60,248 nt of DNA from Bacillota bacterium (GTDB taxonomy: Bacteria > Bacillota > Sulfobacillia > JAUYEG01), in NCBI GenBank assembly GCA_030691505.1, contig JAUYEG010000081.1:126738-186985 (forward strand), read 5' to 3'. Made by a program: the position numbers and the translations under genes. Shown here piece by piece: positions 1 through 60,248 of the stretch (positions are counted from its first letter, which is position 1; the number at the start of each line of letters is the position of its first letter). The notes below the pieces were generated by a model, which saw only the letters and a list, made by a program, of their open reading frames with translations, was not told the DNA's origin and did no database searches.

Positions 1-1380
1 CCGCGCATTAGTTCATCCGGCGTGATGACGGTCGCTGACCGCCTGCGGGGCAAGACGGTGACCATACGGGCCGGGGCGCAGGTTGTGTTCCGGAGGGCGG
101 GCAACGCCGTCGTGGCCGAGGACTCCAGGGGCAACGAGCTGATACGCGGTGAGCTGCGCCTGCATGTGCTCCCGGCGGGCGGCGAACGGCTCACGGCCAA
201 CAGCCTGACGCGCGGCCCGGCGGCTTCAGAGTTTGTGCCGAGCTACCGCGGGCGCCTTGAGGTGGCCGTTTCGACTGCCGCAGGGCTGGTGGTCGTGAAC
301 GAGCTGCCCCTGAACGAATACCTCTACTCGGTGGTTCCCAGCGAGATGCCCGTCGCGTTTGGCCTCGAGGCACTCAAGGTCCAGTCGATGGCCGCTCGCG
401 CCTACGCCGTCGCATCCATGCTCAGGGGCGGGTATGACCGCTACGGAGCGCATGTTGACGACAGCGTATCCAGCCAGGTGTACAACAACGTCCGTGAGCA
501 GGCCGTGAGCAATCAGGCGGTGGATGAAACCCGGCTGCAGCTGCCGGTGTACGGGGGTGCGGTCGTGGACGCGAGGTTCTTCTCGACATCCTCTGGGTTC
601 ACCGCCAACGCTCACGAGGTGTGGTCGAGGGAGGGGCAGTTTCCCAGCACGCCGGTGCCCTACCTCGCCGCAGTGCCTCAGACAACGCAGGTCAGGTCAA
701 TCCCAGACGAGGCCGCGATGGAGGCCTTCATCAACATGGCCGATCTCGATGCGCCGGACGCGGCGGCGCCCTTCTTCCGGTGGTCGGTCGCAATGACCAG
801 GGCCGAGGTTGAGGCAAGCCTGAGGGTCAACCTGCGGACACGCTATACGGCCGACCCCAGCTTTGTGCTGACGCGAACGGAACAGGGCGACTTCGTATCC
901 CGGCCCATACCGGCGGCTGACCCGATCGGCACGCTGCAGGACCTGCGCGTGGTCCAGCGCGGGCAGGGAGGGAACATCATGGCGCTCGACATCGTTGGAA
1001 CAGGCGGCACGTACCGGATCGTCAAGGAGTACAACGTGCGATTTACACTCAGGCCTGTGCAGTACGCGGCCGGCCGGCCGGCGGTGCTGCTTGCACTCCG
1101 TGACGGGTCTTTGCGGTCTAACTACCCCATTTTGCCGAGTGCCTTTGCGGTGTTCCAGATGCAGCGCGACAGCGCCGGCGCCCTCGCACAGGTGACGGTG
1201 AAGGGCGGCGGCAACGGCCACGGAGCGGGGATGAGCCAGACCGGCGCGCAGGGTCTGGCCGAGCGGGGGATGAACTACGCGGACATCGTGCGCCATTACT
1301 ACCAGGGGGCCGAGATCGTCGATCTGACCGAAGGCGACGCAAACGACCTCCAGGCGAGCGGTCTGGCGGCGCCGGATTAG
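1..1380 (+). CDS. SpoIID/LytB domain protein (5' partial)
   Basis: Peptidoglycan-acting protein of the SpoIID/LytB family. SpoIID is a lytic transglycosylase needed for engulfment during sporulation, and relatives also act in vegetative cells. The family core is visible: NELPLNEYLYSVVPSEMP, then ALKVQSMAARAYA, and the C-terminal GGGNGHGAGMSQTGAQG signature around 1204-1254. The frame is open to base 1, so the gene probably starts outside the window; GTG at 22 is only the first possible start visible. No signal peptide is seen, consistent with a missing N-terminus. The family call is firm. Whether this is the sporulation SpoIID or a paralogue cannot be decided here. Confidence 0.85.
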   Translation, partial: PRISSSGVMTVADRLRGKTVTIRAGAQVVFRRAGNAVVAEDSRGNELIRGELRLHVLPAGGERLTANSLTRGPAASEFVPSYRGRLEVAVSTAAGLVVVNELPLNEYLYSVVPSEMPVAFGLEALKVQSMAARAYAVASMLRGGYDRYGAHVDDSVSSQVYNNVREQAVSNQAVDETRLQLPVYGGAVVDARFFSTSSGFTANAHEVWSREGQFPSTPVPYLAAVPQTTQVRSIPDEAAMEAFINMADLDAPDAAAPFFRWSVAMTRAEVEASLRVNLRTRYTADPSFVLTRTEQGDFVSRPIPAADPIGTLQDLRVVQRGQGGNIMALDIVGTGGTYRIVKEYNVRFTLRPVQYAAGRPAVLLALRDGSLRSNYPILPSAFAVFQMQRDSAGALAQVTVKGGGNGHGAGMSQTGAQGLAERGMNYADIVRHYYQGAEIVDLTEGDANDLQASGLAAPD

Positions 1381-1575
1381 GACACGGCGGCGGCGGCCCC
1401 TTTCCCGAAGGCCGGCGGCCAGGGCGCGCGTACAGCGTCCCTCGCATACCCCCTTGAACTTGGGTATAATCAAAGCATCTGTACCAGAGAAGCAGCAATG
1501 ACCTGGCACGAGCACCCGGCGCTTCGCGCCTGGACATATTGAAGGCTCTAGGCTTTGAACTGAGAGGTCTGCACA

Positions 1576-3453
1576 TTGGTATTCGCTGCCCGGGAGCGGT
1601 TGCTCGCGAAGGTGGCCAAGCCCGCGCGCTACCTTGGCGATGAGCACAACTCCATCCACAAGGATCACTCCGCGGTTGCTGTCAGGTTTGCTCTGGGCTT
1701 CCCCGATGTCTACGAAGTCGGCATGTCCCATCTTGGCCTGCGCCTGCTTTACGACGTCCTTAACCGGCGGCAGGACACGGCGTGCGAGCGGGTATTCGCC
1801 CCCTGGCCGGATATGGGGGCGCTGATGGTTCAAACCGGGACGCGGCTGTGGGCTCTGGAGTCGGGGCGTCCCGTGTGCGAATTCGACATTCTCGGGCTGT
1901 CGCTGCAGCACGAGCTCAACTTCACCAACGTGCTGTTGATGCTGGACCTGGCGGGAATCCCGCTGCGCAGCCGGGACCGCGGGCCGGAGCATCCTCTGGT
2001 GGTCGCGGGCGGACCGGCGGCGTTCAACCCCGAGCCCCTTGCGGAGTTCCTGGACCTCGTCGTCATCGGTGACGGCGAGGTTACTGTAGGCCAGCTTGTC
2101 GACCGCTGGCTCGCCTGTGGCGGTGACCGGCGAGCGCTGCTCCGAGAGCTGGCCGGCCCCGGCGCGCCGGATGGGTTCTACGTACCGGCGGCCTTCGAGC
2201 CGGAGTATATGGCCGGCGGCACGCTGGCGGGGGTTCCGGCCAGGCCGGGTGCCCGGAGCACGGTCCGCAAGGCGGTGCTTGCGGATCTCGACGAGAGCCC
2301 GTCGCCGGATGCACCCGTGGTACCCTTCTTGGACGTGGTCCACGACCGGATTACCCTCGAGATCTGCCGCGGCTGCACCCGCGGCTGCCGTTTTTGCCAG
2401 GCGGGGATGATCTACCGGCCCGTCCGCGAGCGTTCACTGGAGCAGCTGCTGGAGTCGGCCTCCAAGCAGGTCCGGAGCACGGGGCACGACGAGATCTCGC
2501 TGGCGTCGCTTTCCGCCGCCGACTATTCGCGGATCAGCGGGCTGGCGCAATCCCTCGTCACGGCCTATGGCCAGCGCGGCGTGGGGATCTCGCTGCCGTC
2601 GCTGCGCACCGACTCGTTCTCTGTCGCGCTGGCCGGCGAAATCCAGAAGGTGCGCAAGAGCGGCCTGACGTTTGCGCCCGAGGCGGGCACCGAAAGGCTG
2701 CGGCGAGTCATTAACAAGAACGTCACCGACCAGGATCTGTTCTCCGCGGTGAGCACGGCCTTCGCTCTGGGATGGGATAGCGTCAAGCTCTACTTCATGC
2801 TGGGCCTGCCGACGGAGACCGACGAGGACGTCCTGGCCATCGCCCGGCTGGCCGAGGAGGTCTGGAGCCTGCACAGGCGGGCGCGCCCCGGGCGGGGGCT
2901 CCGGCTTGCGGTCAGCTGCGCGACCCTGGTCCCGAAGGCGCACACGCCGTTCCAGTGGGATGGCCAAACGCCGCGCGAGGAGGTCATCCGCAGGCAGGGA
3001 CTGCTGCGCGGCGCGATGGGCAGGAAGGTCAAGCTGAGCTGGCACGACCCCGACCAGAGTTGCCTTGAGGCGGCCCTCGCCCGCGGAGACCGTCGGCTGG
3101 CGGGAGTAATCGAGCGGGCGTACCGGCTGGGGTGCCGGTTTGACGCATGGGACGAGGAGTTTCGGCTTGATGCGTGGCTCGAGGCCTTCGTTGCCGAGGG
3201 GCTCGACCCCGCCTGGTACGCCAATCGGGAGCGCGCGACAGACGAGGTACTGCCCTGGGACCATCTCGACAGCGGCGTGACCAAGGAGTACCTGCTGCGC
3301 GAGCGTGAGGCGGCCCTGCGCGGTCTGTCCACCGCTGACTGCAGGTCCGGCACGTGTTCGGACTGCGGGGTTTGTGCGACGTTTGGCGTAGAAACGCGCC
3401 TTGCGCCTGGGCCGGCGCGCGAGGACGGCGCCGCAGGGGTGCCACCGGTATGA
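1576..3453 (+). CDS. TIGR03960-type B12-binding/radical SAM protein
   Basis: Radical SAM protein of the TIGR03960 type, about 625 residues, of unknown reaction. The N-terminal half carries a B12-binding-like region (RFALGFPDVYEVGMSHLG). The radical SAM cluster motif CTRGCRFC (C267, C271, C274) would bind the 4Fe-4S cluster. A Cys-rich C-terminus (CRSGTCSDCGVC) is also typical. The start is a TTG with GAGAGG a few bases upstream. The stop overlaps the start of the TIGR03936-type gene by 4 bp (ATGA), so the two are probably translationally coupled. In Firmicutes this pair commonly sits directly before RNase E/G and rplU, as here, which suggests an RNA- or ribosome-related modification, but that is inference. 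Confidence 0.9.
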   Translation: MVFAARERLLAKVAKPARYLGDEHNSIHKDHSAVAVRFALGFPDVYEVGMSHLGLRLLYDVLNRRQDTACERVFAPWPDMGALMVQTGTRLWALESGRPVCEFDILGLSLQHELNFTNVLLMLDLAGIPLRSRDRGPEHPLVVAGGPAAFNPEPLAEFLDLVVIGDGEVTVGQLVDRWLACGGDRRALLRELAGPGAPDGFYVPAAFEPEYMAGGTLAGVPARPGARSTVRKAVLADLDESPSPDAPVVPFLDVVHDRITLEICRGCTRGCRFCQAGMIYRPVRERSLEQLLESASKQVRSTGHDEISLASLSAADYSRISGLAQSLVTAYGQRGVGISLPSLRTDSFSVALAGEIQKVRKSGLTFAPEAGTERLRRVINKNVTDQDLFSAVSTAFALGWDSVKLYFMLGLPTETDEDVLAIARLAEEVWSLHRRARPGRGLRLAVSCATLVPKAHTPFQWDGQTPREEVIRRQGLLRGAMGRKVKLSWHDPDQSCLEAALARGDRRLAGVIERAYRLGCRFDAWDEEFRLDAWLEAFVAEGLDPAWYANRERATDEVLPWDHLDSGVTKEYLLREREAALRGLSTADCRSGTCSDCGVCATFGVETRLAPGPAREDGAAGVPPV

Positions 3454-4394
3454 GCGAACGCCGCGACCACCTTGCGCCGCCGGGCGGCCGGCGCGGCTCG
3501 GGCCGGAACGGCAGGAAGTCTGTTGACCGGCGGGGCGCGCAGCCGCATGGTCCCCCGCGTACCCGCACACCGGGCTCCGAAGCGCAGTTGGAGGTGGGGT
3601 ACAGGCTCCGGTGGGCCAAGCGCGGTGGAGCGCGTTTCCTATCTCATCTGGATGCCCTTCGCGCGCTGGTGCGGGCTTTACGTCGCGCGGAGCTGCCCCT
3701 GGCGCTGTCACAGGGATACAACCCGCACCTGAAGATCGCCTTTGCCTCGGCTCTGGCCCTTGGGGTGGAGAGCGAGGCCGAGTTCGTTGATGTGCAGCTC
3801 ACCAAACCGCTGTCGCTGCCGGAACTGGCCAGGCGGGTCGCGGCGGCGTTGCCGCCGGGATTCCTGCTGCGCGAGGCCAGGTTCGTGCCCGCCGGGGGGA
3901 GGGCGCTGGCGGCCTACGAGTCGATTTCCCGTTACGTCGGCCGGCCGATTTTCGGTTCAGGCCCAGCCCCCGGCCCCGGTCTGGCCCCCGAGCAAGGTCC
4001 CGGCGCCGGTCCGCAACCGGAGGGCGCGCCGCCCGATGAACTGGCCCAACGGGCCCGGTGGTTTCTGGCTCAGCTGGCGGTTGTCGTCGAGCGCTCGCCG
4101 GGACGGACCGTGGATGTGCGGTCGCTGGTCGCCGATGTGCGCTGCCCGCCGCCGTCCGACTCGGGCCCGACCGGCACTCCGGCGGCGCCGGGAGCCCTCG
4201 ACGGGGCCCGTTTTTCCGCCGAGATAGGGGATGGGTGGGCAATCGAATTTGACCTTCTGAGCGGGCCCAAAGGCGCGGGTCGGGCAGACGAGTTGCTCTT
4301 TGCGCTCGGCCAGGACCCCGCCGGGTGGCTCCTGCTCAAGACAGACTTTTGGCCGCTGGTTGAGGGGATGAAGATCTCCCCCTGGCAGGCCTGA
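3450..4394 (+). CDS. TIGR03936/DUF2344 radical SAM-associated protein
   Basis: Partner of the preceding radical SAM protein. The family signature is visible after a basic, low-complexity N-terminus of about 45 residues: YRLRWAKRGGARFLSHLD, then LPLALSQGYNPHLKIAFA and a segment on targets of the form ALGVESEAEFVDV. The ATG at 3450 overlaps the upstream TGA. A longer in-frame ATG at 3354 lies inside the previous gene and is not preferred. A Pro/Gly-rich insert (about residues 170-195) looks like a flexible linker. The biochemical role is unknown; conservation next to the radical SAM gene implies a joint function. Confidence 0.85.
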   Translation: MSERRDHLAPPGGRRGSGRNGRKSVDRRGAQPHGPPRTRTPGSEAQLEVGYRLRWAKRGGARFLSHLDALRALVRALRRAELPLALSQGYNPHLKIAFASALALGVESEAEFVDVQLTKPLSLPELARRVAAALPPGFLLREARFVPAGGRALAAYESISRYVGRPIFGSGPAPGPGLAPEQGPGAGPQPEGAPPDELAQRARWFLAQLAVVVERSPGRTVDVRSLVADVRCPPPSDSGPTGTPAAPGALDGARFSAEIGDGWAIEFDLLSGPKGAGRADELLFALGQDPAGWLLLKTDFWPLVEGMKISPWQA

Positions 4395-4410
4395 GAGGCG
4401 GAACAAAAGC

Positions 4411-7359
4411 TTGAACCGCGAGATTTTCATAGACGTGGACAGCGGCGAGACCAGGGTCGCCGTCCTCGAGGACGGGGAACTGGTCGAAATCCATGTAGAG
4501 CGTCCGGAAAGCCAGCGCGCAGCCGGCAACATCTACCGCGCCAAGGTTGAGAATGTCCTGCCCGGGATGCAGGCCGCCTTCGTCAACATAGGACTGGAGA
4601 AGAACGCCTTCCTGTATGTGGCGGACGCCGTGCCTGCGGTTAACTTCGAGGAAATCGAGGGCGAGGGTGTGCCCAAAGTCCGGCGCGGGTTGGCGATCAA
4701 CAAGATGCTCCGCCCGGGCCAGAAAGTCGTCGTGCAGGTCATCAAGGACCCGATAGGCACAAAGGGCGCACGGGTCAGCGCCTACGTCACGCTGCCCGGG
4801 CATTACGTCGTGCTGATGCCAAACGTCGACTACGTAGGCGTGTCCCGGCGCATAGCCGATGCAAAGGAAAGGCAGCGTCTGCGCCAGGGCGTGTCCAAGG
4901 TCAAGCCGCGCGGCATGGGGGTCATCGTCCGCACCGCCGCTGAGGACCACGACATCGAAGTGATCAAGGCGGAGCTAACTTACCTGCACAATCTGTGGCG
5001 CAAGGTGACGGGCTCGCGGGCGGGTTCGGCGCCCAAGCTCCTGCACCGCGACCTTGGCCTTGTCGGCCGGGTGGTGCGCGACCTCCTCTCGGAAAACGTG
5101 ACCCGCGTTGTCGTGGACGAGGCTGATACGCACGCTCAGATCGCGGAGCTCATTCACGAGGCCGCCCCGGAGCTTGAGGGGCGGCTTGAGTTGTACCCGC
5201 CCGGCAAGCAGGACATGTTCACGGCCCACGGGATTGAGGCGGAGCTCAACCGCGCGATCCAGCGCCGCGTGTGGCTTAAGAGCGGCGGGTACCTGGTCAT
5301 AGACGAGACCGAGGCATTCACCGTTTTCGACGTCAACACCGGCCGCTACGTGGGCACCACAAGCCTGGCGATGACCGTGTTTGACACCAACCTTGAGGCT
5401 GCGGCCGAGATCGCACGGCAACTGCGGCTGCGGGATATCGGCGGCATCATTATCATCGATTTCATCGACATGGAGGCGACCGAACACCGTCAGCGGGTGA
5501 TCAGCAAACTTGAGCAGCACCTTGCGCGCGACCGGACCAGAAGCCACGTGCTTGGGCTGACCCAGCTCGGTCTGGTCGAAATGACACGCAAGAAGGTCCG
5601 CCAGTCGCTGGGGGACATGCTGACCAAGATCTGCCCGTGCTGTGAGGGGCGGGGGAAGATCCTGTCCGAGGCGACCATGTCCTCGCGCGTCCGCCGCGAC
5701 ATACGCGAGCTGCTTCGCACCAGCGACGCCGAGGCCCTGCTGGTTGAGGTCCATCCGGCTGTGGCGGCGGTGCTGATCGGCGCCGGGGGCCAGCGGCTCC
5801 GCGAGCTCGAGCGCGATACGGGCAAGGTCATCTACGTCCGGGGGTCGGACGAGCAGACTCATGAAGGATATAAGTTCCGCCAGTTCGCAAACAAGGACGA
5901 CGTGCAGGCGGCAGCCTTGCCGGTCCGCGCCGACGACATCCTCGATCTGCGTGTCGAGGAGCAACACGCGGCAAACCAGAAGGATGGGATCGCCAGAGTC
6001 GAGGGCTTTGTGCTGGATATCGAGGGCGGCGCGGAGTTTGTCGGCGAGAGGGTCAAGGTCAAGGTCACCAAGGTTCACCGCACCTACGCCGAGGCCGTGG
6101 TCGTCGGCGAGGCCGAACCCCAACAACTGCTGCTCGACCTGGGAGCCTTCGCAAGAAACGCGGCGGCCTTCGCCGCCGAGGGTGTTCCTCCCCAAGCGGC
6201 GGTTGCTGCAACCTCCTCCGGGGTTTTGATCGCCACGCCGCAGGCCGCGGCCGTGGCCACCGCGGGCGGTGCGGCTCTGGTGGTTACGGGTGCTGCACTG
6301 GCCGGGGGTCCGGCGCCGGCGGGGGACAAGGGTCAGCAGGAGAAGCCGTCGCGTAAACCGAGGCGCAAGCGGGACAAGGCCCCGGCGGCGGCGGACCAGG
6401 CAACTGCCTCCACCCCAGATGCGCGCCCAAGGCGGGCCGCAGGTGCGGCGAAGGCGGATGCGGAGCGTGTGGCTGCGGATGCGGAGCGTGCGGCGAAGGC
6501 CGATGCGGAGCGGGCGGTTGGGGCGGGCAGCGTTGAGGCTCAGGGCAGGGCTGATCTTGAGCAGGAGACCAAGCCGGCCGCCAAGTCCAAACCCAGGCGC
6601 CGCGGTGGACGCTCGCGGCGGGGCAAGAACGGCGCTCCTCCCGAAGAGGGCGGAGCCGCTGGCGCAAAGGACCGCGCAACAGTGGCGGAGGCGAGCACAG
6701 CCGTATCCGAAACCGCAGCCGCGAAAGCAGCCGACGTCTCAGCGGCGGCACTCGTTGTGATGGCTGGGAGCAGCCCGCCGGCGACGCAGTCCCCCTCTGG
6801 GCAGCCGCCGGCGCACCTGACTTCCGGGGTGTCTCCTGCACCACAGGCTCCCGGCGATTCCCAGGCGGGCGAGGGCGTTGCGGCCGCGCCAGGCCAGCAG
6901 GCCCAGGTCCGCAAGGTGCGGCGTCGGCGAGGGGGAAGATCCCGGCGCGGGGGCAAGACGCCTTCCGCGCCGGACGCGGCCGGAGAAGCCCCAGCAGCGG
7001 TCCCTGAACCCGCCGGTTGGCCCGATGCCGCGGCGCCGGGCACGTCCCGAGGACGGGCCCTCCAGGTGGCTTCTGACGTGGCCGCCGCGGTTGTTGGGCA
7101 GGTGGTCGACGGCGACCAGGGCGAGACCGGCTCTGTGAAGCCCAAACCGCGCCGCTCCAGGTCAAGCAGACGCCGACAAGCCGCCCGTGCGGCGAAGGCG
7201 AGGCGGGGTGCTGAGCTTGAGGCTTCCGGCGGCCCTGGCGGGACAGGTCCAGTGCAGGCCGGACAGGCTGACGTGGACAGTTCGATACCCGTTGATGCCG
7301 CGGAGCCGGTGGGGCCGTCCGCGGCACGGTCGTCCGCAGGACCGTCGTCCGCGCGTTGA
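4411..7359 (+). CDS. rng: Rne/Rng family ribonuclease with long basic C-terminal tail
   Basis: Endoribonuclease of the RNase E/G family acting in mRNA decay and rRNA processing. An S1-like domain (about residues 30-120) precedes the catalytic core. The metal-binding aspartates fall in FDVNTG (D307) and DFIDME (D350). A zinc-link-type CPCC motif lies at 408-411. The catalytic part ends near residue 580. The remaining 400 residues are Ala/Pro-rich and apparently disordered, with several Arg/Gly blocks such as RRRRGGRSRRGG and an ADAERAAKADAER repeat. TTG start at 4411. It sits between the radical SAM pair and rplU, a common Firmicutes arrangement. RNase G proper is about 490 residues, so the tail is an addition resembling the RNase E scaffold region in composition only. 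Confidence 0.93.
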   Translation: MNREIFIDVDSGETRVAVLEDGELVEIHVERPESQRAAGNIYRAKVENVLPGMQAAFVNIGLEKNAFLYVADAVPAVNFEEIEGEGVPKVRRGLAINKMLRPGQKVVVQVIKDPIGTKGARVSAYVTLPGHYVVLMPNVDYVGVSRRIADAKERQRLRQGVSKVKPRGMGVIVRTAAEDHDIEVIKAELTYLHNLWRKVTGSRAGSAPKLLHRDLGLVGRVVRDLLSENVTRVVVDEADTHAQIAELIHEAAPELEGRLELYPPGKQDMFTAHGIEAELNRAIQRRVWLKSGGYLVIDETEAFTVFDVNTGRYVGTTSLAMTVFDTNLEAAAEIARQLRLRDIGGIIIIDFIDMEATEHRQRVISKLEQHLARDRTRSHVLGLTQLGLVEMTRKKVRQSLGDMLTKICPCCEGRGKILSEATMSSRVRRDIRELLRTSDAEALLVEVHPAVAAVLIGAGGQRLRELERDTGKVIYVRGSDEQTHEGYKFRQFANKDDVQAAALPVRADDILDLRVEEQHAANQKDGIARVEGFVLDIEGGAEFVGERVKVKVTKVHRTYAEAVVVGEAEPQQLLLDLGAFARNAAAFAAEGVPPQAAVAATSSGVLIATPQAAAVATAGGAALVVTGAALAGGPAPAGDKGQQEKPSRKPRRKRDKAPAAADQATASTPDARPRRAAGAAKADAERVAADAERAAKADAERAVGAGSVEAQGRADLEQETKPAAKSKPRRRGGRSRRGKNGAPPEEGGAAGAKDRATVAEASTAVSETAAAKAADVSAAALVVMAGSSPPATQSPSGQPPAHLTSGVSPAPQAPGDSQAGEGVAAAPGQQAQVRKVRRRRGGRSRRGGKTPSAPDAAGEAPAAVPEPAGWPDAAAPGTSRGRALQVASDVAAAVVGQVVDGDQGETGSVKPKPRRSRSSRRRQAARAAKARRGAELEASGGPGGTGPVQAGQADVDSSIPVDAAEPVGPSAARSSAGPSSAR

Positions 7360-7385
7360 CAGCCGTCAAAAACGCATGGTAGAAT
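7356..7385 (+). promoter_or_regulatory. Putative sigma-A promoter for rplU-rpmA
   Basis: TTGACA (7356-7361) and TAGAAT (7380-7385) are separated by 18 bp. The -35 box contains the stop codon of the RNase E/G gene. A transcript would start near 7392, leaving a leader of about 38 bases before rplU, too short for a typical L21 leader structure. Confidence 0.7.
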
Positions 7386-7429
7386 CAGTCGTTGTGGCTA
7401 GTACCAGCGGCTTTCAGGAGGACTATTGA

Positions 7430-7747
7430 TTGTACGCGATTGTTGAGGCCAAAGGCCAGCAGTTCAAGATCGGGCAAGGCGACACGATCAAGACCGAAAA
7501 AATGGCGGTCGAGGTCGGGGAGACGGTTACTCTCGATAGGGTGCTATTGCTGGCCAAGGATAACGGTGAGGTCTTGATCGGCAGCCCCGTCGTAGACGGT
7601 GCTCGGGCGGTCGCCACCGTGGTTGAGCATGGGCGGGGCAAGAAGATCATCGTTTTCCGGTTCAAGGCCAAGTCCAACTACCGCCGCAAAACCGGCCACC
7701 GCCAAGATTACACCAAGCTCCTCATTGAGGAGATCAAGTCCGAATAA
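7430..7747 (+). CDS. rplU: 50S ribosomal protein L21
   Basis: Ribosomal protein L21 of the large subunit, 105 residues, close to the usual 102-104. Recognised by the start MYAIVEAKGQQFKIGQGD and the C-terminal block KSNYRRKTGHRQDYTKL. TTG start preceded by an AGGAGG ribosome-binding site with normal spacing. rpmA follows after 33 bp. Many Firmicutes carry a small cysteine protease gene (prp/ysxB) between these two genes; there is no room for it here. Confidence 0.97.
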   Translation: MYAIVEAKGQQFKIGQGDTIKTEKMAVEVGETVTLDRVLLLAKDNGEVLIGSPVVDGARAVATVVEHGRGKKIIVFRFKAKSNYRRKTGHRQDYTKLLIEEIKSE

Positions 7748-7780
7748 GCAGCCCCAAGTGGGCCTGGGAGGTGGCAACGC

Positions 7781-8035
7781 ATGGCACATAAAAAGGGTAT
7801 GGGTAGCTCGCGCAACGGGCGCGATAGTGCTTCCAAGCGTCTCGGTGTCAAGAGCCACGACGGAGTGCTGATCAATGCGGGGAGCATAATCGTACGCCAG
7901 CGTGGCACCAAGGTCCATCCGGGCCAAAACGTGGGCATCGGCGGCGACGACACGTTGTTTGCGCTGGTCGACGGCCAGGTTCGGTTCAAGGGCGGCAACG
8001 GACGCAAGTACGCGCACGTCTTTCCTCAAACGTAA
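7781..8035 (+). CDS. rpmA: 50S ribosomal protein L27
   Basis: Ribosomal protein L27, whose N-terminus reaches the peptidyl-transferase centre. 84 residues, beginning [16 protein letters not shown], which is the mature form seen in proteobacteria. Firmicutes L27 usually carries an extra N-terminal peptide removed by the Prp protease. That extension is absent, matching the absence of prp beside it. GGAGGTGG precedes the ATG. The coding sequence is followed at once by a strong terminator. Confidence 0.97.
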
Positions 8036-8045
8036 ACGGACACGC

Positions 8046-8078
8046 GGCCCCGGCCCCAGAGTGGGGCCGGGGTCTTTT
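8046..8078 (+). terminator. Rho-independent terminator after rpmA
   Basis: A 12-bp stem, including one G-U pair, with core CCCCGGCCCC (8048-8057) and GGGGCCGGGG (8063-8072), a 5-base loop, and TCTTTT after the stem. It closes the rplU-rpmA transcript. Confidence 0.85.
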
Positions 8079-8173
8079 GCTTTCCGGGCAGGGGTGGTCA
8101 GACGCTGGGCATTCTTACTGGAGGACGCGAACGGAGAACTTGACCCTGGTCCATAGGAGGAAGCAACGCTAAG

Positions 8174-9214
8174 GTGTTTCACGATCGGGCTCGCATTCAG
8201 GTCAAAGCCGGTGATGGCGGGCATGGCTGCATTGCCTTCCGGCGCGAGAAGTTTGTTCCCCGTGGCGGACCGTCGGGCGGCGACGGCGGCCGGGGGGGCG
8301 ACGTCTACCTGCTTGCCGAGCCGACGCTGGTGACGTTGCGGGACTTCAGGTACCGCACAAGCTACAGCGCGGGCCGTGGGGACCATGGAGGCGGCTCCAA
8401 GCGCAGCGGCAGCGACGGTGAAGATCTCATTCTTAAGGTTCCTGTCGGCACTCAGGTTTTCGACGCTGCGACCGGCGAGTTGCTCGGAGACCTGATTGAG
8501 CCCGGGCAGCGTCTCCGGGTGGCTGCGGGCGGACGTGGGGGCCGCGGCAACGCGCATTTTGCCACTCCAACCGACCGCGCCCCGCATCGCGCTGAGGACG
8601 GGGTTCTGGGTGGGGCACGTGAGATCCAACTCGAGCTAAAGCTGCTCGCGGATGTGGGACTCGTCGGCCTGCCCAACGCGGGCAAGTCGAGCCTGCTTGC
8701 GAGCGTCACCCGCGCAAGTCCCAAGATCGCAGACTACCCGTTCACCACGGTCGAGCCCAACTTGGGCCTGGTCGAGACACCGGTCGGGGGTCCGCCGCCG
8801 TTTGTGGTCGCCGACATTCCGGGCCTGATCGAGGGGGCGCACGCGGGAGCGGGGCTGGGGCATCAGTTTTTGCGGCATATCGAGCGGACCAGGGTGTTAC
8901 TGTACGTCGTGGATGCCGCCTCGACCACGCCCGGCGGACCGCTTGCGGACCTCGAGACCGTCCGTCGCGAGGTCCGGCTCTACAGCGGACGCCTGGTCGG
9001 GCGGCCGGGGCTGGTTGTTCTGAACAAGATCGACCTGCCTGAGGCGCGCATGCGGCTTGAGGACCTGCAGGGGGCCCTGCGCAGACAGGGGGATGAGTCC
9101 TTCGCGGTTTCGGCCGCAACGGGCGAGGGCATGGATGGCCTTATGCGTCGGACGGGTGAGCTGCTCGCAGGAGCCAGCCCGGACTTGGATGAAATGCCCC
9201 GTGATGAGCCATGA
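8174..9214 (+). CDS. obgE: GTPase ObgE/CgtA
   Basis: Ribosome-associated GTPase of the Obg family, acting in 50S maturation and stress control. The Gly-rich Obg fold (about residues 1-157) includes REKFVPRGGPSGGDGGRGGD. The G domain follows with P-loop GLPNAGKSS (from about residue 167), DIPG and NKID. At 346 residues it ends soon after the G domain, so the C-terminal OCT domain found in Bacillus Obg (428 residues) is missing. GTG start with AGGAGG upstream. It overlaps nadD at its 3' end by 11 bp. Confidence 0.95.
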   Translation: MFHDRARIQVKAGDGGHGCIAFRREKFVPRGGPSGGDGGRGGDVYLLAEPTLVTLRDFRYRTSYSAGRGDHGGGSKRSGSDGEDLILKVPVGTQVFDAATGELLGDLIEPGQRLRVAAGGRGGRGNAHFATPTDRAPHRAEDGVLGGAREIQLELKLLADVGLVGLPNAGKSSLLASVTRASPKIADYPFTTVEPNLGLVETPVGGPPPFVVADIPGLIEGAHAGAGLGHQFLRHIERTRVLLYVVDAASTTPGGPLADLETVRREVRLYSGRLVGRPGLVVLNKIDLPEARMRLEDLQGALRRQGDESFAVSAATGEGMDGLMRRTGELLAGASPDLDEMPRDEP

Positions 9215-9905
9215 CCACAACAACCCCGGCCCGGCGCGGCCGGTAACGACGCCGGCATTGCCCGATGCGCCCGCCCCAAAGGCGCGGGCCATAGGGGTGC
9301 TTGGCGGCACGTTTGACCCTGTCCACCTCGGCCATCTCGCCATTGCCAGGGCTGCCGCCGCCGCGTTGGCCCTGGAGCAGGTGCTGTTCGTCCCCGCCCA
9401 CATCCAGCCGCACAAGCTCACGCGCCGGGTTTCGGCGCCCGAACACCGTTGGGCGATGCTGGAGCTGGCGCTTGAGGGGCAGCAAGGGCTGAGCGCGTCG
9501 CGGGCCGAGCTCGACCGGGGCGGTCCGTCGTACACATCCGAAACGCTGCGCGAGCTTCGTACGACGTACGGCGGTGACGTTCGCCTTTTCTTTATCTGCG
9601 GCGCCGATGCCCTTCAGGAGATGGATTCCTGGCACCGTCCTGATGTGCTGCTGGCCAGCGCAACCGTTGCCGTGGCGCGCAGGCCGGGCTGCCCGGCATC
9701 GTCACAGATACCCGCGATCGCCGCGCGGCTCACGGCGGCCTTTGGTGGGGAGGTTGTCGTCTTTGACGCCCCGCTGCTCGACATCTCCAGCACAGCGATC
9801 CGCAGCCGTGTCGCGAAGGGAGTTGCAGTGGAGCACCTCATCCCGAACGCCGTTTACCAATATGTGCTTAAAAACAGGCTGTACACAGAAGGTAATTGCT
9901 CCTAG
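9204..9905 (+). CDS. nadD: Nicotinate-nucleotide adenylyltransferase
   Basis: Makes nicotinate adenine dinucleotide from nicotinate mononucleotide and ATP in NAD synthesis. The nucleotidyltransferase signature GGTFDPVHLGHL is followed by FVPAHIQPHK and the C-terminal ISSTAIRSRV motif that contacts ATP. Start taken at ATG 9204, inside the end of obgE; GTG 9201 is equally possible. The first 30 residues are a low-complexity lead not normally present in NadD. In many Firmicutes yqeK follows nadD, but here the next gene is an RRM protein. Confidence 0.93.
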   Translation: MSHDHNNPGPARPVTTPALPDAPAPKARAIGVLGGTFDPVHLGHLAIARAAAAALALEQVLFVPAHIQPHKLTRRVSAPEHRWAMLELALEGQQGLSASRAELDRGGPSYTSETLRELRTTYGGDVRLFFICGADALQEMDSWHRPDVLLASATVAVARRPGCPASSQIPAIAARLTAAFGGEVVVFDAPLLDISSTAIRSRVAKGVAVEHLIPNAVYQYVLKNRLYTEGNCS

Positions 9906-10125
9906 CCGTTGAAAAGGCAAATCGTGGCGCGACATGAGTTTCTATCCATGTGCCGTCCGAGCCCTGTATCGAGAGGTTCTAAGCTCTTGAGTCCGAGTCA
10001 GGTCCCGGTTGTCCCAACCATAAGTCGCCCAAAGCGCCAGGCTATCTGGCGTTTTTGTTTCTCATCGGCAGTATGCGGCACAGCGGAGGTGTCATGCCAT
10101 CGAGTTCCAGTCGGGAGGTGACAAA
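9906..10125. other. 220-bp gap between nadD and RRM gene
   Basis: No convincing coding sequence. A reading frame for 70 residues at 9909-10121 has no family resemblance and no ribosome-binding site. The stretch ends with the terminator at 10035-10056, followed by about 70 bases before the RRM gene. It may be the nadD 3' untranslated region or a small untranslated RNA. No known riboswitch core was recognised. Confidence 0.4.
10035..10056 (+). terminator. Rho-independent terminator after nadD
   Basis: Stem CGCCAG/CTGGCG (10035-10040 and 10046-10051) with a GCTAT loop, AAAG before it and five T after it. It separates the obgE-nadD transcript from the RRM gene. Confidence 0.8.
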
Positions 10126-10380
10126 GTGAAGACGCTGTACGTGGGCAATCTCCCCTGGTCGACGACGGAGGAGCGGTTGGCCCAGGTCTTTTCCGTGCAC
10201 GGTCCGGTTAAGACCTGCCGGATCATCACGGACCGGGAGACAGGGCGGTCGCGCGGATTCGGTTTCGTCGAGGTTGACGATCCAGTCGCGGAAGGCATGG
10301 TCAACGCCCTCAACAACACCAATCTTGACGGCAGGCTCATCGTTGTCAACGAGGCCAGACCGCGTCAGGACCGGATGTAG
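10126..10380 (+). CDS. RNA recognition motif (RRM) protein
   Basis: Small single-domain RNA-binding protein of 84 residues. Both RRM signatures are present: RNP2 as LYVGNLPW near the N-terminus and RNP1 as RGFGFVEV in the middle. These bind single-stranded RNA. Such stand-alone RRM proteins occur across bacteria and are often cold- or stress-linked, but their targets are mostly unknown. GTG start preceded by GGGAGGTG. It is flanked by a terminator upstream and a 159-bp gap downstream, so it is probably transcribed alone. Confidence 0.88.
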   Translation: MKTLYVGNLPWSTTEERLAQVFSVHGPVKTCRIITDRETGRSRGFGFVEVDDPVAEGMVNALNNTNLDGRLIVVNEARPRQDRM

Positions 10381-10539
10381 ACCCGGGCTCGGAACAACCG
10401 AATAGCAGGCTTTCAGGATCGGTGCCAGACCCTAACCGGGTGCAATGGTCTACATGTCCGTAACAACTGCGTTGCGCTTCGATTTTGTCGTGGTGGCGGC
10501 GGAGCCAGGCCTTCCTTCATTCGTCGAACTCATGTATAA

Positions 10540-11973
10540 GTGAACGGACAGCGCAGGGACAGCCTGAGTCCGTACCGAAGTTGCGCAGTCATGACTGGAG
10601 ACGAGACCGCGACATTGGGGCCGATTGAACTGGGAGCACGAGGGCTGACTGGCTCAGCCCAAACCGGGCTTGGCCGGCGGCGGCTGCCGCAGACGCGTGC
10701 AAGCCGGGTGGCGCGTCGCCGCCGCCATCCTTGGCGTTGGGTGCTTGGCGGCATAGTTATGGTCATGTTTGTCGCTGGCTTTCTCGGCTCTGCCATCCTG
10801 ACCGTTCTGAAAGGCATCCATAGCGACATGTCCGGGCTGGTCCCGGTGCCACGGCCCGGTGAGCGCGTCAACGTGCTGTTCCTCGGCCTGGATGCCGTTG
10901 TTGACTCCTCCGGCAAGGTCAACCTCGATGTACCGCTGCGCAGCTCGCGCAGCCGCACCGATACGATGATCCTGATTTCCTTTGATCCTGCGGGCGGCTC
11001 GGCCAGTCTCATCTCGATCCCGCGGGACACACGGGTCGAGATTCCGGCGCCGGGCAGGTCCTGGGACAAGATCAACGCCGCGCACGTGTACGGCGGCCCG
11101 CTCCTCGCCATGCGCTCCGTCGAGAAACTGCTCGATATCCCGGTGCACTACTATGTAAGGACCAACTTCCAGGGCGTCCTGTCGGTCGTCAACATCCTGG
11201 GCGGGGTCGAGATCGACGTTGAAACCGACATGCGCTACTCCGACCCCTATCAGGGCCTTGCGATCGATCTCAAGCGCGGACTGCAGACCCTGGATGGGGA
11301 CAAGGCGTTGCAGTACCTGCGGTACCGCAACGGCGGGGGAGATATCGCGCGCATCCAGCGGCAGCAGAAGTTCATTGCCGCGCTGCTGCGCCGCGTCGTT
11401 TCTTTCAACACGGTGCTCCGCGCGCAGGCTCTGGCCCGTGAGGTGGTCAAGTACATCGACACCAACATGACAACTTCCGAGCTATTTGACTTCGTCCGAA
11501 TCGCCTCCCAGGTCACCGATCCGAATGTGGAAATGGCGACGCTACCCGGGGACGCGAAGTACATAACCGACCCCGGACGGACAATGGCTCTTTCATACTG
11601 GGTGCTGCGCGAGAACGAAACCGACGAGCTGGTGGCAAAGCTGGTCTGGGGAATCGACCGCGAGCAAAACGCGGCCGTGACAGTCCGCGTGCTCAACGGT
11701 ACGGATGTTGCCGGGCTGGGCGCCGAAGTGGCCAGCCGCCTGCGGGCCGATGGTTTCAACGTGGTACAGGTCGCCAACGCCCCATCGGGCGCCAACGGCA
11801 GCGAGACGCGCGTCGTGATGCACACGGAGGACCAAACGCCGGGCAAGCTCGTCGCGCGCAGCGTGATGCGCTTGGCCGCCGAGTCCGGCCTGTACAAGGA
11901 GATTCAGAAGGATCTGCCCTATGCCGTGACCGTGATCGTCGGCTCGGGTTTCAAACTGTCGGCGACACGCTAA
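10540..11973 (+). CDS. LytR-CpsA-Psr (LCP) family cell-wall protein
   Basis: LCP phosphotransferase, which attaches anionic polymers to peptidoglycan outside the membrane. A cytoplasmic basic N-terminus leads to one membrane segment (about residues 66-88). The LCP domain follows with SRTDTMILIS, SLISIPRDTRVEI and DGDKALQYLRYRNGGGD. A LytR_C domain occupies about residues 385-455. GTG at 10540 gives the full frame; ATG at 10591 is an alternative, and neither has a clear ribosome-binding site. The neighbour rsfS is a usual companion of LCP genes in the nadD-yqeK-LCP-rsfS order. Here yqeK is absent. Confidence 0.9.
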   Translation: MNGQRRDSLSPYRSCAVMTGDETATLGPIELGARGLTGSAQTGLGRRRLPQTRASRVARRRRHPWRWVLGGIVMVMFVAGFLGSAILTVLKGIHSDMSGLVPVPRPGERVNVLFLGLDAVVDSSGKVNLDVPLRSSRSRTDTMILISFDPAGGSASLISIPRDTRVEIPAPGRSWDKINAAHVYGGPLLAMRSVEKLLDIPVHYYVRTNFQGVLSVVNILGGVEIDVETDMRYSDPYQGLAIDLKRGLQTLDGDKALQYLRYRNGGGDIARIQRQQKFIAALLRRVVSFNTVLRAQALAREVVKYIDTNMTTSELFDFVRIASQVTDPNVEMATLPGDAKYITDPGRTMALSYWVLRENETDELVAKLVWGIDREQNAAVTVRVLNGTDVAGLGAEVASRLRADGFNVVQVANAPSGANGSETRVVMHTEDQTPGKLVARSVMRLAAESGLYKEIQKDLPYAVTVIVGSGFKLSATR

Positions 11974-12100
11974 TCCAGCCCGGGGCCAGCCGGGCAGAGG
12001 CGGTCCGCAATCGGCTGCCAAGCAAGCGGCGGCGGGATACTAGATGGCACTGGAGTCGGAAACGGGTCTCCGCAAACCCACGTGAGAGGGATGTGAACGC

Positions 12101-12502
12101 TTGGAACCGGAAGCGCTCAGCGAGCTGGCGGCAGGCGCCGCCCGGGACAAGAAAGCCGAGGGCGTTATGTTACTGGACCTGCGTGAGCTCACAATCATGT
12201 GCGACTACTTCCTCATCTGCACCGCCCGCAACACCCAGCACGTCAAAGCCGTGGTCGAGGGCGTCCAGGAGCGGCTCGAGGACGCCGGGCGCCGGGCGCG
12301 GCATATCGAAGGCAAGTCCAATGCCCGCTGGGTTCTCATGGACTACGGCGATGTGATCGTGCACGTGTTCCTGCCCGAGGAACGGGCGTTTTACGACCTG
12401 GAACGGCTGTGGGCTGACGCGCGCCTAACCGAGCTCGCCGCGGTCGTCGAGCAAGCGCGTGGCGTGCAACACGTTGACGCACGCACCGACGCGAGCTTAT
12501 AA
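12101..12502 (+). CDS. rsfS: Ribosomal silencing factor RsfS
   Basis: RsfS/Iojap family protein that binds L14 on the 50S subunit and blocks subunit joining in starved cells. 133 residues. The family pattern is clear: DLRELTIMCDYFLICTARN, the ARHIEGKSNARWVLMDYGD segment and VHVFLPEERAFYDLERLW. TTG start with AGAGGG about 10 bases upstream. It lies 127 bp after the LCP gene. The promoter of the downstream tRNA overlaps its last codons. Confidence 0.94.
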   Translation: MEPEALSELAAGAARDKKAEGVMLLDLRELTIMCDYFLICTARNTQHVKAVVEGVQERLEDAGRRARHIEGKSNARWVLMDYGDVIVHVFLPEERAFYDLERLWADARLTELAAVVEQARGVQHVDARTDASL

Positions 12503-12503
12503 T
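12474..12503 (+). promoter_or_regulatory. Putative sigma-A promoter for tRNA-Ala
   Basis: TTGACG (12474-12479) and TATAAT (12498-12503) are 18 bp apart. The -10 box spans the rsfS stop codon. Transcription would start near 12510, about 60 bases before the tRNA. Confidence 0.75.
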
Positions 12504-12569
12504 CAGGGTTGCCGCTTCAAAGACGGCGCGCTTTTTGAGTACGTTTAGCTGGTCAAAGTGAATACGTGT

Positions 12570-12645
<76 letters not shown>

Positions 12646-12653
12646 GCTATTAG

Positions 12654-12682
12654 CAGCTCCGAGGATTGCTCGGAGCTGTTTC
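12654..12682 (+). terminator. Terminator after tRNA-Ala
   Basis: Perfect 10-bp stem CAGCTCCGAG/CTCGGAGCTG (12654-12663 and 12669-12678) with a 5-base loop and a short T run (TTTCTG). Confidence 0.75.
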
Positions 12683-12851
12683 TGCATGTCTGACCACCGG
12701 GCACCTCCCACCATGACCTAACCAGAAATGAAGTAACTGGGCGACTCTCGGGCCTCCTGCAGAAGGCAAGGCATCTCTAGTACAGAAGAAAGACCCACGT
12801 GGCTCTTGGCTCCGCTCCCGCCTACATGCTGTTGGACGGAGGGATCCAGGG

Positions 12852-13190
12852 ATGAAGGAAGGGACAAGCGACGGGCCGGGACGCCCTGTCCCGTGGCCCA
12901 CCACCGTGAGCGAAGCGGTATCCGCACTTCTGACCACGATCGGTGACGAAGTGAAGGACTACCTTGCCAGCTGCGATGAGGCCGATGTTTGGGGACTGCA
13001 TTTCACCCTGGGAATGTGGATCAGGAATAACTACGGGCTATGGCAAGGCAACAAAGCCCTCCTGGAGTCCTGCAGGGCCTTTGACCCGGATGGCGCCTCA
13101 ATGGTGATCATCAGAGCCCTCTGGCAAGCGCTGCATCAGGGCAAGCCCGAGCCCGGCGGAGGATCGACCCGTTGCACACCACCCGAGTAG
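12852..13190 (+). CDS. DUF6794-like protein
   Basis: Small protein of 112 residues of unknown function. The core pattern, a helix TVSEAVSALL followed by LHFTLGMWIRNNYGLWQGNK and a final helix ASMVIIRALWQAL, resembles the DUF6794 family as I know it. GGAGGG lies 8 bases before the ATG. Its last 19 bases overlap the start of the dehydrogenase gene, suggesting cotranscription. The 170 bases between it and the tRNA terminator hold no recognisable gene. Confidence 0.6.
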   Translation: MKEGTSDGPGRPVPWPTTVSEAVSALLTTIGDEVKDYLASCDEADVWGLHFTLGMWIRNNYGLWQGNKALLESCRAFDPDGASMVIIRALWQALHQGKPEPGGGSTRCTPPE

Positions 13191-13921
13191 CATTGGTCAC
13201 AGGCTCCGGTCGGGGCCTCGGCCGGGCAATCGCCATCGAGCTTGCGCGCCGGGGCCTTGCTGTTGTTGTCAACTCCTCACGTAACCCGGAGCAAGCCGGC
13301 CGCACGGCCGAGCTCATCCGGGCCGCCGGCGGCCAGGCGGAGGCTGTCGTCGCGGACGTGTCATCTCCGGCCGATGTCGCCCGCCTCTTTGAGGCCATTG
13401 ACCGCACCTTCGGGCGCCTCGACGTCCTCGTCAACAACGCCGGCATTAACCGTGATGTGGACTTCCGGGAGATGAGCGACCGGCAGTGGTTCGATGTACT
13501 GGCGACAAACCTCAGTGGCCCGTTCCTGTGTTCGCGGGCCGCCGTGCCCCTGATGGACCGTGCAGGCGGGGGAAGCATCGTCAACATCACCGCCCGGACG
13601 GCCTACCGCCCCCGCAAGAGAGGAGCCAACTACTGCGCCGCCAAGGCCGGGCTGAGCATGTTGTGCCAGTGCATGGCTCTGGAGTTGGCGCCGTCGATCC
13701 GCGTCAACTGCGTGGCGCCCGGGACGACGGACACGGCGGAGGTCAGGGAGAGGTTCGACCTCGACACCCCGGATGGTATGGCACGGATGCTGGCACCCAT
13801 ACCGTTGGGCCGCATCGCCACCCCCGAAGAAGTGGCTCGGTTCGTAGCCTACGTCGCCCTTGACGCCGGGTTCATGACCGGTCAGGACGTGCTCTATGAT
13901 GGGGGGAGAAACCTGACCTGA
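13172..13921 (+). CDS. SDR family oxidoreductase
   Basis: Short-chain dehydrogenase/reductase of 249 residues. Cofactor motif TGSGRGLG near the N-terminus, NNAG in the middle and catalytic YCAAK are present. The residue 13 before the catalytic Tyr, normally Ser, is Ala (NITARTAYR), with Thr on either side at distances 11 and 14. This is unusual for an active SDR. TTG start at 13172 overlaps the preceding gene. It is followed after 26 bp by a hydroxyacid-dehydrogenase-type gene, so the two probably act on related substrates; the substrate is unknown. Confidence 0.85.
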   Translation: MHTTRVALVTGSGRGLGRAIAIELARRGLAVVVNSSRNPEQAGRTAELIRAAGGQAEAVVADVSSPADVARLFEAIDRTFGRLDVLVNNAGINRDVDFREMSDRQWFDVLATNLSGPFLCSRAAVPLMDRAGGGSIVNITARTAYRPRKRGANYCAAKAGLSMLCQCMALELAPSIRVNCVAPGTTDTAEVRERFDLDTPDGMARMLAPIPLGRIATPEEVARFVAYVALDAGFMTGQDVLYDGGRNLT

Positions 13922-13947
13922 GACCAAAGATCGCGGAGGTATTGGAC

Positions 13948-14838
13948 ATGACCAAGATTGGGTTCATAGGGCTCGGCATAATGGGAAAGCCAATGGCCAA
14001 GAGGCTGCTGCAGGCCGGGTACGATCTGACTTGCTACGACATCAACCCTGAACCGGTCAGGGAGCTCGTTACGGCGGGCGCCAGGCAGGGACGCTCTTCC
14101 AAGGATGTTGCGGAGCAGAGCGAGATTGTCATCACCATGCTTCCTAATTCCCCCCACGTCGAGCAGGTCGTCCTGGGCGCAGACGGGGTTCTCGCAGGTG
14201 CCAGGCCAGGGACGATAGTGGTCGACATGAGTTCCATCGACCCCACCGTGACCAGGGACGTAAGCGCGAAGCTCCAGAAAAAAGGCATCGTCATGCTCGA
14301 CGCCCCGGTCAGTGGCGGGGAGCCCAAGGCTATCGACGGCACCCTGTCGATCATGGTAGGCGGGCCCCAGGATGCGTTTGACCGTGTCCGCGATATCCTC
14401 CTGAAAATGGGCGCATCTGCGGTGCTCGTCGGCGAGATCGGCAGCGGAAACGTGACCAAGCTGGCAAATCAGATCATGGTCGGCCTCAATATCGCCGCTA
14501 TGTCAGAGGCCATGGTCCTGGCCGTCAAGTCCGGCGTCGATCCCGAGCGAGTGTATCAGGCAGTCAGGGGTGGCCTCGCCGGCAGCGCGGTCCTGGACGC
14601 CAAAGTGCCCTTGATCCTGCAGGGCAACTTCAAGCCTGGTTTCAGGATTGAGCTTCATATCAAGGACCTAGCGAATGCTCTTGCTGCTGCCCACGAAGTG
14701 GGCGTGCCTCTGCCGCTAACCAGCCAGGTCATGGAGGTTATGCAGGCGCTCAAGGTACAGGGCAAGGCAGAGGACGACCACGGAGGAGTGGTCCAGTTCT
14801 TCGAAGGGCTAGCAGGGGTCAAGGTGCGGAAGTCCTGA
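13948..14838 (+). CDS. 3-hydroxyisobutyrate dehydrogenase-family oxidoreductase
   Basis: NAD(P)-dependent beta-hydroxyacid dehydrogenase, similar to tartronate semialdehyde reductase and 3-hydroxyisobutyrate dehydrogenase. The Rossmann motif GFIGLGIMGKPMAKRLL opens the protein, followed by the substrate motif DAPVSGGEPKA and the catalytic Lys region GNVTKLANQI. 296 residues, usual for the family. ATG 13948 lies 8 bases after GGAGG; TTG 13942 is too close to it. It pairs with the SDR gene upstream. Exact substrate not determined. Confidence 0.88.
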   Translation: MTKIGFIGLGIMGKPMAKRLLQAGYDLTCYDINPEPVRELVTAGARQGRSSKDVAEQSEIVITMLPNSPHVEQVVLGADGVLAGARPGTIVVDMSSIDPTVTRDVSAKLQKKGIVMLDAPVSGGEPKAIDGTLSIMVGGPQDAFDRVRDILLKMGASAVLVGEIGSGNVTKLANQIMVGLNIAAMSEAMVLAVKSGVDPERVYQAVRGGLAGSAVLDAKVPLILQGNFKPGFRIELHIKDLANALAAAHEVGVPLPLTSQVMEVMQALKVQGKAEDDHGGVVQFFEGLAGVKVRKS

Positions 14839-14933
14839 CCTTTGGCGGCTGAAAGGCCCGTCGTGCCGTCCGGTGGATGACCGTCCGCTGAGGCAGCCAT
14901 TCTCCGGGCTCAGATGCTCCTACATGGCCACAA

Positions 14934-14970
14934 GAAAAGGCGAGGCCCCTGCCTAGACTTGGAGCCTCGC
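14934..14970 (-). terminator. Terminator of the leftward hydrolase operon
   Basis: On the minus strand, GCGAGGC (14970-14964) pairs with GCCTCGC (14946-14940) and is followed by CTTTTCTT. It lies about 50 bases after the stop of the M20 gene. Confidence 0.7.
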
Positions 14971-15018
14971 AGATAGCATGTTTTCTGCAGACCGTTGCAG
15001 TTTTGACCAGCTCAACTT

Positions 15019-16443
15019 TCAGATCTTGGTCTCGTACATATGGAACGCCGGCTTGGCGTCTGGCATCGCGGAACGGTATTCGCGTCCGCCCATGCGCTTG
15101 CGGAACTCAGCCTGGGCCTTTTCGACCAGTTCCGGGTTGGTCATGAAGGCATACGCTGCCTCAGCCAGTACCTTGGCGCCGGCGATCAGACCGGCATGAC
15201 CGATACCCATCCCTGCCTGCGAGGTAAACTGCCACGAATGGCCGGGAGTGCCAAGAGCATTACTGGCCATCGTGACCCCGCCGTAGGGGCAGCAGTGGCT
15301 GGTGTCCCCGGCGTCGTCGGAGCCGGCCGGCTCGGGCTCGGTCTTGGGGCATGGGAGCACCGCTTCCAGGAGATCCTTGTCCCACCACTCCTCCGGGACA
15401 TCACTGCGGCGCATCGAGGCCTCCTTCACTGACTTGGGGATCGACTTGCTGATCTCCGCCGCGAACTCGCGATCCTTGGCGGTGAAAGTGGGTGGTCCGA
15501 CCCGCTGCAGGGCTTCGTCAACAACGGCCGCGACGGCGTAGTTGGGCAAAATGTTGTAGATGCACTTGAACCGGTCAATCTCGACTCTGGTTTCAGTTGC
15601 CATAGCTGCGCCTTTGGCGCACAGGCAGACTCGCTCCCAGAGAGCATCAAGGACGTCGCGATTCCAGGCCCGGACACGAACCCACCCCTGGGCCTCCGGA
15701 GGAACCACATTGGGCTGGCCGCCGCCTTTGGTAATCGTGTAGTGGATCCGGGTCCGCGGCGGCATGTGCTCGCGAAGGAACTCTATGCCCATGTTCATCA
15801 GCTGTAGGGCGTCAAGCGCGCTTCGACCGTTGTAGGGATCCCCGGACGCATGGGACGAACGGCCGTAAAAGGTGAACGTGGTGTCGTCACTGGCAAGGGT
15901 CGATCCGAACTTCACCCGGTTGACTGAAGCACCATGATACGCGAGGGCAATATCACAGTCCTTGAAGACGCCATCGCGGGCCATAAAGGCCTTGCCCGCG
16001 CCGCCTTCCTCCGCCGGGCAGCCGTAGAACCGGATGGTGCCCTTGACGCCTTTCGTCTCCATCTCCTTCTTGAGCCCGATCGCGGCGCCGAACGATGCTG
16101 CCCCGATCAGGTTGTGCCCACAGCCGTGGCCAGGTCCGTCTCTGACCACTGGATCCTGCACCGGCACGGCCTTCTGCGAGCAGTTGGTCAGTGCATCGTA
16201 CTCCGCCAGGAAACCGATCACAGGTTTCCCGGAGCCCCATTCGGCTACGATGGCCGAGGGTATGCCGCCGGCACCGGTTTCGACCTTGAAGCCCTCGGCT
16301 CGTAGGTTCTCAACCAGGACTGCGGCAGACTTGTTCTCGTGCAGGCATAGCTCGGCATACTCCCAGATCTTGTCGGAGATGGCCACGATCTGGTCCCGCT
16401 TCTGGTCGATGTAGCGGATAGCGTTCTTAGCCAAGGCCTCCAA
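15019..16443 (-). CDS. M20 family amidohydrolase, AbgB-like
   Basis: Zinc-dependent M20 hydrolase resembling subunit B of p-aminobenzoyl-glutamate hydrolase. 474 residues. Metal-site blocks are present: FLAEYDALT, GHGCGHNLIG, and GCPAEEGGAGK with the catalytic Glu. The dimerisation insert begins at TFTFYGRSSHASGDPYNG. The TTG start has GGGAGGGG upstream. It is last in a leftward group with an M28 peptidase and a broken amidohydrolase, and the second AbgB-like gene at 24003 is its paralogue. Likely substrates are N-acyl amino acids or small peptides; this is family inference. Confidence 0.88.
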   Translation of the reverse strand: MEALAKNAIRYIDQKRDQIVAISDKIWEYAELCLHENKSAAVLVENLRAEGFKVETGAGGIPSAIVAEWGSGKPVIGFLAEYDALTNCSQKAVPVQDPVVRDGPGHGCGHNLIGAASFGAAIGLKKEMETKGVKGTIRFYGCPAEEGGAGKAFMARDGVFKDCDIALAYHGASVNRVKFGSTLASDDTTFTFYGRSSHASGDPYNGRSALDALQLMNMGIEFLREHMPPRTRIHYTITKGGGQPNVVPPEAQGWVRVRAWNRDVLDALWERVCLCAKGAAMATETRVEIDRFKCIYNILPNYAVAAVVDEALQRVGPPTFTAKDREFAAEISKSIPKSVKEASMRRSDVPEEWWDKDLLEAVLPCPKTEPEPAGSDDAGDTSHCCPYGGVTMASNALGTPGHSWQFTSQAGMGIGHAGLIAGAKVLAEAAYAFMTNPELVEKAQAEFRKRMGGREYRSAMPDAKPAFHMYETKI

Positions 16444-16588
16444 CTCTTCGGTCCCCTCCCGCGAAATCAGCTAGTCTGGATCCCGGCCGCCGCAGTGGCC
16501 CGTTTCCGATCCCCCGGCGCCCAGGGGAGAGCCAGGTGGCGCATGACTTCGGGGTGAGTTGTAGGCGGCCCTCCTTTGCCCGACTGTG

Positions 16589-18352
16589 TCAGATCCTGCC
16601 CTCCAGCGCCCGCCGCGCCTGCACCAAGGCCTGGCGGACGGCGTTGGCCCGCCGCATCACGTCGGCAACGTGGAAACCGTACTCCTCGGCCGCCGGGTCC
16701 ATCGCGCCCAGGGCTGCGGCGGCGTCCAGCAGCGGGATGACTGCCGTCGGTGAGGCCGGACCGTGTTCGTGCGGCGGGGCAGGGGAGTAGTTGACCGGGG
16801 TCAGCCAGCGGATGGCCGCCAGGGCTGCCCGGTTGAACGCGTCTGAAACATCCGGCGCCGCCCCGCCCTCGACTGCGGCAGCCCCGGCGTCGAACCGCTC
16901 GGCCACTGCCAACAACTGTGCTGCCTCGCGCACCACGTCCCCTAGCAGGTCGCCTGGCGACGGTCTGCCCCTGCTGGCACCATCAGCCCCCGCCGACAGC
17001 TCAGCCAGCCGCGACCGCATCTCGCGGGCCAGCGGAGCCATGTGAAGCGGCAACAGCTCCGCTGTGCACAACCGCCAGGTCGCGAGCGCGTAGATGCGCG
17101 TGTCGGCGGCCAGCACCGGCGCCTCGCACTTGTCAATGGTGTCCTCTTCGGTGTGCCACCACCAGCCCAGGCCGGAGCCGCCGACGGCGGCCCGCTGGCC
17201 AGGCGGCCGGTTGGACAGCAGCATGAACAGCGAACTTGTGCCCGGCCCCCAGAAGGACTGGTCCCCCGCCCGCACCGGCCGCTCGATCGCCGGCGTCACG
17301 CCCGTGATCTCGCGCACGATGTCTTGCGCAAAGGCTGCGTTTTCGGCCACCGCCGTGACCAGCGAGTAGTCGTACGCCCCGAGGCAGCCCGGCGAGTCGA
17401 TGTTGATGTAAGTAATGCAGTGGTCGTGCAGTTCCTGCCAGAACCGGTCGCAATACCACGTCGACCCCGCGTACCGGCCCGTCGAGTGCCCGGGCCACCA
17501 GGCGATGCGCACCCCCCGCCGCAGCTCGTCCCGCCGGGCTTGCAGCACCCGGGCCAGCTCGAGGCAGGCGACGTTGCCGGTGGCGTTGTCCGTCGCGCCG
17601 AGGTGCCAGGAGTCAAGGTGGCCGGCCACCAGCACGAAATTTTCGCTCTGGCTCCCCTGGATGATCGCCTCGGGCATCACCAGCCGTTGCCAGCCGGTCT
17701 TGGTTTCGGCGTGCACGGTGGCGACCACCGGGCCCGCAGCCGCAGCCTCCCTGAGGCGCAGGCCATCGCCGCGCTGGATCGAGATCACGGGGATGCGGGG
17801 CAGGGTTTCCACGGCGCCCGGGCCGGGCGTGCCCCAGATCGGGGTGACGATGCCCTCGTGGATGACGGGTTCGTCGCTCGGCCACATGTGGATGTAGGCG
17901 GCGGCGCCGAGGCGGCGGGCGGTGACCATGTTTTCACGGCCGCCCCCTTCGCTTAACACGATCTTGCCGCGCAGGTCGAGCCGGCGCAGGCGCTCGACGG
18001 TCTGCGTGTCCGTGAACATATCGCTGCTGCCCGGCACGTAGATGATCTCGCCCGTGGCGCCCCCGGGCGGGGTGGAGGCCGAGAACGCCCGCGTCTTGGC
18101 CGCGAACTCGCCCGGAGCGACCCCAGGCACCAGCAGGCACCCTGAGACCGGATAGCTCAGGTAGGCGTCAAACTCGTGCCGGCGCACCTCGCAACCATAG
18201 CGCTGCAGCTCGGCGAGCAGGTATCCGGCGGCCTCGCGCTCACCCGGGCTGCCGGAGGTGCGGTCTAGGGTGCAGAGGTATTCGAGATGTCGCCACATGG
18301 TGGCGACGTCGATGGAGTCGAGCAGTGCCTGTTCGGAAACCGTGATGGGCAT
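16589..18352 (-). CDS. M28 family metallopeptidase with PA domain
   Basis: Aminopeptidase-type zinc hydrolase of 587 residues. A PA-like insert (about residues 90-215) precedes the M28 core. Metal ligands lie in AGHLDSWHLGATDNATGN, and WWPGHSTGRYAGSTWY matches the usual Glu-containing region poorly because the expected EE pair is not seen. The late His is in WWWHTEEDTIDK. No signal peptide, so it appears cytoplasmic. ATG start follows AGAAGGAGG at good spacing. It is the middle gene of the leftward hydrolase group. Confidence 0.82.
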   Translation of the reverse strand: MPITVSEQALLDSIDVATMWRHLEYLCTLDRTSGSPGEREAAGYLLAELQRYGCEVRRHEFDAYLSYPVSGCLLVPGVAPGEFAAKTRAFSASTPPGGATGEIIYVPGSSDMFTDTQTVERLRRLDLRGKIVLSEGGGRENMVTARRLGAAAYIHMWPSDEPVIHEGIVTPIWGTPGPGAVETLPRIPVISIQRGDGLRLREAAAAGPVVATVHAETKTGWQRLVMPEAIIQGSQSENFVLVAGHLDSWHLGATDNATGNVACLELARVLQARRDELRRGVRIAWWPGHSTGRYAGSTWYCDRFWQELHDHCITYINIDSPGCLGAYDYSLVTAVAENAAFAQDIVREITGVTPAIERPVRAGDQSFWGPGTSSLFMLLSNRPPGQRAAVGGSGLGWWWHTEEDTIDKCEAPVLAADTRIYALATWRLCTAELLPLHMAPLAREMRSRLAELSAGADGASRGRPSPGDLLGDVVREAAQLLAVAERFDAGAAAVEGGAAPDVSDAFNRAALAAIRWLTPVNYSPAPPHEHGPASPTAVIPLLDAAAALGAMDPAAEEYGFHVADVMRRANAVRQALVQARRALEGRI

Positions 18353-18431
18353 GGCTGGGCCTCCTTCTCGGGGTCGGGAGTATCAGGGCTGTTGTTCCTG
18401 TTTGCGGCGCTGGGCCGGGTGGAGGGGCACC

Positions 18432-19613
18432 TCATCGCCGGGGCGCGTGAAAGCGGTCCACTATCTCCCCGCCCTCACAGACCACCCTGCCGCCTTTCAT
18501 GACTGCCTTGACCTTTCGCGTCGCCGTGATGTCTACCAGGGGATCGCCGTCCAGCACCACCAGGTCAGCCAGTCTGCCGGGCTCAAGGGTTCCGACCTGT
18601 TGGTCGACCGCGAGGCACTCTGCCGACACCCTGGTCGCGGCCATAATGGCGTTCATGGGGTCCATCCCGTACTTAACCATCAGCTCAATTTCCTGAGCGT
18701 TTTCGCCATGGTGGTTTACGGCGAGCCGGCGTCCGTTCCGGCCGCCATTCTGACTCCGAAGGCCAGAGCCATCCTGAAGCTGGCTACGGCCGCGTCGCGG
18801 GCGGCCAGGGACTTGGCGACGACGTATTTTGGCAGCCTGTCGCTCATCCCGTCGCGTGTCATCGCCGCTCCCGCGCTCAGCGTCGGGACGTAGTAGGTGC
18901 CGGCCCGGGCCATCATCTCGCAGGCTTCCTCATCCAGGTGGAAACCGTGCTCGATCGAATCAACCCCGGCTTGCACACATGTCCTTATACCGGAGGTCCC
19001 CTGAGCGTGGGCTGCCACGCGCTTGCCCAACCGGTGGGCCTCCTCGACGGCCACCTCGATTTCGCCGGTGGACATGTGCTGGAGGCCTGGCTTGCTGCCT
19101 TCGGACATGACGCCGCCGGTGACGAGGAGCTTTACCAGGTCTGCGCCTGCTTTGAGCTGGGTGCGGGCCGCCTTGCGGATCTGGTCCGGACCGTCCACGA
19201 TCACGCCGCCGAGGCCCTCCTCATAGGTGATGCCGGGGGCCACCCAGATGTCGGCGTGGCCGCCCGTCACCGTGATGTTCTGGCCGGCAACCACCAACCG
19301 TGGCGCGACCATCAGGCCCTCGTCCGAAGCCCGCTTGAGCGCGATGTCCAGGAATCCCTTTTCGCCCATCACGCGTAGGGCGGTGAACCCCGCCAGCAGG
19401 TCTCTCTGGATGTTCCGGAGCGAGACCAGTGTTCTGTACGGGGCAGTCTGTTGAAACACGATATCCCAGTAGTTGGGCTCGCCGTTGAAGCTGGTGTGCA
19501 CGTGGGCGTCGACCGACAAACCTGATCCGTTCCCCGTCCAGCACTACCAAGCCGTCAGCAATACCGTCGCGGCCTGTCCCGTCGATAACCAGTGATGCCT
19601 CGATGACCAGCAC
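18432..19613 (-). pseudogene. Broken amidohydrolase (imidazolonepropionase-like family)
   Basis: Remains of a metal-dependent amidohydrolase. The gene starts well, with GGAGG seven bases before GTG 19613 and a normal N-terminal strand (LVIEASLVIDGTGRDG). After GERIRFVG (near 19520) the frame changes directly into VDAHVHT, and the 25 or so residues that normally lie between are missing, so there is a deletion as well as a frameshift. The frame breaks again after GTDAGSP (TAA near 18716); continuing in another frame gives NHHGENAQEIELMVKYGMDP and a normal end, which implies a single-base change. An intact relative is at 47319-48575. No single protein can be made. Confidence 0.85.
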
Positions 19614-19785
19614 GGCGATCCCTCCGATCAAGGACCATGGCTGCTGCTCGCTCTTCCCCACAGGACCCTACGGCGCGCTTCTTCGCCCCCCTGAGTTCCC
19701 CTTCTGTCGCTGGCCACCCTAGAGGCGTTGCCCAGCCACCCGGCGAAGCGGGAACCCTAGGTGGAGCGACGAGGAGGCAAGCCAC

Positions 19786-20927
19786 GTGACAAGGGACGAA
19801 CTGAAAGAGCGAGTCTGTGCGGCCATCGACGCCAGGGGACCGGAACTGATTCGGTTCGGCGAGGACATCTTCGCCCACCCTGAGCTGGGGTATAAGGAAT
19901 TCCGGACCGCCGACAAGGTCGAAGAGAGATTCGTGAATATGGGGATTTCGTTTCAGAAGGGCATAGCCATTACCGGCCTGAAGGGTCGGCTGACCGGCAA
20001 ACGGAGCGCCGTTTCTCTCGGCATCATGGGAGAGCTCGACTCGGTGCTCTGCCCAGAACACCCCCAAGCCGACCCCACCACCGGCGCGGCACACTCCTGC
20101 GGTCATAATGGAATGCTGACCGCCATGCTCGGTGCGGGGATGGGACTGCAGGATGCCGGGGCCATGGAGTACCTGGGCGGGGACGTTGTGCTGATTGCCA
20201 TGCCGGCCGAGGAGTACGTGGAGATCGAATACCGCAACGGCCTGCGCAAGCAGGGCAAAATCCAGTTCCTTGGCGGCAAGCAGCAGTGGTTGGTGGAGGC
20301 GCCTTCGATGACGTGGACATGGTTTCGATGATCCACATGGCAAGCGACGCCCCGCTTAAGCCCATGCTCGGGCTCATGGGCGTACACGCACAGCGAGAAA
20401 CCCTTCGTGACGACGATACCATCCGCATTCATCCGATCATCACCAAGGGCGGAGACCTGGTGAACATCGTCCCCGCCGACGTCCGGCTTGAGGCCTACGT
20501 CAGGGGCAAGCGCGTCGAGGCGATCGTTGACGCATCCAAGAAGGTCGACCGCGCACTAAAGGCCGGCGCGATAGCGGTGGGGGCTGAGGTTGAGATCACT
20601 AACCTGCCCGGCTATCTCCCGAAGATCAGCGACGCGGCCTTTGATGAGGCGTACTATGCAAACTGCGAGTGGCTGGTCGGTGTGCAGTCAAGCGGCCGCC
20701 AGGGGCACGGCACGGCCTCCAACGACATCGGTGACCTGTCGCACCTCATGCCGACGTCGTGTGCCCTGATGGGCGGGGTTGTCGGCCAGGGCCACTCCAA
20801 GCATGTGCGCATCGTCGACCCGGAGATCTTCTACCTGGCGTCGGCCAAGCTTCACGCCTGCACAGCCATTGACCTGCTCTGGGATCAGGCCGACCTGGCG
20901 GCGTGGGAGGGTCTGCTGAAAGCGTGA
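19786..20927 (+). pseudogene. Broken M20 family amidohydrolase
   Basis: Remains of an M20 hydrolase. The N-terminal part reads normally through FAHPELGYKEFR, IMGELDSVL, HSCGHNGM and MPAEEYVEIEY. Near 20300 the frame shifts by one base: one frame ends in PSMTWTWFR, the other continues as GAFDDVDMVSMIH. Soon after, HMASDAPLKP joins directly to MLGLMGVHAQRET, where about 35 residues of the dimerisation insert are expected. The C-terminal metal-site region (GRQGHGTASNDIGD) is intact. A frameshift plus an in-frame deletion marks a decayed gene, not a sequencing slip alone. It is divergent from the broken amidohydrolase. Confidence 0.82.
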
Positions 20928-21187
20928 GCCACGGCGCCCTCAGACCGCCGCTCTTTCGCCATGGGAACATCGGGGGACGCGAGGATTCCCGGACGCGCCG
21001 CCGGAGTTGCATGCGGGGGAAGAAGCGCATGACCAAGCGCTGCTGCGGGCCAAGACGGCTATTGCTGCCGCTTCCGATCGTGGTCATCGGAACGCAGCTC
21101 GAGGCGCTGTGAGCTGTGATGAGTCGGATATCATTCCCTGGGGTCTATGTTCTGGGCAAGGGTTTCTGAGGTTCCCACTCAGGGGAC

Positions 21188-21391
21188 ATGGCGTTTCACA
21201 GTCACGTGACCACAGCGGGAGTCAAAGCAGATGACCTTCGATTCCTCGTCGATTATCGGCTGGAGGTTGTTGATGTGAACAATAAGCGGTTCTTCGTGGA
21301 CAAGGAGTTGGAGGTCATCCCGGGCGACTTCCTTAAGGACCGGATTGAGGTGTACACGCATGAGAAGACCGAGCCCTTCAAGCAACAGTAG
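21188..21391 (+). CDS. Small hypothetical protein
   Basis: A 67-residue frame with a plausible acidic and basic mix in its C-terminal part (DYRLEVVDVNNKRFFVDKE) but no recognised family. The ribosome-binding site is weak. It overlaps the next gene by 32 bp, so it may be a short coupled gene or the remnant of a longer one. The 260 bases upstream, between it and the broken M20 gene, contain no supportable gene. Confidence 0.35.
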   Translation: MAFHSHVTTAGVKADDLRFLVDYRLEVVDVNNKRFFVDKELEVIPGDFLKDRIEVYTHEKTEPFKQQ

Positions 21392-21824
21392 CGGTGCAAA
21401 CAAGACCGAAGTCGTGCAGGCCATTGCCGGCGCCCTTGCTGCCACCGGTGTGCCGCTCACGCTTGGCGAAGGAACCGACATCGCGATCAAAGGTGAATTC
21501 TTCAACGCCGCGTGGGGCATCGGGCGCAAGAAGATAACCTACGAGGCCGCCATTTTGGCCGATGAGGTTTCGCGCACGGTGTTGATGTGGGAAAAGACGC
21601 TTGAGGAGGGCAGCGGGTTGTCTTTCCGCGCCGAAGGCACTTCCTTCGTCCAGACCGGTAAGACCCTTTTCCGCAGGATAAAAGGTGTGCACTACGGCGT
21701 CGACGGCGTCGCTCACGAGTATGACCTGGACTTTGGGACTCTTCCCAGGACGGTCAAAGAAACCGCCCGCAGGCTGGGCTGGAAATTCAGCACCGTGATC
21801 AGCCGCGCCAAAGCACGCTACTAG
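21360..21824 (+). CDS. Hypothetical protein
   Basis: A 154-residue protein of unknown family. TGAGGTG lies 7 bases before ATG 21360. The sequence looks coding: a helical part (TEVVQAIAGALAATGVP), a central segment with GIGRKKITYEAAILADEV, and a Lys/Arg-rich C-terminus ending SRAKARY. No membrane segment or metal motif is evident. It overlaps the 67-residue frame upstream and is followed by 324 bases without a gene. Confidence 0.6.
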   Translation: MRRPSPSSNSSGANKTEVVQAIAGALAATGVPLTLGEGTDIAIKGEFFNAAWGIGRKKITYEAAILADEVSRTVLMWEKTLEEGSGLSFRAEGTSFVQTGKTLFRRIKGVHYGVDGVAHEYDLDFGTLPRTVKETARRLGWKFSTVISRAKARY

Positions 21825-22148
21825 GTTCCAGGGCAGGCGGGAATCGCTCCTGTCGGTCGACGGTGTCGACGAGGATGGTCCGCCTGCCCTCTATGTCAGC
21901 CCGCCCATTATCCTGCCGCCGGGATGCGTTGCTCACCACTTCTGAAAGACGAACACCACCCGAGAAGTGGGGGCATTCCGCCGTGCCTTCACCACAATAC
22001 CCAGGCAAAAGGAACATCTGTGGCGAATGACAGAAAGGCTTGAATGGGAAACATGCGCTGGCCCGGATAGCCATACACGATGTGTGTAGTCGACCCCATT
22101 CGCCGGACGCTCCGTTTTCCGGTTTTGCCGAAGAGGTGAATCAGCTCA
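21825..22148. other. 324-bp gap, no gene seen
   Basis: No supportable coding sequence or RNA gene. A long-loop inverted repeat CCACTTCT/AGAAGTGG (21936-21943 and 21963-21970) is present but lacks a T run. The last bases form the leader of the carbamoylase-like gene with a GAGGTG about 11 bases before its start. Confidence 0.5.
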
Positions 22149-23402
22149 GTGCCCATCAACCCCCAGAGGCTCCAGAGCGACCTTGAGGCGTTCGCTGCCA
22201 TCGGCAGTGGGGACGGCGGGAGCGTTACACGGCTTGCCCTGTCCGCCGAAGACCGCGAGGCCCGCTCCGTCTTCATCCGCCTGGCCCAGGAGGCCGGCAT
22301 GCTGGTCAGGATCGACCGCTACGGCAACATCTGGGGGCGCAGCGACGACCGTTGGGAGGTACCGGCGGTGGTAGTCGGCTCCCATCTTGATTCGGTGCCC
22401 GGCGGGGGCCGCTTTGACGGGGTCGTCGGGATAATCGCAGCTCTCGAGGTGGCCAGGGCCTTGCGAGAAGACAAACGTTTCCCCGATGCCCCCCTCGGGG
22501 TGGTCGACTTCGCGGCTGAGGAGTCGAGCCGGTTTGGCGTTTCGACCATCGGCTCCAAGGGAGCGGCCGGGCTGCTCGCACCGGAGACGGTCATGGGGCT
22601 GACGGACCGCCAGGGCGTCGCGTTTGCGGAGGCGGTTGCCCTCCACGCCGGGCACGACCTGGCCGGTGGGCCCTCCGACCCGGGCCGGGTCGGCTGCTTT
22701 CTGGAGATGCACGTTGAGCAGGGCAGGGAGCTGGAGACGGCGGGAGTGCCCCTCGGCGTGGTCCGGGCGATCGCGGCGCCGACCCGGTTTCGCGTGACGG
22801 TTCACGGCCAGGCGGCCCACTCCGGTGCCACCCTGATGACCTGGCGCAAGGACGGCCTGGTGGCGGCCTCGGAGCTGGTGCTCGCTCTGGAACGCATCGC
22901 CGAGCTGGAGGATGAATACGGGACGGTGGCGACCGCGACCATCTTCGCCCTGCACCCGGTCAGCATCAACGTTGTTCCCGGCCGGGTGGAGCTGGGTGTC
23001 GATATCCGGGGCATTGAGGTGGCCAGCAAGCGCAGGGCCGTCGAACGGTTCCGGCACACGGTCCGCAGGGTTTCGGCTCAGCGCGGGATTCCCATCGAGG
23101 TGGAAACGCTCTCCGACGAGGAGCCGGTGCTGCTCCACCGCGATGCCGTGGAGTGCGTGCGCCTGGGATGCGAGCGGACCGGGCTGCCGTACGCCGTGGT
23201 ACAGAGCCGGGCCGGACACGACACCATGAACATGACCCACCTTTGTCCCGCGGCGATGCTCTTCGTGCCCAGCCGGGGCGGCATAAGCCACCACCCGGCG
23301 GAGCATACGCCGCTCGAGCAGATCGTCCAGGGCGCGCGTGCGCTGATGGAAGCGGTCCTGGCGGCGGCGGCAATGCTGGGGCAACGGGAGCGGGTGACGT
23401 AG
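22149..23402 (+). CDS. M20 family Zn-dependent hydrolase (allantoate/N-carbamoyl amino acid amidohydrolase type)
   Basis: Zinc hydrolase of the HyuC/AllC/AmaB group, which removes N-carbamoyl or ureido groups from amino acids. 417 residues, normal for the group. Signature blocks: YGNIWGR, VVVGSHLDSVPGGGRFDG with metal-binding His and Asp, FAAEESSRFGVSTIGSKG with catalytic Glu-Glu, LEMHVEQGRELE, and SRAGHDTMNM near the C-terminus. GTG start. pyrE begins directly after its stop, so the two are surely cotranscribed. Carbamoyl-amino acid or ureide breakdown beside pyrE hints at a pyrimidine link, but the substrate is not proven. Confidence 0.88.
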   Translation: MPINPQRLQSDLEAFAAIGSGDGGSVTRLALSAEDREARSVFIRLAQEAGMLVRIDRYGNIWGRSDDRWEVPAVVVGSHLDSVPGGGRFDGVVGIIAALEVARALREDKRFPDAPLGVVDFAAEESSRFGVSTIGSKGAAGLLAPETVMGLTDRQGVAFAEAVALHAGHDLAGGPSDPGRVGCFLEMHVEQGRELETAGVPLGVVRAIAAPTRFRVTVHGQAAHSGATLMTWRKDGLVAASELVLALERIAELEDEYGTVATATIFALHPVSINVVPGRVELGVDIRGIEVASKRRAVERFRHTVRRVSAQRGIPIEVETLSDEEPVLLHRDAVECVRLGCERTGLPYAVVQSRAGHDTMNMTHLCPAAMLFVPSRGGISHHPAEHTPLEQIVQGARALMEAVLAAAAMLGQRERVT

Positions 23403-23981
23403 TTGTCGCTTTCGGCTGAAAAGGTCATCGAGATGTTCGAGGCTTCAGGCGGGTTTCTGCGCGGGCACTTCGCGCTGACCTCGGGGGCCCACAGCTCCGG
23501 GTACGTCCAGAGCAGCCAGATCCTCGGCAGGCCGGAGTACACGGAGCCCATCGCGGCCGAGCTGGCCTTGCGTTTTCGCGGCGAGGGGGCCACCTGCGTG
23601 GTCGGGCCCGCCCTGGGCGGGGCGATCCTGGCGTACGCCGTGGGCCGGCTCCTCGGCGTTCGGGTCGTCTACGCCGAGCGCATCCAGGGGATTCTGAGTC
23701 TGGCCCGGGGGTACCAGATCGCGTCCGATGACCGGGTGCTCATCGTGGAGGACGTTCTGATCACCGGCCGGACCATCGAGGAGACCATCGAAATGGTCCG
23801 GCTGACCGGCGCGACAGTGGTTGCGGTCGGGGTCATGCTGGACCGGTCGCGCGGGGCCGTTTCCTTTGGAGTGCGCTCCGAATACCTGGCTGCATACAAC
23901 TTCGAGGTCTACCCCCCGGACGACTGCCCCCTGTGCCGGGCCAGTGTGCCCATACGGCGGCCCAGGTACGGGCGGCTCTAA
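23403..23981 (+). CDS. pyrE: Orotate phosphoribosyltransferase (thermophile type)
   Basis: Transfers phosphoribose to orotate to make OMP in pyrimidine synthesis. The PRPP-binding loop is VLIVEDVLITGRTIEE. The protein matches the shorter TIGR01367-like form: VYAERIQGILSLARGYQI replaces the Lys-rich loop of the E. coli enzyme, and a CPLC motif lies near the C-terminus. 192 residues. TTG start one base after the preceding stop, with no independent ribosome-binding site, so translation is probably coupled. Being inside a hydrolase cluster and not a pyr operon is unusual; a different PRTase substrate cannot be excluded. Confidence 0.82.
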   Translation: MSLSAEKVIEMFEASGGFLRGHFALTSGAHSSGYVQSSQILGRPEYTEPIAAELALRFRGEGATCVVGPALGGAILAYAVGRLLGVRVVYAERIQGILSLARGYQIASDDRVLIVEDVLITGRTIEETIEMVRLTGATVVAVGVMLDRSRGAVSFGVRSEYLAAYNFEVYPPDDCPLCRASVPIRRPRYGRL

Positions 23982-24002
23982 GCAGTGCGAGGAGGCATGC
24001 AC

Positions 24003-25427
24003 GTGAAAGACCAACTTAGTGGCGCAATCGATGCCCGCGCCCCCCAGCTCATCGCCCTCTCCGACGACGTCTGGCGCCACGCCGAGCTTGGCCTGCTGGA
24101 GCACAAATCATCCGCCCAGCTTGCCGCCTTTCTGGGCGCCGCCGGTTTCAGCATCCGGATGGGCGTGGCCAACATGGACACGGCCTTCGTCGCCGCCTGG
24201 GGCGGGGGCGGGCCCGTGATCGGCCTGCTGGGCGAGTACGACGCGCTGCCCGGCATCTCCAACCAGCCGGTCCCGCACCGGGAGCCGGTTGAGGATAACC
24301 CCTCCGGACACGGCTGCGGCCATAACCTGCTGGGGGTCGCGGCTGCCGGGGCGGCGGTGGCCCTCAAGGAGCTGATGCAGGCCCAGGGCCTGCCCGGCAC
24401 GGTCAGGTTTTTCGGCTGCCCGGCGGAGGAGAGCTCTTTCGGCAAGATGTGGATGGTCTGCGACGGGGCCTTTAGTGATGTCGATGTCGTGCTCACCTGG
24501 CATCCGGGCGGGGTCAACGCCGTTACCTTCACCAGCAGCCTGGCCGACTGGGTGTACAAGTTCAACTTCTACGGCAAGACAGCCCATGCCGCCGCCAACC
24601 CGCACGAGGGGCGCAGCGCCCTCGATGCTCTCGAGCTCATGAACGAGGGAGTCGAGCGGATGCGCGAGCACATGCGCCCCGAGTGCCGGATCCACTACGT
24701 GATCACCCACGGCGGGCAGAGCCCCAACGTCGTCCCCGATTACGCCCAGAGCTTTTACGATGTGCGAGCCGCGACCGTGCCCGACCTGGTGCCGATGTAC
24801 GCCTGGGTCGAGCAGATCGGGCAGGGAGCCGCGATGATGACGCAGACGCGCTTTGAGCCGGAGTTTATCGGCGCCGCGGCCAACACCCTGGCCAACGGGG
24901 TCATCGGTGACGTACTGCAGGCGGCGTTGGAGAGCGTGGGGCCTCCGGCCTTCGGCAACGAGGAGCTTGCGTTTGCAGCCCAGCTCCAGGGGCATTTCCC
25001 CGGCTGCGCGGAGAGAGCCCTGCGCGACCTTGAGGCGCGCGCCAGCCACATCCGTGATACCCGGGTGTGCGATGTCGTGCTCCCACTCGACGCGACGGAG
25101 AAACCCGGCAAAGGCTCCACCGATGTCGGCGACGTGTCCTGGGTCGTGCCGACCGGCCAGTTCAGCGCGGCCTGCTATGCGTTCGGGATCCCCGGACACA
25201 CCTGGGCCGCCACCGCCTGCAGCGGGTCCTCCATCGGGCACAAGGGTATGCTGTGTGCGGCCAAGGTCCTGGCATTCGCCGGGGCGCGCTTTGTGACCGA
25301 GCCCGGGCTTCGGGCGGCGGCGCGGGAGGAGCACCAGCGCCGGCTGGGCGGCCACGTCTATAAGAGCTCGATTCCGGAAGGGGTCACCCGGCCGCCGATG
25401 CCATTTGGGGATGGGAAGGGGAAATAG
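24003..25427 (+). CDS. M20 family amidohydrolase, AbgB-like
   Basis: Paralogue of the product at 15019-16443. Metal and catalytic blocks: LLGEYDALPG, GHGCGHNLLGVA and GCPAEESSFGK. The dimerisation domain begins at YKFNFYGKTAHAAANPHEG. GTG 24003 is preferred because GGAGG ends 7 bases upstream; ATG 23997 is too close to it. 474 residues. It follows pyrE by 21 bp. Both AbgB-like proteins share TDVGDVSWVVPTGQF-type C-terminal segments and presumably cleave N-acyl amino acids or dipeptides. Confidence 0.88.
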   Translation: MKDQLSGAIDARAPQLIALSDDVWRHAELGLLEHKSSAQLAAFLGAAGFSIRMGVANMDTAFVAAWGGGGPVIGLLGEYDALPGISNQPVPHREPVEDNPSGHGCGHNLLGVAAAGAAVALKELMQAQGLPGTVRFFGCPAEESSFGKMWMVCDGAFSDVDVVLTWHPGGVNAVTFTSSLADWVYKFNFYGKTAHAAANPHEGRSALDALELMNEGVERMREHMRPECRIHYVITHGGQSPNVVPDYAQSFYDVRAATVPDLVPMYAWVEQIGQGAAMMTQTRFEPEFIGAAANTLANGVIGDVLQAALESVGPPAFGNEELAFAAQLQGHFPGCAERALRDLEARASHIRDTRVCDVVLPLDATEKPGKGSTDVGDVSWVVPTGQFSAACYAFGIPGHTWAATACSGSSIGHKGMLCAAKVLAFAGARFVTEPGLRAAAREEHQRRLGGHVYKSSIPEGVTRPPMPFGDGKGK

Positions 25428-25630
25428 CCCGGGGGACCTTCGCTGTACCACGCCGGGGCAAACTGCGCGAGCCGTGGGCTGCTCCGGCATATATCCTCGC
25501 CATGTGGTACACTCAGCTAGGTCCAAGCCCCCTCCGATAGCCTACGGCTCAGGCAGGACAAGCTAGGGGCGGGAGCTGGTGCCGCTCCGGTGCAGCTCCA
25601 GGCAGGTTCAGTGACGGGAGGGCATTCTTC

Positions 25631-26182
25631 ATGGTTCGTACCTACGGCGGCGGCATCTATGAGCAGTTCACCAACCTGTTCATACCTAAGGCGATCAGTG
25701 AGGAGCACATACCCAAGGAGCTTCGGCAAGCCGTCGCGGCTCGTCTGGGGGGCGCCAACCGCAAGTGGTATGCGGCCGCGCCCGAAGGGGACAGCTTCTT
25801 TTCGGCGGTCGATTACGTACAGGATGATCCTCCGGTCCGCCTTCTTCACCTGGCCCTGTGGCAGGACAGCGGGGATTCGCTGCCCTGTCCGGTGGCAGAG
25901 GTGGCCGTGCCGGTTCGCTTCGACGAGCCGTTTGGTGGCGCGCCGCAGGCGCCGGACGGGGTTTGCGCTGGAGATCGCGGTCAGGTTTCACAGGCGGGAG
26001 GCTGGGCCTGGGACCGGCGGGTGACCTCAGTGGTCGGGTTTACCGGCAGCGGCGACAAGGTGCAGGGCAAACCCGTCAATGGTTGCTGGCTACTGGTGTC
26101 CAAGGGTGATCCGGTTGCCGGGTGGCGGGAGTTTCGCGCCTTGGATCGAAGGGGCAGGGTGCTTTATGGTTGCGAGGTCTGA
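25631..26182 (+). CDS. Hypothetical protein
   Basis: 183-residue protein with no recognised family. GGGAGGG lies before the ATG at suitable spacing. It contains aromatic and acidic segments (IYEQFTNLFIPKAISEEHIP, WREFRALDRRGRVLYGCEV), no signal peptide and no obvious active site. The middle part (about residues 95-125) is Gly/Ala-rich and could hide compensating frame changes, but the ends read well in one frame. About 200 bases before it hold nothing recognisable. Confidence 0.5.
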   Translation: MVRTYGGGIYEQFTNLFIPKAISEEHIPKELRQAVAARLGGANRKWYAAAPEGDSFFSAVDYVQDDPPVRLLHLALWQDSGDSLPCPVAEVAVPVRFDEPFGGAPQAPDGVCAGDRGQVSQAGGWAWDRRVTSVVGFTGSGDKVQGKPVNGCWLLVSKGDPVAGWREFRALDRRGRVLYGCEV

Positions 26183-26218
26183 GAAGGAGAAGTAGCGCGC
26201 GAGCGAAGCACTTGGCCC

Positions 26219-26247
26219 TTGCTTTGCATCTTGTAATTTGGTATTCT
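26219..26247 (+). promoter_or_regulatory. Putative promoter of the DUF4143 ATPase gene
   Basis: TTGCTT (26219-26224), a 17-bp spacer and TATTCT (26242-26247), in an AT-rich island within GC-rich surroundings. The -10 box lies in the palindrome at 26235-26259. Confidence 0.5.
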
Positions 26248-26259
26248 AAATATCAAATT
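26235..26259. promoter_or_regulatory. AT-rich palindromic operator candidate
   Basis: AATTTGGTATT (26235-26245) and AATATCAAATT (26249-26259) form an inverted repeat with one mismatch and a 3-base spacer. It overlaps the predicted -10 box and ends just before the ATPase start, the position expected of a repressor site. Confidence 0.55.
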
Positions 26260-26275
26260 GCAAGGTGGCGTTGTG

Positions 26276-27496
26276 GTGAGTCACTACATCCACAGGACGC
26301 TTCAGTCCTCCCTGGCTCGGGCAGTAGCCGACTTCCCGGTGGTGGTCCTCACTGGACCGCGCCAGTCCGGGAAGACCACGATGGTTAAGCATTGCCTCGG
26401 TGACCATTACGATTATGTTTCTCTCGATGCGCCGGATGTGCGGGAGGCCGCTGCCGGGGACCCGCGCGGGTTTTTGGCGCTGCACAAGCCCCCTCTGGTG
26501 ATAGACGAAATACAGCACGTGCCCGAGCTGCTCTCGTACATCAAGGAGAATGTTGATGCCAACAGGCAGTCCAAGGGTGGGTATGTGCTGATTGGCTCTC
26601 AGAACCTGTTGCTGCTGAGCCGGGTGTCGGAGACGCTCGCCGGCAGGGCCGCGGTGCTCCGTCTGATGCCGCTCACCATGCGCGAGCAAGCCGGCGATCC
26701 GGGCCGGGGCCTTCCATGGGATACGGATTGCGCGGCGGGGTGTACGGCCCCAATACGGCTGTTACCCCTGTGGGATGGCCTTGTCCGCGGGAGCTATCCG
26801 GAGCTCACCCGGGAGCCGGCGCGGGATGCCGTGGCCTGGCAAGCAAGCTACGTCCAAACATACCTTGAGCGTGATGTGCGCGATGTGCGGCAAGTTGGTG
26901 ATCTGGGCTCTTTCCAGGCGTTTGTGCGCGCCCTGGCTGCCCGCAGTGGTCAGCTGCTCAACCTGTCGGACGTTGCCCGGGACATCGGTGTAAGCCATGG
27001 CACTGCCCGAGCGTGGCTATCGGTGCTGGAGGCAACTTTCCAGGTCGTCATACTGCGGCCCTACCACGCGAATATCGGGAAGCGCCTGATCAAAACGCCC
27101 AAGCTCTACTTCTCGGACACTGGGGTGTTGTGCTACCTGCTCGGCATGACCCGTCCGGAGCTGGCGATGGGCGGCCCTTTGCGCGGTCAGCTGTTCGAAA
27201 CGTTGGTAGTTGCTGAGATCTACAAGACCATGTTGCACGCCGGGTCCGCGCCCAGGATGTACTTCTGGCGCACGGCCACCGGTGTAGAGGTCGATCTGCT
27301 CATTGAAACCCCCGCCGGCCTGGTTCCAGTCGAGACAAGGGCCTCGGCCACCCCTAGGAGCGCGATGGCCAGCGCAATCCACGCTCTGCGGCAGGACCTG
27401 GGCGCCGTGGTGCTCCCCGGATACGTGATTCATGCCGGGGACGTGAGCCTCCCGATGGGGGATAGAACCGTCGCCTTGCCCTACTCGCTGCTATAG
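26276..27496 (+). CDS. AAA-like ATPase with DUF4143 domain
   Basis: ATP-binding protein of about 406 residues in a widespread family of unknown role. The Walker A motif is GPRQSGKTTM, and the Walker B-like LVIDEIQHVPELLSYIK follows. Middle helices contain YLERDVRDVRQVGDLGSF, and the DUF4143 part includes LYFSDTGVLCYLLGM, GQLFETLVVAEIYK and FWRTATGVEVDLLIE, which resembles a restriction-endonuclease-like fold. Start taken at GTG 26276, 7 bases after AAGGTGG; GTG 26273 and TTG 26258 are alternatives. The AT-rich palindrome upstream suggests autoregulation or regulation by an outside repressor. Confidence 0.88.
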   Translation: MSHYIHRTLQSSLARAVADFPVVVLTGPRQSGKTTMVKHCLGDHYDYVSLDAPDVREAAAGDPRGFLALHKPPLVIDEIQHVPELLSYIKENVDANRQSKGGYVLIGSQNLLLLSRVSETLAGRAAVLRLMPLTMREQAGDPGRGLPWDTDCAAGCTAPIRLLPLWDGLVRGSYPELTREPARDAVAWQASYVQTYLERDVRDVRQVGDLGSFQAFVRALAARSGQLLNLSDVARDIGVSHGTARAWLSVLEATFQVVILRPYHANIGKRLIKTPKLYFSDTGVLCYLLGMTRPELAMGGPLRGQLFETLVVAEIYKTMLHAGSAPRMYFWRTATGVEVDLLIETPAGLVPVETRASATPRSAMASAIHALRQDLGAVVLPGYVIHAGDVSLPMGDRTVALPYSLL

Positions 27497-27511
27497 CGTC
27501 CCAGGTTTATC

Positions 27512-28729
27512 TTGGATCAAGGAGTGAGCACACAGACTATGGAGTCGGCAGCGCTACTCGAGGCAGCAAGAGGGATCGGCAGCAGGCTAACGGCTTGGCG
27601 TCGGGACTTCCACATGCACCCCGAATGCGGTATGGAGGAGCACCGCACAGCTGCCATCGTGGCAGGTCACCTCCGCGCCCTTGGCTATGAAGTGCGCGAG
27701 GGAGTGGGCGGGACGGGCGTCATCGGTCTGCTCAAGGGCGGCAAATCAGGCCCGGTCGTCGCCCTGCGGGCCGACATGGACGCCCTGCCGATACAGGACG
27801 CCAAGATCGTGCCGTACGCGTCCACTGTGCCGGGGAAGATGCATGCGTGCGGCCACGACGGTCATACAGCAATCTTGATGGGCGCAGCCGTGCTGCTGGC
27901 GGAGCGCCCCAGCGAGGTGGCGGGGCAGGTCAAGCTGCTGTTTCAGCCGGCCGAGGAGGGTCCCGGCGGGGCCAGGCCGATGATCGAGGACGGAGCGCTG
28001 GACAATCCCAAACCCCAGGCCTGCTTTAGCCTACATCTCTGGTCCGATATCGACACCGGCCGGGCCGCGATCCGCCCGGGCCCGCACATGGCGGCCTCGG
28101 ATACGGTCAGGCTGACGATTACCGGAGTCGGAGGGCACGGCGCTAGCCCCCATACGGGGGTTGACGCGATCGCCGTCGCGGGGCAGGTCATCTGCGCTCT
28201 CCAGAACATCGTCAGCCGCGAATCCGACCCGCTGGACAACGTGGTTCTGACCCTTGGCACGATCCAGGGCGGTTTCCGCAGCAACGTGATCGCGCCGGAG
28301 GTCAACATGACCGGCACGGTGCGCACCCTCAGCGCTTCCGTTCGTGATTCAATGGAGGGCAGGATACGCCGCGTCTTCGAGGGAGCCTGCCGCATGCTCC
28401 GCGCGGAGCCGCGAATGGAGTATCACTATGGGTACCCTGTCACCGCCAACGACCCCGCGATGGCCGCTTTCCTGGCCGGGTGCGCCGCTGCCGTGCTCGG
28501 GGCCGGCAACGTGGATACGAGCCCTCGCGCGGTCATGGGTGGCGAGGATTTCGCGTACATCGCGGAGCTCGTACCATCAGCATATTTGAGGCTTGGCGCC
28601 AGCAACGCGTCCAAGGGAATCACGGTACAGGCCCATAACCCCGGGTTTGACATCGATGAGGACGCGCTCCCGCTGGGCGCTGCGATTCTGGCGTACGCCG
28701 CGCTTCGGTTTCTGCGTGAGGGCAGCTAG
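27512..28729 (+). CDS. M20 family amidohydrolase (HipO/IAA-amino acid hydrolase type)
   Basis: Zinc hydrolase cleaving N-acyl amino acids such as hippurate. 405 residues. Blocks: RRDFHMHPECGMEEHRTA, ALRADMDALPI, HACGHDGHTAILMGAA and FQPAEEGPGGARPMIEDG with the catalytic Glu. The late MGGEDFAYI motif holds another ligand. TTG 27512 is used; ATG 27539 is possible, with AAGGAG 16 bases upstream, too far for a good fit. It lies 15 bp after the DUF4143 gene. It is one of five M20 genes in 13 kb, counting the broken one. Confidence 0.88.
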   Translation: MDQGVSTQTMESAALLEAARGIGSRLTAWRRDFHMHPECGMEEHRTAAIVAGHLRALGYEVREGVGGTGVIGLLKGGKSGPVVALRADMDALPIQDAKIVPYASTVPGKMHACGHDGHTAILMGAAVLLAERPSEVAGQVKLLFQPAEEGPGGARPMIEDGALDNPKPQACFSLHLWSDIDTGRAAIRPGPHMAASDTVRLTITGVGGHGASPHTGVDAIAVAGQVICALQNIVSRESDPLDNVVLTLGTIQGGFRSNVIAPEVNMTGTVRTLSASVRDSMEGRIRRVFEGACRMLRAEPRMEYHYGYPVTANDPAMAAFLAGCAAAVLGAGNVDTSPRAVMGGEDFAYIAELVPSAYLRLGASNASKGITVQAHNPGFDIDEDALPLGAAILAYAALRFLREGS

Positions 28730-28760
28730 CAGCAGCAAAGGGGCGTAGAGCAGCCGCAAT

Positions 28761-28790
28761 GCGGCCCGGCACGTACTCTCGCCGGGCCGC
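28761..28790 (+). terminator. Hairpin terminator after HipO-like gene
   Basis: Perfect 10-bp stem GCGGCCCGGC/GCCGGGCCGC with a 10-base loop, 31 bases after the stop codon. There is no long T run, so efficiency is uncertain. Confidence 0.55.
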
Positions 28791-28876
28791 TAGCTCATAT
28801 TGCGACCGGTTTGGTTGCTTTCTTCCTTCGCGTTCTTCCTCCGCTGCTTATTGGCTTTACGCCTAGCAATTGCCTC

Positions 28877-28905
28877 GCATACCCCAAAGCCGTTGCAGCA
28901 CTCTA
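28877..28905 (+). promoter_or_regulatory. Possible sigma-G-type promoter of the SASP gene
   Basis: GCATA (28877-28881) and CACTCTA (28899-28905) with a 17-bp spacer resemble forespore sigma-G boxes. The resulting leader would be very short, with the ribosome-binding site almost at the transcript start, so this is tentative. Confidence 0.35.
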
Positions 28906-28926
28906 TCTGGTAGAGGAGGTGAAAAC

Positions 28927-29205
28927 ATGGCTCAAGGACAGTCTCGGAACAGGGCGCTGGTCCCTGGCGCCCAGAACGCGCTTGAGCAGTTTAAGTATCA
29001 AGTTGCCAGCAGCATCGGCGTTACCCCGCCGGCGAGCGGTTACTGGGGTGAGCTCACCTCGCGTGACTGCGGCGCGGTTGGCGGCAACATGGTCCGGAGC
29101 ATGATTCAGCTCGCGGAGCAGCAGCTTTCCGGTGGAACCGGGACCATCACCGCGGGTACCGCCCGCACGATGGGAACCACGGGCACCACCCAGACCACCC
29201 GGTAA
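28927..29205 (+). CDS. Alpha/beta-type small acid-soluble spore protein
   Basis: DNA-coating protein of the spore core that protects DNA from UV and heat and is degraded by the Gpr protease on germination. 92 residues. The family pattern is clear: LVPGAQNALEQFKYQVAS, then GYWGELTSRDCGAVGGNMV and SMIQLAEQQL. In the Gpr site both usual Glu residues are replaced: KYQVASSIGV against the common form KLEIASEFGV. A Gly/Thr-rich tail of about 25 residues follows. ATG 28927 comes after AGAGGAGGTG at ideal spacing. It is strong evidence that the organism forms endospores. Confidence 0.93.
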   Translation: MAQGQSRNRALVPGAQNALEQFKYQVASSIGVTPPASGYWGELTSRDCGAVGGNMVRSMIQLAEQQLSGGTGTITAGTARTMGTTGTTQTTR

Positions 29206-29229
29206 ACAGCTTAAGGGCGATATGATACG

Positions 29230-29253
29230 CGGGCCGTCCCTCGGGACGGCCCG
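29230..29253 (+). terminator. Hairpin after the SASP gene
   Basis: CGGGCCGTCC (29230-29239) pairs with GGACGGCCCG (29244-29253) around a 4-base CTCG loop. It is GC-rich without a T run and is a likely terminator 25 bases after the stop. Confidence 0.55.
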
Positions 29254-29360
29254 TCCCCATTATGTCGATTGCGCGCGCCCGAGCGCGGGATGCTGCAGGG
29301 TAAGCTGGGGCGACCTCAGAAATAGACCCGCTGATAGCTGGTCCTAGCGAGGTGACGGCC

Positions 29361-30389
29361 ATGCCCAACCCGGTCGCGGGTTTCATCAGCAGAGTGCGCC
29401 TCTACATCACGCGGCGGCGCCTGGTGATGATCGGGCTCTGCCTGCTCGGGGTTATCGCTTGCGGCGGTGTCGCGGTCCATCTCTTGGAGCGCGGTGTCAA
29501 CCCCAGACTGGCCTCCCTCAAGAACGCCATGCTCTGGTCGGCCACGCTCGTGGCCGCGGCAGGCAGCACCGACGCCCAGCCTGTCACTGAAGCTGCGATA
29601 TTCCTCCGGATCGCCCTCAGGGTTGCGGGCACCGGGTTTGTGGGCCTGTTCACCGCCGCGATTGCCACCGTGTTCCTTGATACTTTGCTCAAACAGGGGA
29701 GGGGGCTCAAGCCCGTGCGATTTCCGGAGCATGTCCTGATTCTCGGCTATAACGATAAGGCCAAGCTCATAGTCGATGAGATCCGCAGAGAGAGCCGCAC
29801 CCCGGTAACTCTGCTTGCGGACCTTCCCGAGCGCCCCTTTGAGGCAGAGGAGTTCTTCTTTGTCCGCGGCAAGCCGTACGAGGAAGAGGCGCTCCAGAAG
29901 GCAGACATCGCCCATGCGTCTTCCGCGATCATTCTCTCTGACGTCGCGGAGGGCACGGCCAGCGACGCGCGCACCGTGCTCGCGGCCCTCGCCGTCGAAA
30001 CCCTGCGGCCCGAGATATACACCTGCGTTGAGGCCATCAGCGCGCGAGCGGTCGAGCACCTGCAGCGCGCAGGGGTGGACGAGATCCTGCCGACCAACGC
30101 TTTCATCGGAAACCTGTTGGGCAGGGCAAGCCACCATCGCGGCGTGATCAAGGCGGTTGCCGACCTGGTGACCAGCGACGAGGGCGCTGAGCTCTACACC
30201 GAACGGGTACCGGCCCACCTGGCAGGCCAGGCATTCGGCGATGCGCTTGAGGCCGTGAGCCGTGCCAGCGGAGCCGTGCTGATCGGTTTCTGCCGCGGCG
30301 GGGAGGTCCGAATGAGCCCGACCCGTGAGACGCGGCTCGAGCCCGGCGACGACCTGCTGCTGGTCGCCCAGGACCGGCCGGTCCTCTGA
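29361..30389 (+). CDS. Ion-channel-like protein with degenerate selectivity filter
   Basis: Paralogue of the downstream potassium channel, 342 residues. It shares the two membrane helices (about residues 22-44 and 80-105) and the cytoplasmic NAD-binding/CASTOR-POLLUX-like region (FPEHVLILGYNDKAKLIVDE, LLADLPERPF). The pore loop aligns without gaps, but the filter TVGYGD is replaced by AAGSTD at residues 66-71 (29556-29573). It cannot form a normal potassium filter. It may be a subunit of a mixed channel, a sensor, or a channel for another ion. ATG 29361 lies 8 bases after AGCGAGG. The next gene begins 22 bp after its stop. Confidence 0.82.
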   Translation: MPNPVAGFISRVRLYITRRRLVMIGLCLLGVIACGGVAVHLLERGVNPRLASLKNAMLWSATLVAAAGSTDAQPVTEAAIFLRIALRVAGTGFVGLFTAAIATVFLDTLLKQGRGLKPVRFPEHVLILGYNDKAKLIVDEIRRESRTPVTLLADLPERPFEAEEFFFVRGKPYEEEALQKADIAHASSAIILSDVAEGTASDARTVLAALAVETLRPEIYTCVEAISARAVEHLQRAGVDEILPTNAFIGNLLGRASHHRGVIKAVADLVTSDEGAELYTERVPAHLAGQAFGDALEAVSRASGAVLIGFCRGGEVRMSPTRETRLEPGDDLLLVAQDRPVL

Positions 30390-30411
30390 TACGCGGCGGG
30401 GAGGTTGCGTC

Positions 30412-31458
30412 ATGCTGGCGTCTCAGCTGATAACGCTTTTGAGCAAGTTTCGCCGCCATCTCACCAGCAGCATCCTGACTATCGTGGCCCTGTCCACGGT
30501 CCTCGTCGTTATCGCCGGCGGCGTGCTCGTCCACTACGCGGAACGCCATGTCAACCCTGGCCTGTCGACGCTGGGCGATTCCGTGTGGTGGGCCGTGGTA
30601 ACGGTGACCACGGTCGGGTACGGCGACCGGACCCCGGTCACGCTCGGCGGGCGGGCCGTCGGAGTGTGTCTGATGGTCATGGGGATCGGCTTTCTGGGCA
30701 TTTTCACAGCTACGGTTGCAAGCGTTCTTATCGATCGCTTGCTGCGCGATGGAAGGGGGCTGGCGCCCGTGCGGACCGCCGAGCACATTCTGATCTGCGG
30801 GTGGAACGACAAGGGACGGCTTATCGTCCGGGAGCTCCGATCGGAGACCGACCGGCCTGTTGTGATTCTGGCGGACCTCCCGGAACGCCCGTACGAGGGC
30901 GACGGGGTGACATTTGTGCGCGGCAGGCCGTACACCGAGGAATCTCTGAACAAGGCGTCGTTGTCCAGCGCCTCGGTGGCCATCGTGCTTGCCGACGAGT
31001 CCGAGGGGCCGGCGTCCGACGCCCGTTCCGTGTTGACCGTGCTGGCCGTGGAGAGCCTGCACCGTGAAGTTCATACCTGTGTCGAGGTGCTCGACCGCGA
31101 GAACGTCGAGCACTTGCGGCGGGCGGGCGCGAACGAGCTGCTGCCGACCAACGAGCTCATCGGTTGCTTGCTTGCCCGGGCCAGCCTCCACCCCGGCGTG
31201 GTGGACGCAGTCAGCGATCTGGCGATGGCCGACGCCGGGGCTGAGGTATACGTCATGGAGGTGCCCGCGGCGCTGGCCGGCGTCAAGTTCGACGACGCCC
31301 TGCCGAGGCTGCGGGCGTCACACAAGGCTATTGTGATCGGGGTACGGGCGGCCGGTGGAGTCCGCCTCTGCCCGCCCGGATCACAGGTGCTCGAGGCGGG
31401 ACAGCAACTGGTGGTCGTCGCCCTTGAGCGTCCCGAGACGCGCGGCGGTACATCGTAG
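30412..31458 (+). CDS. Potassium channel protein with ligand-binding domain
   Basis: Two-transmembrane potassium channel with a C-terminal cytoplasmic regulatory region, 348 residues. The selectivity filter TVGYGD is at residues 67-72. A Rossmann-like region begins at TAEHILICGWNDKGRLIV and continues with ILADLPERPYEGDGVTF. The segment DENELLPTNELIG-type near residue 235 matches the same place in the upstream paralogue. Start ATG 30412 after GGGGAGG. Tandem arrangement with a filterless paralogue suggests they form a joint complex, which is inference. Confidence 0.9.
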   Translation: MLASQLITLLSKFRRHLTSSILTIVALSTVLVVIAGGVLVHYAERHVNPGLSTLGDSVWWAVVTVTTVGYGDRTPVTLGGRAVGVCLMVMGIGFLGIFTATVASVLIDRLLRDGRGLAPVRTAEHILICGWNDKGRLIVRELRSETDRPVVILADLPERPYEGDGVTFVRGRPYTEESLNKASLSSASVAIVLADESEGPASDARSVLTVLAVESLHREVHTCVEVLDRENVEHLRRAGANELLPTNELIGCLLARASLHPGVVDAVSDLAMADAGAEVYVMEVPAALAGVKFDDALPRLRASHKAIVIGVRAAGGVRLCPPGSQVLEAGQQLVVVALERPETRGGTS

Positions 31459-31650
31459 CCGTCCTGACGCCCTGTTTGGCTTCGTGGAAAGCAGCGACGG
31501 AGGCTACGCTGCGTACGCACCACGGTTCGGGCAGCTCGGAGCCCGCGTTGGGCGCTGCAGTGGCAAGCACGACAGAGCGCCTCAAGACCCGGATAGCTCA
31601 GAGCGCGGTCGAGGAGTTCGTCGAGTGCCAGGACCAGGTCGAGGCCGCCT

Positions 31651-31901
31651 TTCAACAACGCCGTCCCGCTGATTCCCGGCGAGCACATCACACTCGCCGC
31701 CGCGAGCATGGGGCTCGGGTCGTGCTGGATCGGCTACCTTAACGTGCGCGAGGCCTCGGCGATCCTGGGCCTGCCGCCGGGATATGCCTGCCTGTTCCTG
31801 ATCCCCGTGGGCTATGCCGATGCCAAGCCCCGTCCCTACGGCGCAAGCCGGTCGACGAGATCGCCTTTCGTGACCGGTGGGGCGGAGGATCCCCGATCTA
31901 G
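31651..31901 (+). pseudogene. Nitroreductase C-terminal remnant
   Basis: The last third of a nitroreductase-family flavoprotein is recognisable: NNAVPLIPGEHITLAAASMG, then LGSCWIGYLNVREASAILGL and FLIPVGYADAKPRP. The frame then shifts, since RKPVDEIAFRDRWGGGSPI, the expected end, lies in another frame and stops at 31901. The N-terminal two thirds are absent; 31459-31650 hold only unidentifiable frames. It is decayed and not expected to be expressed. Confidence 0.75.
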
Positions 31902-31937
31902 GCCATCGCTTGCTCTGGCCGCGCGGAGCCCTAGGGC

Positions 31938-32498
31938 CTAGCGGATGCCGTAGCCGCCGCTGACCGAGTCGAGGAACAGCGGCAGGCGCGGCGGCAGATA
32001 CGTTGCGAGCCAGAAGGCGAATCCCTGCAGCGTCACGGCCACGAACGCCCAGCGTGCCGCTGCCGCGCTGCCGGGCCAGCTTAGGGCAGCAGTACCAGAG
32101 GTCATGACCCACAGGCCCGTCAACTGGGCGGCCGCCGCCGCAATGACGAAGATCAGAAGGTCCAGCGCAACAACGTGCGTCCCGAGGACCGCCCGGTAGC
32201 CGTAGTGCAGGACGAGGATGAGGGCGGGAGCTGCGTAGGCCGCCACGGCCTTGGCCGGCCAGAACGCCGGCGGCCCTGCCGGTAGGAGCAGCAGTTCATG
32301 TGCCGCCCAGGCGACGATTGGCCAGAAGACCAGCTTGAGGTGCTCCCAGACGCTCTCGTTGACCGCCGCGATCGGGGCCAGCCCCGCCCACCGGCCGGAC
32401 CACTCCCAGACGAAATGCAGCAGCGACCCGGTCATGACCACGAATCCGATGCCCCAGTATTCGGCGCGGTGCAGCGTTCGAAACAGGACGATCACCAC
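31938..32498 (-). CDS. DUF6512-like membrane protein
   Basis: Membrane protein of 186 residues with about five hydrophobic segments. The N-terminal pattern GSLLHFVWEWSGRWAG and APIAAVNESVWEHLKLVFWP, with conserved His and Glu residues, resembles the DUF6512 family. GTG start at 32498 has no clear ribosome-binding site and the true start may differ slightly. Function unknown. It is divergent from the glycyl-radical activase gene, separated by 289 bases that contain no gene. Confidence 0.6.
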   Translation of the reverse strand: MVIVLFRTLHRAEYWGIGFVVMTGSLLHFVWEWSGRWAGLAPIAAVNESVWEHLKLVFWPIVAWAAHELLLLPAGPPAFWPAKAVAAYAAPALILVLHYGYRAVLGTHVVALDLLIFVIAAAAAQLTGLWVMTSGTAALSWPGSAAAARWAFVAVTLQGFAFWLATYLPPRLPLFLDSVSGGYGIR

Positions 32499-32787
32499 CG
32501 GTACGTGTTCGTGCGGGGCCGCCTGTCCGGAGAAGATAGATTCCCCGTTAGCTTACGTCTTACGCCTTCGGGCGAGTCCTCCATTCGAAGGCTGTTGCGT
32601 CGTCGGTCACGCTCTGTGTCGCGCCCTTGCTCACGCAGCGTGTCGCCTCTCTCTCCCATGTAGCAAGGCCGCGGTGCAAGGTACGCGGTTTGCACGGTTG
32701 GCAACCGGTCCTCCCCTACGGTGCAGTCTGACAGGGAAACCGAGCGATGCAGGTGAACCCCTCGTTGACCGAAGGGGGATGCCATCG

Positions 32788-33777
32788 TTGGCGGGAGCAG
32801 CCGGGCTGGTGTTTGACGTACAGCGCTTCGCGGTCCACGACGGCCCGGGCATCCGCACCACCGTTTTCCTCAAAGGCTGCTCGCTGCGTTGCCAGTGGTG
32901 CCACAGCCCGGAATCGCAGAGCTCGCTGCCCGAGGTGATGTACAGCGCAGCCGTGTGCATCGGCTGCGGGGCGTGCGCCGCCGCCTGTCCCCGCGGGCTG
33001 ATGGCGGGCGGACGCAGCGGACCGGGTCAGCTTGACCGCAACGCGTGCCAGGCTTGCGGCCGCTGCGTCGCCGCCTGCAACGCGGGGGCCCTGGTCATGG
33101 TCGGCAAGACCGCCCGGGCGGAGGAGATCGTCGCGCGGCTCGACCGCGACCGGATGCTCTACGCCGCATCGGGCGGAGGGGTGACGCTATCGGGTGGAGA
33201 GCCCGCGCTGCAGCCGGATTTCGCCGCCGCGGTCCTGCGGGGCGCCAGGGCGCACGGGCATCACACCGCGCTGGAGACCGCCGGCAACGCCCCCTGGGGA
33301 TCGCTGTCGGCGCTCCTCGAACACACTGACCTGGTCCTCTTTGACGTCAAGCACGCCTCCGGGGACGAGCACCTGGCCCTTACCGGCGCCCGCAACGAGC
33401 AGATCCTCGCAAACCTGCGCCGGGTGTCTGCGATGGCCGGCGCGGCTGGAGCCGGAGCCGGAGCCGGAGCTGGAGCCGGCGAAAACGGTCCGCCACGCCT
33501 TATCGTCCGCGTCCCCGTCATCCCCGATGTCAACGACCAGCCCGGCAACATCGCCGCGCTGGCTGTCCTTCTCGGCGGGCTGCCCCGGGTCGGCCGCGTG
33601 GAGCTGCTTCCGTATCACAACTTTGGTGTGGCCAAGTACGCTGCCCTTGGCCGGGAATACCGGTTGAGTTCGGTGCCAAGTCCAAGCCGCGCAGCACTGA
33701 AAGGCATCGCCGCAATTCTCATGGCCCGTGGCCTAAACGTGAGCATAGAGGGGGCTGGGCTTGATGACCCGCCATGA
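32788..33777 (+). CDS. Glycyl-radical enzyme activating protein
   Basis: Radical SAM activase that installs the glycyl radical on the enzyme encoded next. 329 residues. The cluster motif CSLRCQWC follows FDVQRFAVHDGPGIRTTVF. An inserted ferredoxin-like domain has CIGCGACAAACPRG and CQACGRCVAACNAG. SGGGVTLSGGEP is the SAM-contact motif. TTG 32788 is chosen because AAGGGGG ends 9 bases upstream; ATG 32779 directly abuts that sequence. A stretch of alternating Gly and Ala (about residues 220-232) is encoded by a GGAGCC repeat. Its end overlaps the enzyme gene by 14 bp. Confidence 0.92.
   Translation: MAGAAGLVFDVQRFAVHDGPGIRTTVFLKGCSLRCQWCHSPESQSSLPEVMYSAAVCIGCGACAAACPRGLMAGGRSGPGQLDRNACQACGRCVAACNAGALVMVGKTARAEEIVARLDRDRMLYAASGGGVTLSGGEPALQPDFAAAVLRGARAHGHHTALETAGNAPWGSLSALLEHTDLVLFDVKHASGDEHLALTGARNEQILANLRRVSAMAGAAGAGAGAGAGAGENGPPRLIVRVPVIPDVNDQPGNIAALAVLLGGLPRVGRVELLPYHNFGVAKYAALGREYRLSSVPSPSRAALKGIAAILMARGLNVSIEGAGLDDPP
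33441..33480. repeat. GGAGCC hexanucleotide repeat
   Basis: About six copies of GGAGCC, with one GGAGCT variant, inside the activase gene. It encodes alternating Gly-Ala in a loop between conserved blocks. Length is a multiple of three, so copy-number changes would keep the frame. Confidence 0.7.
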
Positions 33778-36091
33778 TCGTCTCGAGGTGCTGCTCAAGA
33801 CCCTTTCCAGCGTGGGGCGCATCACGCCGCCCGGCGGGGAGGCCGGGCGTCCGAGCGTGCTCGACGAGCCTGGCGCCGCCGCCAGCCCTGTCGCAATCCG
33901 GAAGGCCCGGGCCCTTGCCTGGTTGCTTCGGAACGTGCCCGTTCACATCTACCCCGGAGAACTGATCGTCGGGCTGCCGTTTCGCGAGTTGCCCGGTGAT
34001 CCGGGCGTTCAAGGCGAAGCGGCCAGCGAGTCGGGAGTGGGCGAAGCGGCCGGTGGCGAGGCCGCCGCCCGCCTGCTGCCGCCGGGCGGCGCTGCCGGGG
34101 AGGGGTACATCCTCGAGGCGCGGCGTCGGCTCGCCGGGGGGTGGCCGCTGGAACCATACTCCCCGGACATCTTCGGGATCCCGGCAGCGGGCGCCGGCAC
34201 CCGGTATGGGCTGCTCCCGCGATTCGCCACGGACCAGGAGCTGCACGAGGCGGCGCGAGTAGGGCTCGACGAAAACAGCAACCCCGGGCACCTGCAGGCC
34301 GGGCATGCCCGGGTGTTGGCGCACGGGTGGAGCGGGCTGCGCGAGATGGCTGCCGCCAAGCTAGCCGCGCTCGACGAAACCACAGAGATCGGCGCCGGCC
34401 GTGCCGCGTTCCTGCGTTCGGTGCTGATCGTTTTAGACGCGGCGCGAGATTTCGCCCTGCGGTACGCGGATCTGGCCGAAACCCAGGCGGGGGCCGCCGC
34501 GGACCCGGCCCGGCGTGCTGAGTTGCTGCAAATCGCCGCGGTGTGCAGGCACCTGGCGGACGCCCCGCCGTCGACCTTCTGGGAAGCGCTGCAGCTGCAC
34601 TACTTCACCCACCTCATCGCCATGAACCAGGGCGCCAGGCAGATGGGGCGTTTCGACCAGTACATGTATCCGTTCCTGGCGGCCGACCTGGATGCCGGGC
34701 GCCTGACGATGGACCGGGCCGCCGAGCTGCTCGATTGCCTGTGGGTGAAGTACAACCAGCTGACGGATATCACGGTCGACAACCTGCAAAACATGATCCT
34801 CGGCGGGCAGGACCAGGACGGCGGCGACGCGACCAACTTGCTGTCGCACATGTGCCTCGACGCCACCGACCGCCTCGGTCTTGTGGACCCCAAGCTGTCG
34901 GTGCGGCTGCACCGCGGCACCCCTGAAGGCTTTGTGCGCCGCACGGCGGAGATCATCGCCGCCGGACGCTATCAGCCCGGGGTCTACAACGACGAGGCGA
35001 TCATCCCTGCTCTGGTGGGCGCCGGCATCCCGCTCGAGCACGCTCGCGACTACAGCAACGACGGCTGCTCGGAGCTGCTCATCCAGGGCCGGACCAACCC
35101 CTGGTGCTTTGAGGCCAAGGTCCACCTGCTGCAGTGCCTGGAGCGCACCGTACGGAGGCTCGAGGACTTCGCGACGTTTGATGACCTGTTCTCAGCGCTC
35201 AAGGGCGAGATCAACAGGGCTGTGGAGATGGCCCTGGCCAACGCCAACCTGCTGCAGGTCGCCGCGCCCCGCATTTCGCCTAACCCGTTAGTGTCGGCCA
35301 CCGTAGAGGGCTGTCTTGAGCGCATGCTCGACCTCACCGAGGGCGGGGCGCTCTATAACCCGGCGGGGTTATGCGCATCGGGGGTTGCCGATACGGCGGA
35401 TGGCCTCGCCGCGCTGCGCCGGATGATTTACGTGGAAAGGGCGGTGGCGGCCGGCGATCTGGTGCGTGCGCTTGCGACGGATTTCGACGGCGAGGAGAGG
35501 ATGCGCCAGGCCTTGCTCAACCGGGCGCCCAAGTTTGGCAACGACTCGGACGAGGTCGACGATCTCGTGGTAGCCCTGGTACAGCACATGGCCGGGCGCG
35601 TGCGCGGCCGGGTGAACCCGCGCGGCGGCGAATACGTGCTCGGGCTCTTTAGCTACGGGGACTACATCGGCCACGGGCTGATGACCGGTGCTACGCCGGA
35701 TGGGCGCCGCAGGGGAGGGGGGATCTCGCCCAACTTCTCGCCCGCGCCGGGTCGCGACCTGGAGGGGCCGTTCGCGGTCCTTCAGTCGACGGCCAAGGTG
35801 CCGCCCGCACTGACTCCCAACGGCCGCGCCGTGGATATCGCCCTGCATCCGTCCGCGGTCTCAGGACCGGACGGCGTGGCTAACATGGCCGGGCTGCTGC
35901 GGGCGTTTGTGGAAGTAGGCGAGATGCAGGTGCAGTTTAATGTGCTCGACGGCAAGGTCTTGCGCGAGGCGCAGCGCGACCCGGAGCGGTACCGCAACCT
36001 GACCGTGCGGCTGTGGGGATTCCCGGCCTACTTTGTGCGGCTGCCGCGGGAGTTCCAGGAACACCTGATAGCCCGGACTGCCGGGAGGTGA
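33764..36091 (+). CDS. Glycyl-radical enzyme (pyruvate formate-lyase family), substrate unknown
   Basis: Oxygen-sensitive radical enzyme of 775 residues. The active-site Cys lies in SNDGCSELLIQG (C435), followed two residues later by Glu, the C-x-E pattern of dehydratase, decarboxylase and lyase members. It is not the Cys-Cys pair of pyruvate formate-lyase. The radical Gly is in VRLWGFPAYF (G752), 24 residues from the C-terminus. The N-terminal 190 residues include an Ala/Gly-rich insert. The activase gene immediately upstream overlaps it. A hairpin CTGCCGGG/CCCGGCAG surrounds the stop codon. No microcompartment or transporter genes adjoin it, so the substrate cannot be guessed from context. 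Confidence 0.9.
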   Translation: MTRHDRLEVLLKTLSSVGRITPPGGEAGRPSVLDEPGAAASPVAIRKARALAWLLRNVPVHIYPGELIVGLPFRELPGDPGVQGEAASESGVGEAAGGEAAARLLPPGGAAGEGYILEARRRLAGGWPLEPYSPDIFGIPAAGAGTRYGLLPRFATDQELHEAARVGLDENSNPGHLQAGHARVLAHGWSGLREMAAAKLAALDETTEIGAGRAAFLRSVLIVLDAARDFALRYADLAETQAGAAADPARRAELLQIAAVCRHLADAPPSTFWEALQLHYFTHLIAMNQGARQMGRFDQYMYPFLAADLDAGRLTMDRAAELLDCLWVKYNQLTDITVDNLQNMILGGQDQDGGDATNLLSHMCLDATDRLGLVDPKLSVRLHRGTPEGFVRRTAEIIAAGRYQPGVYNDEAIIPALVGAGIPLEHARDYSNDGCSELLIQGRTNPWCFEAKVHLLQCLERTVRRLEDFATFDDLFSALKGEINRAVEMALANANLLQVAAPRISPNPLVSATVEGCLERMLDLTEGGALYNPAGLCASGVADTADGLAALRRMIYVERAVAAGDLVRALATDFDGEERMRQALLNRAPKFGNDSDEVDDLVVALVQHMAGRVRGRVNPRGGEYVLGLFSYGDYIGHGLMTGATPDGRRRGGGISPNFSPAPGRDLEGPFAVLQSTAKVPPALTPNGRAVDIALHPSAVSGPDGVANMAGLLRAFVEVGEMQVQFNVLDGKVLREAQRDPERYRNLTVRLWGFPAYFVRLPREFQEHLIARTAGR

Positions 36092-36200
36092 CCCCCGGCA
36101 GACAATGTAGCGGCAGGGTCTCCTGAGGTGCAGAAGGTATCCGGGTCCGTACAATGGAAAGCTGCGCGTGCCGGCGGATAACCCTACGGAGCTGATGGCG

Positions 36201-36596
36201 GGTGGACTTCCTTGCAGGCCTGGGGGCTGGGCTGGCCGCGGCGCCGGTTGTCGGGGCGGTCCTGCTGTTACGCGGCAGGCGGGTCAGGTCGATGGTCGTG
36301 GTCGGGGAGGGCGGCCTTGAGAGCCTGCGGCGCGTCGGCGAGCTTGTCGTGCTGCGCGCGATGTAGTCGCTGCCTGCGACGGGGGAGGGTCGCATTTTCG
36401 GCGAAATCGGACGCCGTTTTCTCCGCTGGCTTTGGAGAAGGTGCGTCTGGGCAAGCCCATGCACGAGATCGCGCTTGCCGACATCCAGTTGTACCACACC
36501 GCTCGGGGACAGCTGCTCGATCAATTGGCTGCTTCCCCGGGTGCTCAACATCCCCACGAGCGGCACCTGCACGAGCACGTAGGGCGGGCGCTGCAA
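36201..36596 (+). pseudogene. Degenerate coding remnant
   Basis: The 618 bases between the glycyl-radical gene and the exporter hold no intact gene. A frame from GTG 36201 reads MDFLAGLGAGLAAAPVVGAV, a membrane helix, then SLRRVGELVVL, resembling the start of DUF4230-type proteins, and stops at 36365. Another frame continues with KVRLGKPMHEIALADIQLY, and a third with LPRVLNIPTSG. Such frame-hopping coding-like text suggests a decayed gene, but the family is uncertain and it may be chance in GC-rich DNA. Confidence 0.35.
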
Positions 36597-36709
36597 TGAA
36601 GGCCCACGCACCGGAGAAACGGCGGGACGGCCGCCCTGCTGCACCTTGTGCTGTAGGTGGCAGCGCGCGGCCGTCGCGACCGGGTGGGCCCTGCTTTCCC
36701 GTTCTGGGC

Positions 36710-37543
36710 CTAATGGTGGGCGAGTGTCCCCATCTGACGGCACCGGTCCTGGATGCGTCCGAAGACGATAAGCCCGGCGGTAACCGTGACAAACATAAAT
36801 GCAACGAGAATAGCCTGCGCCATGGCGATAGGCATCAGCGTGGTGGTGCCCAGCAACTGCCCGCGTACCGCGTCGTAGGCGTAGGTGAGCGGCAGGGCCA
36901 GGGAGATGGCCAGCAGCGGACGCGGCAGCACGGTTACCGGGAAGTGGGCGCCGCTCAGGATGGTGATGTTGTTGCTCACCAGGTCGATTATGTTGTTGGC
37001 GTTATTGGTTATGAGGACCACGCCGGCCAGCCCGAGCCCGAAACCGTACAGGGCGACCAGCAACGGCGCAACTGTCAGTAGCGCCGGCAGCACCCTGCCC
37101 GTAAACTCGAAGCCAAAGAGCAGCCAGACGCAGCACCCGATCATGAGCATGTTGACGGTCGTCAGGAAGAGGCTAAACAGCGACCGGCCCAGCATCTGCA
37201 CCAGGAGCGGCGCGGGCGTGAGCCAGTTGGATTCGAGGACGCCCGTGTCCATCTCGTTTTTGAGGGCAAAGCCCATGCCCCAGAACACCGCGCTCACGTA
37301 GCTGGAGATGGCTGCGCCGAGCACAAAAAACGCGACGTAGTCCGTCGTGCCGGTGTACGCGCGCAGACCGATGTTGACCCCGTCGACCGCGAAGCTGCGG
37401 GCCATGAAGTAGACCGGAGTCATCCACATCAGCGGTTCGAGGATGCGCATGACCGCGTTGACCGGGTAACTCATGAACACTTGCAGGTCCTTGCGGAAAA
37501 TCGCACCCAGCGCCCGGAGATGTTGTGGCCAGCCCTTGAGCAT
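36710..37543 (-). CDS. ABC-2 type exporter permease
   Basis: Membrane subunit of an ABC exporter, 277 residues with about six membrane segments and the short hydrophilic N-terminus usual for ABC-2 permeases (IFRKDLQVFMSYPVNAVMRI). ATG 37543 follows a GGAGGAGG ribosome-binding site. Longer upstream readings overlap the preceding gene and are not credible. It is last in the order ATPase, permease, permease, with 29 bp from the neighbour. The pair of permeases probably forms a heterodimer. Substrate unknown; drugs, lipids and peptides are usual for this class. Confidence 0.88.
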   Translation of the reverse strand: MLKGWPQHLRALGAIFRKDLQVFMSYPVNAVMRILEPLMWMTPVYFMARSFAVDGVNIGLRAYTGTTDYVAFFVLGAAISSYVSAVFWGMGFALKNEMDTGVLESNWLTPAPLLVQMLGRSLFSLFLTTVNMLMIGCCVWLLFGFEFTGRVLPALLTVAPLLVALYGFGLGLAGVVLITNNANNIIDLVSNNITILSGAHFPVTVLPRPLLAISLALPLTYAYDAVRGQLLGTTTLMPIAMAQAILVAFMFVTVTAGLIVFGRIQDRCRQMGTLAHH

Positions 37544-37572
37544 TCGTCCGCCCGCCTCCTCCGCCTCTAATG

Positions 37573-38421
37573 TTAATGCTGTCCGAGTGTGCCGGCGTGC
37601 AGCATCCGGCGCTGGATGATGGCGTAGGCCAGAAACCCAAGCGCCATGAGCACAGCGCCGGATACGGCCAGGTAGCGGAGCTGTCCCGCGATTGTCCCGA
37701 AGCCGCCCCCGGCCAGCACGGCCCGCACCGCGGATACCGAATGCGAGAGCGGCAGCACCCGTGACACGGATTGCATCCACCCGGGCAGGACGGCGATGGG
37801 ATAGGTGACCCCGCAGAATACCGTAATCAGGCCGCGGACAAAGAAGATCAGCCCGTTGATCTCCTTTGCCACCAGGACCAGACTCGCGAAGATCAGCCCG
37901 GTCCCGTAGATGGACGGGATCGAGATGAGGATCAGGCTCAGCAGGGCCCAGGGGCTGCCCGCAAGCCGTACGCCGTATACCAGTGCTATTGTGAGCATTG
38001 ACATTGACAGCTGCACCAGGCCCATCAGCGCTTCGGCCAGGAATACGCCTACTGCCAGGAACGTCTTGGGGAGCGGCGCCAGCCAGTTGCTCTCGAGTGT
38101 GCCGCGTAGCTGCTCCATACGGAATGACCCGCCGAGCCCCCAGAGCATGATGTTAAACCACATCCAAAACGTGGTCCCGGTGACGAGGAAGGTGACATAG
38201 TCCGTTGTGCCGGCCAGCTGGGCGAAACTGCTTAGCGCCTCACCCGTTGGACCGGCCAGCGCGCGCATCGAGAAGACATACCCGAACGGGAACAGCACCG
38301 GCCACAGCAGCACGCTGATGACCCAGGTCGGATAGCGAATGTATGTCGTCAGCCAGCGCTTGGCGACCGCCATGACGGCCCGCCAGTAGTGCATCCCGGA
38401 TGCTTCATCCACATCCTTCAC
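37573..38421 (-). CDS. ABC-2 type exporter permease
   Basis: Second permease of the exporter, 282 residues. It starts with a short soluble part and KRWLTTYIRYPTWVISVLLW, then about six membrane helices. Its GTG start lies directly after the ATPase stop with GGGAG just upstream, so translation is coupled. Similarity to the adjacent permease in length, helix spacing and the phrase GTTDYV indicates old duplication. Confidence 0.88.
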   Translation of the reverse strand: MKDVDEASGMHYWRAVMAVAKRWLTTYIRYPTWVISVLLWPVLFPFGYVFSMRALAGPTGEALSSFAQLAGTTDYVTFLVTGTTFWMWFNIMLWGLGGSFRMEQLRGTLESNWLAPLPKTFLAVGVFLAEALMGLVQLSMSMLTIALVYGVRLAGSPWALLSLILISIPSIYGTGLIFASLVLVAKEINGLIFFVRGLITVFCGVTYPIAVLPGWMQSVSRVLPLSHSVSAVRAVLAGGGFGTIAGQLRYLAVSGAVLMALGFLAYAIIQRRMLHAGTLGQH

Positions 38422-39405
38422 CTACTCCCGCAGCGACTTGCCGGTCAGCCTGATGAACACGTCCTCCAGGCTCGGGCTCTTGAGCGAGAACTGCCTGATG
38501 TCCGCGCCAAGGTTCACCAGTTCCGTCACCGCCTCGCCAGTGGTCAGGTGGCCGTTGAGGTGGACCGTCAGCCGGTGGACGCGGGCGGTTTCGTCAAAAC
38601 GCAGGTCGTAGTTCACGGCCCCCCGCTCCTGCAGCGCCGCGCCCCACGCGTCATCCCAGCGGGCGATATCGGCCTCAAGCACGTTGAGGTCGTCGAGGTC
38701 GTGCTTGAGCGCTCCCGGGCTGTTGAGGGCGATGATCTGGCCGTGGTCGAAGATGGCCACCCGGTCGCACAGCTGGTCCGCCTCCTCCATGTAGTGGGTC
38801 GTGAGCAGGACCGTGCGTCCCTCCGATTTAACCTCGCGGATCAGATCACGCAGGTTGCGCGCCGATTGGGGGTCGAGTCCGGCGGTCGGTTCGTCGAGCA
38901 TCAGCACGTCCGGCTCGGCAAGAAGGGCCTTGGCGAGGCAGATGCGCTGGCGCATGCCGGTGGAATAGCGCTCGACGTTCTCGTCCGCCCGCTTGGTGAG
39001 CGCGAAACGGTCCAGGAGCGCGTTGATCCTCTGGCGGGCGACCCTGGCGGGCAGGCCGTAGAGCGCGGCGAAGTACTCGAGGTTTTCCCGGCCGGTCAAC
39101 TTCCAGTAGATGGAGCGCTCGCCGCTGAGGACCGTGCCCAGATGGCGCAGGGCCTGGATCGGGTAGCGAATCGCGTCCTTGCCGGCGACCCGTACGCTGC
39201 CTGACGTGGGTTTGAGCAGAGTGGAGATCATCTTGATGGTCGTCGTCTTGCCGGCGCCGTTCGGGCCGAGCAGCCCGAATATCTCCCCCTGAGGGATTTC
39301 GAAAGATACGCCGGCTACGGCGACGACGGGTGGGTCCTGGCGGCTCTTGCCACGGCGCGGGAATTCCTTGCGCAGTTCCTCAACCTCAACCATCGCTCTA
39401 GACAT
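38422..39405 (-). CDS. ABC exporter ATP-binding protein
   Basis: Nucleotide-binding subunit, 327 residues. Walker A is GPNGAGKTTT, the signature YSTGMRQR, Walker B VLMLDEPTAGLDP, and the switch His lies in LLTTHYMEEADQ. A C-terminal extension of about 90 residues after the core is typical of DrrA/NatA-type exporters. ATG 39405 is used; ATG 39393 is possible. It heads the three-gene leftward operon. Confidence 0.92.
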   Translation of the reverse strand: MSRAMVEVEELRKEFPRRGKSRQDPPVVAVAGVSFEIPQGEIFGLLGPNGAGKTTTIKMISTLLKPTSGSVRVAGKDAIRYPIQALRHLGTVLSGERSIYWKLTGRENLEYFAALYGLPARVARQRINALLDRFALTKRADENVERYSTGMRQRICLAKALLAEPDVLMLDEPTAGLDPQSARNLRDLIREVKSEGRTVLLTTHYMEEADQLCDRVAIFDHGQIIALNSPGALKHDLDDLNVLEADIARWDDAWGAALQERGAVNYDLRFDETARVHRLTVHLNGHLTTGEAVTELVNLGADIRQFSLKSPSLEDVFIRLTGKSLRE

Positions 39406-39608
39406 TGTTGAGTCACCCCTGGATGTTGCTTACTCCGCTGTTGCTCATTATGGAGCACGGCCTTGACAATAGCAATACCTCATCTGATGGCCGGCAGCAT
39501 TTCGTGCACCGCGGTCTTGCATCACGCGAAAGCGGTATCGGGATCGATGCCGCTTGTGCGGATACTATGACGGGCACGGAACCTTGGGGTCCTGAGGAGG
39601 GCTCGACC

Positions 39609-40289
39609 ATGTCTTCGACGCGGCGGATACTCTACGGGGCGATCCTGAACGCCGTACTCACAACGCTCATCCTGGCCGGCCTGCGGCTCGCCCTCCGGCA
39701 TCAACTTGATATGCTGCTGTTGCCGCTGTCCTTCGTCGCGGGAGCCGCGATAGGCGGCGCGGGGGTGATGAGGCGGCAGGGCGCCCGGTGGCCTGAGCCG
39801 GTGTTCGCCGGGCTGCTTTCCGCGATCCTTCTCATCTTTGTGCTGCGGGTGGCTTTTCCCGGTCTCGGCCCGACAAGTCCCGGCACCTACCCGGGCGCGA
39901 TCCGCGACTATGCGCAGACGGTCCTGGTCTACCTGGTTATCGGGGGCGCGGGTGCGTTCGTGCTGCCGCTGTTTGACCCGGCGGTGCGGCGCGGCGGTCC
40001 CGCTCCGAGTCCGTCCAAGGTCTTTCTCGCCGCGCTGGCCCTGGTGGCGCTGCTGGCTGCCGTCGAGCTGGTCAGGACCGGCGCCTGGGGTGGACTGCGC
40101 CACGCCTTTTTCGGGCTCGGCGTGCTCGTCGGGGGCAGCCTGTGTGCGCTCGTTGCCGCCGGCCTCGGCCTGCTCCTGACGCTCGTCGGCGCGCACGACA
40201 TGGGGGCATGGGCGGGGGGTCTAGGGCTTCTCGTCGCGGCTGTCACCGTGGTCCTGTGGGCCCTGACCGGCATGCGGTGGTTTCCCTAG
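39609..40289 (+). CDS. Hypothetical membrane protein
   Basis: 226 residues with about six hydrophobic segments and two short loops rich in Gly and Pro. GAGGAGGG precedes ATG 39609. No family was recognised. It is divergent from the exporter operon, with about 200 bases between that include TTGACA at 39463 but no matching -10 box. The 206 bases after it hold no gene. Confidence 0.65.
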   Translation: MSSTRRILYGAILNAVLTTLILAGLRLALRHQLDMLLLPLSFVAGAAIGGAGVMRRQGARWPEPVFAGLLSAILLIFVLRVAFPGLGPTSPGTYPGAIRDYAQTVLVYLVIGGAGAFVLPLFDPAVRRGGPAPSPSKVFLAALALVALLAAVELVRTGAWGGLRHAFFGLGVLVGGSLCALVAAGLGLLLTLVGAHDMGAWAGGLGLLVAAVTVVLWALTGMRWFP

Positions 40290-40442
40290 GCGGGCGCGGT
40301 GGGCGCGGCGCGGCCTTTGGCTTTGGCTGTTTCGGTGAGTAGGCGGTCTGTCTAGGCGTGTGGTGCCGGGTCACCTGACTTGGATTGAGCAGGTTCCGTC
40401 CGCTATCTGCTCAATTCCAGTCAATGAAGGCAGGTACGGCCT

Positions 40443-40462
40443 AAAGAACGGGCCTCCGGCCC
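40443..40462 (-). terminator. Weak terminator after the acetamidase gene
   Basis: On the minus strand a short GGGCC/GGCCC stem (40462-40450) is followed by GTTCTTTAG, 34 bases after the acetamidase stop. Confidence 0.4.
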
Positions 40463-40495
40463 CGCTGCGCCCCCGTCCCCGCGCGCCACCACAAT

Positions 40496-41392
40496 CTAGA
40501 AGCGCAGCCCGTAGGGCTCAAACGTGCGCTTTGGCACGGCCATCCGGACCGTCCGGAGAGGGTCGACAACCTGGCTGATCTGAAGGTCGCATACCAGGCT
40601 CATCAGCATCGCCAAATCATTGACGGAGAGCGGCAGCCTCCGCCGCAAAAAGGACATCGTGTGGTCCATGGCCATCGCCGCCGCCTCATCCAGAGTCTTC
40701 GCTGACGCCAGGCAGTAGAAACCGTCCTCCGTCTCCAGGATGGGCGAGGGGATGCTCTTGCCCGCCACCAGGTCGACCCTGACCGTCACCTCGCCGGGAA
40801 CCTCAACCCCGCAGATGATGACCTCACCGTCTGCCATCAGCGCGTGCAGGTCGCCCATCGCCAGGTTGGCGCCGTCGACGAACACGGGCAGGTACAGCGT
40901 CGTCCCGCGGGCGATCAGCTTGGTGTCCATGTTGCCGCCGTGATCGCCGGGCGTGCCCGTCGGGACATCCCCGTCAGCCGGCGCGGTGCCGATCACGCCG
41001 ATCATCGGCCTCACGGGCAGGCGGAGCTTTTCGTTGAAAAGCGCATGGTCCTCCTCGATGGGCACGATTTTGGTCTGGTTGTGCGTGATGTGGTGGCCCA
41101 GAGCCCCTATGCCGGGCACGGCGATCATCGCCCCGCGCGCCGCCACCCTGATGTCCAGGATGTCCACGACCAGCACGTCACCTGGATGGGCCCCGGTCAC
41201 GCGTAGCGGTCCCGTGGCGGGGTTGATGCCGGACCATGCCCCCCGGGCATAGAGATCCTGTTCCGATGTGACCCTGTTGCTAAAGCAGTCCTTGGTCTCG
41301 AAGACCACCTGTGTGCCGGGGATGGTTTCCGCAACAGCCGGGTTGTGGCGGTTCATGGAGTAAACGCATTTGTCGCCCGGTATCCGCAGCAT
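40496..41392 (-). CDS. Acetamidase/formamidase family protein
   Basis: Amide hydrolase of the FmdA/AmdA family, releasing ammonia from formamide or acetamide. 298 residues. Family blocks: NRHNPAVAETIPGTQVVFET, GDVLVVDILDI, TPGDHGGNMDTKLI and LMADGEVIICGVEV. GGGAGGAG lies before ATG 41392 with 10 bases between. Upstream in-frame sequence is not conserved in character and is excluded. It stands alone, divergent from rmuC across 260 bases. It adds another C-N hydrolase to the window. Confidence 0.9.
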   Translation of the reverse strand: MLRIPGDKCVYSMNRHNPAVAETIPGTQVVFETKDCFSNRVTSEQDLYARGAWSGINPATGPLRVTGAHPGDVLVVDILDIRVAARGAMIAVPGIGALGHHITHNQTKIVPIEEDHALFNEKLRLPVRPMIGVIGTAPADGDVPTGTPGDHGGNMDTKLIARGTTLYLPVFVDGANLAMGDLHALMADGEVIICGVEVPGEVTVRVDLVAGKSIPSPILETEDGFYCLASAKTLDEAAAMAMDHTMSFLRRRLPLSVNDLAMLMSLVCDLQISQVVDPLRTVRMAVPKRTFEPYGLRF

Positions 41393-41652
41393 AGGCGAAT
41401 GACTCCTCCCTTGAAGGCCTAGGGCCAAATGCGACACCGGGCGCGCTTTTACCTTCACGTTGCCGCGGGCCCGCGCCGGAGGCGTCCCGGTCGTTACCTC
41501 CCTGGCTCTCGTTCCCAGGGAGGAACCCCGGGGCTGGCGGGAGAAACTCACCTCGACCGCGCAAGACCATTCACTTCGTGGAGGTTGCACCCGATGGCTT
41601 TCTTTTTTGTGGACGCCACCGGCACCCACCTTGGCACCTGGAGGGACCGCTG

Positions 41653-43014
41653 ATGCAAAACGCGCTCTTGGCGGTAGGCTTGATGGGTCTGGTACTTCTG
41701 AGCTTGCTCTTGCTGCGCCGGCAGACGGCCGCGACGCCGGAGCAGGTAGCCGCAGCTTTGGCCCCCATCAGGGAGGCGCTTGACCGGGACCGCGAGGCGC
41801 AGCACGAAGCCCTCGCGAGCATAAGGACCGAAATGCAGGGCTCGTCCAGGGCCACCAGGGAAGAAGTCACGGGCAACTTCCGCGCCTGGAGCGGTACCGT
41901 CACGGAGCACATGACCGCGCTCGGGGCTCTGCAGAAGGATCAGCTTTCGGACTTTGCCAAACGCCTGACGGAGCTTGCGCAGTCCAACGACCAGAGGATG
42001 ACGGCGCTTCGGGAGGTTGTTGACCGCGGCCTCAAGGAGATGCGCGAGGACAACGCGCAGCAGCTCGAGCAGATGCGGGCCACGGTGGACGAGAAGCTGC
42101 AGACGACCCTTGAGACGCGCCTCGGAGAATCGTTCAAGCAGGTTTCCGCCAGCCTGGAACAGGTCTTCAAGGGGCTCGGCGAGATGCAGGTGCTCGCCAG
42201 CAGCGTCGGGGATCTGAAGAAGGTGCTGACAAACGTCAAGACCCGCGGCATATGGGGCGAGGTCCAGCTAGAGAGCATTCTGAACGAGATACTGACCCCC
42301 GACCAGTACGCCAAGAACGTGCAGACCAAGGCCGGGAGCTCGGAGCGCGTGGAGTTTGCGGTTAAGCTTCCGGGAAACGAGGGCACGCCCGTCTGGTTGC
42401 CCATAGACGCCAAGTTTCCGCAGGAGGACTACCATCGCCTGCTTGATGCCCAGGACCGGGGCGACCTTGACGCCTACGCCGCTTCGGGCGAAGCGCTGGA
42501 GAAGGCGGTCCTGGCCGAAGCCAACAGGATCTCGACGAAATACCTGGACCCGCCCAACACGACCGATTTCGCGATCCTCTTCCTGCCGGTGGAGGGCCTC
42601 TACGCCGAGGTGCTGCGCCGGCCGGGGCTGTCCAGCAGGATCCAGAACGACCATAAGGTCAACGTCACCGGCCCCACGACCTTCGCGGCGCTGGTCAACT
42701 GCCTCCGCATGGGCTTCCGCACTCTGGCCATAGAGCGCAGATCGAGCGAGGTCTGGAGGCTGCTCGGGGCAATCAAGACCGATTTCGGCAAGTTTGGCGA
42801 CCTGCTCGACAAGACCAAGAAAAAGCTGCAGGAGGCCGCCAACAGCGTGGATTCGGCGAGCACCAAGACCCGGGCCATCCAGCGCCATCTCCGCGGAGTG
42901 GAGCAGCTGCCGGCGGATGAAGCCCTGAGAATCCTGCCGGTGGCCGCGGGTGCGGAAGAGGCAGCCGAGTCAGACGCTGCCGCGGCGTTGGACCAGGGCG
43001 ACGAGCCGAAATGA
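41653..43014 (+). CDS. rmuC: DNA recombination protein RmuC
   Basis: RmuC family protein that limits inversion and rearrangement of DNA and has a nuclease-like core. 453 residues. An N-terminal membrane anchor (about residues 3-21) is followed by a coiled coil to about residue 165. The core has TRGIWGEVQLESILNEIL, LPIDAKFPQEDYHRL and DFAILFLPVEGLYAEVLRR. ATG 41653 follows GGAGGG at 7 bases. It ends 38 bp from the convergent PilZ gene. Confidence 0.93.
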   Translation: MQNALLAVGLMGLVLLSLLLLRRQTAATPEQVAAALAPIREALDRDREAQHEALASIRTEMQGSSRATREEVTGNFRAWSGTVTEHMTALGALQKDQLSDFAKRLTELAQSNDQRMTALREVVDRGLKEMREDNAQQLEQMRATVDEKLQTTLETRLGESFKQVSASLEQVFKGLGEMQVLASSVGDLKKVLTNVKTRGIWGEVQLESILNEILTPDQYAKNVQTKAGSSERVEFAVKLPGNEGTPVWLPIDAKFPQEDYHRLLDAQDRGDLDAYAASGEALEKAVLAEANRISTKYLDPPNTTDFAILFLPVEGLYAEVLRRPGLSSRIQNDHKVNVTGPTTFAALVNCLRMGFRTLAIERRSSEVWRLLGAIKTDFGKFGDLLDKTKKKLQEAANSVDSASTKTRAIQRHLRGVEQLPADEALRILPVAAGAEEAAESDAAAALDQGDEPK

Positions 43015-43052
43015 CCCCGGTCAGCTGACGGCGAGTTCACCGCGCCGCCGTC

Positions 43053-43691
43053 TCATAGCCTCTTCCAGGGTATTCCGAGTTCGCCCTGCCTTATGAGCCT
43101 AACCTGACGGCGCGAGACGTAGCGGACAAGCACATCCCGCGTCCGCTCGTCCATCGCATCGAAACTCAGACCCACCAGGTCCTCGTTGCGTTCCCGCGCC
43201 AGCCTGGCCACTTTGCCGCTCACGCTCACAGCCGTGTCCGTGCCCGGCACCGTGAATTCAACCTGGAGTGTCTGCCCGGCGGCGACGGAGCCGGAGGAAA
43301 ACGCAACCAGGGCCCCGTTTCCGCTTAAGTCCCTGATCTCCCCCACAAGCTCGCCGGATGCGAGGGGCAGGCGGGTAGGCACCCGGAAGAACTGTCGCCT
43401 GGCAGGGTTCGTGTCTGCCCGGGGCGCCGTGGTGATCAGCAGCGGCGGCGCGCCAGGCTCCGTACCCAGGACGGTCACCGCCGTGAGATAGGTTTCCGCG
43501 CCTATGTAGCGCCACAGGGTTATCTTGGTGCCAGGGTCGATCCTGACCGGCCCGTTCTCTCCCATGGGTGCGCGGAGCACGAGGCTTCCGGGGCGCGCAC
43601 CGCAGATCTGGGTGACGGCCGTGCGGGGCACGCCACCATGGGTGGAGAGATCAATTTGAACGCTAACTCCGGGCCTGAATGGCCGCCGCAC
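43053..43691 (-). CDS. PilZ domain protein with YcgR-like N-terminus
   Basis: Cyclic-di-GMP receptor candidate of 212 residues. The N-terminal half is a YcgR-like beta domain. The PilZ motifs follow: RQFFR for RxxxR and DLSGNG for DxSxxG, both needed for ligand binding. GTG 43691 is chosen because AGGGGG lies 9 bases upstream; ATG 43712 has no ribosome-binding site. It is a close paralogue of the next gene, and both are read leftward 29 bp apart. No flagellar or diguanylate cyclase gene is present in the window, so the output is unknown. Confidence 0.85.
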   Translation of the reverse strand: MRRPFRPGVSVQIDLSTHGGVPRTAVTQICGARPGSLVLRAPMGENGPVRIDPGTKITLWRYIGAETYLTAVTVLGTEPGAPPLLITTAPRADTNPARRQFFRVPTRLPLASGELVGEIRDLSGNGALVAFSSGSVAAGQTLQVEFTVPGTDTAVSVSGKVARLARERNEDLVGLSFDAMDERTRDVLVRYVSRRQVRLIRQGELGIPWKRL

Positions 43692-43720
43692 CCATGATTT
43701 CCCCCTCGACATGCATGGTG

Positions 43721-44344
43721 TCAGCTGCCGTGCCGTAAGGACGCCTGCCGCTCCCGTTGCCGGATGAATACATGACGGATGATGTGATCGCGTACGGTCT
43801 CGTTGACACGCTCAAAAGCGAGCCCGGCGTGCTCTTCCCCGTCGATCTGGAACACCCTGACGACCTTGGCTTCCATTCTGAGGGGCAACGCCAGGCCCGG
43901 AATGCCGATTTCCACGCGCATCACCTTACCCTCCCGCAGCGAACCCGGCGGCACGCAAACGAGCGCCCCGTTGCCGCTGATGTCCCGGACCTCTCCGTTT
44001 GTCGCTCCGGCCCTGAAAGGCAGCCGGGTGGATGCGCGGAAGAAGCGGCGCCTCGGGGTTACCTCGACCTTGGATGGCGCCGTGGTGACTATGAGCGGAG
44101 GCATCTCGGGACGTATGGCCGTCACCCTGACCGTTGCCACGTAGGCCTCGTTTTCCCCCTGCTGCCAGAGGGTCACCTTGCTGCCGACTGGTATGTAAGC
44201 GGCGATGCCCTGCTCCATTGGGGCATACAGGACCAGCGCATCGGGATGGCAATCGCGCACTTTGGTTTGACGGCTATGACAGATGCCATTTGAAGCGATC
44301 AGGTCCAGCTGGATTTCGGTTCCGGGCCCAAACGCCTTGCTCAA
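43721..44344 (-). CDS. PilZ domain protein with YcgR-like N-terminus
   Basis: Second PilZ protein, 207 residues. It has the same layout, with RRFFR and DISGNG. TTG 44344 is chosen because AAGGAAGG lies 7 bases upstream; longer frames have no such site. The pair arose by tandem duplication and probably forms one leftward operon, divergent from an ABC exporter. Confidence 0.85.
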   Translation of the reverse strand: MSKAFGPGTEIQLDLIASNGICHSRQTKVRDCHPDALVLYAPMEQGIAAYIPVGSKVTLWQQGENEAYVATVRVTAIRPEMPPLIVTTAPSKVEVTPRRRFFRASTRLPFRAGATNGEVRDISGNGALVCVPPGSLREGKVMRVEIGIPGLALPLRMEAKVVRVFQIDGEEHAGLAFERVNETVRDHIIRHVFIRQRERQASLRHGS

Positions 44345-44501
44345 GAGGTGGCCTTCCTTTCGTCCTGTGCTAGTAGGTGATGCTGCTATTCTCATCGCGT
44401 TTCCGCCATATGGCCTTTAGGGCTTGGCCCGGCCCTTGACTGCCCGGTTCGTTCGGGGTAGCTTGGGGCTAGTTGCGGCAGGCAGGAGGTGGAAATCGCC
44501 C

Positions 44502-45497
44502 TTGGGTGCAGCCATCTCCGTCACCCCCTCTGCATCCGTCGCGCTTGAGGTTTCCGGCCTGCACAAGGTGTTCCCCGGCAAGCGCCCCGTCCATGCAGTG
44601 ACAGACGTCACGTTCTGCGTCCCTGCTGGTGATGTGATCGGCCTCCTGGGGCCCAACGGTGCCGGCAAGACCACGATCATCAAATGCGTTCTCGGTTTGG
44701 TGAGAGCCACCTCGGGGGTGACGCGGGTCTTCGGCGCGGAGACCTCTAACCATCCGGGGCGCGTGCTCTCTTCGGCGGCGGCTGTGTTGGAGGGGGCCCG
44801 CAACACCTACTGGCGGCTGACGGTCTGGGAGAACGTCTGCTTCTTCGCCTCGCTGCACGGGGTTTCCGCGCGGGACCCCGCCCACCGGCGGTACTTCGAG
44901 GGGCTGCTGGCCAGATTCGGTCTGGAAGGGCGGCTCAAAACGCCCGTGCGCGAGCTTTCCACCGGGCTCAAACAGAAAGTCGCGGTGGTTTCAGCGCTTG
45001 CCAGGCGCACGCCGCTTGTTTTTCTTGACGAGCCGACCCTCGGCCTAGATGTGGAAACGGCCTACGAGTTGCGGCGACTGCTGCCCGAGTTGGCGCGCGA
45101 CGAGGGGCGCACGCTGGTCATCAGCAGCCATGACATGCACGTCGTCCAGGCGGTCTGCCGCCGGGTTGTGATCATGTCCGGCGGGCGGGTGATCGCCGAC
45201 GACGAGGTTGCCAACCTGCTGGCGCTGTTCCGCAGCCGCAGGTACAGGCTGAGCATGCCCGGAGCCCTGCCGGGCGACGCCGTGGCGGGCGTGCGCAGCC
45301 TCGATGCGGCAGCTCGGATCGAAGTGGAGGATGGGGTCACGAAGCTGGAGCTGCAGTTGCCGGCGGCGGCGGCACTGTACCGGCTGATGGATCTTCTCCG
45401 TGACGCGGGCGTTGTGGTGGAGACCATCGTCCAGAGCGAGCCCGACCTCGAACACGCGTTCCTCGAACTGGTGCGAAGGGAGCGCGAGCGGCAATGA
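44502..45497 (+). CDS. ABC exporter ATP-binding protein
   Basis: Nucleotide-binding subunit of about 331 residues. Walker A GPNGAGKTTI, signature LSTGLKQK, Walker B LVFLDEPTLGLD and switch LVISSHDMHVVQ. The C-terminal extension has a strand-rich part as in DrrA/NatA types. TTG 44502 is used with AGGAGGT 11 bases upstream; the exact start is uncertain. TTGACT at 44436 with TAGCTT 17 bp later could be its promoter. The permease start overlaps its stop by 4 bp. Confidence 0.9.
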   Translation: MGAAISVTPSASVALEVSGLHKVFPGKRPVHAVTDVTFCVPAGDVIGLLGPNGAGKTTIIKCVLGLVRATSGVTRVFGAETSNHPGRVLSSAAAVLEGARNTYWRLTVWENVCFFASLHGVSARDPAHRRYFEGLLARFGLEGRLKTPVRELSTGLKQKVAVVSALARRTPLVFLDEPTLGLDVETAYELRRLLPELARDEGRTLVISSHDMHVVQAVCRRVVIMSGGRVIADDEVANLLALFRSRRYRLSMPGALPGDAVAGVRSLDAAARIEVEDGVTKLELQLPAAAALYRLMDLLRDAGVVVETIVQSEPDLEHAFLELVRRERERQ

Positions 45498-46273
45498 AAC
45501 ACTGGCGCACCGTGTTTGCGGCCGTTCTTTACCGCGATCTGGTCATGTTCCAGCGGTATGCGTTTAACACCGTCTCCGGCCTGATCACGCTGTATATCGT
45601 TTTTCTGCTGATTTTCTTTGGCATCAGCAAGTTCGACGGGGGCGCCGTCGTCTCGGCGTCCACCGTGGAATCGATGATCGTCGGGTACGTCCTGTGGTCG
45701 ATGTCCATCGCCGTCTATTCCGAGCTGGCCTGGTCGATAACCAACGAGGCTCAGGTGGGCACTCTGGAGCAGCTCTACCTGTGTCCGCTGGGATTCGGCT
45801 TCGTAAACGCGTGCCACCTGGTCTCAAGCCTCCTGACCAACGTCCTGTTCAACGCGGTGCTTCTGCTGGCCGCGATGGCCACGACGGGCCGGTGGCTGTT
45901 GATCGACCTGGTAAGCCTCACCCCTGTCGTGCTTCTTACCCTCGGCGGCGTGTACGGCATCGGGTTCGCGGTCGGCGGGCTTGCGCTCGTGTACAAGCGC
46001 ATCCAGGGATTCTTCCAGATAGTGCAGTTCATCTTTGTCGGCTTCATGATGGTACCCCTGGACGTTGTCCCCTGGGCACGGTGGCTGCCGCTGGCCATGG
46101 GCAACGAGCTGGCGCGGCGGATCATGGTAGGCGGCCAGCGTGTGTGGCACTTCCCCGTCGGGGATCTGGTCACTCTGGTTGTGACGGCCGCGGTGTACCT
46201 GGCTCTGGGCGTTGTGGCCTTCCGTGTCGCCGAGCGGGTGGCCCGCAACCGCGGGACGCTGGGGCAGTATTGA
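45494..46273 (+). CDS. ABC-2 type exporter permease
   Basis: Membrane subunit, 259 residues with six predicted membrane helices. The soluble N-terminus (YRDLVMFQRYAFNTVSGLI) is typical of ABC-2 permeases. It overlaps the ATPase gene by ATGA, so the two make one exporter. Substrate unknown. Confidence 0.88.
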   Translation: MKHWRTVFAAVLYRDLVMFQRYAFNTVSGLITLYIVFLLIFFGISKFDGGAVVSASTVESMIVGYVLWSMSIAVYSELAWSITNEAQVGTLEQLYLCPLGFGFVNACHLVSSLLTNVLFNAVLLLAAMATTGRWLLIDLVSLTPVVLLTLGGVYGIGFAVGGLALVYKRIQGFFQIVQFIFVGFMMVPLDVVPWARWLPLAMGNELARRIMVGGQRVWHFPVGDLVTLVVTAAVYLALGVVAFRVAERVARNRGTLGQY

Positions 46274-46292
46274 GCGCTGGAGGTGGCTCCGC

Positions 46293-46544
46293 GTGGTCCG
46301 AATGTCGCGTTCGCTGCCACCCTTGCTTGAACCCGTGGTTCGCAGGTTCTGTTTCATGGTTGAAACGGCCATGGCCAACGGGACAAGAGCCCTGTACCTC
46401 TACGGCAGCGTCTGCAGGGGTGACTACATCGCGGGCTGGAGCGACATCGATCACCTCTACTGCGATTTTCTCGATTTCCTCTGGCGCGAGACCTTCGCGG
46501 CGTGTTACGGTGTCTCCCGGCGCATTTCGGAGGCGTATAGGTGA
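46293..46544 (+). CDS. Short nucleotidyltransferase-like protein
   Basis: 83-residue protein with the start of a nucleotidyltransferase fold: TRALYLYGSVCRGDYIAG and then WSDIDHL. GS with the two Asp of DID is the metal-binding pattern. The rest of the domain, including the third acidic residue, is too short, so it may be truncated or a minimal form. GGAGG lies 9 bases before GTG 46293. Its stop overlaps the next start by 4 bp, which suggests a once-functional operon. Confidence 0.5.
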   Translation: MVRMSRSLPPLLEPVVRRFCFMVETAMANGTRALYLYGSVCRGDYIAGWSDIDHLYCDFLDFLWRETFAACYGVSRRISEAYR

Positions 46545-47346
46545 CTCGCAGCCAGCCCGCCGTGGCCCTTTGCGTGGCCCGAAGCGGAGAGGGTGTTGAG
46601 ATCGGCCGGGCCCGGATGGTCAGGGCGGTTGAGGCCGCCTCCGCGGACGGTGCCTCGCTGGTTGTGCTCGGAGAGGCATTGCCTACCGGCCTCGTCAACA
46701 GCGACGACCCAGATGAGGATCTTCTGTTGGGCGAATCCATCCCGGGTGCCACCACTAGATGCTCTCAGATGTCGCCAAGCGTCGGGGTGTGTGGGTTGCG
46801 TTCGGGATCCTTGAGCGCGACGGCCGCCAGCTATACGACTCGGCTGTGATCGTGTCGTCCTCCGGAGAGATCGCACTGCGGTATAGGCGCATCGACCCGC
46901 ACTGGCATGGGCCTCATGCCGATCCTCTTGTGTACCGTCAAGGCGTTCAGATGCCGGTGTGCCAGACGCCGTTCGGCACCTGCGCCCTGATGATCTGCGG
47001 GGACCTCTTTGACGCCGGCATTGTTGCTGGCGCCCGGGCGCTGCGTCCCGACTTTGTGGTGCTCCCGTTTTCCCGGTGCTTCGGGGACTGGAGCGCAGAC
47101 TCATTGCGTTGGGAGAGGGATGAGTTGCCGGCCTATGCGGCGCAATCCCGGGATTTAGGGGCGCCGCTGCTGGCTACCGGAGTGCTTCTAGTGGACGATC
47201 GAGGACGGCATCTGAGCTTTGGCGGGGCCTTTGTGGTCGACGCGAACGGCCGTGTCTCCGCGAGTCTCAGCCTTGGCCGGGAGGGGCGTCTCCTGGTTCC
47301 TGTCAGTGCGCTCTCCGCCTACAACACGGCCACCCCGCGGCGATAG
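46541..47346 (+). pseudogene. Frameshifted carbon-nitrogen (nitrilase-family) hydrolase
   Basis: Two frames together give a carbon-nitrogen hydrolase. The first reads from GTG 46541 through VVLGEALPTGL, with the catalytic Glu, to SIPGATTR. The second continues from about 46759 as MLSDVAKRRGVWVAFGILER and on to ALMICGDLFDAG, with the catalytic Cys. A one-base deletion near 46757 explains the break. The catalytic Lys position reads YRRIDPHW, so Arg replaces Lys, further evidence of decay or altered chemistry. Its end overlaps the convergent amidohydrolase gene by 28 bp. Confidence 0.75.
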
Positions 47347-48575
47347 ACCTGACGGACACGCCTCAGGGCCAGGTCATCCACAGCCGGGTCGCTGTCCAGG
47401 ATGACCACGTCGGCGTACAGACCCGGGGCGAGCCTGCCCGCAACGTCATCGATGCCCATTGCATCAGCCGCCACCGAGGTCATTGTGGCCAGGGCGTCCT
47501 CAGTGGAAAGGCCGCAGTCCCGGAAAGTCTCGTACGTCAGGTGATAGTCCCCGAATCGCCGTATTGCGTCCGTGCCGCCGACCAGGTGGATACCCAGCTC
47601 CCGGAACCGCCGCACACTGGCCATCCCGGCCTCATAGCGCACCTTGAACGAGTCCAGGCGCTGCCGTTCGTCCGCGGTCAGGGGACGGGTCGAGGAAAGC
47701 TCGGTCAGCAAATCAACGCTGATGCGCAGCACGTGTAGGGTGGGGTCGACGAAGATGCCCCGGGCGGCGATCTCCGAGGCCAGATGCTCGTCAAGGCTCG
47801 GCCTGCCGTCCGGCCCGAGAAAATCGCAGTGTTCGATGGCGTCCACGCCCGCCGCGACGGCGTTGCGGATCCCGGGCGTCCCCTGGGCGTGGACCACGAC
47901 CCTCAGGGCGCGGGCGTGGGCTTCATCAACAGCCGCAGCCAGCTCTTGCTCACTGAAATAGGCCAGCGAACGGTCGGTTCCAGCTGTGCCGCCCCCGGTG
48001 GCCATCACCTTGATGACGTCCGCGCCCTCGCTCGCGAGGCGCCGCACACTCTCGCGGACGGCGGAAGGACCCTCCGCCTCTTCTCCGCAGAACCAGAAAT
48101 GGCCACGGGGCGCCGTTATCGGCCGTCCGCACAGGACCATGGACGGCATGCGCGTCACTATGCCCTGCGTTGCTGCCTCCCGGAGATGGAACGTCAGTCT
48201 GCCCCGCGCGCCCAGGTCGCGCACCGTGGTCACGCCGGACCGGAGGTGCGTGCGAGCGTTCTCGGCCGCGCGAAGGAGCATGAGTTCGTCCCTGTCTTCG
48301 GCCATGACTTGCTCGTAGGTGCGCAGCCCTGTTCCCAGTACAAGGTGTACGTGCGTATCGACAAGCCCGGGAATCGCTGTTGCCCCACGGTAGGTCACCC
48401 GGGTCACATCGGGCGGAAGTGCCGCCTCCGCACGGACTACCGAGTCGTCCAGCGGGTGCCCGGCCGCGAGAATCCGGTCCCCGGCAAGCACCAGACGTCC
48501 CGGCCGGTGCACGGTGCCGACCCCGTCATGCAGGCTGTGAACGTCGATCAGGGTGAAAAGCGCAGGTGGGTTCAT
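47319..48575 (-). CDS. Metal-dependent amidohydrolase
   Basis: Amidohydrolase superfamily protein (imidazolonepropionase/prolidase-like), 418 residues. The metal site begins with IPGLVDTHVHLVLGTG, and SGVTTVRDLG follows. The Lys ligand is in VIKVMATGGG, His ligands in VVHAQGTPGIR and DAIEHCDFL, and the final Asp in GGTDAIRRFG. GGGGGAG lies 7 bases before the ATG. It is the intact relative of the broken gene at 18432-19613. Its substrate is unknown; Xaa-Pro dipeptides or cyclic amides fit the family. Confidence 0.88.
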   Translation of the reverse strand: MNPPALFTLIDVHSLHDGVGTVHRPGRLVLAGDRILAAGHPLDDSVVRAEAALPPDVTRVTYRGATAIPGLVDTHVHLVLGTGLRTYEQVMAEDRDELMLLRAAENARTHLRSGVTTVRDLGARGRLTFHLREAATQGIVTRMPSMVLCGRPITAPRGHFWFCGEEAEGPSAVRESVRRLASEGADVIKVMATGGGTAGTDRSLAYFSEQELAAAVDEAHARALRVVVHAQGTPGIRNAVAAGVDAIEHCDFLGPDGRPSLDEHLASEIAARGIFVDPTLHVLRISVDLLTELSSTRPLTADERQRLDSFKVRYEAGMASVRRFRELGIHLVGGTDAIRRFGDYHLTYETFRDCGLSTEDALATMTSVAADAMGIDDVAGRLAPGLYADVVILDSDPAVDDLALRRVRQVYRRGVAVL

Positions 48576-48630
48576 GGGCTACTCCCCCGATATCCAGCCG
48601 TCGGTCTCTCCATAGAGAACCGCGCGAGCA

Positions 48631-49833
48631 CTAAGCCCGCCTCTCGAGCACGGTGATGAATTCAATGTCGTCAAGCCGGATTCCCGGACGGATCTGTCCA
48701 ACGCGCTCCACACCGTACCGGGAATGGACCGTGAGCCCTGCCAGTCCCGCCATCAACGCAATCTCGGGCGGGGTGAACCCGCGAACGGTGTCCCGCAGCA
48801 CATAGGGCTTTGCAGTCTCATCGGTAAGCTCGCCCGGGGCCCACAGCATGCGCGCGTGAACAGGGTCAAAACCCGGGTGGCCTCTGGCCGCCCATCGATA
48901 GACGTTGCGAACCCCCAGGGCGAAGCGTCCCCCGGGACGGAGCGCCTCGCGTACCCGCCGCAGGAAGTCCAGGTGGGCGAGGTCGTCCCCAAGCCTACCG
49001 AACCCGCTCTCGTAGATGCAGAAGGCATGGTCATATTCCTCGTGACTGTCCAGCTTGCGCATATCCAGCTCGCCGAAAATGACTTCGCCCGGCCCAACGC
49101 CGGTCGCCCTCCTGCGGGCCTCGCGGACCAGCACCGGTGAGGCGTCCACACCGACGGCGCGGTATCCCCTCCGGGCAAGCTCGCGCGAGTGCCTGCCCAG
49201 CCCGCACCCCAGATCAAGCAGCGTCTGGCCCGGTCTTGCACCGAGGACCTGGACGAGCCAATCGACTTCCACGGCTGCATACTGCTCCATGCGCTCGAGC
49301 CCCGGGATGCTGTGTTGCCGCAGAAACGCCTGATGGCTCCACGCGCCGGGCAACGGCTCCAACGCCAGTTCGAACCGCCAACAGGGTTCGCCACCGGCCG
49401 ACCGGGCCTCCTCAACGAGCCGGAAACCGGCCCCCTCGAACAAACGGCGGGCCCGCAGGTTGTATGTATACACACACTTGACCCGTGCGGAGGACCAACC
49501 GAGCTCCCTGGCCCGCTGCAGCAGCATGCCCACCACACGGCGTCCAAGGCCCCGGCCGCGCCAGGCGGGATCGCCGATGACGATGGGCAGGTCCTCAGGG
49601 GTCAAGGTTGCGTCGCCAATAGGAAACCATCCTTCGGGGGTCAGGGTTTGGACGATATACAACTCGCCCTGGGCGGCAAGCTGCGAGTACATCACCTGTA
49701 CCTTGGCCAGGTCGTAGGGTGCGGCCCCCCGGCCTTCGGAAAAAAGGAGTACCTCCGGATCTTGATACCACGGCAGAGCGGCCAGCGCATCGAGCGCGGG
49801 GTCGGCGGGGCGCAGGCGCAGGTCCCGGTCCAT
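48631..49833 (-). CDS. GNAT acetyltransferase-methyltransferase fusion
   Basis: Two-domain enzyme of 400 residues. Residues 1-165 form a GNAT domain with the acetyl-CoA loop GDPAWRGRGLGRRVVG and NLRARRLFEGAGFRLVEE. Residues 185-400 form a class I methyltransferase with motif I LLDLGCGLGRHSRELA and acidic loop VGVDAS. ATG 49833 lies 2 bp after the stop of the ketopantoate-reductase-like gene. The combination suggests successive modification of one small molecule or protein. No partner genes define the substrate. Confidence 0.85.
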   Translation of the reverse strand: MDRDLRLRPADPALDALAALPWYQDPEVLLFSEGRGAAPYDLAKVQVMYSQLAAQGELYIVQTLTPEGWFPIGDATLTPEDLPIVIGDPAWRGRGLGRRVVGMLLQRARELGWSSARVKCVYTYNLRARRLFEGAGFRLVEEARSAGGEPCWRFELALEPLPGAWSHQAFLRQHSIPGLERMEQYAAVEVDWLVQVLGARPGQTLLDLGCGLGRHSRELARRGYRAVGVDASPVLVREARRRATGVGPGEVIFGELDMRKLDSHEEYDHAFCIYESGFGRLGDDLAHLDFLRRVREALRPGGRFALGVRNVYRWAARGHPGFDPVHARMLWAPGELTDETAKPYVLRDTVRGFTPPEIALMAGLAGLTVHSRYGVERVGQIRPGIRLDDIEFITVLERRA

Positions 49834-49835
49834 GA

Positions 49836-50774
49836 TCAATTTCGACAGCCACCGCACCCCGGGTGCAGCGCCCTGTCCGCACACCGCACCAGATTGCATA
49901 GGGTTTCGTTTACGGGGGTTGGGATCCGCAGCCGCCTGCCTTCACTGACTATCACGCCGTTTATGCTGTCGATCTCGGTGCGCCGTCCGTGAAGCACGTC
50001 CTGGAGCATGGACGACCGGTTGGCCCCGGTCAGTCGGGCGGCCTCCGTCACCTGAGCCCAGATGCCGTCCGCGTCGCACGGCAGCCCGACGCCGGCAGCC
50101 CGCGCCACGGCCTCGCCCTCCGCGACTGCCCGCCGCATGATCGCCGGGGCGTCGGGCAGCTCCAGCAGCCTGCCGTTCGTGACACTCAGGACCGCCGTGA
50201 GAGGGTTGATGGCGGCATTGATCAGCAGCTTGGCCCACTGGAGACCGTGGATGTTGCCTGAAACCTCCGTTGGCAGCCCGGCATCCGTCAGGGTAGCGGC
50301 CAGCGCCCTAACCCGGCCGGTATCACGCCCGTCCAGCTCGCCGATAGTGGTCGGGCCGCAACCGGCGTGGTCGACTCGTCCGGGACCGGATACGTAGGCT
50401 CCCTGGTGGGTGACGCCGGCCACGATCTGCCCCGGCGGCACGCGTTCACTTAGCGCTTCCACGTTTCCAAGGCCGTTTTGGAGGGTAAGTACGACGGTGT
50501 CCGGCCGCACCAGCGGTGGCAGGGACGCGCTTGCCGCACTGGTGTCATAAGCCTTGCAGCAGACGAGAACCGCGTCCACGACGCCTATCCTCGCGGGATC
50601 GGTGGTGGCGGCCGGGCGAAACACCCGCAGCCCGCTCGTGGACGTGGCTATCGCCAACCCCTGCTCGGTAATAGATTGAGCCTGTTCGGCGCGGCGGCAC
50701 AGCATCCGAACTTCGTGCCCGGCCCCCGCCAGGGCAGCGCCGAACAGCGAACCCATTGCCCCGGCACCGAGCAC
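49836..50774 (-). CDS. 2-dehydropantoate 2-reductase family protein
   Basis: NADPH-dependent reductase of the PanE/ApbA family. GAGAMGSLFGAALAGAGHEV is the nucleotide-binding motif, ALQNGLGNVE-like VLTLQNGLGNVE follows, and WAKLLINAAINPLTAVL contains the catalytic Lys. From GTG 50774 the first beta strand is missing; reading from ACG at 50796-50798, 7 bases after GGAGG, restores TIGSLKIAVLGAGAMG. The true start may be non-standard or mutated. It lies 2 bp before the fusion gene. Pantothenate synthesis is possible but not assured, as paralogues are common. Confidence 0.85.
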   Translation of the reverse strand: MLGAGAMGSLFGAALAGAGHEVRMLCRRAEQAQSITEQGLAIATSTSGLRVFRPAATTDPARIGVVDAVLVCCKAYDTSAASASLPPLVRPDTVVLTLQNGLGNVEALSERVPPGQIVAGVTHQGAYVSGPGRVDHAGCGPTTIGELDGRDTGRVRALAATLTDAGLPTEVSGNIHGLQWAKLLINAAINPLTAVLSVTNGRLLELPDAPAIMRRAVAEGEAVARAAGVGLPCDADGIWAQVTEAARLTGANRSSMLQDVLHGRRTEIDSINGVIVSEGRRLRIPTPVNETLCNLVRCADRALHPGCGGCRN

Positions 50775-50898
50775 GGCAATCTTTAGCGATCCGATCGTAA
50801 CCAGTCCTCCCCACGGAGCGCAGCATACTCCTCACTGGAGATACGACCCATGTGCAGAAAATCCTATGGCGGAAAGCCATCTCCTGGTGGCGTCCCGC

Positions 50899-50945
50899 CA
50901 AACACGGGGCCCGGCGGCCATCCCGGCCGCCGGGCCCCGTGTTTG
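50899..50945 (-). terminator. Strong terminator after the DUF1540 gene
   Basis: Perfect 21-bp inverted repeat (50899-50919 and 50925-50945) with a 5-base loop, its ends CAAACAC/GTGTTTG. It lies 12 bases after the DUF1540 stop and may act for both strands. Confidence 0.75.
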
Positions 50946-50957
50946 CCCGCTAACCGG

Positions 50958-51311
50958 CTACGACCTGGTCGGCCGGTTGCGCTGGAACTGGCTCTGCTGG
51001 CCCTGCTGCTGTTGCTGCTGGAACTGATTGCCCTGCTGGCCTTGCTGGAGCTGACCACCAATCTTGGTCACGTCGTCAACGGTATGCTCGTCCGTGTCAC
51101 TGTTTGAGATAAAAGTCTTGCAGCAGGTCTCCTCACATTGGCTAACCGGCGTGTCGATCTGGGAGATCGCCGACGCATCGATGCCGTGATGGGTCTCCCT
51201 GGGCACAGCATCGCTTGTGATCATGATCGAGGAAGCCTCGCAGTAGTTGCCCTCCATCCAGTAGTGGCAACTGCTGACGCTGCAGCGAATCCGGTGTTTT
51301 TCGTCTACCAT
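50958..51311 (-). CDS. DUF1540 protein with Gln-rich tail
   Basis: 117-residue protein. The DUF1540 part has IRCSVSSCHYWMEGNYCEA with conserved Cys and Trp, then TPVSQCEETCCKTF, usual in Firmicutes members. The final 30 residues are a Gln-rich tail (QFQQQQQQGQQSQFQ) resembling spore-coat-like low-complexity regions. AAAGGAGGG lies about 11 bases before ATG 51311. Metal binding by the Cys cluster is likely. It stands alone between a strong terminator and 240 bases without a gene. Confidence 0.75.
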   Translation of the reverse strand: MVDEKHRIRCSVSSCHYWMEGNYCEASSIMITSDAVPRETHHGIDASAISQIDTPVSQCEETCCKTFISNSDTDEHTVDDVTKIGGQLQQGQQGNQFQQQQQQGQQSQFQRNRPTRS

Positions 51312-51555
51312 GAGCGCATGGTCCCTCCTTTCGTCACATCCTAGGCTCTAGTTTCTCCAGGCCGCGACGGTTCGAGCAAGCTTTTGGCAGAGTCAACAGG
51401 AAACCACTCGCAGTTCTCGCGCCTGCGCCGGACTGGACCGCGGCCCCGGTGCAGGCGTGTAAGCATCGTCCGGGGAACAATGTGGGCGGTTTTCATTTCA
51501 AGCGGAGGGTTCGCCGCATGGCGCGGCCGGTGAGCCGCATAGGGGGGGCAGTCGC

Positions 51556-52632
51556 GTGCACAACGTCGACGATGTGCGGCGCCGCGAGGACTTGCTCGCC
51601 GCCGCCCTGGCGCGCTTTGACCGCGCGGACCTGGGCTTTTTCCCGACGCCGCTGCACCTGCTGCCCAACCTCGGGCATCGCCTCGGCCACCCGGCCCTCT
51701 ACGCCAAGCGGGACGACCTCACGGGGCTCGGCCTGGGCGGCAACAAGGTTCGCAGCCTGGAGTTCCTCCTTGGCAAGGCCCTGCGGGACGGCGCCGATAC
51801 GGTTATTGCGGCAGGCGGGCTGCAGTCCAATCTGTGCCGCGTGACGGCCGCCGCCGCCGCCCGGCTGGGGCTGCGCTGCGTGCTCGTGCACAACGATCGG
51901 AGGCCGGGTTTCTACCAGGGAAACATGCTCCTCAACCACCTGTCAGGCGCCGAGCAGGTCTTTGCCGGGCCCGTGGACGAGGTTTGCCGGGCGCAACTCA
52001 CCGACGAAATCGCGGGAGAGCAGGCAGCCGCGGGCCGCAGGGCTTTTGTGGTGCGCAACGGCGCCTCGACCGCGCTGGGCGCGCTGGGATACGTTCAGGC
52101 TGCGGTGGAGCTTTCGAGACAGGCACGGGATGTGGGCATCGAGATGCGGCACGTGGCCATGGTGGGTGCGATGGGCGGCACCGCGGCGGGCTTCGTGCTC
52201 GGGACGGCTCTTCTTGGACGGCCTTTCCACGTTCAGGTGATCAGTGTCGAATATTCCGAGCCCGTGCTGCGCGGTCTCATCCACGGCCTCGCGGTAGGCG
52301 CCCTCGAGCTGCTGCGGCAGGTCGATGCGCGGCTGGACCCGGGCGACGTCGACGAGGCGATGTCCATCCACGAGCGTTACCTGGGCCCGGGGTACGGCGT
52401 GCCGACGGAGCTTTCCACGCAGGCCCTCTACGACGCGGCGCGCCTTGAAGGGCTGTTCCTTGAGTCGGTCTACACCAGCAAGACCCTGGCCGGATGCCTC
52501 GGGCTGATCGAACGCGGCGAGATCCCAACCGGGGAGGCGTGCTGCTTTTGGCATACCGGCGGCACGGCAGCTCTCTTTGCACAGGCCGAGCAGCTTCAGC
52601 CCGGCCGCGACCCGGGCCCGCCCCGGACCTAG
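51556..52632 (+). CDS. PLP-dependent D-cysteine desulfhydrase/ACC deaminase family protein
   Basis: PLP enzyme of fold type II, 358 residues. The PLP Lys is in LGGNKVRSLEFL and AAGGLQSNLCRV follows. Family members split D-cysteine to pyruvate, H2S and ammonia, or deaminate 1-aminocyclopropane-1-carboxylate. The C-terminus has TSKTLAGCLGLIE and FWHTGGTAALFA. GTG start with GGGGGG upstream. It is convergent with the spore photoproduct lyase gene, 25 bp apart. Substrate is not resolved by sequence alone. Confidence 0.87.
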   Translation: MHNVDDVRRREDLLAAALARFDRADLGFFPTPLHLLPNLGHRLGHPALYAKRDDLTGLGLGGNKVRSLEFLLGKALRDGADTVIAAGGLQSNLCRVTAAAAARLGLRCVLVHNDRRPGFYQGNMLLNHLSGAEQVFAGPVDEVCRAQLTDEIAGEQAAAGRRAFVVRNGASTALGALGYVQAAVELSRQARDVGIEMRHVAMVGAMGGTAAGFVLGTALLGRPFHVQVISVEYSEPVLRGLIHGLAVGALELLRQVDARLDPGDVDEAMSIHERYLGPGYGVPTELSTQALYDAARLEGLFLESVYTSKTLAGCLGLIERGEIPTGEACCFWHTGGTAALFAQAEQLQPGRDPGPPRT

Positions 52633-52657
52633 TCGCGACCGTGGGCGAGCCTCGGGC

Positions 52658-53740
52658 CTAGACCACGTACTCCAGCGCCGCGCCGGGGAAATGCCGGCAG
52701 ATGAGATCGGCCATGAATTCCTTGACCTCGTTCATCTGGCCGGTATCGTATACCCACTTGCCGTAGCCGAATTGCCCAATCCGGTACCGCCGCCCTTCTT
52801 CGCTCATCGGAAGACCCGCCCCAGCGTGCCGGCTGAGGATCAGGTCGCGGGCCCGCGCGGTGAAGCGGTGGGTAACAACCTCGAACGTCAGCCCCTTTCC
52901 GTCGGCGCCTCGGGCGACGTCCCCGGCCGCAACCGTCGCCGCCACCGACTCTGCCAGCTCCGCGTACTCCTCGCGCCAACCGGGGTACGCCAGCACGGGC
53001 GCGATCATCAGCCCGATGGGATAGCCCGCCCGCGCAACCGCGGCCGCCGCCGCCAGCCGCGCCGCTATGGTTGCCGTGCCGGCTTCCCACCTCCTGACGA
53101 CGGACGGCGTGTTGATGCTAAACCGCACACGGGTGCGTCCGCGGTGTTCCGCCGCCAGCAGCGGCTCGACCGAACCGAACTTCGTCACCACCCGGAGCAG
53201 CGTGCGGCCGTCACGCCCAAAGAACTCGACCGCGCGGGTCAGGGCCCCCGTAAGCGGTTCCACGGCGATAGGGTCGCCGGTCGCGGCGGCCTCAAAGACG
53301 GTGGCCCGCCCGTCCCCGGATGCGGCGGATGCGGCGGTCGCGGCGGTTGCGGCGTACTCGGCCGCTTTCGCCAGTATCTCGTCCACATTGACATAGACCC
53401 GGATGTATGGGTGGGGGCCGAGCGTCGTCTGCAGGTAGCAGTAAGCGCACAGGCCTGGGCAGCTCGTGACCAGCGGCAGCTGCCAGTCGGCCGAGGGCCT
53501 GCACCGCTGAAACGTCAGGTTGCGGCGCACCGCCACGACGAGTGTACGCTTGGCGGCCCGGTAGGCCCCGGCGATATCGCCCGGAGGGCAGCACACGGGC
53601 ACGCGTCCGCGCGGTGGCAGCACCCTGACCTCGGGCAGCAGTTTGGTGAGTTGAGTGTGCAGCCGGCGGCCCAAGTCGTGCTCGAGCGCCGCGGGCTCAA
53701 AGAAGGCGCGGTCTATCATCAGCGACGGTTGCTGTCCCAT
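52658..53740 (-). CDS. splB: Spore photoproduct lyase homologue lacking the catalytic Cys
   Basis: Radical SAM enzyme of the SPL family, which reverses the thymine spore photoproduct on germination. About 360 residues. The cluster motif with flanking Tyr is intact, SCPGLCAYCYLQTTLG, as are FSINT and GYPIGLMIAP. In B. subtilis SPL the H-atom donor Cys141 lies in FEASCTSD; here the same segment is FEAAATGD, so Cys is Ala (codon at 53282-53284). An Ala-rich insert precedes this segment. ATG 53740 is used; ATG 53719 is possible. It is divergent from a GntR-ABC operon across a palindromic operator. It may have altered chemistry or a different DNA substrate. Confidence 0.88.
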   Translation of the reverse strand: MGQQPSLMIDRAFFEPAALEHDLGRRLHTQLTKLLPEVRVLPPRGRVPVCCPPGDIAGAYRAAKRTLVVAVRRNLTFQRCRPSADWQLPLVTSCPGLCAYCYLQTTLGPHPYIRVYVNVDEILAKAAEYAATAATAASAASGDGRATVFEAAATGDPIAVEPLTGALTRAVEFFGRDGRTLLRVVTKFGSVEPLLAAEHRGRTRVRFSINTPSVVRRWEAGTATIAARLAAAAAVARAGYPIGLMIAPVLAYPGWREEYAELAESVAATVAAGDVARGADGKGLTFEVVTHRFTARARDLILSRHAGAGLPMSEEGRRYRIGQFGYGKWVYDTGQMNEVKEFMADLICRHFPGAALEYVV

Positions 53741-53773
53741 ATGGCTAGTCTGCCTTGACGGGGCAACAGCTAG

Positions 53774-53793
53774 TGTATTAGTGTAATAATACA
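53774..53793. promoter_or_regulatory. Palindromic operator for GntR (YtrA-type) regulator
   Basis: TGTATTA (53774-53780) and TAATACA (53787-53793) form a perfect inverted repeat with a 6-base spacer. It lies between the divergent SPL and GntR genes, and TTGACG at 53755 may be a -35 box reading right. Repressors of the YtrA group usually bind such sites in front of their own operon. Confidence 0.65.
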
Positions 53794-53838
53794 GCGTAAC
53801 ATGACACGCCGCGCCGCCTGCAGGGCCGGATACGGGGG

Positions 53839-54267
53839 GTGGGAACCACGCCGAGCTTTTGGCTGCACGTGAACCCATCCTCCGGCGTTCCCCTCTATCT
53901 GCAGCTAAAGGAGCAGCTCAAGCGGGCCATAGGCGGCGGGGTCTTCCGGCCAGGCGACAGGCTTCCGGCGGTGCGCGAGCTCGCTGTCGAGGCCGTGCTC
54001 AATCCCAACACTGTGGCCAGGGTATATAGGGAGCTTGAGACCGACGGCTACATAACAACCCAGCGCGGGATAGGCACGTTTGTCGCCGCGGACCCTGGCC
54101 CGAGGCTGAGCGAGAGCGAACGGGAGCGGGCCCTGGCGGCGGCCGGCGGCCGCTTTCTGGCGGAAACCGCGCAGCTCGGCCTCTCCGCCGGCGATGCCGT
54201 GAGCTACCTTGTCAGGCGATGCGGTGTTGGGGCGCACGGCTCTCTGCCCGGCCCCGCAAAGGAGTGA
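53839..54267 (+). CDS. GntR family (YtrA subfamily) transcriptional regulator
   Basis: 142-residue regulator. The winged helix spans about residues 15-80, with SSGVPLYLQLKEQLKRAI, FRPGDRLPAVRELAVE and NPNTVARVYRELETDGY. Only a short helical C-terminus follows, as in the YtrA subfamily, which controls adjacent ABC exporters and often responds to cell-wall antibiotics. The ABC ATPase gene starts 5 bp after its stop. The palindrome at 53774-53793 is its probable target. Confidence 0.9.
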   Translation: MGTTPSFWLHVNPSSGVPLYLQLKEQLKRAIGGGVFRPGDRLPAVRELAVEAVLNPNTVARVYRELETDGYITTQRGIGTFVAADPGPRLSESERERALAAAGGRFLAETAQLGLSAGDAVSYLVRRCGVGAHGSLPGPAKE

Positions 54268-54272
54268 CGGCG

Positions 54273-55172
54273 GTGGACCAACTTGCGATCGAGACCCGGG
54301 GGCTCGTCAAGCGATACGGCGAAGCTCTGGCCGTTGACCACCTTGATCTTCAGGTTCGGTGCGGCGAGGTCTTCGGATTGGTCGGGCCCAATGGGGCGGG
54401 AAAGACGACCACCATCCGCATACTTGTGGGGCTCAGCGAGCCGTCGGCCGGTGATGTGCGGTTGTTTGGGCAGCCGCTGGCCGGGAGCGGACCAGCCCTG
54501 AGGGCGAAAGTCGGCTACGTCGGCGAGGAGCAGGCGGTATACCCCTATATGCGGGTCTCCGAGGCCATGGACTTTCTCCGGGCGTTCTACCCGCGATGGG
54601 ACCAGGATCTGGCGCTCAGGATCGCTGATGTCTTTCGGCTGCCGCTGCGGCAGCGGGCCGGCGAGCTTTCCAAGGGTATGCGCGTACAGCTCGCCCTGGT
54701 CCTGGCCCTGGCACCCAGGCCCCCGCTGCTTATCCTGGATGAGCCCACGGCGGGCCTTGACCCGATCGCGCGCCGGGATTTCCTTTCAACGGTGCTGGGT
54801 GAGGCCGTCGGTCCGGACCAGAGCGTCCTCATGTCATCGCACAATCTCACGGAGGTCGAACGCGTAGTTGACCGTGTCGGCATTATTGTCCACGGCCGGA
54901 TGGCCGCGGTCAGGACGGTGGATGAGTTCGGCTCGTCACAGAAACGTATCCGGGTGGTGTTTCAGGCTGACCAGCCCCCGGCGGGCATCCTCGACCAGCC
55001 GGGGATCGCCGGCGTGGCCCGGGAGGGGCGCGGCTACCTCTTGACGGTGGACGGCAACGTGGAGGACATAATGGCCTCGCTGGCGCGGGTGCCGACTTTT
55101 GCCCTGGAACTCCTGGACATGTCGCTGGAAGACTCCTTGCTGCACTACGCGGGAGGTGATCGGCGTGCCTAG
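54273..55172 (+). CDS. ABC transporter ATP-binding protein
   Basis: Nucleotide-binding subunit, 299 residues. Walker A GPNGAGKTTT, signature LSKGMRVQ (the usual Gly-Gly is KG), Walker B LLILDEPTAGLDP and switch LMSSHNLTEVER. GTG 54273 lies 8 bases after AAAGGAG. It is in one operon with the regulator and a permease. The substrate is unknown; the layout resembles bacitracin-type or lantibiotic resistance exporters. Confidence 0.91.
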   Translation: MDQLAIETRGLVKRYGEALAVDHLDLQVRCGEVFGLVGPNGAGKTTTIRILVGLSEPSAGDVRLFGQPLAGSGPALRAKVGYVGEEQAVYPYMRVSEAMDFLRAFYPRWDQDLALRIADVFRLPLRQRAGELSKGMRVQLALVLALAPRPPLLILDEPTAGLDPIARRDFLSTVLGEAVGPDQSVLMSSHNLTEVERVVDRVGIIVHGRMAAVRTVDEFGSSQKRIRVVFQADQPPAGILDQPGIAGVAREGRGYLLTVDGNVEDIMASLARVPTFALELLDMSLEDSLLHYAGGDRRA

Positions 55173-55938
55173 CCCGCTGCGGGCCGTGATCCGCAAGGAG
55201 CTGCGGGAAAGCGTCTGGAAGCTGTGGCTGGGAGTGGGCCTGCTGACAGTGTTGGGGGGCATGCTTGGGCCCACATACGGCCTGCTCGGCGGGATTTTCC
55301 CGCAGGGGGCCATCGAGTTATTGCCCGCCTGGCTGCGGGGCCCGCTGTCAGCGATGCTTGGCGATTACCGGCTCTACCTCTGGTACAACTGGTACAGTAA
55401 GAACCTCTACCAGATGCTAACGGTCTTCTCCATCGTCTTTGGCGCCGGCCTTGTCGCGGGCGAGATCAGCCACCGGACGAGCGGGTTTCTGCACAGCAAG
55501 CCCGTCAGCCGGTCTGTGGTGCTTGCCGCCAAGTACGCGGTGGCCCTGGGGGCTCTCTGGCTGAGCGCTCTGGCCGGCACTGCGGCGGCGCTGATAGGCA
55601 GCTACGCATCCGACCATCCCGTCGCAGTTCGTTCGTTCCTGCTCGGTTTGCCGGCCGCGCTGTCCGGCGCCGCGGTGCTGCTGTCGGTGGTGCTGCTGGC
55701 GTCGGTTTCCGCGCGGGAGCCGATGAAGGCTGCCGGGCTGGCCGTTCTGTGGCTCGTGATCATGTCCGTGGCCAGCGTTGTCAGACCGCTGCGGGGGTTC
55801 TCGCTGTTTGTGCGCATGTCCGGCGAGCGCACCGCGCTGACCGGGCAGGTGGAGTGGGGCGCCGTGTTGGTCATGCTCGCGGCTGCAGCGCTCGTTCTCG
55901 GAGTAACCATGCGGGTGTTCAGGACCAAGGAACTATAG
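55165..55938 (+). CDS. ABC-2 type permease
   Basis: Membrane subunit of the GntR-controlled exporter, 257 residues and about six membrane helices. It starts VIRKELRESVWKLWLGVGLL, and GEISHRTSGFLHSKPVSR is a typical ABC-2 cytoplasmic loop. GTG 55165 lies 8 bases after GGGAGG and overlaps the ATPase stop. It ends 32 bp before ybjQ. Confidence 0.87.
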   Translation: MPSPLRAVIRKELRESVWKLWLGVGLLTVLGGMLGPTYGLLGGIFPQGAIELLPAWLRGPLSAMLGDYRLYLWYNWYSKNLYQMLTVFSIVFGAGLVAGEISHRTSGFLHSKPVSRSVVLAAKYAVALGALWLSALAGTAAALIGSYASDHPVAVRSFLLGLPAALSGAAVLLSVVLLASVSAREPMKAAGLAVLWLVIMSVASVVRPLRGFSLFVRMSGERTALTGQVEWGAVLVMLAAAALVLGVTMRVFRTKEL

Positions 55939-55970
55939 TCCGGCCGAAAGCGGCCAAGGAGGTTGGCGTG

Positions 55971-56273
55971 ATGATCCTCTCCACCGTGGACCTCAAAACC
56001 GACTACACCGTGCTCGGCCTGGTCAAAGGAAGCACCATGCGCGCGCGTCACCTGGGGCAGGACATCGTCGCGGGGCTGCGCAAGATCGTCGGCGGTGAGG
56101 TGACCGAGTACGCGGAGCTGCTCGTGGAAGCGCGTGACGAATCCCTCAAGAAGATGATCCAGGACGCTGAGAGGCTCGGCGCCAACGCGATCATCGGCGT
56201 CCGCCTGCAGAGCACGACCATCACCACCGGAGCCGCAGAGGTTACCGCCTACGGGACGGCCGTGAAGATCTAG
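55971..56273 (+). CDS. YbjQ family protein
   Basis: 100-residue protein of the YbjQ/DUF74 family, which forms pentamers and was proposed to bind heavy metals. The pattern VLGLVKGSTMRARHLGQD, GGEVTEYAELLVEARDE and GANAIIGVRL is clear. AAGGAGG lies 7 bases before ATG 55971. It follows the exporter operon closely and may be cotranscribed. Function unproven. Confidence 0.88.
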   Translation: MILSTVDLKTDYTVLGLVKGSTMRARHLGQDIVAGLRKIVGGEVTEYAELLVEARDESLKKMIQDAERLGANAIIGVRLQSTTITTGAAEVTAYGTAVKI

Positions 56274-56399
56274 GTGGCAACCGCGGCGGCTACTCGTGCT
56301 ATCGCATGGAAGGAATTGGGCTTACGGGCGGCGAAGTGGCACACATCTGAGGTGGGCGTGATCTGACCGGGCAAGTCCCGCGCCACCGGGGGACCAGTT

Positions 56400-57215
56400 G
56401 TGCCTGTCTTGCCTTGGCCGGGCCTGTGCGCACGGTCGCGTCCTGGCGCTCCCGGCCTTCGCCGGGGCCGCCGGGTTCCTCTGCAGTACCCTATGGGCTG
56501 GCCGGTCCTGTTTCTCCTTCCTGCCATTCTTGCCCTGGCGGGCGCGGGCTGCGGGCCGCGGGCGCCGGGCGTAAGCCTGGGGAGACAGCCGCCGGCAGCT
56601 AGCACGGCGCCTCTGCGGTTCGAGGTGCTGCCACGCGATGCCGGCACCGGGGCGAGCGGGGCGAGCGGGCTTGGCGGGGCGGCCCAGGGCGATGCCGCCG
56701 GTTCGCAGTCTGGCCCCGGCGCTGATCCTGATGCCGGCTTCCTCGAATACGTCCACGTACACGTGGCCGGAGCGGTAGCACGTGCCGGTGTCTACCGGTT
56801 AGTGGCCGGGGCGAGGGCATGTGACGCCCTTGCTCTCGCCGGCGGAGAGACTGCGCAGGCCTACCTGGCGGCGGTCAATCTGGCGTCGCTTCTATCCGAC
56901 GGACAACAGCTGTACATCCCCAGTCAGGCGGAGGTCAGGGCCTCGGGCTCGGCAATCTGGCCCGGCGGTCTGCCGGCGGGCGGCGTTGCGGGAGCGGGAA
57001 GCGGCGTTGCGGCCATACCGGGACCACTTGACATAAACTCGGCCTCGAGCAAGGCCCTCGAGGATCTACCGGGAATCGGTCCGGTTTTGGCCGCGCGCAT
57101 CGTGGCGTACCGGGCCGCCAACGGGCGCTACAGCACGGTAGATGACCTTCTCAAGGTGTCCGGCATCGGTCCGGCCAGGCTGGCGGATATCAGGGACCGC
57201 ATCACCGTGCGCTAG
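56400..57215 (+). CDS. comEA: ComEA family competence/DNA-binding protein
   Basis: DNA receptor of the uptake machinery, anchored outside the membrane. 271 residues. A membrane segment lies at about residues 35-52. An SLBB domain follows (VHVAGAVARAGVYRL at about residue 119). The C-terminus has tandem helix-hairpin-helix motifs: LDINSASSKALEDLPGIGP and VDDLLKVSGIGPARLADI. GTG 56400 has GGGGG 7 bases upstream; ATG 56493 is an alternative without such a site. comEC lies nearby in the same direction, with plsY inserted on the opposite strand. Confidence 0.88.
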   Translation: MPVLPWPGLCARSRPGAPGLRRGRRVPLQYPMGWPVLFLLPAILALAGAGCGPRAPGVSLGRQPPAASTAPLRFEVLPRDAGTGASGASGLGGAAQGDAAGSQSGPGADPDAGFLEYVHVHVAGAVARAGVYRLVAGARACDALALAGGETAQAYLAAVNLASLLSDGQQLYIPSQAEVRASGSAIWPGGLPAGGVAGAGSGVAAIPGPLDINSASSKALEDLPGIGPVLAARIVAYRAANGRYSTVDDLLKVSGIGPARLADIRDRITVR

Positions 57216-57221
57216 CGAGAC

Positions 57222-57254
57222 AAAGGCGCCTTGCCTGCTACCTGCGGCGCCTTT
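57222..57254 (+). terminator. Terminator after comEA, overlapping the plsY end
   Basis: Stem AAAGGCGCC/GGCGCCTTT (57222-57230 and 57246-57254) with a 15-base loop that contains the plsY stop codon. A and T runs at both ends allow action on both strands. Confidence 0.7.
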
Positions 57255-57816
57255 TCTCCAGATAGTCCCGCAATTCGCCCGTGTGTTTGGCAATGACGGC
57301 CGCGGCGAGCCCTAATCCAACCAGCGCGTAGGCCGCGGTGCCACCAAAAATCCACATGGCGACGGGCAGCGCGGCCATTCCCGTCACCACCGCTGCGTAG
57401 CTGTCTCTGAAGGCGGCCAGGCCGAGCACGTACGCGATGAGGAAGCCGCCGATCGAAGCTGGCTGGTACACCGCGAGGGCGCCGGCTGTGGCGCCGAGCC
57501 CCTTGCCTCCGCGCATGCCCAGCCAGGGCATCCAGTTGTGGCCGGCGACAACGGCCACCGCGACCATCCCTATCAGCAGCGGAAGGCCCGGAAACCAGCG
57601 GGTGGCCAGCCAGACCGCCAGCGCCCCCTTGGCCACATCCGTGACCCCGGTGAGCACGCCCGGAAGTGGGCCGACGTTGCGGAACGCGTTCATCCCGCCA
57701 ACATTGCCGCTGCCGACCTGCCGGATGTCACGGCGTCCGAGGAGACGGGTGTAGATATAGGCGGAAGGGAAAGAACCGATGAAATAGGCCACGGCGACCG
57801 CCGCCAATGGTTGCAT
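57238..57816 (-). CDS. plsY: Glycerol-3-phosphate acyltransferase PlsY
   Basis: Membrane enzyme that transfers acyl groups from acyl-phosphate to glycerol-3-phosphate in phospholipid synthesis. 192 residues with five or so membrane helices. Motifs: IGSFPSAYI, VGSGNVGGMNAFRNVG (usually GSGNIGATN) and GHNWMPWLGMRGGKGLGA. ATG 57816 follows GGAGGTGAGG. The Gly-Met variation in the second motif is unusual, so a diverged PlsY-family role is possible. It lies between comEA and comEC on the opposite strand. Confidence 0.85.
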   Translation of the reverse strand: MQPLAAVAVAYFIGSFPSAYIYTRLLGRRDIRQVGSGNVGGMNAFRNVGPLPGVLTGVTDVAKGALAVWLATRWFPGLPLLIGMVAVAVVAGHNWMPWLGMRGGKGLGATAGALAVYQPASIGGFLIAYVLGLAAFRDSYAAVVTGMAALPVAMWIFGGTAAYALVGLGLAAAVIAKHTGELRDYLEKRRRR

Positions 57817-57855
57817 GGTCCTCACCTCCGGGGCGAGATTTCGGTTCCCGCGGCG

Positions 57856-60248
57856 GTGGACCTGCCGGCATGGCGCGCGGCCCTGAGTTTTGCGTTGGGC
57901 GCCGCCACCGGCGAGGCGCTGCTCGCCCGGTACTGGTCTATGGATCCGGCGGCCGTGCCACTCGGAGCGGTTGGCCGCTGGCGCTGGCTGGCCGCCGCTG
58001 TCAGCCTCGCCCTCGCTCTGGCTGGGATGCCCTTCCACGGGAGGTTCCCCTTTCCACCATACGCGGCAGGCCCTCTCCGTAGGCATAGAAGGGCCAATCT
58101 GGTGTGGCTAGCTGTTGTAGCAAGTATGGGTCTTGCCCTTTCCATCGCTCACAGCGCCAGTTTGCTCGGCGCTCCCCTTAGGCTTGCCGCGGGCCAGCCA
58201 GTGACGACGATCCAGGCCGGGGCCCAAGCTCAGCCATACAGGGTGTTGGTGACGGGCATCTCCCGGGCTTCCGGGGAGACTTGCTTCGTGCGGGCACGGG
58301 CATGGACGGGAGGAACGCCGGGTACGGACGCCGTAAGAGCTCAGGTCGAATTGGTCGTTCCCCTCGCCCTGACGGGTGGTGGGCACCGGGCACAGTTCCT
58401 GCCCGGCTCGGTGTTTGAATGCCGGGCGCGGCCCTACCTTCCCGAACCAGCCCTGAACCCGTATGAGTACGACCCGCGGGCAGCCCTCGCGCGTGACGGC
58501 ATCGCGGTACGCCTGCGGGTGGAGGCCCTGACCGGTCCCGGCCCATCCCCGGGCCGCGCCGGCGAGGCCCAAGCCGGCGCCGCCCTGCCGGCCCTCGGGC
58601 AGGTCAGGACGGCATGGTACCGGTTGCGCTACGCGCCGGTTCGCCTTTCGGCGGCATGCAGGTGGCGGCTGGAGGATCTGTTCGAGCTCCATCTCAGCCC
58701 GGCCGGATCGGCGCTGGCCCGGGCCCTCATGCTGGGCGACCGGGGCTGGCTGGAAGAGCATCAAACGCTGGGGTTTGAGCGCTCGGGGTCGCTGCACCTG
58801 ATGGCGGTCAGCGGGCTGCACGTCGGTTTTCTGGCCGGAGTGATCGGGTTCGTTTGCTCTGCATGCAGGGTGGACGGCAAAGCGCGAAACGCCGCCGTAA
58901 CCGCGGGCACGGGCCTCTTCGCTCTGATTACCGGGGCCGGCCCGGCGGTGCTCCGTGCGGCGGTAATGCTCAACGCCGGGCTGTGGCACCCGGCAGGTAG
59001 GCGGAGCAGCCCGCTCAACTCACTTGGCCTGGCCGCCCTTGTCATTCTCGCCTCCAACCCGCTGCAGATTGCCGACGCGGGCTTCCAGCTGTCCTTTGCG
59101 GCGACGCTGGGCATCATCGCCTGGTCGGGGCGGGCGGGTACGTCCGCCGCGGCCAGGCTGCGGGGTGCGCTTCTGTCCAGCTACGGGGCGCAGGTCACCG
59201 GTCTCCCAGTTCTGCTCCATCATTTCTACCGTTTCGCCCCCTGGGCACCCCTCAACAACCTGCTCCTGCTGCCGTTGGGCGGCCTGGTGATCAGCGCCCT
59301 CTTTGCGGTCTCCTGCGCCGGGCTCGTGCTCCCGGTCATCTTCGCCGTTTTGGCATGGCCGGTCGACGCGCTGCTCCGGCTGCTGGCGGCGGTGGCCGAG
59401 ACCCTCTCGCGCCTTCCGTGGAGCATGGTCGTGACCGGGAGGCCCAGCCCGGCTGCGACCCTGGCTGCGCTGGTCTTTGTGGCTCATGTGGGGCTGCTCC
59501 GGTCGAAAACCGGCGGAGGCGGGGAGGTGGCTTCGGCCGGGTCCAGGTCAGGCCCCGCGACCACGCGGCGGCGTCCGGTGCTGCAGTGGCCAGATTGGCC
59601 CTCCCGGCGGGTCATCCTCACCGCTGGAGCCCTGGTGCTTCTGTATCTACAGGCTGTTTGGCTGCACCGGCCAGGACCCGGGCTGACGGCGAGCTTCTTT
59701 GCCGTAGGGCAGGGGGATGCGGCGCTCGTGCGGTGCGGCAGACAGGCCGTGCTCGTCGATTTCGGGCCGCCGGCGCCGCCGGGTGGCACGGGGGCCTCAC
59801 GCTTCGCCCGCTGTGTGCTGCCGTACCTGCAGGCGACAAGGGCCTTTCCCTCACTTGGAATTCTGTCCCACCCGCACGCCGACCACGTTGGTGGCCTGGG
59901 TGACGCGATGCGGCAGTTCCCCGGGATGCGCGTGCTGACCCGCGATTGTTTTGAGGAGGCGGCCAGAGCCTGGCTGGACCCCGACAAGCCTTGGCTCACT
60001 GCCCGGCTGGTGCCCGTGGACCGCGAGGGCGTTCTGACGCTGCCCGCGGACGCGCGCGCGGGCTCCTCGCTGGTGCTCGAGTTATTCTGGGCGCCCGGTC
60101 TGGGCCCCGGGGCGCACGTCAACGAGCTCTCCTGCGCCGTGCGGGTCCGGTGCGCGGCGACGCCGGACGCCCCGACGAGGGTGGATGGAGCCGGCGGGGG
60201 CTGGGGTGATGGAGCCGGGGCCTTTCTTTTCGCCGGCGACCTCGGCCT
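57856..60248 (+). CDS. comEC: ComEC/Rec2 DNA internalisation protein (3' partial)
   Basis: Membrane channel that brings single-stranded DNA into the cell. 797 residues are visible and the frame is open at the window end. DUF4131 lies at about residues 80-210. The Competence domain contains GSLHLMAVSGLHVGFLAGV and FQLSFAATLGIIAWSG. A metallo-beta-lactamase domain follows from about residue 610, with FAVGQGDAALVRC and LSHPHADHVGG. GTG 57856 is the likely start; the ribosome-binding site is weak. It is divergent from plsY by 39 bp and is probably expressed with comEA. Confidence 0.9.
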   Translation, partial: MDLPAWRAALSFALGAATGEALLARYWSMDPAAVPLGAVGRWRWLAAAVSLALALAGMPFHGRFPFPPYAAGPLRRHRRANLVWLAVVASMGLALSIAHSASLLGAPLRLAAGQPVTTIQAGAQAQPYRVLVTGISRASGETCFVRARAWTGGTPGTDAVRAQVELVVPLALTGGGHRAQFLPGSVFECRARPYLPEPALNPYEYDPRAALARDGIAVRLRVEALTGPGPSPGRAGEAQAGAALPALGQVRTAWYRLRYAPVRLSAACRWRLEDLFELHLSPAGSALARALMLGDRGWLEEHQTLGFERSGSLHLMAVSGLHVGFLAGVIGFVCSACRVDGKARNAAVTAGTGLFALITGAGPAVLRAAVMLNAGLWHPAGRRSSPLNSLGLAALVILASNPLQIADAGFQLSFAATLGIIAWSGRAGTSAAARLRGALLSSYGAQVTGLPVLLHHFYRFAPWAPLNNLLLLPLGGLVISALFAVSCAGLVLPVIFAVLAWPVDALLRLLAAVAETLSRLPWSMVVTGRPSPAATLAALVFVAHVGLLRSKTGGGGEVASAGSRSGPATTRRRPVLQWPDWPSRRVILTAGALVLLYLQAVWLHRPGPGLTASFFAVGQGDAALVRCGRQAVLVDFGPPAPPGGTGASRFARCVLPYLQATRAFPSLGILSHPHADHVGGLGDAMRQFPGMRVLTRDCFEEAARAWLDPDKPWLTARLVPVDREGVLTLPADARAGSSLVLELFWAPGLGPGAHVNELSCAVRVRCAATPDAPTRVDGAGGGWGDGAGAFLFAGDLG

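Follow-up and report, generated by a model that had tools for sequence, protein, structure and literature searches.

The window, i.e., the whole analysed stretch of 60,248 nucleotides, encodes a protein that is, judged from its sequence, with little doubt a spore photoproduct lyase (SPL) of the clostridial type. Repair of the spore photoproduct by this enzyme would rely on Cys126 as the H donor, in place of Cys141 of the Bacillus enzyme. The initial annotation had taken the enzyme to have lost its H donor, a view which is not borne out, as it overlooked Cys126, located at position 76 of the Geobacillus thermodenitrificans (Gt) SPL. In the following, residues of the window protein are numbered along the open frame, and positions in the Gt and Bacillus subtilis (Bs) enzymes carry the respective prefix. 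The relevant features are:

52658..53740, minus strand: SPL gene, likely start ATG 53740, alternative ATG 53719 (PF20903 333 bits, TIGR04070 389 bits)
53501-53503, minus strand: TGC codon of Cys126 within FQRCRPSA, at position Gt76; proposed H-atom donor
53435..53461, minus strand: CPGLCAYCY, the radical SAM motif CX3CX2C with Cys140, Cys144 and Cys147, and Tyr146 and Tyr148
53273..53296, minus strand: FEAAATGD, containing Ala199 at the position of Bs Cys141/Gt Cys140
53282-53284, minus strand: GCG codon of Ala199, aligned without gaps to Gt140
28948..29127 (extent of the match), plus strand: alpha/beta-type SASP gene, one of several in the genome, given as context only

The open frame spans positions 53878-52658 on the minus strand and comprises 406 residues without an internal stop. 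As a gene reaching up to 53878 would overlap the divergent GntR gene, the first 46 residues are probably untranslated, with translation starting at ATG 53740 or 53719. The match to PF20903 covers residues 56-405 and reaches 333.3 bits, against a Pfam gathering score of 27 bits. The equivalog model TIGR04070 is matched over its full length with 389.3 bits, which is 11 below the curated cut-off of 400; family membership is therefore claimed by PF20903 and the clostridial type, and not by the NCBIfam rule. The score of 104 bits against TIGR03886 (spore photoproduct lyase family protein) lies far below the cut-off of 437.55 bits, and this family represents a distant radical SAM relative to which the window protein does not belong.

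Inspection of the catalytic residues confirmed several points of the initial annotation. The Bacillus catalytic Cys is indeed replaced by Ala in FEAAATGD, and no base of the GCG codon matches that of either Cys codon, which means that the exchange needs more than one substitution. Translation and alignment likewise showed that the radical SAM Cys residues and both Tyr (CAYCYLQ) are kept, Tyr146 and Tyr148 corresponding to Bs Tyr97 and Tyr99. Cys126 aligns without gaps to Gt76, which is Ser in the wild-type Gt enzyme. With Ala199, the protein thus lacks the H-donor Cys at Bs141/Gt140 that characterizes Bacillus-type SPLs, and it displays the clostridial-type combination of Cys at Gt76 and Ala or Ser at Gt140. 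An AlphaFold model with a mean pLDDT of 92.8 shows the SPL fold, and a Foldseek comparison with the Gt SPL structures 4fhf and 4rh0 gave a TM score of 0.92; together with the PF20903 score, this speaks against a chance resemblance. The sequence thus shows the [4Fe-4S]/SAM motif, the two Tyr of the radical relay, Cys at Gt76 and Ala at Gt140, all of them on one SPL fold.

A scan of genome contigs with the window protein yielded few relatives. The family was therefore surveyed across whole genomes: the PF20903 profile was run against more than 900 genomes of Bacillota (the phylum name being inferred), and the resulting loci were aligned. Among the 182 full-length SPLs, all of which conserve CX3CX2C and both Tyr, 126 combine Cys at Gt76 with Ala (100) or Ser (26) at Gt140, and the other 56 have Ser at Gt76 and Cys at Gt140; not one of the 182 has Cys at both positions or at neither. 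Outside the cluster motif, no further alignment column contains Cys in more than 20% of the proteins of either group. Because Cys at Gt76 is invariant in the 126 of 126 SPLs without Cys at Gt140, and because this is the known donor site of the clostridial type (Cys74 of Clostridium acetobutylicum; S76C in 4RH0), Cys126 very probably acts as the H donor. As an argument against its own reading, the initial annotation had named a structural alignment that places a further conserved Cys at the H-donor position, and Cys126 is in effect such a residue.

Within the same survey, the exact motif FEAAATGD occurs only in the window protein, FEAAATSD is found in four other proteins, and the commonest forms are FEGAATSD (67) and FEGSATSD (21). 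At the sequence level, FEAAATGD is a variant of this commonest form, FEG(A/S)ATSD, and no sign of a lost donor; with Ala or Ser as the majority state of the family at Gt140, Ala199 is what would be expected. In three genomes the survey also met SPL genes split between frames or broken by stops (G761 C6:135663-136675, G142 C2:34389-35395 and G090 C12:19795-20797); these genomes may be losing SPL, or the breaks may be assembly errors.

The genomic context fits repair of the spore photoproduct. Proteins of the alpha/beta-type SASP class make UV irradiation yield this lesion. Five SASP matches at four loci were found in the genome together with Spo0A_C, as is expected of an endospore former with alpha/beta-type SASP, and the spore photoproduct is thus an expected lesion. 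Next to the SPL gene lie a divergent GntR regulator with an ABC transporter, and a PLP enzyme. The initial annotation had regarded the GntR-ABC operon as an unusual neighbor for an SPL gene. No GntR homologue was found beside other SPL genes in the flanks covered (up to 1.5 kb for most loci); on this ground a functional partnership with SPL was rejected, and the neighborhood carries no functional signal. The stretch separating the SPL gene from the divergent GntR gene contains, at 53774-53793, an imperfect inverted repeat (TGTATTAGTG/TAATAATACA), which is plausible as a putative GntR operator and might also influence SPL transcription.

An Ala at the Bacillus donor position could also be expected from an SPL homologue which has no Cys donor at all and either acts on another lesion or draws on Tyr or solvent. 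We consider this very improbable, as the protein carries a Cys at the other of the two known donor positions, where all full-length SPLs without Cys at Gt140 have this residue, as it is the single SPL of its genome, and as the spore photoproduct-forming context is present with SASP and Spo0A. The initial annotation had left a choice between another H donor and another lesion: the former is very probably right, with Cys126 at Gt76, and the latter is not supported, given that Ala or Ser at Gt140 pairs with Cys at Gt76 in 126 of 126 cases. Another DNA lesion as substrate was rejected, with no signal pointing there.

Equally hard to sustain is the idea of a decaying or inactive gene in which Ala would be a loss-of-function change. 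The sequence is divergent, with 40-54% identity to the relatives aligned and a long end branch in the tree, but the frame is free of stops, all motif residues are kept, the fold is well modelled and most of the family shares Ala or Ser at Gt140. That a sequencing or assembly error turned Cys into Ala might come to mind for a draft genome of 177 contigs; however, this would require an error at every base of the codon, and Cys126, which compensates for the Ala, matches exactly the alternative seen in nature. We therefore regard this explanation as extremely remote. A functional clostridial-type SPL using Cys126 is consequently the reading we prefer.

With respect to the family as a whole, a tree built with the trait columns removed, in which several inner branches are weak, did not unite the Cys140 proteins (those with Cys at Gt140) in one clade. 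The large Bacilli clade of this type has as its sister a pair of Cys76 proteins of the same class (L205 and L206), and three Cys140 proteins (L007, L067 and L082) are placed among Cys76 proteins. These five are also the exceptions to the split between Bacilli and clostridial types, L205 and L206 being Bacilli-class with Cys76/Ser140 and L007, L067 and L082 non-Bacilli with Cys140. Constraining all Cys140 rows together was moderately rejected (AU p = 0.029), for a group partly defined after the tree had been seen, and an independent-pairs test of the Cys exchange found two pairs on supported branches, too few for significance. Non-monophyly of the Cys140 proteins and the AU rejection make repeated relocation of the donor likely, albeit not certain. 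On balance, we favor a scenario in which the H-donor Cys moved more than once between Gt76 and Gt140, on opposite sides of the pocket, with always exactly one left, and in which the window protein is part of a small clade with both types, grouping with L017 (Cys76) and L007 (Cys140).

In a separate, coherent SPL-like clade of spore formers in alignment A2 (L029, L030, L187 and L190-L198), both known donor sites are without Cys, with Asn at Gt76 and Ser at Gt140 (FEIGSNSD). Its members keep CX3CX2C and both Tyr, and a further Cys at Gt101 is invariant among them (YCYLVC/YCYLLC). Two members were scanned, and both scored below the cut-offs of TIGR04070 and TIGR03886. Alpha/beta-type SASP are encoded in 12 of the 12 genomes, the clade protein is the sole PF20903 protein in 10 of them, and conserved neighbors of the clade genes were not found. 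The clade is a candidate for a third donor site or another function.

For the window protein itself the finding is an ordinary one, which removes a false lead: a donor of the Cys126 type is already known for clostridial SPLs, and the C. acetobutylicum enzyme with the alternative Cys has already been assayed. The family pattern illustrates clearly how a catalytic residue can shift to another position with the chemistry unaltered, and it marks out the Asn76/Ser140 clade as the group truly without both donors, to which the H-donor question belongs.

The SPL mechanism with Cys, Tyr99 and Tyr97 has been described (PMC5368176; PMC3742179). Wild-type SPLs of B. subtilis and G. thermodenitrificans share the window protein's fold, cluster motif and Tyr pair, but have their donor at Cys141 and Cys140, respectively, and Ser at Gt76. 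In C. acetobutylicum SPL, which has no Cys141 equivalent, the donor is reported to be the conserved Cys74, projected opposite Tyr across the pocket, and the enzyme converts dinucleotide SP to ~80% TpT and ~20% TpT-SO2- (PMC5368176). From the published texts and the residue position we infer that Cys74 equals Gt76. Although it stems from a different lineage, and is likened here via literature and residue position, this enzyme resembles the window protein in its single upstream Cys, CX3CX2C motif and Tyr relay. The nearest PDB sequence is 4RH0, entitled "Spore photoproduct lyase C140A/S76C mutant with bound AdoMet". This Gt variant (4RH0, 4RH1), 41% identical to the window protein, has the same fold and the same Cys76/Ala140 pair, which is man-made in the double mutant and natural in the window protein.
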